Source: Gammaproteobacteria bacterium (GTDB lineage Bacteria; Pseudomonadota; Gammaproteobacteria; Pseudomonadales; Halieaceae). Taken from it: a DNA stretch of 40,926 nucleotides. This document shows, in pieces, positions 1-40,926 of the stretch. The position numbers and the translations under genes were made by a program. The DNA lies in the NCBI GenBank assembly GCA_030428835.1, contig JAUIEP010000025.1, forward strand, positions 1 through 40,926, written 5' to 3'. How positions within the stretch are numbered: the first letter of the stretch is position 1; every line of letters starts with the position of its first letter. The notes below the pieces were generated by a model that was not told the DNA's origin, did not search any database, and worked only from the letters and a program-made list of their open reading frames with translations.

Positions 1-157
1 CTTCGCTCGCTGTCGGCCCCGCTCCGCGGTGCCCTCGGTCAGTTGCGAGCCCCCTGCGGGGTCTCGCGCCATTCCCTCGGTGCCTCCCTGACGGCTACGC
101 GAAGAGATATCCCGGCCCGGGTCCTTCTATCGAGCGTAAGAAGCCACTCTGTTCTGC

Positions 158-221
158 GCGAACGTCTGGCGGGCACCGCACATCTGATTTCCGTGCGAAC
201 GCCTGGCAGACACCGCACATC
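158..221. repeat. 27-bp direct repeat, two copies
   Basis: Copies lie at 158-184 and 195-221 (offset 37 bp). They match at 24 of 27 positions and all three differences are transitions. Both copies end in the same 11 bases, caccgcacatc. The function is unknown. Confidence 0.75.
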
Positions 222-257
222 GAGGTTCACAAAGTCGGTAGGGTGACGTGTTATTGG

Positions 258-294
258 GAAACTTTTTTCGGGCCTTGCGCCCGCAAAAAGTTTC
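258..294. repeat. Long hairpin with T-tract before and A-tract after the GC stem
   Basis: Bases 258-268 (gaaac plus six T) pair with 285-294 (five A plus gtttc), enclosing a second inverted repeat cgggc/gcccg around a cttgc loop. The order T-tract, GC stem, A-tract is the reverse of an intrinsic terminator on either strand, so I call it a hairpin or cruciform-type palindrome rather than a terminator. An RNA structure is possible. Confidence 0.7.
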
Positions 295-343
295 ACGATG
301 GCGCGGCGCCCGGGTGCCACTCTCGCGAGCGCTGAACCCCCTC

Positions 344-482
344 GTCCGCTAAGCACTCAACCAACTCTCCGCCCAACGTATCCGTGGAGTCCCCAGGTCC
401 GCCAGGCACTCAAACAACCCTCCGCCTAACGTACTCGCTGAACACCCACGTCGGCCAGGTATTCAAACAGTTTTCCGGCAGA
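344..482. repeat. 53-bp imperfect tandem repeat, about 2.6 copies
   Basis: Units start at 344, 397 and 450, exactly 53 bp apart. Each begins gtcc/gtcgg followed by the pattern agg(c/t)a(c/t)tcaa and then a ctccgcc-like block; the third unit is cut short near 482. The array ends just before the 3' end of the glyoxalase gene on the other strand (stop at 489). No coding potential is evident. Confidence 0.7.
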
Positions 483-488
483 GCCCGG

Positions 489-938
489 TCACCAGCTACC
501 GGTATTCTCCATGGAAGCCCAGGGTTCGGCGGGCGGCAGTGAGTTCCCGGCCTGCAGCAGTTCGATCGAGATACCGTCGGGCGAACGCACGAACGCCATG
601 TGGCCGTCGCGCGGCGGGCGGTTGATGGTGACGCCGGCGTCCAGCAGGCGCTGGCACAGGTCGTAGATATTCTCGACGCGGTAGGCGAGGTGGCCGAAGT
701 TGCGCCCGCCCGCGTACTCCTCGTCGTCCCAGTTGTAGGTCAGTTCGAGCAGCGCGCCCTGGTCGAGGGGATTGTCGGCGACCTCCTTCGCATCATCGGG
801 CGCCGACAGGAACACGAGCGTGAAACGCCCCGCGTCGTTGTCGTAGCGGCGCACCTCCACGAGGCCGAGCTTGTTGCAGTAGAAGTCGAGGCTGGCGTCC
901 AGGTCGCGCACGCGGACCATGGTGTGCAGATATTTCAT
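489..938 (-). CDS. gloA: Lactoylglutathione lyase (glyoxalase I)
   Basis: 149 aa, vicinal-oxygen-chelate fold. It converts the hemithioacetal of methylglyoxal and glutathione to S-lactoylglutathione in the cytoplasm. The four metal ligands of the family are present and spaced as in E. coli GloA: His5 (MKYLH), Glu65 (LELTYNW), His83 (FGHLAYRV) and Glu126 (ISIELL). The insert after residue 46 and the roughly 15-residue tail after Glu126 make it slightly longer than the 135-aa E. coli enzyme. The start lies 4 bp after the stop of the upstream PEP-CTERM gene, with an AAGG ribosome site inside that gene's 3' end, so the two are probably co-transcribed. A glutathione synthetase lies about 11 kb away, consistent with a glutathione-using organism. 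Confidence 0.93.
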
Positions 939-942
939 GCGT

Positions 943-1500
943 TTACCTTGTTGAGCGCTGACGATATCCCAGGCATAGCAACAGCGCAGGCAGAATCAAT
1001 GCCAATGTGGTCGGTACCGGGACTACTCGAGGCCTGGAGATATCAATACTTGCGCCAATAAAAATCTCTTCATAGTCGGGAGGGAAAATCACCCCACCAG
1101 CTTCAAACAGCGGCCCTGTTTGCAGGGAAAGCAGCATTGGATCGACCCCGAAAAAGCACTCGCCGGTGCTGCAAAACGAAATAAAACTGCCAGAGCTCTC
1201 CACAAATACACCCGTTGCATCCACCTCGAAGAAAGCGACGTTGTCAGGCAGCGTGTTGGACGGGTTAACAGTAGGGCCCCCGAAATCGGAGAGGTCAAAT
1301 TCCCAGTACGCGAGATACGGCCAGATGTCGCCGCCCGGTATCGCGGCATCATCAAAAAGCAGGTGGCCATCGAAATCCGGGGGGTCGGACGAATTGGTGG
1401 TGACTGCCACGTCGTAGCGAATGAGGGCGGCACTCGTCGGGAGTGACATAAGCGCCATGCAGAGAGCGACCAGCCAATACCATGATTTAAGAAGCAGCAT
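943..1500 (-). CDS. PEP-CTERM sorting domain protein
   Basis: 185 aa. There is an N-terminal signal peptide (hydrophobic residues about 8-24, cleavage near PTSAA), an acidic beta-rich middle with a Cys pair (CSTGEC, about residue 110), and a C-terminal tripartite signal: VPVPTT, a hydrophobic helix of about 15 residues, then an Arg-containing tail (GYRQRSTR). This is a PEP-CTERM-like sorting signal recognised by an exosortase, which cleaves and exports the protein to the cell surface. The Glu of the classic PEP is replaced here (VPVP). The passenger domain is not one I recognise. It has no strong ribosome site. The gene lies directly upstream of gloA. No exosortase gene is in this window. Confidence 0.8.
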
Positions 1501-1647
1501 CGGAGCTAGACTCGTTGTTGCGTGCTCTCTTCAGTATAGAAGCGGCCTGCATTGTTGCAAACCCGCTGGTTAGAGCGCGGTGCAAGGCTATATCGCCAAC
1601 AGGCACCCACACCAATACCAGGCACTAATCCATGCGGGGAAGGGTTG

Positions 1648-3126
1648 CTACCGTCCAGCGACTTGCTTTCCCGCCATGCGCCCGGAGAACGTCGCGTCGC
1701 CCACCGACATGCCTGAGCTGTAGCCGTCGGCGCGGCGCACCACGCCACATGCCGTGCGACCGGCAGCGTAGAGGCCCGGGATGATGTTGCGCTGCGCATC
1801 CAGCACCTCGCCGGTCGGGAGCGTGTCGAGGCCGCCCAACGTGAAGAACGGCAGGAACACGCCGCGGCCGGGGGTGATGTCCAGGGCGACGAAGGGCGGC
1901 TGCAATTCCTCCAGCCACTCCGCGGCCTTGTGGCACTGCGTGTCTTCGCCGTTTGCCGCGTCCTCGTTGTACACGCTGATCGTATGCGCGAGGCTGCCCT
2001 TGCGCAGGCCGAGTTCCTCTTCGAGTTCCTCGACGGTTTCACCGGTGCCGGCGATGTCGGCGCCCATGAAGTTGAACTTCTCGTAGTCGCCGTACTGCTC
2101 CACGGTCAGGATGAAGTAGAAGCGGTCGCCGGCCTCGTCGAGTACAGCCTGCCCGAGGCGCGCGTGGTACACGTCCTCGTTGATGAAGCGCTGGCCCTTG
2201 TCGTTGATGACGATCCCGCGAGTGATGCTCGCCGGTGGGTAGTAGGGAATCGTAATGAAGCCCTCGTGCATGTTGATCGCGGCGGCGCCGACGGACATGC
2301 CCATCATGATGCCGGTGCCCGTATCACCGGGGTTGCCGATGGCGTTGTTGCCGGTGAGCAGCTTGGGCGCGTACTTCTTCAGCATGTCCTCGTTCATCAC
2401 GAAGCCGCCGGCACACAGCACCACGCCCTTGCGCGCGCGCACGTTGTACTCCTGCTGGTCCTGGCGGATGACGAGGCCCACGACCTCACCGGCGTCATCG
2501 ACGATCAGCGACAGCGCGCGCGTCTCGTACTCCACGGTGATGTTGTCGCGCTTGTTCACGTTCTCGGTGACGATCTTCATGAACAGCGGGCCGCCGTTGT
2601 CGCCCTCGATGTACAGGTTGTGTCCACGTGGCGCGGGCTTCGCGTGCTGTGCGAACGGGTAGGCCTTCTCGCTGCCGGTGTAGAGCAGGCCGTCGTCGGT
2701 CAGGCACATGATGGCGCGCTCTTTGTGGAAGCTGTCCTTGAACGGCACGCCGAGGTCGCACAGCCAGTTGAAGTGCGCGAGGCTGTTGTCGCAGTAGTTG
2801 CGGATCTTCGCCTCGTCGGCCTGCGGGCCGGCGGCCATCATCATGTAGGTGAACATGTCTTCCGTGCTGTCGTCGAAGCCGCAGGCCTTCTGCACCCGGG
2901 TGCCGCCCGAGCCGCCCATGTAGATCTCGGCGGACGACATCGCGGTGGAGCCGCCCGATTGGCTCGCCAGTTCGAACAGCAGCACCTGCGCCCCGGCGTC
3001 CGCCGCCTCGATGGCCGCGCAACCGCCCGCGCCGCCGAAGCCGACGATGACGACATCCGCCTCGCGGTCCCACTGGCTGACCTCGCTCGCGCGGCGGGCT
3101 TTCGTCGGAGTGGCTTTGTCTGACAT
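1648..3126 (-). CDS. FAD-dependent oxidoreductase, 3-ketosteroid dehydrogenase/fumarate reductase-like
   Basis: 492 aa. An N-terminal Rossmann FAD motif (VIVGFGGAGG, residues 26-35, followed by an acidic residue at the end of beta-2) and a C-terminal FAD-binding segment (LYAAGR, then SSGMSVGDATFSGR) place it in the FAD_binding_2 family with KstD, fumarate reductase flavoproteins and flavocytochrome c. Substrate is not determinable; a ketosteroid or similar cyclic ketone is a reasonable guess from the family. I chose the ATG at 3126 (MSDKATPTK) because the frame runs open a further 1 kb upstream only as an antisense artefact over rdgC, and the FAD fold begins about 24 residues after this ATG. 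It is divergent from rdgC, with a REPIN in the 342-bp gap. Confidence 0.88.
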   Translation of the reverse strand: MSDKATPTKARRASEVSQWDREADVVIVGFGGAGGCAAIEAADAGAQVLLFELASQSGGSTAMSSAEIYMGGSGGTRVQKACGFDDSTEDMFTYMMMAAGPQADEAKIRNYCDNSLAHFNWLCDLGVPFKDSFHKERAIMCLTDDGLLYTGSEKAYPFAQHAKPAPRGHNLYIEGDNGGPLFMKIVTENVNKRDNITVEYETRALSLIVDDAGEVVGLVIRQDQQEYNVRARKGVVLCAGGFVMNEDMLKKYAPKLLTGNNAIGNPGDTGTGIMMGMSVGAAAINMHEGFITIPYYPPASITRGIVINDKGQRFINEDVYHARLGQAVLDEAGDRFYFILTVEQYGDYEKFNFMGADIAGTGETVEELEEELGLRKGSLAHTISVYNEDAANGEDTQCHKAAEWLEELQPPFVALDITPGRGVFLPFFTLGGLDTLPTGEVLDAQRNIIPGLYAAGRTACGVVRRADGYSSGMSVGDATFSGRMAGKQVAGR

Positions 3127-3468
3127 GGTCCTGCACCTCGTGGCGGCCGCTGCCGCGCTCTCAATACCTGCGGGTGCACGATTAAAGCCGTTTACCTTTG
3201 GTCTGACAACGGCACGGCCCTTTATCGGGCTTAACATATTGAACACGCTATCTTTTTTTCCGATGTATGCGTCTGGCGGCCGCGCGTTTGGCGCGCCCGC
3301 TGGTTTTGGCGCCGCCCTGCGGTACAATCTGCCGCTTTTCGCCTCGCTTCCCCCTGTGGGGTCGAATTTATTCGACCACGGGCGCCAGCCCGCCTGCCGA
3401 TGGTCGAATGAATTCGACCCCACAACGAAGTTGGTTTCGCCTACGCACACCAGGAGACACCCCACCAC
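3127..3468. other. 342-bp divergent intergenic region
   Basis: The region lies between the flavoprotein gene (minus) and rdgC (plus). It contains a short REPIN copy (3355-3424), an AT-richer stretch around 3236-3262 and an AGGAG ribosome site for rdgC at 3452-3456, 12 bases before its ATG. Promoters for both directions must lie here, but I cannot fix a convincing -35/-10 pair. Confidence 0.5.
3355..3424. repeat. REPIN copy 1 (short spacer)
   Basis: Inverted 24-bp arms at 3355-3378 and 3401-3424. Each arm is a REP unit: tGTGG followed by a 7-bp stem GGTCGAA/TTCGACC with a TTTA or TTCA loop. The 22-nt spacer contains its own small hairpin (cgggc/gcccg) and does not match the 49-50 nt spacers of the other copies, so this copy is a variant or deletion derivative. 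It sits 45 bp upstream of rdgC. Confidence 0.85.
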
Positions 3469-4374
3469 ATGTGGTTCAAGAACGCCCGCGCCTATCGCCT
3501 CACCACCTCCTTTGATTTCGACCCCGAAGCGCTCGGCGCGAAGCTGGCGCAGCGCGCGTTCACGCCCTGCGCGAAGTCGCAGGCGCTGTCCATGGGCTTC
3601 GTCCCGCCACTGGGCGCCGCGTCCGACATGCTGGTCCACGCCGCGGGCGGGCGCCTCTTGTTGTGCATGAAGCGCGAGGAGAAACTGCTGCCCGCCACGG
3701 TGGTGCGCGAACAGCTCGCGGAGAAAATCGCGGCGATCGAGGCGGAAGAGGCGCGCAAGGTGTACCGCAAGGAACGCCTGGGCATGAAAGACGAGATCGT
3801 GCAGGACTGCCTGCCGCGTGCGTTCTCGCGTTCGACGCTGGTGTTCGCCTATATCGACGTGAAGGCGCACTGGATCTTCATCGACGCCGCCAGCGCCGCG
3901 CGGGCGGAGGAGTTGCTCAATGTACTGCGCGAGTGTATCGGCAGCTTTCCCGTGGTCCTGCCGCAGGTGAACAATGCGCCGGCGGCGTCCATGACGGCGT
4001 GGCTCGCCCACCGCAAGCTGCCGGAAGGTTTTACAGCCGGCGACGACTGTGAACTGCGTGAACCGGGCGAGGACGGCGGCGTGGTGCGCTGCCGCGGCGT
4101 TGATTTGTACAGTGAAGAGGTGGAAACTCATTTGCACGCGGGGCGCCAGGTGGTGCGTCTCGGCCTCACGTGGGACGAGCGCGTATCACTCCTGTTGGCC
4201 GAAGACCTGTGCCTCAAGCGCCTGAAGTTCGCGGAAGAACTGATGAAGGAAAACGAGGATATTCCCGAAGCGGACCACGCCGCCCGCCTGGACGCCGACT
4301 TCGCGCTCATGTCCGACGCCATCACCGCCCTGCAGGACCGCGTGATCGCACTGTTCGGCGGCGAGGCCGGGTAG
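3469..4374 (+). CDS. rdgC: Recombination-associated protein RdgC
   Basis: 301 aa, close to the usual length of about 303. RdgC is a nucleoid-associated, ring-forming DNA-binding protein that modulates RecA-dependent recombination. The family start MWFKNARAYRL, the early SMGFVPPLG segment, and the VYRKERLGMKDEIVQDCLPRAF region (residues about 98-120) are characteristic. The start is supported by that conserved N-terminus and an AGGAG 12 bases upstream. It is the first gene of a compact run with selU (7-bp gap) and the selD fusion. I know of no functional reason for RdgC to be coupled to selenium metabolism. Confidence 0.95.
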   Translation: MWFKNARAYRLTTSFDFDPEALGAKLAQRAFTPCAKSQALSMGFVPPLGAASDMLVHAAGGRLLLCMKREEKLLPATVVREQLAEKIAAIEAEEARKVYRKERLGMKDEIVQDCLPRAFSRSTLVFAYIDVKAHWIFIDAASAARAEELLNVLRECIGSFPVVLPQVNNAPAASMTAWLAHRKLPEGFTAGDDCELREPGEDGGVVRCRGVDLYSEEVETHLHAGRQVVRLGLTWDERVSLLLAEDLCLKRLKFAEELMKENEDIPEADHAARLDADFALMSDAITALQDRVIALFGGEAG

Positions 4375-4381
4375 GCGGCGC

Positions 4382-5479
4382 ATGACGGCGCGCGGCGACA
4401 CGCAGGACTACCGGGCGCTGTTCCTGACCCCCACTCCCATGCTCGACCTGCGCGCACCGGCGGAATACGCCCGGGGCGCCTTCCCCACCGCCTACAGCGC
4501 GCCTCTCATGACCGACGACGAGCGCGCGCAGGTAGGCACCTGTTACAAGCACGAGGGCCAGGAGGCCGCCATCGCACTGGGCCACACCCTGGTATCCGGC
4601 GCCGTGAAGGACGCGCGCCTCGCGCTGTGGTGCGACTTCGCGCGCCAGCACCCGGACGGCTATCTCTACTGCTGGCGCGGCGGCCTGCGCTCGGCGACGG
4701 TGCAACAGTGGCTCAGGGACGAGGGCATCGATTACCCGCGCGTCACCGGCGGCTACAAGGCGATGCGCACGTTCCTGCTGGCGGAGCTGGCGCGCGGCAT
4801 CGAGGCCGCCGAGGTCGTGCTGGTCAGCGGCCGCACGGGTACTGGCAAGACGCGGGTGATCGAGCGCCTGCCGCGGGCCATCGACCTCGAGGGACTGGCC
4901 AACCACCGCGGCTCCACCTTCGGCCAGATGCCGCAGGGGCAGCCGAGCCAGGTGGACTTCGAGAACGGCCTGGCGATTGCGCTGCTGCGCCTGCTCGCCC
5001 GCGGCGCTGCCCCGGTTTTCCTGGAGGACGAGGGCCGCCTCATCGGCAGGCTCGCGCTGCCGCAGGACCTGCGTGACAAGATGCGCGTGGCGCCGATGGT
5101 GATCGTCGAGCAGACGCTGGAGGAGCGGGTCGACGTGGTGGTGCAGGACTACATTGAAGACCTCGGGCGGCGCTATGCCATCCTCTATGCCGGGGAGGGC
5201 CCGCAACTGCACCGCGACAGGCTGCTCGATGACCTCGCCCGTATCCGGCGCCGCCTCGGGGGCGATCGCCACCAGCAGGTGGACGCCATGCTGCGCGCGG
5301 CGTTCGACGAACAGTGGCGCACGGGCGAGGCCGACGCGCACCGCGAGTGGGTGCGTTACCTGCTGGAGCGCTACTACGACCCCATGTACGACTACCAGCT
5401 CGACAAGCGCGAGGGCCAGTGCCTGTTCCGCGGCGACCGTGCCGCGGTGGTGCAATGGGCGCGGGAGCGCGCGGCGTGA
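4382..5479 (+). CDS. selU: tRNA 2-selenouridine synthase (rhodanese + P-loop)
   Basis: 365 aa; also known as MnmH/YbbB. It replaces sulfur with selenium in 2-thiouridine at the wobble position of Lys, Glu and Gln tRNAs, via a geranylated intermediate, using selenophosphate. An N-terminal rhodanese domain (about 10-135) carries the catalytic Cys97 in YLYCWRGGLRS, the same number as in E. coli. A P-loop GRTGTGKT at 150-157 starts the ATPase-like domain. The selenium donor SelD is encoded directly downstream: this gene's TGA overlaps the next ATG (ATGA), implying translational coupling. No selA, selB or selC is visible in the window. Confidence 0.95.
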   Translation: MTARGDTQDYRALFLTPTPMLDLRAPAEYARGAFPTAYSAPLMTDDERAQVGTCYKHEGQEAAIALGHTLVSGAVKDARLALWCDFARQHPDGYLYCWRGGLRSATVQQWLRDEGIDYPRVTGGYKAMRTFLLAELARGIEAAEVVLVSGRTGTGKTRVIERLPRAIDLEGLANHRGSTFGQMPQGQPSQVDFENGLAIALLRLLARGAAPVFLEDEGRLIGRLALPQDLRDKMRVAPMVIVEQTLEERVDVVVQDYIEDLGRRYAILYAGEGPQLHRDRLLDDLARIRRRLGGDRHQQVDAMLRAAFDEQWRTGEADAHREWVRYLLERYYDPMYDYQLDKREGQCLFRGDRAAVVQWARERAA

Positions 5480-7692
5480 TGCGCACTGCCGCGCCCGATC
5501 ATCGCGACCTCGTGCTGGTCGGTGGCGGGCACAGCCACGCGCTGGCCCTGCGCATGCTGGCGATGAAACCCATCGACGGGCTGCGCATCACGCTCATCTC
5601 GCCCGCCAGCCATACGCCATATTCCGGCATGCTGCCGGGCCTGATCGCCGGGCACTACACGTTCGAGGATGCGCATATCGATCTCGAACGCCTGTGCCGC
5701 TGGGCCGGGGTGCGCTTTATCGTCGCCGAAGTGACGGCGCTCAACCCGGCCGCGCGCACTGTCGCGATCGCGGGCAGGCCGCCGCTCGCCTACGACCTGC
5801 TCAGCATCGACATCGGTTCGCAACCCGAGCTCGACGCGGTGCCCGGCGCGCGCGAGCACGCCGTGCCCGTCAAACCCGTCGCCGGCCTGTGGCAGCGCTG
5901 GCGGGCGCTCGAGGCCGGCATGGCGGAGCGGGCGGGTGCCGGCGATTACCGCGTGTCCGTGGTGGGCGGCGGCGCCGGGGGCATCGAGATCGCCATGGCC
6001 ATGTCGCACCGCCTCGCCGGTCGCGCCGCCATCGACCTGTGGTGCGCGGCGCCGCGCATCCTCGAGGGCTACAACGCCCGCGCGCGCGGCGCGGTGGAGA
6101 AAGCGCTGGCCGCGCACAACGTCACGCTGCACACGGCGGCCCGCGTGGTGGGCGTCGAACCCGGAGAACTCGCGATCGAGGGCGGTGCGCGCGCCCGCTA
6201 CGACGACCTGTTCTGGTGTACCGGCGCCGGCGCGGCGCCCTGGCTCGCGGCGAGCGGCCTGCCGGTCGACGCGCGCGGCTTCCTCGCGGTGCGCGACACC
6301 CTGCAGTCCACCGGCGACGAGCGCGTCTTTGGCGCGGGTGACTGCGCCGCACAGCTCAACCACCCGCGACCCAAGGCCGGCGTGTTCGCGGTGCGGCAGG
6401 GTCCTGTGCTGGCCCGCAACCTGCGCGCCGCCGCCCTCGGCAATCCGCTGCGGGAACACCGGCCGCAGCGCCGCTTCCTCTCTCTCGTGTCGCTCGGGGA
6501 CCGGCGCGCGGTGGCGGACCGCGGCCTGTTCAGTGCCAGCGGCGCCTGGGTGTGGCGCTGGAAGGACCGTATCGATCGCGAGTTCATGACGCGTTTCTCC
6601 GATCTGCCGCGCAGCATGCCGGCCCGGGCCTGGGGGCGCCTGCCCGAACTCGCGGGCGTGGGCGAACAGGAGGCCTGCGGCGGCTGCGGCGCCAAGGTCG
6701 GCGCGGACATACTGAACGCGGCGCTGGCGGAGCTTGCCGGGCGCTACCCGGAACACTGTGTGAACTCGGGCGACGACGCCGTGGCGGTGTCCGCGGGCGG
6801 CGCGCTGCTGCAGAGCGTCGACGTGCTGCGCGAACTGGTGGCGGACCCCTGGCACATGGGCCGCATCGCCGCCAATCACGCGCTGAGCGACCTCTACGCC
6901 TGCGGCGCGCGGCCGACCAGCGCCCTCGCCGTCGTCACGCTGCCCTTCGCCGCGAGCCGCATACAACTGCGCGACCTCACGCAACTGCTGGGCGGAGCGC
7001 TGGATGTCTTCAGGCACGTGGATTGCCGGCTCGTCGGCGGGCACACCATGCAGGGCCCCGAGCTCGCGGTGGGGTTTGCGGTCAACGGTGTCGCGATCGC
7101 CGGCGACGGCGCGCCGCTCGATAAACGCGGCGCGCGCGTGGGCGACCTGCTCGTGCTGACCCGCCCGCTGGGCACCGGTGTGTTGTTTGCGGCGCACATG
7201 CAGCTCGCCGTGGACGGCCGCCATGTGCACGGGGCCCTCGCGCAGATGCACGCGGGCAACGGCGCCGCGGCGGAACTGGCGGTCGCGCTCGGCGCGAGCG
7301 CGTGCACGGACGTCACCGGCTTCGGGCTCGCCGGGCACCTGCGCGAGATGCTCGGTGCAACGCTCGCCGCGCGCGTGGACCTTGCTGCGCTGCCCGTGTT
7401 GCCCGGCGCACTGGCGGCACTGTCAGCCGGCTACCGCAGCACCATGCACGCGGCGAACGAACAGGGTGCCGCGGGCAGCGAACGCGTGCAGGGCGCCGTG
7501 GATGACACGCTGCGCGACCTGCTCTACGACCCGCAGACCAGTGGCGGACTGCTGATCGCCATCGCGCCGGAGCATGCCGGTGCATTGCTGGAGGCGCTCG
7601 CGGACGCTGACCTGACAGAGGCGGCGGTGATCGGCGCGGTGATTGAGCGCGAGCCCGGGCCGGGCAATACGCTGGTGCTCAGCCAGCTTTGA
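5479..7692 (+). CDS. selD: NDH-like flavoprotein fused to selenophosphate synthetase
   Basis: 737 aa, about twice the size of a lone SelD. Residues 1 to about 385 form a pyridine nucleotide-disulfide oxidoreductase like type II NADH dehydrogenase: FAD motif VLVGGGHSH (12-20), NAD(P) motif VVGGGAGGIE (161-170) and FGAGDCA (284-290). From about 398 it is SelD, which makes selenophosphate from selenide, ATP and water; active-site Cys403 and Lys406 (GGCGAK) match Cys17/Lys20 of E. coli, so the position is Cys, not selenocysteine. The ATG overlaps the selU stop. I chose it over an in-frame upstream codon because the FAD motif starts 12 residues in. Such fusions are known in other bacteria; the redox partner may supply or sense reduced selenium (inference). 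The 3' end overlaps the convergent gene by 14 bp. Confidence 0.94.
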   Translation: MRTAAPDHRDLVLVGGGHSHALALRMLAMKPIDGLRITLISPASHTPYSGMLPGLIAGHYTFEDAHIDLERLCRWAGVRFIVAEVTALNPAARTVAIAGRPPLAYDLLSIDIGSQPELDAVPGAREHAVPVKPVAGLWQRWRALEAGMAERAGAGDYRVSVVGGGAGGIEIAMAMSHRLAGRAAIDLWCAAPRILEGYNARARGAVEKALAAHNVTLHTAARVVGVEPGELAIEGGARARYDDLFWCTGAGAAPWLAASGLPVDARGFLAVRDTLQSTGDERVFGAGDCAAQLNHPRPKAGVFAVRQGPVLARNLRAAALGNPLREHRPQRRFLSLVSLGDRRAVADRGLFSASGAWVWRWKDRIDREFMTRFSDLPRSMPARAWGRLPELAGVGEQEACGGCGAKVGADILNAALAELAGRYPEHCVNSGDDAVAVSAGGALLQSVDVLRELVADPWHMGRIAANHALSDLYACGARPTSALAVVTLPFAASRIQLRDLTQLLGGALDVFRHVDCRLVGGHTMQGPELAVGFAVNGVAIAGDGAPLDKRGARVGDLLVLTRPLGTGVLFAAHMQLAVDGRHVHGALAQMHAGNGAAAELAVALGASACTDVTGFGLAGHLREMLGATLAARVDLAALPVLPGALAALSAGYRSTMHAANEQGAAGSERVQGAVDDTLRDLLYDPQTSGGLLIAIAPEHAGALLEALADADLTEAAVIGAVIEREPGPGNTLVLSQL

Positions 7693-8074
7693 AGCGGTTC
7701 ACCGTCTCCGCGATGACGAGGAGAGCCGCTGCGCCGAACAGCAGGTAGAGGCCGATGCTGGCGATGGGTCGCTCCATCGTTCCGGCGGGCGCCTCGATGA
7801 AAAAGCTCACCGCGAGCAGCAGCTGGGACAGCAGCAGCCCCACCGACACTAGGCCGCGCAGCTTGCCGAGGGTATCCGCCGGGCTCATGTAGAAACCCAC
7901 GAACACGTTTGCGGCACAGGCGCCCAGCAGGTAGATGTGCAGCGAGCGGTACTGCAGGCGTGCGGTGTCGGCCAGTTCCGGCACATTCGCGGCGTGCTGC
8001 ATGTACTGACCCGTCAACACGAACAGCAGCAGGCCGAGGCCGCCGAGGATTAAATGAACGGTACGCCAGTGCAT
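7679..8074 (-). CDS. Small four-helix membrane protein, unknown function
   Basis: 131 aa with four hydrophobic segments (about 7-25, 46-63, 73-92 and 104-122), so almost entirely within the inner membrane. A conserved-looking YRSLHIY motif opens the second helix; I have seen a similar motif in uncharacterised 4-TM proteins of gammaproteobacteria. No cofactor motif is evident, although His residues at the helix ends could be ligands. It follows the potassium channel gene by a single base (channel stop ends at 8076, this start is 8074), so the two are an operon. Convergent with selD. Confidence 0.7.
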   Translation of the reverse strand: MHWRTVHLILGGLGLLLFVLTGQYMQHAANVPELADTARLQYRSLHIYLLGACAANVFVGFYMSPADTLGKLRGLVSVGLLLSQLLLAVSFFIEAPAGTMERPIASIGLYLLFGAAALLVIAETVNRFKAG

Positions 8075-8075
8075 G

Positions 8076-8501
8076 CTAGCTCTCGCCCCAGTAGCGCGTC
8101 ATCTCCAGGTAGAGGAACGAGGCTGACCACGTGATCATGACGAGTCCCGTGAGGGATTCCAGCCCGGTGAGAAAGCGCAGGTGTCCGTTCGGCTCGATAT
8201 CGCCGAAGCCCAGCGTGGTGTAGGTGGTGAACGAGAAATACACGCAGTCGAGCAGAGAGCCATCGAAGTTGCCCACGAGATGCCCCCAGGTTTCCGAGTG
8301 GTGCATCAGGTAAAAGGAGCCGGCGAAGATCCACACCTCCACCGCGTGCGCCGTGAGTGCGCCGAACACGCCGAGCACGATGCGCGAGCGGTGGGGAAAC
8401 GCCAGGCGCGGCATCAGTCGCGAAATCTGGTGCAGGAACTCGTAGTGGATGGCGACCACGACGCCGATCACGATTACGTTGACGATGGTTACCAGGAACA
8501 T
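8076..8501 (-). CDS. Two-TM potassium channel family protein
   Basis: 141 aa: an N-terminal transmembrane helix (3-20), an amphipathic linker, a second helix (about 42-66), a pore helix with selectivity filter TTYTTLGFGDIEP (filter TTLGFG at 95-100), and a final helix (about 110-135). The filter GFGD is the common bacterial variant of GYGD. It resembles Ion_trans_2 proteins and lacks a C-terminal RCK or cyclic-nucleotide domain, so any gating partner would be separate; the 4-TM protein encoded one base downstream is a candidate (inference). A tetramer in the inner membrane is expected from the family. Confidence 0.85.
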   Translation of the reverse strand: MFLVTIVNVIVIGVVVAIHYEFLHQISRLMPRLAFPHRSRIVLGVFGALTAHAVEVWIFAGSFYLMHHSETWGHLVGNFDGSLLDCVYFSFTTYTTLGFGDIEPNGHLRFLTGLESLTGLVMITWSASFLYLEMTRYWGES

Positions 8502-8613
8502 CTGCGGGTGTGTCCCCTGTGTGTTTGGTTGTTCGGCGTGCCCTGGAGGGATTGTATTGCCGTTCTGCCCCTTGTGGGGTCTTTTTTCTCGTTGGTGGGG
8601 TCGATCACACCCC

Positions 8614-8710
8614 TGTGGGGTCGAATGTAATCGACCCGGGTTGGTCCTGAATTTGGTGCAATGCCGCTATCGAGAACCACCGTTCCAGGTCGAATGAATT
8701 CGACCCTACA
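8614..8710. repeat. REPIN copy 2
   Basis: Inverted arms at 8614-8637 (tGTGG type, stem slightly degenerate with a TGTA loop) and 8687-8710 (GTAG type, perfect stem). The 49-nt spacer, read on the minus strand, aligns with the spacers of copies 3 and 4 (shared ggaacgg and ttctcgata blocks). Upstream, three further gtggggtc fragments (8574, 8595, 8615) look like eroded REP arms in tandem. Confidence 0.85.
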
Positions 8711-8744
8711 GGGAATCGCGCATCAGGAAAAGCGCCTCTGGCAG

Positions 8745-9359
8745 CTAAAGCGCGCCCGCCTTCAGCATGCTTCGCTTGATCAGCGCACAGACCGCGGGAA
8801 TCATGTCGCGGTCGATCTCGCCCGGGTGGTTGATCCAGTTCAGGAGCACCGCGTTGATCATGCCCGCGGTCATCACGCCGCAGAATGCGGGCGTGTGGCC
8901 GGGCGCGAGTTCGGCTTCATGAGCGGCGAAGAAACGGGCGAAGTGGCCGTTCCACTCATCGAGCAGGCCGATGCTGGCACCCCGGTTGCTGGCGAAATTG
9001 GAGACGAGGTAGTCGATGAGTTCGAGGTCGAAGGGAGCGGCGCTGGCCTGGCCCTCGAACAGGCTCGCGAAAATCGCGTCGAGCTGGTCGCTGCAGCTGC
9101 CGCCGCCGGCCAGGGCGGCGTCGATGGTGCCCTCGATGCCGGCGAGCAGGTGCGACTGGCAGATCTCCAGCAGCAGCTCGTTCTTGGAATCGAAATAGTT
9201 GTAGAAGGTCTTCTTGGAGATATCCACCGCGTCGCACAGGGCCTCGATGGTCGTGCCCTCCACGCCCTGGGCCTCGATCAGGCGGCAGCAGCTCTCGATC
9301 AGGTTGGCCCGCGTGGCCTGTTTCTTGCGCTCACGGCGCCCCGGTTGTATCGCTGTCAT
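8745..9359 (-). CDS. TetR family transcriptional regulator
   Basis: 204 aa. The N-terminal TetR helix-turn-helix spans about 16-62 (TRANLIESCCRLIEAQGV, then TIEALCDAVDISKKTFYNYF), followed by a helical ligand domain of about 140 residues. It is divergent from TonB receptor 1, with 204 bp between start codons holding a good sigma-70 promoter and an inverted repeat, so it most likely represses the receptor gene in response to an unknown ligand. TetR regulators paired with TonB receptors often sense the imported molecule or a breakdown product (inference). Confidence 0.9.
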   Translation of the reverse strand: MTAIQPGRRERKKQATRANLIESCCRLIEAQGVEGTTIEALCDAVDISKKTFYNYFDSKNELLLEICQSHLLAGIEGTIDAALAGGGSCSDQLDAIFASLFEGQASAAPFDLELIDYLVSNFASNRGASIGLLDEWNGHFARFFAAHEAELAPGHTPAFCGVMTAGMINAVLLNWINHPGEIDRDMIPAVCALIKRSMLKAGAL

Positions 9360-9418
9360 CGGTCTCTCTGTCGGCTCGCGGCGGCCGGTTCGCCGCCCGC
9401 GCTGGTTTACTATACTAT

Positions 9419-9462
9419 AAAAAGGTTACTTGATGGAATAAATACACCGAAGTATACTTTTT
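9419..9462. promoter_or_regulatory. Candidate TetR operator (spaced inverted repeat)
   Basis: Arms aaaaaggttact (9419-9430) and agtatacttttt (9451-9462) are reverse complements at 10 of 12 positions with a 20-bp gap. The right arm includes the self-palindrome agtatact. The repeat overlaps the predicted promoter of the receptor gene, where a repressor would block RNA polymerase. Confidence 0.4.
9430..9458 (+). promoter_or_regulatory. Sigma-70 promoter for TonB receptor 1
   Basis: TTGATG (9430-9435), a 17-bp spacer, then TATACT (9453-9458). Both hexamers are close to consensus and lie in a locally AT-rich island about 105 bp before the start codon at 9564. Confidence 0.6.
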
Positions 9463-9563
9463 GAAATGTGCGGAGACGGGCGCTACCCGTCATCAACAAC
9501 TACACTGGCGAGCGGATCGCCCGCAGCACGCGCCGGGTACCCGGATCACCCAAGGAGAATAAG

Positions 9564-11969
9564 ATGCACAGCACGCTGAAGACTGCCAAACGCCTGTTGG
9601 CCGCCGCTATCGCCGCGGCCGGCGCCAGTTTCGTGCCGGTTCCCGCCGCCCTCGCCGAGGGTTTCGTGCTTGAGGAAGTGGTGGTCACCGCCCGGCGCCG
9701 CGAGGAGTCACTGCAGGAAACCCCGGTGGCGGTCTCCGCCTTCGGCGAGGACGAGATGCGCGCCGCCCAGATCGACGGCGTGGGCGACCTCGTCGCTCAC
9801 GTGCCGGGACTAACGCGCCGCGAGGGACGCAAGGAGGCGGACCTCGCCATCCGCGGCGTCGGCACCCGCGTCGTGGGCGCCGCCTCCGACCCGGCCGTGG
9901 GCGTGTACGTCGACAACATCTTTATCCCGCGCTCCGACAGCCAGCTCGTGGACGCCATCAACCTGCAGTCCATGCAGGTGCTGCGCGGCCCGCAGGGCAC
10001 TCTCTTCGGCAAGAACACCGCCGGCGGTGCGCTGCTGCTGACGACGAAGAAACCGGGCCAGGAATACGAGGGCTTCGCCACGGGCAATTTCGGCGACCTC
10101 GGCCGCACCAAGGTGCGCATCGGGCACAGCGGGCCCTTCAGCGATGCCCTGTCCGCGGGCATCGTGGTCGACTACGCCAAGGAAGACGGTTTCCGCAAGG
10201 ACGCGGAGACCGGTCGCCAGTACGGCGACACCAACCGCCGGTCCGTCCTCACGCAGTTCAACTATGCCGGCGACTCTTTCACCGGCGACCTGATGCTGTT
10301 CTGGGGCGAGCGCAAGGAGAACATCGCGCCCAACAACTGCATACTCGGCGGCACCGCGGGAGCGCTGCAGCGTTTTACCGCGCCGGGTGACGCGCGCGCT
10401 TTCCCCGACGTCTGCCGGCTCAGCCAGGACCTGATCGATGACGAGAAGGTCATCATGGACCGCCAGCGCCAACCGTGGGAGATGACCAACTACCTCGCGG
10501 GCATGACCCTGGAGTGGGACATCGGCGAGGTGACGGTCAAGAGCATCACCGGCGTGCTGTACCAGGACGACATCAAGCAGAGCGGTGAGGTCGACTCCAC
10601 GCCGGTCTTCGTCATCAACAACCGCACCGAGGCCAACCGCCAGCTCGCGGCCAACGGCTTCAGCACGAACGACGAGGAGCGCACCTTCTTCTCCCAGGAA
10701 TTCCAGCTCGTCGGCGACGCATTCGACGACTTCATGAGCTACACCGTCGGCCTGTTCGCGTCGAAGGAAGAGATCGAGAACAACCCGTCCGGCGGCCTGA
10801 TCTCACCCGGCGGCTTTACCGGCTCCGTACTGCCCGACGGCAGGATCAACGTGCTGGCCCCCGCCGTGGTCGGCTTCCGCGGCCTCACCGTCGCGGACTA
10901 CGAGAACGAGTCCTATGCCATCTTCGGCCAGGGCATCTTCAACCTGAGCGACTACTGGCAGCTCACGCTGGGCGCGCGCTTTACCGAGGAGCGCAAGGAG
11001 TCCACGCAGGTCAACTATTCCACCGCGACGCCGTCGCCGGGCATCCTCACGCGCGAGGAGTTCGACGCGCTGGTCGACGCGGTGCAGGACGTGATCCCGA
11101 ATCCCGCCGCGCCGCGCGCCGAGGGCGACGACGAGTGGTCGGTATTCACCCCCGCCGCCACGATCACGATGTTCGCGCCGGAGAGCTGGACCGGGGATGT
11201 CCTGGATGCGGGTATGTTCTACGTGAGCGTGAGCGAGGGCTTCAAGGCCGGCGGTTTTGAACCGCTCGGCGACGAGCTGCTGCCCTTCGACCCCGAGGAA
11301 ATCCTGAGCTACGAGTTCGGCACCAAGCTCGACCTGTTCGACCAGCGGCTGCGCGTCAACACCTCTATCTACTATTCCGAGTACGACGACATCCAGCTGC
11401 GCGTCACGCGCCGCCTGGACGAGTTCACCACCGTGGACGGGATCATCAACGCCGGTAAAGCGACCATGAAGGGCGCGGAGATCGAGGTCAACTTTGTGCC
11501 GACCGACAACCTGCTGCTGTCGCTGACCGGCTCCTGGATAGACGCGGAGTACGACGAGTTCATCGACGAGGACGGCGACGGCAACCCGGTGGATCGCTCG
11601 GATGAGGACTTCGCCTACATTCCCAAGTACACCGCGACGGCGATGGTGCAGTACATCTTCGACCTGGAGGCGGGCGAGCTCGCCCCGCGCGTGTCCGGCT
11701 ACTACAAGGACGACGTGTTTATCGGCCTGGACGCCGCCGCCGTCGATGAGGAGGTCGCCTACCTCGACGACTACGTGGTCTGGAACGCCCGGCTCGCGTT
11801 CCGCCCGAGCGCGGTGGACAGCCTGGAAGTGGCCGCGTACGTGAACAACCTGTTCGAGGAGGAGTACGTCGGCACGGGCATCATCTCCACGGGGGGCATC
11901 GGCGCCGCGTCCTACTTTCCCGGCAAGCAGCGCACCTACGGGGTTGAACTCGCCTTCAGCTGGGACTAG
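9564..11969 (+). CDS. TonB-dependent outer membrane receptor 1
   Basis: 801 aa. Signal peptide (residues 1-31, AALA cleavage region), a TonB-box-like segment EEVVVTARRREESLQETPV just after it, a plug domain with the LRGPQGTLFGKNT motif (about 140-155), and a C-terminal 22-strand barrel ending in VELAFSWD. It imports an unknown ligand across the outer membrane with energy from TonB/ExbBD. I chose the ATG at 9564 because AAGGAG sits 6 bases upstream and the signal peptide starts there; the frame is open further upstream but without a ribosome site. Its TAG stop shares the sequence CTAG with the stop of the convergent glutathione synthetase gene. Confidence 0.95.
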   Translation: MHSTLKTAKRLLAAAIAAAGASFVPVPAALAEGFVLEEVVVTARRREESLQETPVAVSAFGEDEMRAAQIDGVGDLVAHVPGLTRREGRKEADLAIRGVGTRVVGAASDPAVGVYVDNIFIPRSDSQLVDAINLQSMQVLRGPQGTLFGKNTAGGALLLTTKKPGQEYEGFATGNFGDLGRTKVRIGHSGPFSDALSAGIVVDYAKEDGFRKDAETGRQYGDTNRRSVLTQFNYAGDSFTGDLMLFWGERKENIAPNNCILGGTAGALQRFTAPGDARAFPDVCRLSQDLIDDEKVIMDRQRQPWEMTNYLAGMTLEWDIGEVTVKSITGVLYQDDIKQSGEVDSTPVFVINNRTEANRQLAANGFSTNDEERTFFSQEFQLVGDAFDDFMSYTVGLFASKEEIENNPSGGLISPGGFTGSVLPDGRINVLAPAVVGFRGLTVADYENESYAIFGQGIFNLSDYWQLTLGARFTEERKESTQVNYSTATPSPGILTREEFDALVDAVQDVIPNPAAPRAEGDDEWSVFTPAATITMFAPESWTGDVLDAGMFYVSVSEGFKAGGFEPLGDELLPFDPEEILSYEFGTKLDLFDQRLRVNTSIYYSEYDDIQLRVTRRLDEFTTVDGIINAGKATMKGAEIEVNFVPTDNLLLSLTGSWIDAEYDEFIDEDGDGNPVDRSDEDFAYIPKYTATAMVQYIFDLEAGELAPRVSGYYKDDVFIGLDAAAVDEEVAYLDDYVVWNARLAFRPSAVDSLEVAAYVNNLFEEEYVGTGIISTGGIGAASYFPGKQRTYGVELAFSWD

Positions 11970-13417
11970 CCGGGCGGTTGCTGGTAGAGCGTGAGCGAGT
12001 CGAGGGCGCCGTAGCCGCTGTGCACGCCGCCCTCGGTGACGTCGGGCGGCTTGGACCGGACGAGGTAACCGCTGTAGCCGGCGTCATCCGCCGCGGGCAG
12101 CGGCGCCGCCCCGAGGTGCGCGGTGAACAGCCCGATCTCGCTCACCAGCCCGTCGACGACAGTGCCCTTGCCATCGCGCACCAGTAGCGTCGGGTTGTCG
12201 CGGCCGCGCGGGCGCAGTCGCCGCATCAGTGTCCACGCATCGAAGTCCCGCTCGCCCAGCGTGTCGAGCGCGCGCAGAATGTCGTCGTCGAACAGGCAGT
12301 GGCCGCCGCCCTCGCCCTGGTTCTTCAGCACCCAGTTTCCGCAGTCGCCGGACGCGCGCAGTTGCGCGGCGCCGTGCCTGTCCACGCGCCGCATCGGCGA
12401 GAACACGGCGGCCAGCGTGTCGGCCTCCGTTGCGGTGAAACCGAGGTCGCGAAAGCCCGCACTCCCCTGCCCCGCCAGGTGTAGCTGCATCCGTTTACTG
12501 GTCGCGAGCTGCTGCGCGACGGTGGCGTTCAATGCCACGCGGTGGCGTTCGATGAAGGTGCGCGTGTCCTGCAGCGCGTCGCAGCAGCGCCTTGTATCGA
12601 GGTCGCGCGCCACGTAGTCGAGGAAGCGGTAACCGGCGCGCAGGTAGACCAGGTGCACGGTGCCCGCGTCGTCGAGTACGAGCGCGCCGTTGGGGCCGCT
12701 GCCCAGCTGCTGGTGGAGCTGGCGGAAGCTGCGCCGGGTGACACGCACGCCGCGCTCGCGCAGGGCGTTCTCCAGCAGGCGCTGGTCGAACACGTTGTCC
12801 TCGTCTTCCTGCACCACGACCAGAACATGCAATGGGCCGGCGTCATCCAGGTCGTCCGCGATACGCTGCGCGGCGGCCTGCATGGCGCGCGCCGCGCCGT
12901 CGGTCGCAGCGTTCCGCGCGGGCTTTCCGGCGCCCGCGTGCCAGCGCGCGAATTCGTTTGGCCAGCGCGACGCGAGATAGGTGTGCAGTTCGCCCACCCG
13001 CTCGCCGAACGGACCCATCCCCGCCGCGATGCTGTTGCACTCGATCAGTTTCGGACCCGCGGTTGCATCCAGCATGAAGTCGCTGCGTTGCAACAACAGC
13101 GGCTCGCGCAGTACCCCGCCCTGGTCCCGCAGCGCGCGATGGATTTCCAGCAGGCGCGCGAAGAACGGGTCGCCGCCCGCCAGCGGCGCGTGCACGGACT
13201 CGAGCAGCGCGTGGTCCTGTGCAATACGCTGCGTGAGTGTGCCGAGCAGGAGCGACGCGCGGCGCATCTGTTCGAAGTCGCCCGATGCGAGCCGTGCGGG
13301 GGTGAACGTGAACGGCACATGGCGCTTACCATGGGGGCCGTCGAGGAAGGCCAGGTCGAGTCGCAGTGCCCGGGCCACCGCGTCATCGATAATGTCATTG
13401 CTCGGGATGTCGGGCAC
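11966..13417 (-). CDS. Eukaryotic-type glutathione synthetase
   Basis: 483 aa. It joins gamma-glutamylcysteine and glycine with ATP. The sequence follows the eukaryotic GSS family, not bacterial GshB: LIECNSIAAG (124-133) matches the substrate-site EINTISAS segment, NVFDQRLLENAL (208-219) matches NIFDQRAIENEL, NWVLKNQGEGGG (361-372) matches FVLKPQREGGG, SEIGLF (426-431) matches SELGIF, and YLVRSK (451-456) with Arg454/Lys456 plus TEGGVHSG matches the LRTK and GGVAAG segments. Differences in the glycine-rich loop (Pro and Arg of KPQREGGG become Asn and Gly; GGGNN becomes GGGHC) are notable. Its start overlaps the upstream hydrolase by 23 bp. Horizontal acquisition is possible; its GC content looks like that of its neighbours. 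Confidence 0.88.
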   Translation of the reverse strand: MPDIPSNDIIDDAVARALRLDLAFLDGPHGKRHVPFTFTPARLASGDFEQMRRASLLLGTLTQRIAQDHALLESVHAPLAGGDPFFARLLEIHRALRDQGGVLREPLLLQRSDFMLDATAGPKLIECNSIAAGMGPFGERVGELHTYLASRWPNEFARWHAGAGKPARNAATDGAARAMQAAAQRIADDLDDAGPLHVLVVVQEDEDNVFDQRLLENALRERGVRVTRRSFRQLHQQLGSGPNGALVLDDAGTVHLVYLRAGYRFLDYVARDLDTRRCCDALQDTRTFIERHRVALNATVAQQLATSKRMQLHLAGQGSAGFRDLGFTATEADTLAAVFSPMRRVDRHGAAQLRASGDCGNWVLKNQGEGGGHCLFDDDILRALDTLGERDFDAWTLMRRLRPRGRDNPTLLVRDGKGTVVDGLVSEIGLFTAHLGAAPLPAADDAGYSGYLVRSKPPDVTEGGVHSGYGALDSLTLYQQPPG

Positions 13418-14615
13418 GTTCCACCTCGGCGGACACTCCTTTCTCGCCAGTATAGTGACCCGGCGCGGTGAGTAGCGCCAGTTGCCGCTCCTCCGCGATC
13501 AGTTCGAGCATCACCGGCAGCAGCGCCGCGGCCTTGAGTTCAATCGCCGGGTCGTCGTTGATGAAGTGGTCGGAGCCGAGCGCGAGAATGGTGTAGCCGG
13601 GTGCCAGCGCCTCCGTGACCAGCGTCAGCCCGTCGTTCGGTCCCTGCTGTTTCAGCAGGTTGTAGAAGAAGCGCCCCTCGTCGCTGACCTGGCCCGAAAA
13701 CGGTATGCCGATGTAGTTCACGATGGTCAGTTGCGGCGGCGCGCGGAAGCGGCGATAGCGGGGCGCGCTCTGTCCGCGCGAGAGGCTCAGCAGATCCTCG
13801 TAACGCCAGCCTTCGAACAGCGACAACAGGCGCAGGAACCAGGCGCGGCTCCAGTGGGTGAAGGCGTCGATCACCGGGCTGCCGTGGAGCACGCCGCAGA
13901 TGTTGAGCCAGCCGGCCAGCAGTTCGTGGTCCGCGATGTCCGACTCGCTGAGGCTGGCGGCCACGGTCGGACCACCGGAGCTCGCGCTGATGAGAATGAC
14001 GCGCTTGCCCGTCGCGAACGCCGCGCGCAGTGCGCCCGACAGGATGACCGCGTTCTGCTCCACGCCGCCGTTGTCCACCAGCGGTACCAGCCGGTTGGCA
14101 AAGCCCAGCTCGCTCATGATCTCGCGCGGCCGCCGCAGGTCCGCACCCGTCTCCCCGCCGTGCTCGGCATAGCCCCAGCCCGGCACGAACAGCAACAGGT
14201 AGTCGTCGCGCTGGGGCGCGAGCCGCTGCGCCAGCGCGGTGAGGTCGGCGCGCGCCTCCGCCACGCCCTGCAGGAACAGTTGTTGCGCGCGGGCGACCTC
14301 GGGGATCTCGGCCAGGCAGCGCACCAGCAGGGCCGTCGCGGTATCGGGAGAGTAGTCGCGGCTGATGGCGGCGAGTGTCGCGGCGTCGGGCGCGTCCTGC
14401 CGGGAGCGGCACTCCGGCCAGTGTGGCCCGGCGGGCGTGCCGACGGGCGACTCCAGCAGTGACTTGGCGTGGCGCGAGTCCACGGTCGTGTTGACGGCCA
14501 TGCCGGCAAGCACGCCCACCGCGGGGAGCCTTTGCGCATGGGCGTCGGCGGCCCTGGCAAGGGCCAGGATGAGCAGCACCGCGCACAGGGCGGGCAGGGT
14601 AATCAGGTATTTCAC
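13395..14615 (-). CDS. Secreted alpha/beta-hydrolase-like protein
   Basis: 406 aa with a signal peptide (hydrophobic residues about 5-20, cleavage near ADAHA). Strand LLLFVPGWGYAEHGGE (about 141-156) looks like the oxyanion-hole region of an alpha/beta hydrolase, and VILISASSGG (206-215) is a nucleophile-elbow variant S-A-S-S-G in which Ser212 would be the nucleophile. LGSDHF near residue 352 could hold the catalytic His. The substrate is unknown. The last 23 bp overlap the start of the eukaryotic-type glutathione synthetase, so the two are translationally linked. I cannot assign it to a named family. Confidence 0.65.
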   Translation of the reverse strand: MKYLITLPALCAVLLILALARAADAHAQRLPAVGVLAGMAVNTTVDSRHAKSLLESPVGTPAGPHWPECRSRQDAPDAATLAAISRDYSPDTATALLVRCLAEIPEVARAQQLFLQGVAEARADLTALAQRLAPQRDDYLLLFVPGWGYAEHGGETGADLRRPREIMSELGFANRLVPLVDNGGVEQNAVILSGALRAAFATGKRVILISASSGGPTVAASLSESDIADHELLAGWLNICGVLHGSPVIDAFTHWSRAWFLRLLSLFEGWRYEDLLSLSRGQSAPRYRRFRAPPQLTIVNYIGIPFSGQVSDEGRFFYNLLKQQGPNDGLTLVTEALAPGYTILALGSDHFINDDPAIELKAAALLPVMLELIAEERQLALLTAPGHYTGEKGVSAEVERARHPEQ

Positions 14616-15017
14616 GGTTGGGTCCTCTTCCGGTTGCTCCGTTGGCGAGGACCCCGTTGTAGGGAACCAGGGCTTTGCGTTCCTATCGGATGTGAAAAAC
14701 CTGTGATCGATTCTGCTTTATCTGTGCCTGATTAATCGATAAGTCCTAACTATTTGATTAACAACACGATTTTGTGCGTGCGCGCCGTGTTATGCGCATT
14801 TCGATTGTGGCGCTCTGCCTGGGGCGGGCGCGCGGGGAGCCGGGTTCGTGCGCGCAGCTCGCGCGCCACTGCGGAAGGCTCAGCCCCGCAGGGCGTCGGT
14901 TTTTTTTACAATGTGAACTGGTTCACACCCGGTCGCCGCGCTAAGTCTATGATTTCGTTGCCTTGGCATGGATGTTGCGTGCGTCCCTTCCAGTCATTTG
15001 CGAAACGGGTGTTCTGT
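14616..15017. other. 402-bp intergenic region
   Basis: The region lies between the hydrolase (minus) and PEP-CTERM protein 2 (plus), divergent, so promoters for both belong here. It includes an AT-rich segment (14715-14765) with ATCGAT elements, a GC-rich part with a weak stem-loop (ctgcgg/ccgcag, about 14870-14891) followed by eight T at 14900-14908, and a palindrome at 14912-14927 listed separately. No tRNA or other gene is evident. Confidence 0.45.
14912..14927. promoter_or_regulatory. Palindromic candidate operator
   Basis: Sequence tgtgaactggttcaca: 7-bp arms tgtgaac/gttcaca around a two-base centre, directly after a run of T and about 90 bp upstream of PEP-CTERM gene 2. The size and symmetry suit a dimeric regulator, but I cannot name one. 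Confidence 0.4.
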
Positions 15018-15569
15018 ATGTCCAAAGCTGCGTACATATCAGTTGTTACCGCGTTGTTGTTGCTCTCTCCCATCAGTCGTGCCGGTTTGATCTACGACCT
15101 CAGCTCCTCAAGTGACCCGACAACGTTCGGATTCATCGAGCTCGACACGGTCCTCGGCGGTACCTGGAGCGTGTTCGACGACATTCTGAGTTTTGACCTG
15201 ACGATCGACGGCTTTAACCTCTCCAGCGCTTCTGGGGCGGGGGTTGCGGGATGTTTCGGGTGTTTCGGCCTGGGTCCGGTGACCCCGACCGATCCATTTG
15301 GCGATCCTGCCCTGGCCAACAGCTTCACCCAGGACTCCGGCGACTCGTCCCTGCAGAACCTCTTCATCGGCTCTGAGCTGGTATCGCGCCTGGATGCCGG
15401 CACCTGTGTCGGTGGCATCGTCAGCTGTTGGAACAATGTCGGCGGCACGCTGGTCAGGGACATTTCCTGGACAGCGCGTGAGCAGGTGGTTCCTGCCCCG
15501 GGCACTATTGCACTGGTCTTCTTCGGGCTACTGGCACTCGGCAGGCGCAGGATCAAGTTACCGTCCTGA
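15018..15569 (+). CDS. PEP-CTERM sorting domain protein 2
   Basis: 183 aa. Signal peptide MSKAAYISVVTALLLLSP..SRA (1-21), a beta-rich passenger of about 135 residues with Cys pairs (GCFGCF near 75 and CVGGIVSCW near 134-142), and the C-terminal signal VPAPGT, a hydrophobic helix, and GRRRIK. It is an exosortase substrate exported to the surface. I placed the start at 15018 because the signal peptide begins there, although the ribosome site is weak; an in-frame ATG at 14948 would add 23 mostly non-hydrophobic residues. It is not homologous to the other PEP-CTERM protein beyond the sorting signal as far as I can see. Confidence 0.8.
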   Translation: MSKAAYISVVTALLLLSPISRAGLIYDLSSSSDPTTFGFIELDTVLGGTWSVFDDILSFDLTIDGFNLSSASGAGVAGCFGCFGLGPVTPTDPFGDPALANSFTQDSGDSSLQNLFIGSELVSRLDAGTCVGGIVSCWNNVGGTLVRDISWTAREQVVPAPGTIALVFFGLLALGRRRIKLPS

Positions 15570-15628
15570 CGCAGGATTCGATACAACCGGCGCCAACCTG
15601 AACGCCGGGCCCTCCCCCGCACTGGCCG

Positions 15629-16678
15629 TCACCGACTCCGCGGCCCCTCCCGTCGCCGGTACTCGCTGGGCGTGACCCCGAATTCTTCCCGGAACGAACG
15701 ATTGAACGGCGCGAGGGAGCGGAACCCCGCGTCCAGGGCCAGGGTGAGCAGGGGGGTGTCGCGGTACTGCTCCTGCGTGAGGCGCCGGGCGACCTCCGCC
15801 ACGCGGTAGCCATTCACAAAGGTGTTGAAGTTGCGCTGCCCCAGCTCGCCGTTGATAACCCGGCGCAACTGGTAGGGCTGGCAGTCGAGCTCGCGCGCCA
15901 GCCCGTCGATGGTCAGCCCCTCGGTCGCGTAGGCCCGGGATTCTTCCATGGCGGCGAGCACCGCCTGTGCCAGCGGCGAACGGTCGCGCGCGGCCGGTGC
16001 CTCCACCGCTGTCACCCGCCGCAGCAGGTTGTCGTCGTTCACCGCCAGCAGGTGCACCGCGAGGGCCGTGACCACGCCCAGCAGCAGTGCGGCGTTGGCC
16101 AGCTCCAGCCAGTCCGGCACGGGTTCGGGCAGCAGGGCTTCCGCCACCAGGATGAGCAGTATGTAAGCCCCCGCCAGTGCCACCAGCGCGAGCCGCAGCC
16201 GCCGGCGTTGCTCGACGAGGTCGCTGCGCCAGTCGCGCAGCACGATGAAGAACGCCGCCACCAGCCAGGCGATTTTCGGCAGTTGCGCGACGAGCGTGCG
16301 CAGTACGCCCTCGTTGCCCATGAGGCAGGTTCCCGCCGCGGCCGTCGGGCCGCAGAACGCGGCCAGGCCCGCCGCGCCGGTCAACAGCATCAGCAGCCAC
16401 GACCACCGGCCCGCCGTGAACCCGTCGCGGAACAGGGTGCCCGCGAGCAACCAGAAGAGCGCGGGCACGATCATCGCGAGGAACAGCAACGGGTAGCCGG
16501 CCGCGCCCCAGCGCCAGTCCACCACGAGGGGCGCCAGTGTGTAGGCCGCTATCCCTGCGAGCAGCAGGAGGGTCGCGCGGTACACGGGCCGCTCGCGCGC
16601 GCCCAGCCCGAGCACCAGCGCCAGCAGTGCGATCTCGGCAACCGTGGCGGTGCGCACCAGCAGTTCGATGCCAGGCAT
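15629..16678 (-). CDS. Membrane-anchored AraC family regulator
   Basis: 349 aa. About seven hydrophobic helices fill residues 8-215, then a cytoplasmic AraC double helix-turn-helix occupies about 245-345 (GLTIDGLARELDCQPYQLRR and the second HTH ending GVTPSEYRRREG). This architecture suggests a membrane-embedded sensor controlling DNA directly. It is divergent from the RND exporter gene, its likely target. The signal is unknown; a membrane-soluble compound is a reasonable inference. Confidence 0.88.
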   Translation of the reverse strand: MPGIELLVRTATVAEIALLALVLGLGARERPVYRATLLLLAGIAAYTLAPLVVDWRWGAAGYPLLFLAMIVPALFWLLAGTLFRDGFTAGRWSWLLMLLTGAAGLAAFCGPTAAAGTCLMGNEGVLRTLVAQLPKIAWLVAAFFIVLRDWRSDLVEQRRRLRLALVALAGAYILLILVAEALLPEPVPDWLELANAALLLGVVTALAVHLLAVNDDNLLRRVTAVEAPAARDRSPLAQAVLAAMEESRAYATEGLTIDGLARELDCQPYQLRRVINGELGQRNFNTFVNGYRVAEVARRLTQEQYRDTPLLTLALDAGFRSLAPFNRSFREEFGVTPSEYRRREGPRSR

Positions 16679-16743
16679 GTGTCACTCTTCCGCCTGAAGT
16701 GTTGCGGCCATGATGACCGCGCGGGCGGCCTTTCGCAAAGGGC

Positions 16744-18903
16744 TTGTGCCTGTGGCAGTATGCGTTGGCCGCGCCTGCCGCGGTACGTCACCCACCGGCC
16801 CGGGAATTGCACACGATCACCGCGCACCGCGTCACACTGCTCGTTGTAACACTGGTGCTGGCCAGTGTGCTCGGCACGCGGCTGTTGCTCGACGCGTTCG
16901 CCGTGGACCAGTCCTCCACCCTTGAACAGATGCTCACGCCGGCGGATGTCGCCGCCATCGAGGAGTTCCGCGCGTTATTTGCGATCGAGTCGGAGCCGGT
17001 GCTGCTGGCGCTGCGCGCGCCCGGTGGCATGGCCACCGATCGAGTGGCCGCCATCGAGAACGCACTCGCCGCCTTGGACGGCGTCGCGACCACGCTGTCC
17101 CCGGTGTCGGTTGCGCGCCTTGAGTTCAGCGCCACCGCGATCTTCCGCCTGCGCGACGACGCGCAGTTGCTGTTGCTGTTCCTCGCCCCTGACTACCAAC
17201 AGCTCGACGCGGCGCGCGCCCTGTCGGCCGCGATCGAGCGCACGGCGCGCGCCGCGCTCAGCGACGGGGAAGAGGTCGTCATCGCGGGGATGCCGCAGGT
17301 GCGTGCCGCGTCCTGGGACATCACCGCGCGGGATGCGCGTCTCATGGTGCCGCTGCTGGTCCTGGTGACGGCGCTCGTCGTCTTCGCGTTCTTCCGGTCC
17401 TGGGCGGCGCTCGGCCTGTCGCTGTTGCTGACGTCCCTCACCACCTTCGCCTGCCTGCTGCTGCAGTACCTGTGGCAGGCAGAGATCAGGGCGCTGGTGG
17501 TGTTCATCGTGCCCGTGATGTGGGCGATCGCGACGCTGGACGCCTTTCACCTGTACTCGCGCACCGCGCTCGAGCAGCGCCGCGGTACCCGCGACCCCGC
17601 GCGCGCCGCCGCCCGCGCGCTGTTCCTGCCGTGCCTCGCGACCACGGCGACCACCGCCGGTTGCTTCGCCACCCTGACGTTGCTGGACACCTCGCCGCTG
17701 ATCGTCAGCTTCGGCGCCTGGGGCGCGGCGGGGGCGATCATCGCCTTCCTGCTCACCTTCACCCTCGGCGTGCGCTTTATGACCCTGCGCGCCGACTGGC
17801 GCTCGCTGCCGGTGTGGCCCGCGTTCTGCGCCTTCGGGCTGGTGCGCCTGGCCGAGCGCCATGCGCGCGTCACCGTTGTGCTGTGGTTGCTGTTGGCCGT
17901 TGCCGCAGTGGCGGCGCTGCCGCGGCTCAACGTGGCGACGCTCTTCCCCCAGGTCTTCACCCGCGAGCAGCCGATTGCGCGCGATATCGAGCGCCTGCGT
18001 GACCTGACAGGCAGCGACCTGAACGCCATCGATCTCGTGATCACGCCGACGGATGTACACGGGGAACCGCTGGAGCGCCTCGCCTCGGCCGCGCTGTTCA
18101 CCAGCCACTATCTCGCGACGATCGAGGAAACGCGTTACGTGTTGCCCACGGGGCTCATGAGCGCGCAGGACATCAAGGGCGTGCTGCAACGCGCGCGCGA
18201 CGACAGCGCGAGCGGCTATGCACTGCGCGGGGAGTTGCGCGAAGGCCTGGCGAACTGGGTGAACGAAGACGCCGGCGCGGTGCGCCTGCAGTGGTATCTC
18301 TCTGCCACCTCATTCGAGCGCAAGCGGGAGATCATGGCCTGGGTCGCCAATTTCGACGAGGACGCGCTCACCCATCACCGCATCGCGCTCTCCGGCACCG
18401 GCTATTACTACCACCTGACGGAGGAACGCGGACTGCGCAGCCTGGCCTCCAGCAGCCTGTTGTCCGTGTTGTTGATCGCGCTGGCACTGCTGTGGATCAC
18501 GCGCCGCGCCGGTGCCGCACTCGCGGCGCTCTGCGGCAGCGTCGTGCCGGCGCTGCTGCTGGCGGGGTGCATGGGATGGCTCGGGGTGCCGTGGTCTATC
18601 GCCATGCTGCCGATGCCCGCGCTGCTGCTGGGCCTCGTCAACGACGACACGATTCACATGGCCTGGGGAGCGGGCCGTTTGCGCCAGTGGCGGCGCAACG
18701 CGCTGGAGGCCGGCCCCGCGCTGCTGGCGACAACTGTTGTGCTGTCCGGCGCCATCGGGACGATGGCGCTGTCGGGCATCCAGACGAATGCCTACCTGGG
18801 GTTGCTGATCCCCGCCGGGCTGGTGCTGGCGCTGCTGTGCAACCTCACGCTGTTGCCCGCGCTCAGCTCTTGGTCACGCAGATCATCTCGATCGACAGGC
18901 TGA
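16744..18903 (+). CDS. RND/MMPL family exporter
   Basis: 719 aa with about 12 transmembrane helices in the RND superfamily plan: TM1 near residues 25-45, a periplasmic loop (about 60-200), a bundle of five helices (about 200-350), TM7 near 372-395, a second periplasmic loop, and five final helices (about 560-710). Intramembrane acidic residues that could relay protons are visible (WAIATLDAFH about 262, LVNDDTIHM about 633). It likely exports lipids or hydrophobic molecules. The start is uncertain: no ATG or GTG precedes TM1, the listed start is TTG, and a second TTG lies at 16807. The 3' end overlaps the convergent lipoprotein gene by 41 bp. Confidence 0.82.
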   Translation: MCLWQYALAAPAAVRHPPARELHTITAHRVTLLVVTLVLASVLGTRLLLDAFAVDQSSTLEQMLTPADVAAIEEFRALFAIESEPVLLALRAPGGMATDRVAAIENALAALDGVATTLSPVSVARLEFSATAIFRLRDDAQLLLLFLAPDYQQLDAARALSAAIERTARAALSDGEEVVIAGMPQVRAASWDITARDARLMVPLLVLVTALVVFAFFRSWAALGLSLLLTSLTTFACLLLQYLWQAEIRALVVFIVPVMWAIATLDAFHLYSRTALEQRRGTRDPARAAARALFLPCLATTATTAGCFATLTLLDTSPLIVSFGAWGAAGAIIAFLLTFTLGVRFMTLRADWRSLPVWPAFCAFGLVRLAERHARVTVVLWLLLAVAAVAALPRLNVATLFPQVFTREQPIARDIERLRDLTGSDLNAIDLVITPTDVHGEPLERLASAALFTSHYLATIEETRYVLPTGLMSAQDIKGVLQRARDDSASGYALRGELREGLANWVNEDAGAVRLQWYLSATSFERKREIMAWVANFDEDALTHHRIALSGTGYYYHLTEERGLRSLASSSLLSVLLIALALLWITRRAGAALAALCGSVVPALLLAGCMGWLGVPWSIAMLPMPALLLGLVNDDTIHMAWGAGRLRQWRRNALEAGPALLATTVVLSGAIGTMALSGIQTNAYLGLLIPAGLVLALLCNLTLLPALSSWSRRSSRSTG

Positions 18904-19801
18904 AGATCGTGTCGCCGCCCGCGGTGCGCGCGACGTCGAGCTCCACCGGGTCGCCGTTGGTCGTCGCGGCATTCACCACCGCGGCGAACACATCGTCGTG
19001 CGCCGTCACCACACCGTTCACCTTGTACTCGAGGGTGTTCTGGATGTCGCCCGGTACCGCGATGCCCTCGTCATTGAGGAACTCGTTGCCCGCCACGCTG
19101 CCGCTCGCCCTGCTGCGCAGGCGTATGAGGTAGTTCGCGCCGCCCTTGGCCGCCCGGAACTCCGTGCGGTAGGTGCCCGCCTGCGGGAATCCGGAAATGA
19201 AGTTCGACGGCGAGGAATCGGTGGCGCAGATGCCGGCGTTGCCGTTGGTCAACAGCTGGGCGATCGTGATCGAGGTGATGCCCACATTGGCGGGCGTCAC
19301 ATCGTTGACGTTGGCCGCCGGATCCCAGAAACCCTCGAGGCCGCACTTCTTCTTGAAGTTGTCCTGGTCGGAGCCGTTGAAGGGCACGTCGCGGAACGTG
19401 AGCGCGCCGGTGGCGATGGCGTCCTGCAGGGCCGCGAGCTCGGTGGCGTCGGTCAGGACGTCCTGGTTGGGACAGGGCGCGGTGTTGGGCCGGTCGTCGT
19501 TGCCGAGCGCGGGCGCGTTCCCACCATTGCCGCCGTTCCCCCCATTGCCGCCGTTCCCCCCATTACCGCCGTTCCCCCCATTACCGCCGTTCCCCCCATT
19601 ACCGCCGTTGCCACCGTTTCCGCCATTGCCCCCGTTGGTACCGCCGTTGGTGCCACCATTCGTGCCGCCATTCGTACCGCCATTGGTGCCCCCGTTGGTA
19701 CCGCCGTTGTTGTTGTCGTTGTTGTTATTGTTGCCGCCGCCGCCACAGGCGATCAGGGTGACTGAGAACAACACGAGCAACAGGATGCGGAGGGACTTCA
19801 T
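18863..19801 (-). CDS. Lipoprotein with Gly/Asn/Thr repeat linker
   Basis: 312 aa. Lipoprotein signal with lipobox LIAC (Cys19), then GGGG, an Asn/Asp run, six GGTN units and a long GGN repeat up to about residue 95. A globular domain of about 215 residues follows, with Cys at CPNQD, KKCG, GICAT and MICVTKS. The repeat is probably a flexible tether holding the domain away from the outer membrane. I do not recognise the domain. I chose the ATG at 19801 because it opens a perfect lipoprotein signal. The DNA repeat inside could change length by slippage without a frameshift. Confidence 0.82.
   Translation of the reverse strand: MKSLRILLLVLFSVTLIACGGGGNNNNNDNNNGGTNGGTNGGTNGGTNGGTNGGTNGGNGGNGGNGGNGGNGGNGGNGGNGGNGGNGGNGGNGGNAPALGNDDRPNTAPCPNQDVLTDATELAALQDAIATGALTFRDVPFNGSDQDNFKKKCGLEGFWDPAANVNDVTPANVGITSITIAQLLTNGNAGICATDSSPSNFISGFPQAGTYRTEFRAAKGGANYLIRLRSRASGSVAGNEFLNDEGIAVPGDIQNTLEYKVNGVVTAHDDVFAAVVNAATTNGDPVELDVARTAGGDTIFSLSIEMICVTKS
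19517..19745. repeat. Coding minisatellite (18-bp then 12-bp units)
   Basis: Five nearly identical 18-bp units run from 19524 to 19613 (encoding GGNGGN on the minus strand), followed by diverged units and then about six 12-bp units encoding GGTN, and a short gtt/gtc run encoding the Asn/Asp stretch. All unit lengths are multiples of three. Confidence 0.9.
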
Positions 19802-19863
19802 GGCGGCGCGGCCTCGGTGGGGGGTGTGAAAAAAGTATAGGGGCAGGCTCGGGGAGCGGCAAG

Positions 19864-20964
19864 TTAGCGCGTTGGCGCCGCGCTGCAGTGGGAGGGCATT
19901 CTCGCTGTTTCCGTGGCCCCTGCCGCGCCTGTTTCCAGCCAGGCCGCCAGGCACGCCTCCCGCACCATGGGCTCAAGCTCGCCCACGCGCCGCGCCAGCG
20001 CGTAAAAGCCGGGCAGGTCGCCCCCGGCGTGCGCCAGCATCGCGTCGAAGGCGCCGACATACTTGCTGTAGGCCGCGACGGCGCCAAGGCTTGCATTGTT
20101 GAACACGGCATCCTCGCGGCCGGTCAGTTCACCGTACTTCCCGGCGGCGGCATCGAGCAACTGCGCCTTGCGCCTGCGCATCTCGGGAACCGCTATGCGT
20201 TGCCGATACAGCGCCTCCAGCGCCGCGCGCGTGTCGATGGCCAGGTCGGTGAAGGCGGCCACGCGGTCCAGGTAGTGCTGGTAGTCCGCCAGCGCCTGCC
20301 CGGAGTCACCGTCGGCGTAGAAGCGCGCGAGGCCGGCGCGCTCCACCGCCATCGCGAATGACTCGTTGAAGAAGGTGTCGCCCTCGACGTAGAGCTGCTG
20401 GTGCGCCAGCTCGTGGATGAGCAGCCCGGCGAGGCGGTAGTCGGGCAGGTCGACGAAGGTGCTCAGCACGGGATCGTCGAACCAGCCCAACGTGGAATAG
20501 GCGGTGACCGGGGAGATGTGCGTGTCGAAGCCCTGCTGCGCGAACTGCTCGCGCTGCTCCGCCAGCAGTTCGGCGTCGAAGAAGCCGCGGTAGTTGGCGC
20601 AGCCGATGATCCAGTAACACCAGCTGTACAGCTCGGTGGAGAATTCCGGGGCGACGTACAGGTTCTGCACGACGTAGTCCCGGCCCAGGTCGACATAGCT
20701 CGTATAGCTGTCGTTGAAGGACAGGCCCAGCTCCGCGCCGGCGAAAGTCCTCACCCGTTGCACCAGCTCCAGTGCCGTCGCCAGCTCCGGGTCGGCGTCC
20801 GCGAGGACATCGGTGACCGGCTGCGCCGCCGCCAGCAGCGCGAGGTGGCCGTACGCGACCTGGTAGTAGTAGCGCGTGCTGCTGCAGGCCGTGAGCAGCA
20901 GGAGGATGGCTGACAGCATTACCGTTGCGGCGATTTTCGTCACGTGAGGTTTGGCGCGTTTCAT
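19864..20964 (-). CDS. Putative zinc aminopeptidase lipoprotein
   Basis: 366 aa. Lipobox LTAC (Cys27) anchors it to a membrane. HELAHQ (184-189) is the zinc-binding HExxH motif, preceded by TAYSTLGWFDDPVLSTF; this combination fits the Pfam Aminopep family (COG4324). It most likely acts in the periplasm on peptides. A second acidic zinc ligand probably lies in FNESFAMAVE (about 199-208). It is divergent from alanine dehydrogenase with only 55 bp between starts. Confidence 0.82.
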   Translation of the reverse strand: MKRAKPHVTKIAATVMLSAILLLLTACSSTRYYYQVAYGHLALLAAAQPVTDVLADADPELATALELVQRVRTFAGAELGLSFNDSYTSYVDLGRDYVVQNLYVAPEFSTELYSWCYWIIGCANYRGFFDAELLAEQREQFAQQGFDTHISPVTAYSTLGWFDDPVLSTFVDLPDYRLAGLLIHELAHQQLYVEGDTFFNESFAMAVERAGLARFYADGDSGQALADYQHYLDRVAAFTDLAIDTRAALEALYRQRIAVPEMRRRKAQLLDAAAGKYGELTGREDAVFNNASLGAVAAYSKYVGAFDAMLAHAGGDLPGFYALARRVGELEPMVREACLAAWLETGAAGATETARMPSHCSAAPTR

Positions 20965-21019
20965 GTTTGCGGCAGACTATACTGCACCCGGGCGCGTGCA
21001 GATACGGGAGGGTGCCTTC

Positions 21020-22156
21020 ATGCTGGTGGGTGTGCCAACGGAGATCAAGAACCTGGAGTTCCGGGTCGGCCTGACCACGGGGTCGGTGGAGGAGCTCGTG
21101 CACCACGGCCACGAGGTCCTGGTGCAGGGCGGGGCGGGCGAAGGCGTGGGCCTGCACGACGACATGTACCGCGCCGCGGGTGCGCAGATCGTGGCGGATG
21201 CCGCGGAGATCTTCGCCCGCGCCGACATGGTGGTTAAGGTCAAGGAGCCGCAGCCGCAGGAGTGTCGCCTGCTGCGTCCCGGCCAGGTCCTGTTCACCTA
21301 CCTGCACCTCGCCCCGGATCCCGGGCAGGCGCAGATGTTGCGCGAGTCGGGTTGTGTCGCCATCGCCTATGAGACGGTGACCGCCGCCGACGGCACCCTG
21401 CCGCTGCTGTCGCCCATGAGCGAGGTGGCGGGGCGCATGTCCATCCAGGCCGGCGCGCACGCCCTGGAAAAGGCCAAGGGCGGCTCGGGCATGCTGCTCG
21501 GGGGTGTGCCCGGCGTCGAGGCCGCGCGCGTGGTGGTGATCGGCGGCGGCGTGGTGGGCACCAACGCCGTCCGCATGGCCATGGGCATGGAGGCCCACGT
21601 GACGGTCCTGGATACATCGCTCAAGCGGCTGAAGGAACTGGACTTCCAGTTCGGCTGCATGCTGAACACGATCTACTCCACGCGCGAGACGCTGTGGAAG
21701 CACGTCACCGGCGCCGACCTAGTGATCGGGGCGGTGCTGGTCCCCGGCGCGACGGCGCCCAAGCTGGTCACGCGCGAGATGCTGCGGGCGATGCGGCCCG
21801 GTTCCGTGGTCGTCGACGTGGCCATCGACCAGGGCGGTTGCTTCGAGACCAGCCGGCCGACCACGCACTCGGACCCGACCTACGTGGAGGAGGGCGTCGT
21901 GCACTACTGCGTCGCGAACATGCCCGGCAACGTCGCGCGCACATCGACCTTTGCGCTCAACAACGCGACGCTGCCCTTCACCCTGGCGCTGGCCGACAAG
22001 GGCTACCGCCAGGCACTGCTGGACGACCCGCACCTGCGCAACGGCCTCAACGTGCACGCCGGCGACATCACCTGCGCCGCGGTGGCGCAGGCGCTGGGCT
22101 GCGAGTATCGTCCGGCGATCGATGTCCTGTCGGAGGGTTTGCCGCCCGCGAGCTAG
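21020..22156 (+). CDS. ald: Alanine dehydrogenase
   Basis: 378 aa, usual length about 370. It interconverts L-alanine and pyruvate plus ammonia with NAD. Catalytic Lys75 (KVKEP) and His96 (YLHLAPD) are at the positions numbered in well-studied enzymes. The NAD Rossmann motif [11 protein letters not shown] is near 173-183, and [14 protein letters not shown] near 265-280 holds the conserved Asp. GGGAGG upstream (21006-21012) fits the ATG at 21020; the longer open frame would run into the divergent aminopeptidase gene. TATACT at 20978 is a candidate -10. In this neighbourhood it could return alanine made by the putrescine aminotransferase to pyruvate. Its TAG stop shares CTAG with the convergent acyl-CoA dehydrogenase stop. 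Confidence 0.95.
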
Positions 22157-23331
22157 AAGGCGGGTATATCGGTCTGGCTGCGCCCGAGGATCAGCCCGTG
22201 CACGTCGTGGGTCCCCTCGTAGGTATTCACGACCTCCAGGTTCACCATGTGGCGCATGACCGGGTACTCGTCGGAGATGCCGTTACCGCCGAGCATGTCG
22301 CGCGCCTGCCGCGCGATGGCGAGCGCCTTGCCGCAGGAGTTGCGCTTGGTGAGCGAGATCAGCTCCGGCGCGATCTTACCGGCATCCATGAGCTGCCCCG
22401 CGCGCAGGCAGGCCTGCAGGCCGATGCTGATCTCGGTCTGCATGTCGGCGAGTTTCAACTGCACCAGCTGTTTGGATGCCAGCGGTACGCCGAACTGGCT
22501 GCGCTCTAGGGTGTAGTTGCGCGCCGCGTGCCAGCAGGTTTCCGCCGCGCCGAGCGCGCCCCACGAGATGCCGTAGCGCGCGTTGTTCAGGCAGCCGAAG
22601 GGGCCCTTCAGTCCCTCCACGTGCGGCAGCAGGTTCGCCGCGGGCACGAACACGTCGTCCATCACGATCTCGCCGGTGATTGAGGCGCGCAGCGCGAGCT
22701 TGCCCTCGATTTTCGGCGCGGACAGGCCCTGCATGCCTTTTTCCAGGATGAAGCCGCGGATGACCCCGTCGTCGGTTTTCGCCCAGACGACGAAGACATC
22801 GGCGATCGGGCTGTTGCTGATCCACATCTTGCTGCCGCTCACGGCGTAGCCGCCGTCGACGCTGCGCGCGCGGGTCACCATGCCGCCGGGGTCCGAGCCG
22901 TGGTCGGGTTCCGTCAGGCCGAAGCAGCCGATCCACTCTCCCGTGGCGAGCCGCGGCAGGTACTTCTCCCGCTGTTCGTCCGTGCCGTAGGCGTGGATCG
23001 GGTACATGACCAGTGAGGACTGCACGCTCATCATGGAGCGGTAGCCGGAGTCCACGCGCTCGATCTCGCGCGCGATCAGGCCGTAGGAGATGTAGTCCAC
23101 ACCCGGACAGCCGTAGCCCTCGATGGTCGAACCCAGCAGGCCCAGCGCGCCCATCTCGCGGAAGATCGCCGGGTCGGTCTGCTCCTTGCGAAACGCCTCG
23201 CGCACGCGCGGCAGCAGTTTGCCCTGCGCGTATTGGGCGGCGCTGTCGCGGACCATGCGCTGCTCGTCGGTGAGTTGTTCCTCGAGGAGGAAGGGGTCCT
23301 GCCAGTTGAGTTTTTGCCAGCGTTTGGTCAT
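22153..23331 (-). CDS. gcdH: Glutaryl-CoA dehydrogenase
   Basis: 392 aa, acyl-CoA dehydrogenase fold. It oxidises and decarboxylates glutaryl-CoA to crotonyl-CoA in lysine, tryptophan and cadaverine breakdown, with FAD. It carries family-specific features: [18 protein letters not shown] (Arg that binds the glutaryl carboxylate), [16 protein letters not shown] (flavin contact) and [16 protein letters not shown] with the catalytic base Glu near 372. The subfamily assignment over a general acyl-CoA dehydrogenase rests on those segments, which match human GCDH closely. It is followed, on the same strand, by agmatinase upstream across a REPIN. Confidence 0.93.
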
Positions 23332-23370
23332 TCGGTAACCTGTTGTTCCGGGTGCAGTGCCGCTAAGCCC

Positions 23371-23468
23371 TGTAGGGTCGAATTCATTCGACCTGGAACG
23401 GCGTTCTCAATACCAGGCAATGCTGTGATTGAGCGCCGGGTTCTGCGTCGAATGAATTCGACCCTACA
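23371..23468. repeat. REPIN copy 3 (best preserved)
   Basis: Arms at 23371-23394 and 23445-23468, both of the tGTAG type with perfect GGTCGAA/TTCGACC or near-perfect stems and a 50-nt spacer containing a nested ctcaat/attgag inverted repeat. It lies between gcdH and the agmatinase gene, and its right arm provides the agmatinase stop codon (TAG of TGTAGG, 23464-23466). Confidence 0.9.
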
Positions 23469-24387
23469 AACCCCTGCTCGCGCGCATGTACAGGAACTGC
23501 AGCGCCAGGCTCGCACCGGCCAGCGCCGTAATGTCCGCGTGGTCGTAAGGCGGCGCGACCTCCACCACGTCGAAGCCCACGATATTGAGGTCCGCGATAC
23601 CCTGCAGGATGGCCAGCGCGCGCGCGGTGCTGAGGCCGCCGACCACGGGCGTGCCCGTGCCGGGCGCGAACGCGGGATCCAGGCAGTCGATGTCGAACGT
23701 CAGGTACGCCGGCTCGTCGCCCACGCGCCTACGGATCGTGTCGACGATGACGTCGACCGTCTCCTCGCTCGCCTCCAGCGCGTCGAGTACCTCGTAGGGG
23801 TGCTCGACCACGTCGTAATCCGTGCGGATGCCCACCTGGATGGAGCGCGCCGGGTCGACCAGCCCCTCCTCGGGCGCGCGCAGGAACATGCTGCCGTGGT
23901 TGTAGCGCGCATCCTCGTCGTAGGTGTCGGTGTGCGCGTCGAAATGGATCAGCGCCAGTTCACCGTGCGTCTGCGCGTGACCGCGCAGCAGCGGCAGCGT
24001 GATGAAGTGGTCGCCGCCGAGGGTGACCAGCGTCTTGTCGGCGGCGGTGATCTCGGCGGCCACCTGCTCAACCCGCTCGAGCATGTCCTCGCTGTCGCCG
24101 AACAGGAAGTCCACGTCGCCGTAGTCGATGCCGCCGAGTTCCTCGCTGAGAATGAAATCCCAGGGCCAGCGCCGCTCCTCCCAGCGCAGGTTGGCGCTCG
24201 CGCGGCGAATGGCGCTCGGACCCATGCGGGTGCCCGAACGGCCGCTGGTGCCGAGGTCGTAGGGGACGCCCATGACGACGGCATCCACGTCCGGGTCGTC
24301 GAGGTCGCGGGACAGCGGCAGGCCCATGAAGGAGAAGTTGTTGGCGTACAGGGAGGGGTCGTCCAGCGGGACCTTGTCGTCGGCCAT
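23464..24387 (-). CDS. speB: Agmatinase
   Basis: 307 aa, ureohydrolase fold. It hydrolyses agmatine to putrescine and urea with two Mn ions. The metal ligands are present: His127 (GGDHF), Asp150/His152/Asp154 (DAHTDTYD) and Asp232/Asp234 (DIDCLDP). The family substrate varies (agmatine, guanidinobutyrate, guanidinopropionate), so agmatinase is the best but not the only reading. The last codons read into a REPIN arm, which supplies the stop. It lies 132 bp upstream of gcdH on the same strand, and the putrescine-type aminotransferase and permease are 4.5-7 kb away. Confidence 0.88.
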   Translation of the reverse strand: MADDKVPLDDPSLYANNFSFMGLPLSRDLDDPDVDAVVMGVPYDLGTSGRSGTRMGPSAIRRASANLRWEERRWPWDFILSEELGGIDYGDVDFLFGDSEDMLERVEQVAAEITAADKTLVTLGGDHFITLPLLRGHAQTHGELALIHFDAHTDTYDEDARYNHGSMFLRAPEEGLVDPARSIQVGIRTDYDVVEHPYEVLDALEASEETVDVIVDTIRRRVGDEPAYLTFDIDCLDPAFAPGTGTPVVGGLSTARALAILQGIADLNIVGFDVVEVAPPYDHADITALAGASLALQFLYMRASRGL

Positions 24388-24439
24388 TCTCGTGTCCTTT
24401 GCGGCAGCTGCGGATTACCCGCCGCGGCAAGTCCCGCAA

Positions 24440-24468
24440 ATTATTTGCGCCCGCCGTGCAATTTACAA
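24440..24468 (-). promoter_or_regulatory. Candidate promoter of agmatinase gene
   Basis: Read on the minus strand: TTGTAA (24463-24468), 17 bp, AATAAT (24440-24445), about 50 bp before the start codon at 24387, in a local AT-rich spot of the divergent 157-bp gap. Confidence 0.35.
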
Positions 24469-24544
24469 TAGCACGCGGGCGCGCTTGCGCCCTGCCCGGT
24501 GCGCGCAGTACCCTCGGACGTTCCCCACGCCCCTTTAAAACCGC

Positions 24545-26140
24545 ATGACGAGCCAGCCCGACGCCGCCACTGCCCGCGAACTGCAAGACCTGCTCCGCGA
24601 CGGCTTTACCGCACTCACGCGCGGCGACGTCGAGCGCGCCGGCGACTGCTGCCGCCGCGCTCTCGCACTGCAGCCCGACCTCGTGCAGGCGCACTTCCTC
24701 GTCGGCCTTGTCAGTCTCGAGGCGCGCGAGCGCGGGACGGCGTTCAGCGCCTTCCAGTCCGTCGTGAAACTCGACCCGGACCACGCCGCCGCCTGGGCGC
24801 ACCTCGCCAAGCTCTACATGAGCGAGGGCCAGGTCAACAGGGCGGACGCCGCCCTGCGCGAGACGCGCCGGCTCAAGCCCGCGGACCCCGTGGTGCTGGA
24901 CCTCATAGGCAGCACGCTGTCGCTCATGGGTGAGCACGGCGTGGCAAAGGCGTTCTTCGCGCGGGCCAATACCTCCCGGCCGAATCACCCGCCCTTCATG
25001 CAGAACCTGGCGAACGCGCTGGTCTTCCACGGGGAGACCGACCTGGCCGGGCAGGTGTTCCGCGACATCATCGCCATCCAGCCCAACAGTCCCCAGGCGC
25101 ACTGGGGCCTCGCCAGCGCGCGCAAGGCCACCTCGGGCGAGCATATCGACGAGATGCGCGCGCAGCTCGGGCGCGGCGTGGGCAACCCGCGCGCGCGTGC
25201 CTTCTATCTCTACGGCATCGGCAAGGAGTGCGAGGACCTTGAGCGCTGGGACGAGGCTTTCGACGCGTTCAGCGAGGGCGCGAGCGCGCGGCGCAGCACG
25301 GTCGAATTCGACGAGGCCGCGGAGGTCGAGATGTTCGACTACCTCGCCGGCCACTACACGGCCGACTGGCTGGCCGCCGGCGCCGCCGGCGACCCCGACT
25401 CCTCCCCGATCTTCGTGCTCGGGCAGCCGCGTTCCGGCACCACGCTCGTCGAGAGGGTGATCACCGCGCACTCCCAGGTGCATTCCGCGGGCGAGCTGCA
25501 GCACTTCGGGCTGGCGCTGCGCCGCCTGGGCCGCTACAACAACCCGAAGCGCTTTTCGAAGGAGCTGTTCGAGGCCGCGCTGCAGCTCGACCCGGCCCGG
25601 GTCGGCGGGATGTACCTCAAGACCAGCGACCGGATGACCGGCGACACGCCGCGTTTCGTCGACAAGCTGCCGCAGAACTACCTGCTGCTACCGCTCATTT
25701 TGAAAGCCCTGCCCAACGCGAAGATCGTCCACCTGGTCCGCGACCCCATGGACGCCTGCTTTGCGAGCTTCAAGCAACTCTTTGCCGATGCCTACCTGCA
25801 TTCCTACGAGCAGGGCGAGATGGCGCGCCACCACGCGCGCTACCTCCGCCTGATGGCCGCCTGGCGGGAGCGTTTCCCCGGCCGCTTCCTGGACATCTCC
25901 TACGAGGAAACGGTGGCCGATCTCGAACCCCATGCCCGGCGCCTGCTCGGCTACCTCGAACTGCCCTGGGAAGACGCCTGCCTTGCGTTCCACGCGCAGG
26001 ACGCGGCCGTGTCCACCGCCAGCGCCGTGCAGGTGAGGGAGCCCGCGCACACGCGATCCATCGGTCGCTGGCGTCGCTACGAGGACAGGCTGGGCCCGAT
26101 GCTGGAGGCGCTGGCCGCCGAGGGCGTGGCGCCCGGGTAG
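24545..26140 (+). CDS. TPR-repeat sulfotransferase
   Basis: 531 aa. Residues about 15-280 contain TPR repeats (for example 14-47, 48-81, 82-115, 150-183). From about 287 a sulfotransferase domain follows, with the PAPS 5'-phosphosulfate loop GQPRSGTTLVERVI (293-306) and the 3'-phosphate motif IVHLVRDPMDACFASFKQLF. It likely moves a sulfuryl group from PAPS to an unknown acceptor; no signal peptide is evident, so it is cytoplasmic. The next gene downstream is TonB receptor 2, separated by a likely terminator. From memory, this protein type often neighbours TonB receptors in marine gammaproteobacteria and sphingomonads; the reason is not known to me. Confidence 0.9.
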   Translation: MTSQPDAATARELQDLLRDGFTALTRGDVERAGDCCRRALALQPDLVQAHFLVGLVSLEARERGTAFSAFQSVVKLDPDHAAAWAHLAKLYMSEGQVNRADAALRETRRLKPADPVVLDLIGSTLSLMGEHGVAKAFFARANTSRPNHPPFMQNLANALVFHGETDLAGQVFRDIIAIQPNSPQAHWGLASARKATSGEHIDEMRAQLGRGVGNPRARAFYLYGIGKECEDLERWDEAFDAFSEGASARRSTVEFDEAAEVEMFDYLAGHYTADWLAAGAAGDPDSSPIFVLGQPRSGTTLVERVITAHSQVHSAGELQHFGLALRRLGRYNNPKRFSKELFEAALQLDPARVGGMYLKTSDRMTGDTPRFVDKLPQNYLLLPLILKALPNAKIVHLVRDPMDACFASFKQLFADAYLHSYEQGEMARHHARYLRLMAAWRERFPGRFLDISYEETVADLEPHARRLLGYLELPWEDACLAFHAQDAAVSTASAVQVREPAHTRSIGRWRRYEDRLGPMLEALAAEGVAPG

Positions 26141-26172
26141 CGCATAACCCCTACCTCGTGGGGCGCTTTTTG
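26139..26172 (+). terminator. Likely intrinsic terminator after TPR-sulfotransferase gene
   Basis: Interrupted stem agcg..cccc/gggg..cgct with a bulge on the left arm and a 5-T run (26167-26171). It begins at the stop codon. Confidence 0.5.
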
Positions 26173-26277
26173 TGGTTATATTAGGCGAGCCGATGATCGC
26201 CCGCGGATATGCTCACGCGGCGCGTCGCTCGCCGGCCAAGGCAGAAAGCAACAAGCATCCAGAACGGGGAAAATACG

Positions 26278-28647
26278 ATGAAGCCCATGTCACCGCGTTG
26301 CCGTCCAGGTCACCAGCCCCCGCGCAGGAAACGCCTGGCGAGTGCGATATCGGCGGCGGTATTCGCTTCCACCACCACTGTGTCTGTGTCGGCACAGGTG
26401 CTCGAGGAAGTATTCGTCACCGCGACCAAGCGCAGCGAGTCGGTGCAGGAGGTGCCGCTGGCGATCACGGCGCTGTCCGGCAACTTCATCGCCGAGACCA
26501 ATCTCGACGATATCAAGGACCTGGTGTCCTACACGCCCGGCGTTACCGGCAACAGCCAGGACAGCTTTCTCGACGCCATCAGCGTGCGCGGCATCCGCAC
26601 CCAGGACTTCGGTATCGGCGGTGACCCCTCGGCGGCCTTCTTCAAGAACGACCTGTACGAGGGGCGCAACGGTTCCGCCGTGACCACCCTGTACGACATG
26701 GACCGCGCCGAGATCCTGCGCGGCCCGCAGGGCTTCCTGTTCGGTCGCAGTTCCGTCGGCGGCGCCTTCAGCGTGCACACCAAGCGCGCCGAGGTCGGCG
26801 GCTCCCAGTCGGGCTATGCCACCCTCGATGTAGCGGAACGCGAGCGCATTGCGCTGGACGGCGCCATCAACGTGCCGGTAAGCGATACGTTCGCCATGCG
26901 CTTTGCCGGCATGTACTCGGAAGAAGACGGTTTCGTGGAAAACAACTTCCCGCGCTCCGACGACCTCGGGGAGCACGAGAAGTGGGGCCTGCGCTGGTCC
27001 ACGGCGCTGGAGATCGACCGGCTGACCGTGAACACCATGGTGGAATACGAGGACCGCGAGGTTGCGGGTTCGCTCTACCGGGCGGTGGACAAGGGCGATA
27101 TCTGGGACGCGTTCGACGCCAACCTAGGCGGGGTCGAGCTGCGCGGCAACGACGAGGAGATCGACTCCGATCTCAGCTTCGGCAACACCGACGAGGCCGA
27201 GGTGCTCACCCTGGGTGTGCGCGTGGATTACGACCTCGGTTTCGCGACGCTGACCTCGAACACGGGCTACAAGGATCACGACTACTTCTACCAGGAAGAC
27301 TACGACGGCACGCCGCTCAATGTGAACAACTACGGCCAGGACCAGGAGGGGGACTACTTCCAGCAGGAACTGCGCCTCACATCCAATAGCGACGGTCCGC
27401 TGAACTGGTACGCGGGCGCCTCGTACTACCGCGAGGAGATAGACACCACCTTCACCTTTGAAGGTGAGGAAGACTTCTTCTGCCAGTACTACGGCAACTA
27501 TTACTACCCCGGCTACGACTTCACCGGCTGTGAGGATCTCTATGCCTACTACGGCTACGAGTTCACGCCGAACGCGCAGGGCCTGTTGACCGAAACCGGG
27601 CGCATCAAGGGCGAGTACACCGGCTGGGCGACGTATGTGAATGTCGGCTACGCCATCACCGACGACCTGGAAGTCGAGGTCGGCGCGCGTTACACCAAGG
27701 ACGACAAGGACTTCGCGCTCAACGTGCCGACCCCGGACAGCGACCTCGGACCATACTTCGGCTACGGTTTTTCCACCGACGGCTTCATCCAGGCCCAGGA
27801 CAGCTGGGACGACGTGACGGGTCGCGTCATTGTGAAGTGGCGGCCGACCGACGACAGCATGTTGTTCGCGAGCTACACCCAGGGCTTCAAGTCGGGTGGC
27901 TTCGGCAGCTTCTCGGCGGCGTTGGCCGACGGCACGCCGCCTGAGTTCGGGCAGACCGACATTTCCACGGCGGAAGGCTACAGGCCCACCACGTTCGACG
28001 AGGAGACCGTGGACTCCTATGAGATCGGCTACAAGGACAGCCTGCTCGACGGCGCCGTTAACTTCGATGTCACGGCCTTCTACTACGAGTACCAGGACCT
28101 GCAGATCGTGTTTTTCGACGGCGGCGCCTCCAAGGTCGCCAACGTCGGTGAGGTCGAGGCCTACGGCCTGGAGAGTTCCCTGACGGCGGCGCTGGGCGAT
28201 AACTTCACCCTGTACCTCGCGGCGAGCTACCTCGACTCGGAGGCGAACGAGGTGCAGCTTGTATGCGACGACCCCGAGGACGAGAACGGCTGCGAGGGCA
28301 GCAGTTTGTTCTGGGCGCCCGAATATACCGCCGCCGCGGTGCTGGACGGCCGCTTCCCCATGGGCGACGGCGCCGTGACCACGAGCTTCGAGGTGTTCTG
28401 GGAAGACGAGCGCGGTGGCGGCTGGGCCGGCCTCGGGGAGACCAAGATCGACGACGCGGCCATCGCGGCGCTGCGCCTCGGCTACGAGTCGGGCGATTTC
28501 TGGGACGTGGAGCTCTACGTCGAGAACCTGTTCGACGAGTTCAAGTGGGACGGCCAGAACAACAACGGCGCGGTGATACCGTCGCATTTCTTCGGCCCGC
28601 AAAGGGGTCGAACCTTCGGCGCGCGGATCAACGCGAGTTGGGATTGA
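26278..28647 (+). CDS. TonB-dependent outer membrane receptor 2
   Basis: 789 aa. An Arg/Lys-rich N-region and a hydrophobic segment (about 20-38) end in SVSA, followed by TonB-box-like VLEEVFVTATKRSESVQEVP. The plug domain carries ILRGPQGFLFGRSS (about 144-157) and the barrel ends GARINASWD. The ATG at 26278 has gggga 8-12 bases upstream; an open extension to 26209 lacks a signal peptide. An aromatic and acidic loop (rich in Tyr, about residues 400-440) with a Cys pair is a likely extracellular loop. It lies between the TPR-sulfotransferase and putrescine aminotransferase genes; the ligand is unknown. Confidence 0.93.
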   Translation: MKPMSPRCRPGHQPPRRKRLASAISAAVFASTTTVSVSAQVLEEVFVTATKRSESVQEVPLAITALSGNFIAETNLDDIKDLVSYTPGVTGNSQDSFLDAISVRGIRTQDFGIGGDPSAAFFKNDLYEGRNGSAVTTLYDMDRAEILRGPQGFLFGRSSVGGAFSVHTKRAEVGGSQSGYATLDVAERERIALDGAINVPVSDTFAMRFAGMYSEEDGFVENNFPRSDDLGEHEKWGLRWSTALEIDRLTVNTMVEYEDREVAGSLYRAVDKGDIWDAFDANLGGVELRGNDEEIDSDLSFGNTDEAEVLTLGVRVDYDLGFATLTSNTGYKDHDYFYQEDYDGTPLNVNNYGQDQEGDYFQQELRLTSNSDGPLNWYAGASYYREEIDTTFTFEGEEDFFCQYYGNYYYPGYDFTGCEDLYAYYGYEFTPNAQGLLTETGRIKGEYTGWATYVNVGYAITDDLEVEVGARYTKDDKDFALNVPTPDSDLGPYFGYGFSTDGFIQAQDSWDDVTGRVIVKWRPTDDSMLFASYTQGFKSGGFGSFSAALADGTPPEFGQTDISTAEGYRPTTFDEETVDSYEIGYKDSLLDGAVNFDVTAFYYEYQDLQIVFFDGGASKVANVGEVEAYGLESSLTAALGDNFTLYLAASYLDSEANEVQLVCDDPEDENGCEGSSLFWAPEYTAAAVLDGRFPMGDGAVTTSFEVFWEDERGGGWAGLGETKIDDAAIAALRLGYESGDFWDVELYVENLFDEFKWDGQNNNGAVIPSHFFGPQRGRTFGARINASWD

Positions 28648-28692
28648 TACCACGCAACGGGAGTTGGAACTGGAATCAGCACGCGGTTTAGG

Positions 28693-28717
28693 AAAGGGCG
28701 CCTGCGGGCGCCTTTTT
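28693..28717 (+). terminator. Intrinsic terminator after TonB receptor 2
   Basis: Stem ggcgcc/ggcgcc with flanking A and T tracts (aaa before, five T after) and a short loop, 46 bp after the receptor stop codon. It separates the receptor from the REPIN and the aminotransferase gene. Confidence 0.75.
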
Positions 28718-28755
28718 CGTCGCGATGGTACCGATGGCCATGTCGCCTGTAGCCA

Positions 28756-28853
28756 TGTAGGGTCGAATTTATTCGACTCGAGACCCGGCTCTCGATAAGG
28801 CTATCGTCCAGTATTGAGAGCGCAATTCTGAGTCGAATGAATTCGACCCTACG
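28756..28853. repeat. REPIN copy 4
   Basis: Arms at 28756-28779 and 28830-28853 (GTAG type on both sides) with a 50-nt spacer. A nested inverted repeat ctctcgata/tattgagag inside the spacer pairs at 8 of 9 positions plus a G-T pair. It lies 23 bp before the aminotransferase start codon. Confidence 0.9.
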
Positions 28854-28875
28854 GGGATGAAGAGCCAGCCAGACT

Positions 28876-30237
28876 ATGTCCGCAGATACCAGGAAACTCA
28901 GGGAACTCGACCGCAGGCACCACCTGCACCCCTTCACGGATTTCAAGGACTACAGCGAGCGCGGCGGGCGCATCGTGTCGCGCGCGCAGCACATCTATAT
29001 CTACGACAGCGACGGCAACCGCATGCTGGACGGCATGTCGGGCCTGTGGTGTTGCAACCTGGGGTACAGCCAGCAGGGCATCGTCGACGCGATCACGCGG
29101 CAGTTGCGGGAGCTGCCCTACTACAACAACTTCTTCCAGTGTTCCAACCAGCCGGCGGTCGAACTGGCCGGGCAACTCGTCGACGTCGCACCCGCGGGCT
29201 TCAGCCGAGTGTTTTTCACCAACTCGGGGTCTGAGGCCAATGACACCAACCTGCGCCTGGTGCACCGCTACTACGACTGCCTCGGCAAGCCGCACAAGAA
29301 GCACATTATCAGCCGCAGGAACGCCTATCACGGCAGTACCATTGCGGCCGCCTCGCTGGGCGGCATGAAGGCGATGCACGAGCAGACCCGGGGCCTGGAT
29401 TACGTGCACCACATCGCCCAGCCGCACTGGTTCGAGGCGGGCACCGACGAAGACCCGGACACGTTCGGGATGCGCGTCGCGCGCGAACTGGAGCAGAAGA
29501 TCGACGAGCTGGGTGAGGACAACGTCGCCGCATTCATCGCGGAACCGGTGCAGGGCGCGGGCGGCGTGATCGTCCCGCCGGACAGCTACTGGCCCGAGGT
29601 GCAGCGCATCTGCAGCGAGCGCGACATCCTGTTCATCGCCGACGAGGTGATCTGCGGCTTCGGCCGCACGGGCCGGTGGTTCGGCTCGCAGACCTACGGC
29701 CTCAATCCCGACCTCATCACCTTCGCCAAGGCGGTGACCAATGGCTACATGCCGCTGGGCGGCGTGCTGGTGAGCGACGGCGTCGCGGATGTGCTAACCA
29801 CCCACGCGGGCGAGTTCGCCCACGGCCTCACCTACTCGGGTCACCCGGCGTCCTGCGCCGCCGGGCTCGCGACGCTGGGCATACTGCGCGAGGGCAATAT
29901 CATAGAGAAGGCCGCCGCCGACGTGGCGCCACACTTCCAGTCGCGGCTGCGGGAGTTCACCCAGCACCGTATCGTCGGCGAGGTGCGCGGCCTCGGCATG
30001 TTCGCCGCGGTGGAACTGGTGCGCGACAAGCACAGCCGCGAGCGCCTGGCGCCCGACGCCGCTGCCGCGGTGTACTGCCGCAACACCTGCAACGAGATCG
30101 GCCTGATGGTGCGCCAGACCGGCGACGCGATGATCATGGCCCCGCCGCTGGTCTGCGACACGAACGAGATCGACAGTCTGATCGACATGCTGTCCGAGGC
30201 TCTGGACAAGACGGCGGCCCACTACGGCGTGATCTAG
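28876..30237 (+). CDS. spuC: Class III aminotransferase, putrescine-pyruvate type
   Basis: 453 aa, PLP-dependent fold type I. Lys285 (ITFAKAVTNGY) binds PLP, Asp256 (FIADEV) contacts the pyridine nitrogen, and the FTNSGSEAND (114-123) and NAYHGST segments are typical of the class. It resembles SpuC-type enzymes that move the amino group of putrescine (and cadaverine) to pyruvate, giving 4-aminobutanal and alanine; other diamines or beta-alanine are possible substrates. The 102-bp gap to the permease contains a palindromic repeat. With agmatinase, alanine dehydrogenase and the permease it suggests diamine catabolism. Confidence 0.88.
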   Translation: MSADTRKLRELDRRHHLHPFTDFKDYSERGGRIVSRAQHIYIYDSDGNRMLDGMSGLWCCNLGYSQQGIVDAITRQLRELPYYNNFFQCSNQPAVELAGQLVDVAPAGFSRVFFTNSGSEANDTNLRLVHRYYDCLGKPHKKHIISRRNAYHGSTIAAASLGGMKAMHEQTRGLDYVHHIAQPHWFEAGTDEDPDTFGMRVARELEQKIDELGEDNVAAFIAEPVQGAGGVIVPPDSYWPEVQRICSERDILFIADEVICGFGRTGRWFGSQTYGLNPDLITFAKAVTNGYMPLGGVLVSDGVADVLTTHAGEFAHGLTYSGHPASCAAGLATLGILREGNIIEKAAADVAPHFQSRLREFTQHRIVGEVRGLGMFAAVELVRDKHSRERLAPDAAAAVYCRNTCNEIGLMVRQTGDAMIMAPPLVCDTNEIDSLIDMLSEALDKTAAHYGVI

Positions 30238-30275
30238 TTGGTGACCTGACCAGAACTTGCATCCTGGCCCCATGC

Positions 30276-30304
30276 CGTCATTCCCGCGCAGGCGGGAATC
30301 CAGC
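30276..30304. repeat. Palindromic intergenic repeat (CATTCCCGC type)
   Basis: Contains attcccgc/gcgggaat around a two- to four-base loop, within gtcattcccgcgcaggcggg. This widely distributed palindrome type in proteobacterial genomes is unrelated in sequence to the GTAG REPINs. It sits between spuC and the permease gene and lacks a T run. Confidence 0.65.
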
Positions 30305-30339
30305 GGCCTTCGGGATTGGCCCGGTGCTGGAGAAGCTGA

Positions 30340-31716
30340 ATGACCCCGGAAATCGCCCACCCCAAAACCCTGCGCCAACGCGACCTCGTCCTCTTCACCG
30401 TCTCGGCGATCCTCCTGCTCGACACCCTCACCGCCGCCGCCTCGGTCGGCGCCCCGAGCGTCGCCTGGTGGGTACTGCTGGGCATCATCTTCTTCATTCC
30501 CTTCGCGATGATCTGCGCGGAGATGGGCTGCGCCTACCCGGAGCAGGGCGGCATCTACGCCTGGATTCGCGACGGCTACGGCGGCCGCTGGGGTGCGCGG
30601 GCGAGCTGGTGTTACTGGGTGAACACCGCGGTGTGGATGCCCGCCATCTACATCCTGTTCGCCGGTGTGTTCAAGCAGATGTTCCTCCCGGACCTGTCGC
30701 TGGGTGCCCAGATCGCGATCGGCGTCGGGCTCACCTGGCTCGCGGTGGCGGTTAACGTGGTCACGCTGGACGTGGGCAAGTGGGTGCCCAACCTCGGCGC
30801 CGTCATCAAGATGATCGTGTTTCTCGCCATTATCCTCGGCGCGCTGTTCTACGTGCAGGACCACGGCATGGCCAACCCGCTCACGTGGGACAGCGTGAAA
30901 CCCGACTGGGGCGGCAGCCTGCAATACATACCCGCGATCATCTACGGCATGCTCGGCTTCGAACTGGTGAGCGCGGGCAGCGAGGAAATGAAAGATCCGG
31001 CCCGCGACGTGCCGCGCTCGATCTTCATCTCCGGCCTCATCATCATCGCGTTGTACATCGCGGGCACCATGGCGGTGCTCGCCGCCATTCCCGCCGCCGA
31101 CATCAACCTCGTCGAGGGCCTGGTCGACACGCTCAGGCTGTTCTTCGGCGGCAGCGCCGCGGGCGAGGCGCTTGTGCTGCTGCTCGGCGTCGGCGCGCTG
31201 TACACGTTCTTCTCCAACGGCGTCACGTGGGCCCTGGGATGTAACCGCGCGGCGGCGGAGGCGGGGCTGGAGGGCGAGCTGCCGCGCATTTTCGCCCTGG
31301 AGGACAAGCGGCGCGGTACACCGATAGGCGCGGCGGTACTGATGGGTATCGTCAGCACGGTGGTGCTGGTGCTCTACGGCTTCCTGTCCGGCTCCAACGA
31401 GGACCTGTTCTGGTCGCTGTTCGCGTTCAGCGCCGTGATCTTCCTTCTGCCCTACGAGGGCATGCTGCTGACCTTCCTGAAGATGCGCGTGGAAGACCCC
31501 GACCGCGCGCGTCCCTATCGCGTACCGGGCGGCATGGCCGTGGCGCGCCTTACCGCCTGGGTCTGCATCGTGGTCCTTGCGCTGTCCATCGTGCTGTTCA
31601 TGTACACCCCCGGCGCGGGCGTGGAGTGGGCGGTGCTGATCGGTGTCGTGGTCACCCTCGCCATCGGCGAACTGGTGATTCGCACCTCGGAGAAGCACCG
31701 CACCGGCCGGCGCTGA
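30340..31716 (+). CDS. APC family amino acid/polyamine permease
   Basis: 458 aa with 12 predicted transmembrane helices (first at about 17-38). SAILLLDTLTAAASVGAPSV in helix 1 and GMLGFELVSAGSEEMKDPARDVPRS near 203-227 are typical of the APC superfamily (the latter is the TM6-loop signature). It probably imports a diamine or amino acid. Position directly after the aminotransferase gene favours putrescine or a related amine, but the ligand cannot be read from the sequence. Confidence 0.87.
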   Translation: MTPEIAHPKTLRQRDLVLFTVSAILLLDTLTAAASVGAPSVAWWVLLGIIFFIPFAMICAEMGCAYPEQGGIYAWIRDGYGGRWGARASWCYWVNTAVWMPAIYILFAGVFKQMFLPDLSLGAQIAIGVGLTWLAVAVNVVTLDVGKWVPNLGAVIKMIVFLAIILGALFYVQDHGMANPLTWDSVKPDWGGSLQYIPAIIYGMLGFELVSAGSEEMKDPARDVPRSIFISGLIIIALYIAGTMAVLAAIPAADINLVEGLVDTLRLFFGGSAAGEALVLLLGVGALYTFFSNGVTWALGCNRAAAEAGLEGELPRIFALEDKRRGTPIGAAVLMGIVSTVVLVLYGFLSGSNEDLFWSLFAFSAVIFLLPYEGMLLTFLKMRVEDPDRARPYRVPGGMAVARLTAWVCIVVLALSIVLFMYTPGAGVEWAVLIGVVVTLAIGELVIRTSEKHRTGRR

Positions 31717-31742
31717 CGCCGGCCCGCGGAATATCGTTCAGG

Positions 31743-32630
31743 TCAGCACCCCGGCGGTGGCGGTGGCGGGTAGATGGCGCAGAGGTTGCCGTTGGGCAGT
31801 TCGCCCGAGCTGAAGATGGCGATTGCCGGTGAGAAAGCGCCGGTCGAGTTGTCTGTCGTGGTGAGGTTGCCGATGTTGCCCACGCCCGTCCCCGGCTCAT
31901 AGAAGTCGACGTTGAGTGTGGTCTGTTCCTTCGGGTTGAACACGTAGTTGAAATTTAGCCAGTTATTGAAAGGCGCTTCGCCGCTGTGAAGGTGCGCGGC
32001 CGCGAGCGTAACGGTACTGAAGCCGGCGTTGTAGGCGTTGAGGATGTACTGGTTGAGCGCGGCGCTGCAAAAGCGCAGTTCGTACCCGATCGGCAGATGG
32101 TTCTGGTTACCGATTTCGGGATACGCAATAGTGCCCAGGAAAGTCGCCTCGCTGTTGAAGTCTAGCGTACCGACGTTGCCGTCCGGCGAGATACCGGGCG
32201 CGTTGTTGTAATTGAGCGTGGCCTCGGTCCAGGCGAGGGCGGGGTTGATGCCGTACACTGCCAGCCCCGTACGGATCGCCGGGTTGGGAGTGACTGTGTC
32301 CTGGATCCTGTTGCCCGCGAAGTTTGAATTGCGATACGTCAGGCGAAAGGCCGCGGACAGGGTCGGGGGTACGGGGATGCCGGTCAGGTCGAACTTGGTA
32401 TAGATCACGCTATTACGGTCGAAGCCGTCGAAACCATCACCGGCGGGGAATTGGTTTAGCACGCGGGTCGCGATTTCCGACGAGCTGCCGCGAACCTGTA
32501 AGGGGTTGGATTCGCGCACCTCGGAATCCGCCCCGGCGCCGTTGTTGGTCGGTATCCACTGTCCGGCAAGCACAGGCAGGGCGAGGGCAAACAGGGCGCA
32601 GGGAACCGCTTTGGATAGAAACCTTTGCAT
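31743..32630 (-). CDS. Secreted DNRLRE-like domain protein
   Basis: 295 aa. Signal peptide (1-22, cleavage after VLA), then a beta-sandwich that resembles DNRLRE/CBM96 (disaggregatase-related) domains: EIATRVLNQF, SVIYTKFDLTGIP, AAFRLTYRN and LAWTEATLNYNNAPG occur in the order typical of that fold. The C-terminus is a run of Pro ending in Gly-Cys. The start at 32630 has GGAGA 6 bases upstream, and the ORF's open 5' extension lacks a signal peptide. Its role may be binding of carbohydrate or a surface polymer (inference). It is convergent with the permease. Confidence 0.72.
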   Translation of the reverse strand: MQRFLSKAVPCALFALALPVLAGQWIPTNNGAGADSEVRESNPLQVRGSSSEIATRVLNQFPAGDGFDGFDRNSVIYTKFDLTGIPVPPTLSAAFRLTYRNSNFAGNRIQDTVTPNPAIRTGLAVYGINPALAWTEATLNYNNAPGISPDGNVGTLDFNSEATFLGTIAYPEIGNQNHLPIGYELRFCSAALNQYILNAYNAGFSTVTLAAAHLHSGEAPFNNWLNFNYVFNPKEQTTLNVDFYEPGTGVGNIGNLTTTDNSTGAFSPAIAIFSSGELPNGNLCAIYPPPPPPGC

Positions 32631-32666
32631 GGCGATCTCCCGATCTGGTTTAGTAGCCATAATTAC

Positions 32667-32695
32667 CCTATAGACAACCGGTCTGGCTTTGGCAA
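32667..32695 (-). promoter_or_regulatory. Promoter of DNRLRE-like gene
   Basis: On the minus strand: TTGCCA (32690-32695), 17 bp, TATAGG (32667-32672), about 37 bp before the start codon at 32630. Confidence 0.5.
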
Positions 32696-32804
32696 GCTGG
32701 TAGCGGCATGCGCATCTGCCGGCGAGACCATCGCAAAATCGCCGCATCGCAGGCGTTGTGCGGCGTAAGGGGCATACAGGAGCCTAGGATAGGGAATACT
32801 TGTA

Positions 32805-33749
32805 TTGAGCGGAGATGCACAAGACCACTGGAGCCGCTACTGGCAGCAGGGCCACCTGACCTCGCTGCCCCACGGCTTCAAGTCCAACTACGACGGCGAG
32901 TTCCTCGACTTCTGGAACGCGCAGTTTGCGCAACTCGCTGGTGGGCATGTCGTGCTCGACGTCTGTTCGGGCAACGGTTCGATCGCATTGCTGGCGCAGG
33001 CGTTCTCGACGAGCAATCGACTGGACCTGGTGGTCAAGGCGCTGGACGCGGCCACAATCACCAGCGCGCCGTTGCTGGCCGCGAACCCGGCCTGGGCCCG
33101 GCATGTGCACGCGATCGAGTTCATCGATAACACGCCGCTCGAACAACTCGCACTACCGTCGTCGTCGGTCGATCTCGTCACCAGCCAGTTTGGCATCGAG
33201 TACACCGACTGGACCGTGGCGGCCGCCGCGATTTTCCGCGTGCTGAAACCCGGCGCGCACTTTGCCCTTGTCTGCCATACGCCGGAATCGAAGATACTGC
33301 GTGAAATGGAACAGCAGTGCGGCGACTACGACAAACTGTTTGAGCTGGAGGTGTTTGACGGCGGCCTCTTGTCCGCTGTCGGCAATACTGCTCCGGACGA
33401 GGTGCGGGGGCGGCTGAACCGGGGGCTGGACAATATCTATCGCCTGTTCGAGCGCAATCGCGCGTCCGCCGTACTGAGTGGCATAGGCCGGACGCTGGAC
33501 AACATCCTCAAACAGTCCGGCACCGACTTCGCGACCGCCATGCGCAACTACGCGCAGTTGCAGCAACAGGTCGAGCTCAGCCGCGGCATCGCCCGCGACC
33601 TGCTGGGGGTGCACCTGGCCCTGCGCGACACGCCGCGGTGGCACGAGGTTTTTGTCACCGCGGGCATGGAGCGACTGGATGCCGGGGAAATCCGCTACGG
33701 TACGGGCGAGATCGCCGGGCATTACCACCGGTTCGCCAGGCCGCCGTGA
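32805..33749 (+). CDS. Class I SAM-dependent methyltransferase
   Basis: 314 aa. Motif I VVLDVCSGNGSIAL (49-62) is the SAM-binding loop; a post-motif segment with VDLVTSQFGIEYTDW and LKPGAHFALVCH follows the Rossmann pattern. It lacks the signature of any one substrate class, so the acceptor is unknown. The start is TTG at 32805 (reading MSGDAQDHWSRYW), chosen because homologous proteins start near the W-x-x-YW motif; no better ATG is in frame. Confidence 0.8.
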   Translation: MSGDAQDHWSRYWQQGHLTSLPHGFKSNYDGEFLDFWNAQFAQLAGGHVVLDVCSGNGSIALLAQAFSTSNRLDLVVKALDAATITSAPLLAANPAWARHVHAIEFIDNTPLEQLALPSSSVDLVTSQFGIEYTDWTVAAAAIFRVLKPGAHFALVCHTPESKILREMEQQCGDYDKLFELEVFDGGLLSAVGNTAPDEVRGRLNRGLDNIYRLFERNRASAVLSGIGRTLDNILKQSGTDFATAMRNYAQLQQQVELSRGIARDLLGVHLALRDTPRWHEVFVTAGMERLDAGEIRYGTGEIAGHYHRFARPP

Positions 33750-33864
33750 GCGCCGCAGCCGTGCCGGGTATGACGCAGCGGCCCGCGGGAAAGGGCATTC
33801 CACTTGGCTGAGTATTGCCGCCGGGGCGTCTATACTGGCTGCAGTCCTTAAAAACAATACATAC

Positions 33865-33870
33865 AAGGAG
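33865..33870 (+). promoter_or_regulatory. Ribosome site fixing the amidohydrolase start
   Basis: AAGGAG 8 bases before GTG 33879. The earlier GTG at 33870 overlaps this site and so cannot be the start. Confidence 0.75.
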
Positions 33871-33878
33871 TGACACCC

Positions 33879-35333
33879 GTGCTGAAACCCCCATTAGCCT
33901 TCCCGACGTTGCCCAGTTTATCCAGACCGGCCCGCATACTGCTCGGCGTACTCGGCCTTGTACTCGCGGGCTGTGTGGCGCAGGAGGATGACGCACCCAT
34001 CGCGGTAGCGACACTCGATGTGCAGGGTCGCCCGATCCTTGTCCACGACGTCGCGATATTTGACAGCGCCGCGCTTGAAACAGTACCGGGCCGGGACGTG
34101 CTGATCCGCGGCGGCAGCATTGTTTCGGTCACACCGACGCGTGCGCTTGACGGCGGGAATAGTGTTCACGTCATACCGGGCAACGGCGCCACACTCATCC
34201 CCGGTCTGGTCGACATGCACGGCCACCTCACGACCACCACGGGGCCGACCTGGGCTTCCGCGGCGGCCAATCCCGAGAGCAACCTGCTGGCGTATGCCTA
34301 CGCCGGCGTGACCACGATCTTCGACCCGGGCGACAGCTCCGACGAGGCGTTCAGCCGGCGCGAGCGCGTGTCGAGTGGTGAGCTGGTGGGACCGCGTATC
34401 TTCACGGCGGGCAAGATCCTCACACACCCGGACGGGCACCCGCGCACCCTGGTGGAGGCGTTCGCGCCCGGCTGGATTGCGTGGCTGCTGAAAGACGGCG
34501 TTGCCACCGGTGTATCCACGCCCCAGGAGGCGCGCGCGGAGGTCGACGCGCGCGCGGACAGTGGCGTCGATGCCATCAAGGTCGTGGTCGACAGCATTCC
34601 GCTCGAGGCGGACATCCTGGCCAGGCCGGTACTCGCCAGCATCATTGAACGCGCGCGTGAGCGCGGCCTGCGCACGGTGGCACATATCGGCACTACCGAA
34701 GACGCGATCACCGCCGCCGAGAACGGCGTGGCGCTGTGGGTGCACGGTGTCTACAAGGAGCGGATTCCCGACGCAAAGATCGCGACAATCGCATCCTTCG
34801 GGATTCCCATGGTGACCACCAGCGAGGTGTTCGATCGCTACGGCCGCGCGATGGCGGGCCCGATCGAGCCGACAATACTGGAAAGCGAGACGGTCAGTGA
34901 CCACAAACTGGAATCCTTCTACCCGCCGCCGGAGGACTTCGACCTCGGCGACCTGGAGGGCTGGCTCACGCTGATGCAGGACACCCGCGAGGTGCGCCTG
35001 GACAACGTGGGCCGACTGCACAGGGCGGGCGTGACGATACTGGCGGGCAGCGATACCCAGTCCGGCGTGTTCCCCGGCGCGGGGCTGCACCGCGAACTCG
35101 CTACCCTGGTCGCGGCGGGGCTGACGCCCGCCGAGGCGCTGCGCGCCGCGACGCTCGACCCGGCGCGCTACCTCGAGCAGTCCGACGACCCGCTGTCCGG
35201 TATCATCGCCCCGGGCAAGCGCGCGGACCTGGTGTTGGTGAATGGTGATCCCACCGCCGATATTGCGGTGGCGAGCGATATTCGCGAGGTCATCCTGAAC
35301 GGCCGGCTGCTGGCACGACAGTCACTGAAATAA
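33879..35333 (+). CDS. Amidohydrolase lipoprotein
   Basis: 484 aa. Lipobox LVLAGC (Cys32) follows a short N-region, so it is membrane-anchored, likely periplasmic or outer-membrane. The metal-dependent amidohydrolase motif HGH (114-116), a candidate carboxylated Lys234 (DAIKVVVD), His269, His289 and Asp392 (AGSDTQSG) follow the binuclear imidazolonepropionase/prolidase-like pattern. Substrate unknown, perhaps peptides or lactams. GTG start chosen from the ribosome site. Confidence 0.88.
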   Translation: MLKPPLAFPTLPSLSRPARILLGVLGLVLAGCVAQEDDAPIAVATLDVQGRPILVHDVAIFDSAALETVPGRDVLIRGGSIVSVTPTRALDGGNSVHVIPGNGATLIPGLVDMHGHLTTTTGPTWASAAANPESNLLAYAYAGVTTIFDPGDSSDEAFSRRERVSSGELVGPRIFTAGKILTHPDGHPRTLVEAFAPGWIAWLLKDGVATGVSTPQEARAEVDARADSGVDAIKVVVDSIPLEADILARPVLASIIERARERGLRTVAHIGTTEDAITAAENGVALWVHGVYKERIPDAKIATIASFGIPMVTTSEVFDRYGRAMAGPIEPTILESETVSDHKLESFYPPPEDFDLGDLEGWLTLMQDTREVRLDNVGRLHRAGVTILAGSDTQSGVFPGAGLHRELATLVAAGLTPAEALRAATLDPARYLEQSDDPLSGIIAPGKRADLVLVNGDPTADIAVASDIREVILNGRLLARQSLK

Positions 35334-35389
35334 GAACACGTGCGACCAGGCAAAACCCGCGGGCCTGAGCTGTCGTTATTGACCCGGTG

Positions 35390-37195
35390 CTACTGCACCG
35401 CAACGACGTCCAGCACACTGTCGCCGCGCGGCACCGTGAACCGCACATGAAGCGGCCCGTCCGCGCCCACCCACTGCGCCACGTAGTCGCCGTAGGTCGC
35501 CTGCAGCTCGATGACGCCACGGGCGTCTGTCGTACCGTCGACCTGCGTCCGCCAGCGTTCGTTGAGCAGTGCGATGATTGCCTCGCCGTGACGTGACAGG
35601 TTGCCGTCGTCGTCATACACGCCGAGGTTTAGGTGGCTGCGCGGCCCGAGCGGGTTCCAGAAGTTCCAGAATATGATCTCTTCCACCAGCGGGTGGCCCC
35701 ACCACACCCGCATGATGGCCTCGGCCTGCGCGGCGCGCTCCTCCGGCTCCTCGGGCGCCGCGAACGTGACCTCCGTGATGTGGATGGGCAGGCCTGCCCC
35801 AGCGAGCGTGTCCAGCGCGGCGGCGTAGTCGTCCACCCGGGTGCGCTGGCTCAGGTCGACATCGACGCCCACGTTGACGAGTCCGGGCGCGAAGTGCCCC
35901 TGCTGTCCCACGGCGTCAACCGGCACGCCCGCTGCCAGCATGTCCAGGATGCGGTCGCGCACCGCGACGGAGTCCGGCCCGCCGACGCCGGTGAAAATCT
36001 CGCTGATCCACTCGTTGTACACGAGCTCGGCGCCCGGGTCCGCCGCGCGCGCCCAGCGGAAGGCGTCGTCGACGATGCCCGGCCCCAGGCGGTCGATGAA
36101 CCACGGCGTCAGCGCGTTCAGCATCTCGTTGGTGACTTCCCAGACGTCGATGCGGCCCGCGTAGCGGGATACCACGGTCTCGATGCGCTGTCGTATCAGC
36201 GCGCGCAATTGGGACGCTTCCTCGTCGGTCAGGTCGGTATCGGGAAACCTGTCGCGCAGCCACTCGGGCGTGCCGCTGCCCGAGGCGAGCGGGGGTGCAT
36301 TGCCCCACAGCAGCACGTGGGCCTTCACGTCGAAGCCCAGGGCCTCGGCCCAGGCCAGCTCCTCGTCGGCGAGGTCGAAGTTGAGCACTCCCTCCTCGCG
36401 CTCGGTGTTGCGCCATTTCAGGCTGGTCTCCGCCACCAGCAGCGACGTGTGGGGCCGCGCGATGCCGCCGTAGAATTCGAGCTTGCCCGGTTCGTCGCGG
36501 AACTCGCGGATGTCCAGCGGTACGCCGAAGCGGAAGGCGTGTTCCACCTGGGTGACGTTGACCGCGGTGGCGGGCGCTCCCGTCCACAGGCGGATGGGCC
36601 TGCCCCGCAGCGCCGCGGCGCGCTCGTCTGCCGCCGCGACCACCGCGAGTTCAGCGGCGTCGAGAAACCCGTTGAGGTCCGCCGGTTTGCCGTCGGGCAG
36701 TGCGGGCAGGGCCACGCTGCCCGCAGTCAGGTTTGCGGGGAGGAAGCCGCACGCCTGTTCCTCATTCGCGAACTCCGTGCGGCACCGGTTACTGCAATAC
36801 AGGTTGTCAGGGTCGCAGGACTGTTCGCACTGCGCGTGTCGTGCGGTCGCGCTCGCACGGCACTCGTTGATACCGGGCGCGCAGTCGGCGCCGCCGCATA
36901 CAGGCGCGAACTCGTTGAGCGACAGCGCACAGGACGCGGCGCCGGTCTCCCCGGAAGCGGAACAGGCCTCCTCGCACGTGGCGCCAGCCGCCGGGTCGGT
37001 GAAGCGTTCGCACCGGCCCAGGCACGCCCGCGCGGCGTGTTCGGCCGCCGCTGTGCAGCTGTCACGCGCCGCGAGCAGGTCCTGGCGCGGCGCCGTGTCA
37101 TGGCCGTCTGAACAGCCGGCGAGCAACAGCGCGGCGAGGATAACGGGGAGCGCGATCGACCGGGATACGCACCGCGCTGATGCAATGAAAATCAA
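35390..37195 (-). CDS. GH10-like endoxylanase lipoprotein with Cys-rich N-terminal region
   Basis: 601 aa. Signal with lipobox LLLAGC, then a region of about 105 residues with 14 cysteines (47-149), then a glycoside hydrolase 10-like domain: acid/base Glu in WEVTNEML (357) and nucleophile Glu in HITEVTF (475), with intervening EHAFRFGVPL, KWRNTER, KAHVLLWG and NEW. A C-terminal beta region (about 550-601) follows. GH10 enzymes cut beta-1,4-xylan. The N-terminal region is unlike usual GH10 appendages. The start is TTG 37195 with GGAG 9 bases before; an upstream TTG overlaps the ribosome site. Confidence 0.85.
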   Translation of the reverse strand: MIFIASARCVSRSIALPVILAALLLAGCSDGHDTAPRQDLLAARDSCTAAAEHAARACLGRCERFTDPAAGATCEEACSASGETGAASCALSLNEFAPVCGGADCAPGINECRASATARHAQCEQSCDPDNLYCSNRCRTEFANEEQACGFLPANLTAGSVALPALPDGKPADLNGFLDAAELAVVAAADERAAALRGRPIRLWTGAPATAVNVTQVEHAFRFGVPLDIREFRDEPGKLEFYGGIARPHTSLLVAETSLKWRNTEREEGVLNFDLADEELAWAEALGFDVKAHVLLWGNAPPLASGSGTPEWLRDRFPDTDLTDEEASQLRALIRQRIETVVSRYAGRIDVWEVTNEMLNALTPWFIDRLGPGIVDDAFRWARAADPGAELVYNEWISEIFTGVGGPDSVAVRDRILDMLAAGVPVDAVGQQGHFAPGLVNVGVDVDLSQRTRVDDYAAALDTLAGAGLPIHITEVTFAAPEEPEERAAQAEAIMRVWWGHPLVEEIIFWNFWNPLGPRSHLNLGVYDDDGNLSRHGEAIIALLNERWRTQVDGTTDARGVIELQATYGDYVAQWVGADGPLHVRFTVPRGDSVLDVVAVQ

Positions 37196-37204
37196 GTTGG
37201 GCAG

Positions 37205-37208
37205 CTCC
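37205..37208 (-). promoter_or_regulatory. Ribosome site fixing the GH10 start
   Basis: GGAG on the minus strand, 9 bases before TTG 37195. It overlaps an upstream in-frame TTG at 37210, which is therefore an unlikely start. Confidence 0.5.
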
Positions 37209-37273
37209 AAAAAAGTAATGGGAGCCGCAGCAGGACAAACTCCCGGTGTAAACAGGTGCGGACAAGTATAGAT

Positions 37274-37306
37274 AAAAAAGCCGCCGAGGACGGTTTCCTC
37301 GGCGGC
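37274..37306 (-). terminator. Strong intrinsic terminator
   Basis: On the minus strand an 11-bp perfect stem gccgccgagga/tcctcggcggc with a 5-nt loop is followed by TTTTTT. It ends the transcript of the small gene at 37363-37674 before the GH10 gene. Confidence 0.9.
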
Positions 37307-37362
37307 GCAGTGCTGCGGGGAGTGCAGCTACGGTAGTGGCCGATGTGCGTCCTGCACCTGGC

Positions 37363-37674
37363 CTAGAGGGTCTTCGTACTCAGCTCGATGTTCAGCGTTG
37401 CGTCAACGACGAAGTCTTCGCCCGCGTCGCGCAGCAGGCGCTCCAGAGCCTGTAACTGAGTGAGTGCCCGCCGGGAGGCGGAGTCGGGCTCGCCAAAGCG
37501 CTCCTGGTGACTCCGGTCGCGCAGCGTGTGGTACTGCCCGATTGCGCCGAGCAGCGCAATCAACGGTATGTCCGAGTCGCGCGAGCGCAGCGGTTCCTGC
37601 AGCAGGGGGAGACGGATGGAGGCCTCGCCTCGCGGGTCATCGCGGCGGTGTAGCTGTTTGACGTGTGCGTTCAT
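37363..37674 (-). CDS. Small hypothetical protein
   Basis: 103 aa, mostly helical, charged, no signal peptide or membrane helix. AAGGAG lies 6 bases before the ATG at 37674, and a strong terminator follows it, so it is a real transcription unit. The family is not one I recognise. It lies downstream of the NhaR-like regulator by 116 bp and may be co-transcribed or have its own promoter. Confidence 0.6.
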   Translation of the reverse strand: MNAHVKQLHRRDDPRGEASIRLPLLQEPLRSRDSDIPLIALLGAIGQYHTLRDRSHQERFGEPDSASRRALTQLQALERLLRDAGEDFVVDATLNIELSTKTL

Positions 37675-37730
37675 GGCAGACTCCTTGGCTTGCGTTTGCC
37701 AGATTAACGATTTTCTCGATACAGGAAAGT

Positions 37731-37758
37731 CGTATATTGCTGCGCAATACATCGACAA
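37731..37758 (-). promoter_or_regulatory. Candidate promoter of small gene
   Basis: On the minus strand: TTGTCG (37753-37758), 16 bp, TATACG (37731-37736), with the inverted repeat attgc/gcaat (37736-37748) in the spacer. It lies in the 116-bp gap after the regulator gene. Confidence 0.35.
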
Positions 37759-37790
37759 ATTCGACGCTTGCAGGCCGGGCTCCGCGACAC

Positions 37791-38705
37791 TCATTGCCGG
37801 TCATCCGTGGCGAAGAAACGGCGCGCGGACTCAAGCAGTTGTTTCACTCCGGGGTGCTTGACCTTGCGCTCCGGGGACACGGCGTAGAACTGTTCGCGTA
37901 CTTCCCCGGTACGCCCGATAACCGCAACGCCGTACTGCGCGACGACATGGCTCTCGATGATGCCGGGTGTGCAGAATACGCCGTGACCTGAGCGGCCGAA
38001 GTACTTGATCAGCGCACTGTCGTCGCACTCCGCGACGACTTGCGGCGTGATCTGCTGGCTGTCGAACCAGCTCTGCAGGTTCATCTTCTGGTTGGACTTG
38101 TCACCGCAGATAAGCAGCGGGGCCCCGTGCAGCGAGTGCGGGAATTCCCGTGCCAGATCCGGCGCCGTGTCGTTGCTGGCGAAGAATGTCAGGCCGCACT
38201 CTCCGAGGAAATGGTTGTAGGCGCGAATGGGCATGCCCGGCGGCAGTTGCCTGTCGGTCAACACGAGGTCCAGCTTGTTCAGGGCCAACTCGGAGAGCAG
38301 GGTGTCGAAGTCGCCCTCCCTGCAGATCAACTTCATGGGACCGGTGAGCTCGAAGCAACTCTCCAGGATGTTCACGGACAGGATCTTCGGAATGACATCG
38401 GTGACGCCGACGGCGAACCGGAGCTGCTCCTTGCTGTCGCGCCGCTGGATGCTCTGCTGCAGCTCGGCACCGAGCGAAAAGATGTCCTGCGCGTAGTCGT
38501 AGACCATTCTACCCATGTCGTTCAGGACGAGCTGCTTGCCCTTGCGGTCGAACAGGTGCACGCCAAGGTAGTCCTGGAACACGCCCAGTTGCCCGCTGAT
38601 GGTCTGTGGCGACACGTGCAGGCGCTCCGCGGCACCCGCGACGCTGCCCTCCCGTGCGGTCGTGTAAAAGTAGTGCAGGTGTTTGTAGTTGAGCTGGTTC
38701 GACAT
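37791..38705 (-). CDS. nhaR: NhaR-like LysR family regulator
   Basis: 304 aa. The N-terminal winged HTH (LNYKHLHYFYTTAREGSVAG, then AAERLHVSPQTISGQL) matches NhaR closely; E. coli NhaR activates the Na+/H+ antiporter gene nhaA in response to sodium. An inducer domain of about 215 residues follows. The NhaR name is by similarity of the HTH; the target here need not be an antiporter. It starts 3 bp after purK and ends the sbtA-purE-purK cassette, so it may sense Na+ for a Na+-dependent bicarbonate permease (inference). Confidence 0.82.
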   Translation of the reverse strand: MSNQLNYKHLHYFYTTAREGSVAGAAERLHVSPQTISGQLGVFQDYLGVHLFDRKGKQLVLNDMGRMVYDYAQDIFSLGAELQQSIQRRDSKEQLRFAVGVTDVIPKILSVNILESCFELTGPMKLICREGDFDTLLSELALNKLDLVLTDRQLPPGMPIRAYNHFLGECGLTFFASNDTAPDLAREFPHSLHGAPLLICGDKSNQKMNLQSWFDSQQITPQVVAECDDSALIKYFGRSGHGVFCTPGIIESHVVAQYGVAVIGRTGEVREQFYAVSPERKVKHPGVKQLLESARRFFATDDRQ

Positions 38706-38708
38706 GGC

Positions 38709-39815
38709 TCAGGTCTCCGCGGACGCGGCCCCCGTCTCGCGCCTGAACCGGTCCATGCGCTGCAACAGCTCGTCGTGGCTGCTGCCCGAGAAGTTGACGT
38801 GGCCCAGTTTGCGACCGGGTTTTGCTGTCTTGTTGTACCAGTGCAGCGTGGAGTGCGTGGACAACGCGGCCTCCGCGGGCACCCGGTTGCCGATCAGGTT
38901 CACCATGCCCGCGATGCTGTGGTTTTCCGTGCTGCCCAGTGGCAGCCCCGTGATGGCGCGCAGGTGGTTTTCGAACTGGCTGGTCTTGCAGCCGGCCTGC
39001 GTCCAGTGGCCGCTGTTGTGGACCCGGGGCGCGATCTCGTTGACGAGCAGCTCGCCCTGCACGATGAAACACTCCATCGCCATCACACCGACGTAGTCGA
39101 TGGCCTGCAGCACCCGCGCCGCGTAGTCGTGCGCCGCGCGGGTCGCGGCCATCGGCAGGTTCCTCGCGGGCGCGATCGAATGCCTGAGGATGCCGCTCTC
39201 GTGCACGTTCTCGGTCACCGGGTAGTGCTTGATGTGGCCGGCGCGGTCGCGCACGGAAATAAGCGAGACCTCCCGCTCGAAAGGGATCCACTGTTCGATG
39301 ATGTAGTCGGCGTGCCCCGCCCGCGCGTCGTATGCCGCGATATCCTCCGGGGTTCGCAAGAGCTGCTGGTTCCTGCCGTCGTAACCGCCGCGACAGGACT
39401 TGGCCACCATGGGTAGCGACAGTGAGGCCGCGGCCGCGGCGGCCGTCCGCCCGAGCACGTGCGGTGTGCTGGGTATTCCCAGGTCGGCCAGCAACCGCTT
39501 TTCCCTGCCGCGGTCCTGCAGCGCCGCGAAGGCGCCGGGGTTGGGGTGCACGGTGCAGCAGGTCTCCAGCGCCCGCAGTAGATCGGGGTCTATCTGCTCC
39601 TTCTCCGCCGTAACCACGTCGGGGCCGCCCAGCGCGGCAACGAGCTCCTGCGGTGCCTGCCCGGGGCGCCAGTGCACGACCGCGCCGAGTTGCTCCACAC
39701 AGGCGGTGTCCTGGCCCGGGTCGTCGGCGATGAAGCTGAACCTGAAGCCCAGCGGTATGCCCGCGAGCGCCAGCATCCGCGACAACTGGCCACAACCGAT
39801 GATTGCGATGTGCAC
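38709..39815 (-). CDS. purK: 5-(Carboxyamino)imidazole ribonucleotide synthase
   Basis: 368 aa, ATP-grasp fold. It converts AIR, ATP and bicarbonate to N5-CAIR in purine synthesis. IAIIGCGQLSRMLA at the N-terminus, AKSCRGGYDGRNQQ (ATP loop) and VNEIAPRVHNSGHWT are family features. GTG start 39815 has GGAGG 7 bases before it and overlaps the purE stop by one base (TAGTG), so the two are coupled. Confidence 0.95.
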   Translation of the reverse strand: MHIAIIGCGQLSRMLALAGIPLGFRFSFIADDPGQDTACVEQLGAVVHWRPGQAPQELVAALGGPDVVTAEKEQIDPDLLRALETCCTVHPNPGAFAALQDRGREKRLLADLGIPSTPHVLGRTAAAAAASLSLPMVAKSCRGGYDGRNQQLLRTPEDIAAYDARAGHADYIIEQWIPFEREVSLISVRDRAGHIKHYPVTENVHESGILRHSIAPARNLPMAATRAAHDYAARVLQAIDYVGVMAMECFIVQGELLVNEIAPRVHNSGHWTQAGCKTSQFENHLRAITGLPLGSTENHSIAGMVNLIGNRVPAEAALSTHSTLHWYNKTAKPGRKLGHVNFSGSSHDELLQRMDRFRRETGAASAET

Positions 39816-40291
39816 TACTCGACCTCCGTGGGAACGTCCGCTGTTTGCGCCTCGCGCCACCGGATGACGCGCTCGCGCAGTTGTGCGTCGCTCGTCGCGA
39901 GGATCTGCGCCGCCATCAGCCCGGCGTTGCAGGCGCCGGGTTCGCCGATGGCCTGGGTCGCTACGGCGACACCCTTCGGCATCTGCACGATGGACAACAG
40001 GCTGTCTATGCCGTTGAGCGCCCTGCTCGTGACCGGCACCGCGATGACCGGCAACCATGTCAGCGCCGCCGTCATGCCCGGCAGGTGGGCCGCGCCGCCG
40101 GCGCCGGCGATGATGACGCTGTACTTGCGCTCGGCCTCGCGGGCGAAGTCGTAGAGGCGCTGTGGCGTGCGATGCGCCGACACCACCGCGTCCTCGTGGG
40201 GGACGCCCAGCGCATCGAGCACCTCGGCGGCCCCGCGCAGCACGGGCCAGTCCGAGCGCGACCCCATGATGATGGCGACCTTGCCCGTCAT
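39815..40291 (-). CDS. purE: 5-(Carboxyamino)imidazole ribonucleotide mutase
   Basis: 158 aa, class I PurE. It converts N5-CAIR to [24 protein letters not shown] and [12 protein letters not shown] are the conserved blocks around the substrate site. The ATG (40291) overlaps the permease stop (ATGA) and the stop overlaps the purK start, giving an unbroken coupled chain. Confidence 0.96.
39823..39827 (-). promoter_or_regulatory. Ribosome site fixing the purK GTG start
   Basis: GGAGG on the minus strand, 7 bases before GTG 39815. Confidence 0.75.
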
Positions 40292-40926
40292 ACCATGACC
40301 CCCGAGAACGCCTCGGTAATCACCATGTAGGTCGGGATACCGATGAGGACGTTGAAGGGAAACGTGATCCCCAGCGACGCGCTGATCGAGAGGCTGTGAT
40401 TGGCCTGCGGCAGGGCGAGCTGCATGGCGGCGGGCACCGCGATGTAGGAGGCGCTGGCGCCCAGCACCGCGAGTAGTATCGCACCGCCTGAGGACAGCCC
40501 GATCGCGATACCCAGCAGGCAACCCAGCGTTCCGCCCACCAGGGGCATCGCGACGCCGAAGGCGAGCATGAAGCTGCCGAGGCGCCTGATGTCCTTGATG
40601 CAGTTGGCGGCGAGGATGCCCATCTGCAGGAGGAACAGGGCGAGCACGCCTTTGAACAGGTCGAAGAACAGCGGCGCGACGGCCTCGATACGCGGGCCCG
40701 CCACCAGTCCGACCAGGAGTCCGCCCACCATCAGTACCACGCCCTGGTTGAGGAACACCTCGTGCAGCAATTTACGCGTATCGGCGGAGACCAGGGTGCC
40801 GCCGCCGGCGGGCGCGCCCGCCCGGGCGCGGCGTGCAAGGACGATACCCACCGCGATGGCGGGCATTTCGAGCAGCACCACGAAGAGCGGGAGGTAGGCC
40901 TCGTACGCTATGCCGCGGGCCTCGAG
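40288..40926 (-). CDS. SbtA-type sodium-dependent bicarbonate permease, partial
   Basis: 212 C-terminal residues; the gene continues past the window edge, where the frame stays open. About six hydrophobic helices remain. [40 protein letters not shown] and [20 protein letters not shown] fit the DUF897/SbtA family, whose cyanobacterial member takes up bicarbonate with Na+. Whether this homologue moves bicarbonate is not proven. It is directly upstream of purE with stop-start overlap ATGA. Confidence 0.82.

Follow-up and report, generated by a model that had tools for sequence, protein, structure and literature searches.

Recurrent linkage of an SbtA-type permease gene to purEK suggests bicarbonate supply for purine synthesis in proteobacteria

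Why should a gene for a presumed bicarbonate importer stand directly in front of two genes of purine synthesis? The question is raised by one end of the window, by which we mean the whole stretch of DNA analysed here, one whole contig of 40,926 bp. On its minus strand, in the direction of reading, lie the C-terminal 212 aa of an SbtA-type Na+/bicarbonate permease (40288..40926; PF05982, Sbt_1, 231.7 bits, well over the cut-off of 27), purE, encoding N5-CAIR mutase (39815..40291; 158 aa; TIGR01162, 193.6 bits, cut-off 149.6), purK, encoding the bicarbonate-using N5-CAIR synthase (38709..39815; 368 aa, GTG start; TIGR01161, 349.5 bits, cut-off 318.4), and a gene for an NhaR-type LysR regulator (37791..38705; 304 aa). 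Both PurE and PurK exceed the cut-offs of equivalog profiles, and the NhaR equivalog is passed narrowly (NF008284, 224.9 bits against 219). In profile searches of the whole genome, purK was the sole match above the TIGR01161 cut-off, and the second-best NhaR match reached just 39 bits. The four genes are tightly packed: the purE start codon and the permease stop (40288-40290) share bases as ATGA, base 39815 is common to the purE TAG and the purK GTG (TAGTG), and 3 bp separate the purK stop (38709-38711) from the NhaR ATG (38705). A preceding sequence-only reading had described this order and these junctions, and both can be read directly from the sequence and the profile matches.

The permease gene is partial because the window ends with its contig. 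Another contig of the same genome, C316, begins with the window's final 23 bases, which are identical, and the permease frame runs on into it, giving a protein of 321 aa whose N-terminal part lies at 3-350 of the C316 locus (L045, minus strand). Upstream of the permease, C316 carries an ORF of 74 aa and, in divergent orientation, a LysR gene (L045 781-1716), assigned as CmpR/CbbR-like by profile and PDB comparison; the cluster therefore starts outside the window. We join the two contigs because of the 23 identical bases, the unbroken frame and the matching order in a same-genus genome (L141), where regulator, permease, purE and purK follow one another identically. At the other end, a small ORF of 103 aa (37363..37674, minus strand) lies downstream of NhaR; if it began at an in-frame start further upstream, at 37794, it would overlap the stop codon of NhaR. 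It matched no Pfam or NCBIfam family and has weak relatives behind NhaR in two other loci (L056, L077). Beyond this ORF lies the best terminator-like site of the minus strand in a simple pattern scan, a hairpin of 11 pairs (9 GC) followed by a T run (37280..37306, read from 37306 to 37280), which is a possible end of the transcript. Internal terminators, which the sequence-only reading had named as evidence against its proposal, did not appear: the scan detected no terminator-like site on the minus strand within the four genes, a result that is weak evidence in either direction with 3 sites in the region against 2.5 in shuffles. A promoter was likewise not detected by the same simple scan of the cluster region.

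That earlier reading had proposed for the cluster a coupling to sodium as well as to bicarbonate, in which NhaR, as a true operon member, would adjust Na+-driven bicarbonate import and the synthesis of purines to the Na+ available. The 3-bp junction with purK speaks for this, and from its position NhaR may be co-transcribed with purK in this strain. NhaR-type genes also recur near SbtA-purEK in several layouts, being divergent from purE-purK-SbtA in three loci (L136, L168, L169) and divergent from DabB in a fourth (L146), there under the NhaR cut-off (177.5 of 219). However, in none of the 94 other purK loci does NhaR follow purK within 300 bp on the same strand, and an NhaR match above 150 bits occurs in the fetched flank of 20 of them, three of the 20 being second genome copies. 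In four relatives (L056, L065, L072, L077) NhaR lies 1.1-2.5 kb behind purK, separated from it by one to four divergently oriented genes, which presumably include those for YccA-like, HPF-like and CBS proteins. A YccA-like gene of the window genome is located on the opposite side of the cluster, on C316, and on the simplest reading a rearrangement placed NhaR against purK in this genome. Only 11 of the 58 SbtA-purEK loci have NhaR within the fetched flanks, and 9 of the 93 SbtA loci without purEK likewise have an NhaR gene nearby. Because NhaR abuts purK only here, though it recurs nearby, the sodium link is weak, and we regard NhaR as an improbable member of a sodium-matching operon.

In a sample of 194 genomes from the order, PF05982 was matched in 67, of which 63 were kept (the weak matches in G001, G016, G118 and G166 were left out), and purK was found at E<=1e-58 in 138. 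SbtA and purK lie within 5 kb of each other in 26 of the 58 genomes having both, the window genome included, so that the permease-purEK arrangement is not limited to this strain. All 26 pairs are on the same strand, 20 with SbtA first and 6 with purK first; random placement would give approximately 0.2 linked genomes, a comparison between related genomes and hence not a clean test. Chance adjacency was considered and rejected in view of recurrence in three gene orders on the same strand. SbtA stands without purEK nearby in 33 of the 59 fetched loci of this sample. In a sample of the class, SbtA was present in 48 of 321 genomes; three of 20 fetched loci, taken from 51 other SbtA places, were linked (L172, L173, L180), the remaining places were compared with purK by eye among the purK matches listed, and the linkage looks rare in the class at large. 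Of the 80 best named SbtA loci from GTDB contigs, 34 show the linkage, and SbtA comes first in 32 of them; the ranking was by similarity to the window-type permease, so 34 of 80 is no population frequency. The linked loci, one of which (L210) comes from a contig that ends inside purE, belong to Shewanella, Microbulbifer, Marinobacter, Neptuniibacter, Paraferrimonas, Oceanospirillum, Pleionea, Kangiella, Halioglobus and others, genera that we take to be heterotrophs. In L221, purK lies directly behind SbtA and purE was not detected. In 53 of 57 loci, no more than 60 bp lie between the SbtA and purE ORFs.

A usable SbtA is present in 171 loci, with 12 sequences occurring twice; of these loci, 58 have the order SbtA-purEK, 10 purE-purK-SbtA and 6 purK-purE-SbtA, while 93 are unlinked within the fetched flanks and 4 are undecided at contig ends. 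Parsimony on a quick SbtA tree gave 11 gains and 9 losses of the linkage; on a quick tree of 115 PurK proteins it gave 16 gains, of which 15 concern SbtA and one carbonic anhydrase, together with 5 losses and a single swap in which DabBA takes the place of SbtA. Both trees lack full support, were rooted by a chosen outgroup and by midpoint, and hold loci selected by SbtA or purK; these minimum-change counts are therefore not to be relied on as exact figures. More safely, three gene orders can be said to occur in separate clades, and the pairing appears to have originated independently several times. In L280, the neighbour of purE is an SbtA-like fragment, truncated to about 136 aa.

The swap concerns L146, which is nested within the SbtA-purEK clade of the PurK tree and has the order DabB-DabA-purE-purK. 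A DabB-like gene (PF00361, 145 bits) and DabA (PF10070, 901.6 bits) precede purE there, with 36 bp from the DabA stop to the purE ATG; inorganic-carbon transporters of the DAB/MpsAB type, a protein family unrelated to SbtA, thus hold SbtA's position. DabBA adjoins purEK in this one genome only: by list comparison, DabA occurs in 18 of 194 genomes of the order sample, near purK in none, and in 14 of 61 genomes of a family sample, near purK in one. In two further loci (L278 and, if a GTG start is taken, L279), a β-carbonic anhydrase gene overlaps the purK stop (purE-purK-beta-CA); comparison of lists by eye places this enzyme beside purK in at least two loci, of one genus among the matches listed. 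A SulP gene lies behind purK on the opposite strand in L162 (0.6 kb; PF00916, 289.5 bits) and L164 (2.3 kb), which is a hint only.

A permease that supplies bicarbonate to all carboxylases, including pyruvate/PEP carboxylase, acetyl-CoA carboxylase and carbamoyl phosphate synthase, might merely have settled at purEK, with no special coupling. The 93 of 171 SbtA loci that have no purEK within the fetched flanks are what this explanation leads one to expect, as is the result for 13 unlinked loci, in which mechanical ORF lists revealed no repeated partner behind SbtA. The available part of the MpsAB paper likewise argues for a general anaplerotic supply, with purine carboxylation as one of three named uses (PMC6689103). 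In contrast, the three gene orders, the repeated gains and the substitution by DabBA or carbonic anhydrase point to purEK itself. Moreover, 17 purEK loci unlinked to SbtA, hand-chosen from the order sample, have no SbtA, SbtB, DabA, DabB, SulP or β-carbonic anhydrase gene within the fetched flanks; the window shares its enzymes, above the equivalog cut-offs, with the purEK operon of other bacteria and differs from these same-order loci in having a supply gene. We therefore consider a general supply without coupling rather unlikely; in view of the convergence and the supplier swaps, the arrangement is most likely explained by the provision of bicarbonate to PurK. Tentatively, and at somewhat less than even odds, we propose in addition that purEK is a repeated attachment point for SbtA, DabBA or carbonic anhydrase in heterotrophic proteobacteria, PurK being the first carboxylase for which bicarbonate becomes limiting when pH is high or CO2 is low.

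The divergent regulator on C316 fits a role in carbon supply. Its closest PDB relative is 5y2v (240.7 bits), deposited as 'Rubisco operon transcriptional regulator' and presumably CcmR/NdhR, followed by CmpR (5z49, 194.4 bits), with the next other protein at 108.6 bits. CbbR is its top NCBIfam match, yet under the equivalog cut-off (227.5 of 450), for which reason we name it CbbR-like and not CbbR. Regulators of the CmpR/CbbR type are thus its nearest solved relatives, but it adjoins SbtA-purEK instead of RuBisCO genes. Among 66 distinct intergenic regions between CmpR-like and SbtA genes, 49 contain the half-site pair TAGA...TCTA, where shuffles lead one to expect 0.6; the stricter ATAGAT-N1-5-ATCTAT and a WWATCTATTTTTA box are each present in 29, against shuffle expectations of 0.1 and 0.0, respectively. 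As the patterns were picked after viewing the sequences, and related regions also share a footprint by descent, these counts describe a conserved footprint and are no blind test. On C316, operator-like sites lie at L045 640-653 and 719-734. Where purEK is present, the strict site is kept in 19 of 39 regions, and where it is absent, in 10 of 26; the footprint is therefore a feature of SbtA regulation rather than of the link to purines itself.

What the permease carries bears directly on this reading. In cyanobacterial SbtA, the bicarbonate contacts described in the available part of the structural work are Ser114, Tyr140, Ser324 and Ser327 (PMC8352866). The corresponding positions of the window permease are S99, V125, S269 and A272. 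All 172 SbtA proteins compared have serine at the positions that correspond to Ser114 and Ser324, and Tyr140 (here Val125) and Ser327 (here Ala272) are each replaced in 169 of the 172. The window permease therefore has PF05982 and the two serines in common with the cyanobacterial SbtA-SbtB systems (Synechocystis slr1512; PDB 7cye, 7egk) but differs in the other two contacts, in its linkage to purEK and in the absence of sbtB behind it, where purE comes directly next. Since Tyr140 and Ser327 are not kept, we do not place it in the cyanobacterial SbtA-SbtB subfamily; both replacements are also common to most SbtA members with a PII-type (SbtB) gene behind and so do not mark the purEK type. The literature searched yielded no transport assay of the subfamily of the window permease. 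For the related SO_3758 of Shewanella oneidensis, the available part of the report calls the direction of transport unknown, with a model that leans to efflux; a point mutant confers formate tolerance, and formate is named as a possible substrate of that mutant (PMC12093963). An alternative is that the permease moves formate or some other small anion, possibly out of the cell; its connection with purines would then lie in formate-using purine enzymes and not in PurK. Beyond the formate-tolerant mutant, the two bicarbonate contacts that are not kept would agree with such a role, as would a second, weaker purK-family match on contig C247, which may be the formate-using PurT. However, 169 of 172 SbtA proteins, most of the PII-paired ones among them, carry these two replacements as well, the regulator is CmpR-like, and the substitutes DabBA and β-carbonic anhydrase act on CO2/HCO3-. 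A formate role is very improbable in our judgement, and the permease probably imports bicarbonate.

The genome encodes a β-carbonic anhydrase, as do 171 of the 194 genomes sampled from the order, so import is not its sole source of HCO3-; an importer that replaces carbonic anhydrase was accordingly rejected for this genome. PF00016 has three matches (82, 51 and 41 bits; Pfam cut-off 30.1). The best, compared as the whole 432-aa ORF, scores 149 against a RuBisCO cut-off of 497, which makes an autotrophic role via RuBisCO unlikely in this genome, and the compared part of the second matched no NCBIfam family.

Taken together with the gene order, we interpret the cluster as a bicarbonate-supply operon for purine synthesis in which the permease feeds PurK under a CmpR-like regulator, with a probability of roughly two in three. 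According to this model, (i) the CmpR/CbbR-type regulator would sense low inorganic carbon and (ii) act on the conserved ATAGATN4ATCTAT-type operator, switching on the permease, purE and purK as one presumed transcript; (iii) the permease would carry HCO3- into the cytosol together with Na+; and (iv) PurK would turn HCO3- and ATP into N5-CAIR, which PurE would then convert to CAIR. PurK is described as using HCO3-, and cyanobacterial purK mutants as requiring high CO2, in the available part of a review (PMC10880623). The bicarbonate half of the coupling proposed by the sequence-only reading has good contextual support from the three gene orders, the DabBA and carbonic anhydrase substitutions and the CmpR-like regulator, with transport as its presumptive element. 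Our results suggest that cells tie bicarbonate supply directly to the synthesis of DNA and RNA building blocks.

Inorganic-carbon uptake has been studied mainly as a device of autotrophs. As described in part of the review cited above, autotrophs co-locate the genes of their inorganic-carbon toolkit with Calvin-cycle genes (PMC10880623); there too a supply gene stands beside a carbon-using enzyme, the user being RuBisCO there and the purine carboxylation step here. The parts of that review that treat purK mention no gene link, and neither does the available part of the MpsAB paper for MpsAB and purEK, where purine carboxylation appears as one use of bicarbonate (PMC6689103). The linkage had also been put forward as one not seen described, and our search agrees: no description of SbtA beside purEK was found in the literature searched, which lies mostly outside subscription journals and from which cases given only in figures or tables could escape. 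As far as this literature extends, known genes occur here in a conserved and apparently undescribed arrangement. If the pairing with the purine carboxylation step was indeed acquired repeatedly, it would identify a specific demand behind inorganic-carbon uptake in heterotrophs, offer a role for the proteobacterial SbtA subfamily that can be tested, and suggest why such bacteria keep importers alongside carbonic anhydrase. If the model is true, heterotrophs run a small CO2-concentrating device under CmpR-type control for purines rather than for RuBisCO. The pairing is present in many marine bacteria.

In one of the genomes compared, the only one of this kind seen, the position that SbtA occupies ahead of purEK is taken by the inorganic-carbon pump DabB-DabA. 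This locus (L146, 560-7197) reads DabB-DabA-purE-purK, with an NhaR-like gene divergent from the set, whose profile match falls under the NhaR cut-off. At a second purEK locus (L280), a truncated C-terminal SbtA-like fragment of about 136 aa (38 bits; 5234-5644, oriented to purK) lies immediately ahead of purE and is probably a decayed permease. In a Kangiellaceae genome (L221, 6001-8114, oriented to SbtA), SbtA is followed directly by purK, and purE was not detected in this locus.

In Pseudomaricurvus alkylphenolicus (L196), an opposite-strand ORF begins about 21 bp behind SbtA and is similar to the CBS gene found behind purK in other loci, an arrangement that looks as if purEK had been deleted. 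Five further loci (L066, L067, L069, L076 and L080) have SbtA without purEK in the vicinity of dnaK-dnaJ, with recN on one side of it and a fur-like gene on the other; these gene names were recognised from sequence alone. In loci L185 and L186, SbtA, SbtB, CbbR-like, DabB-like and DabA-like genes are consecutive within one neighbourhood.

The window's own genome contains three RuBisCO-family matches, on contigs C283, C37 and C132 (82, 51 and 41 bits). When scored as a whole ORF, the best of these is far under the RuBisCO cut-offs, and it is probably a RuBisCO-like protein.

Downstream of the window cluster, past the terminator-like site, a minus-strand gene at 35390-37210 encodes a glycosyl hydrolase family 10 protein (125.9 bits) whose N-terminal stretch is rich in cysteine. 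The plus strand carries a gene for an amidohydrolase at 33870-35333 (Amidohydro_1, 78 bits).
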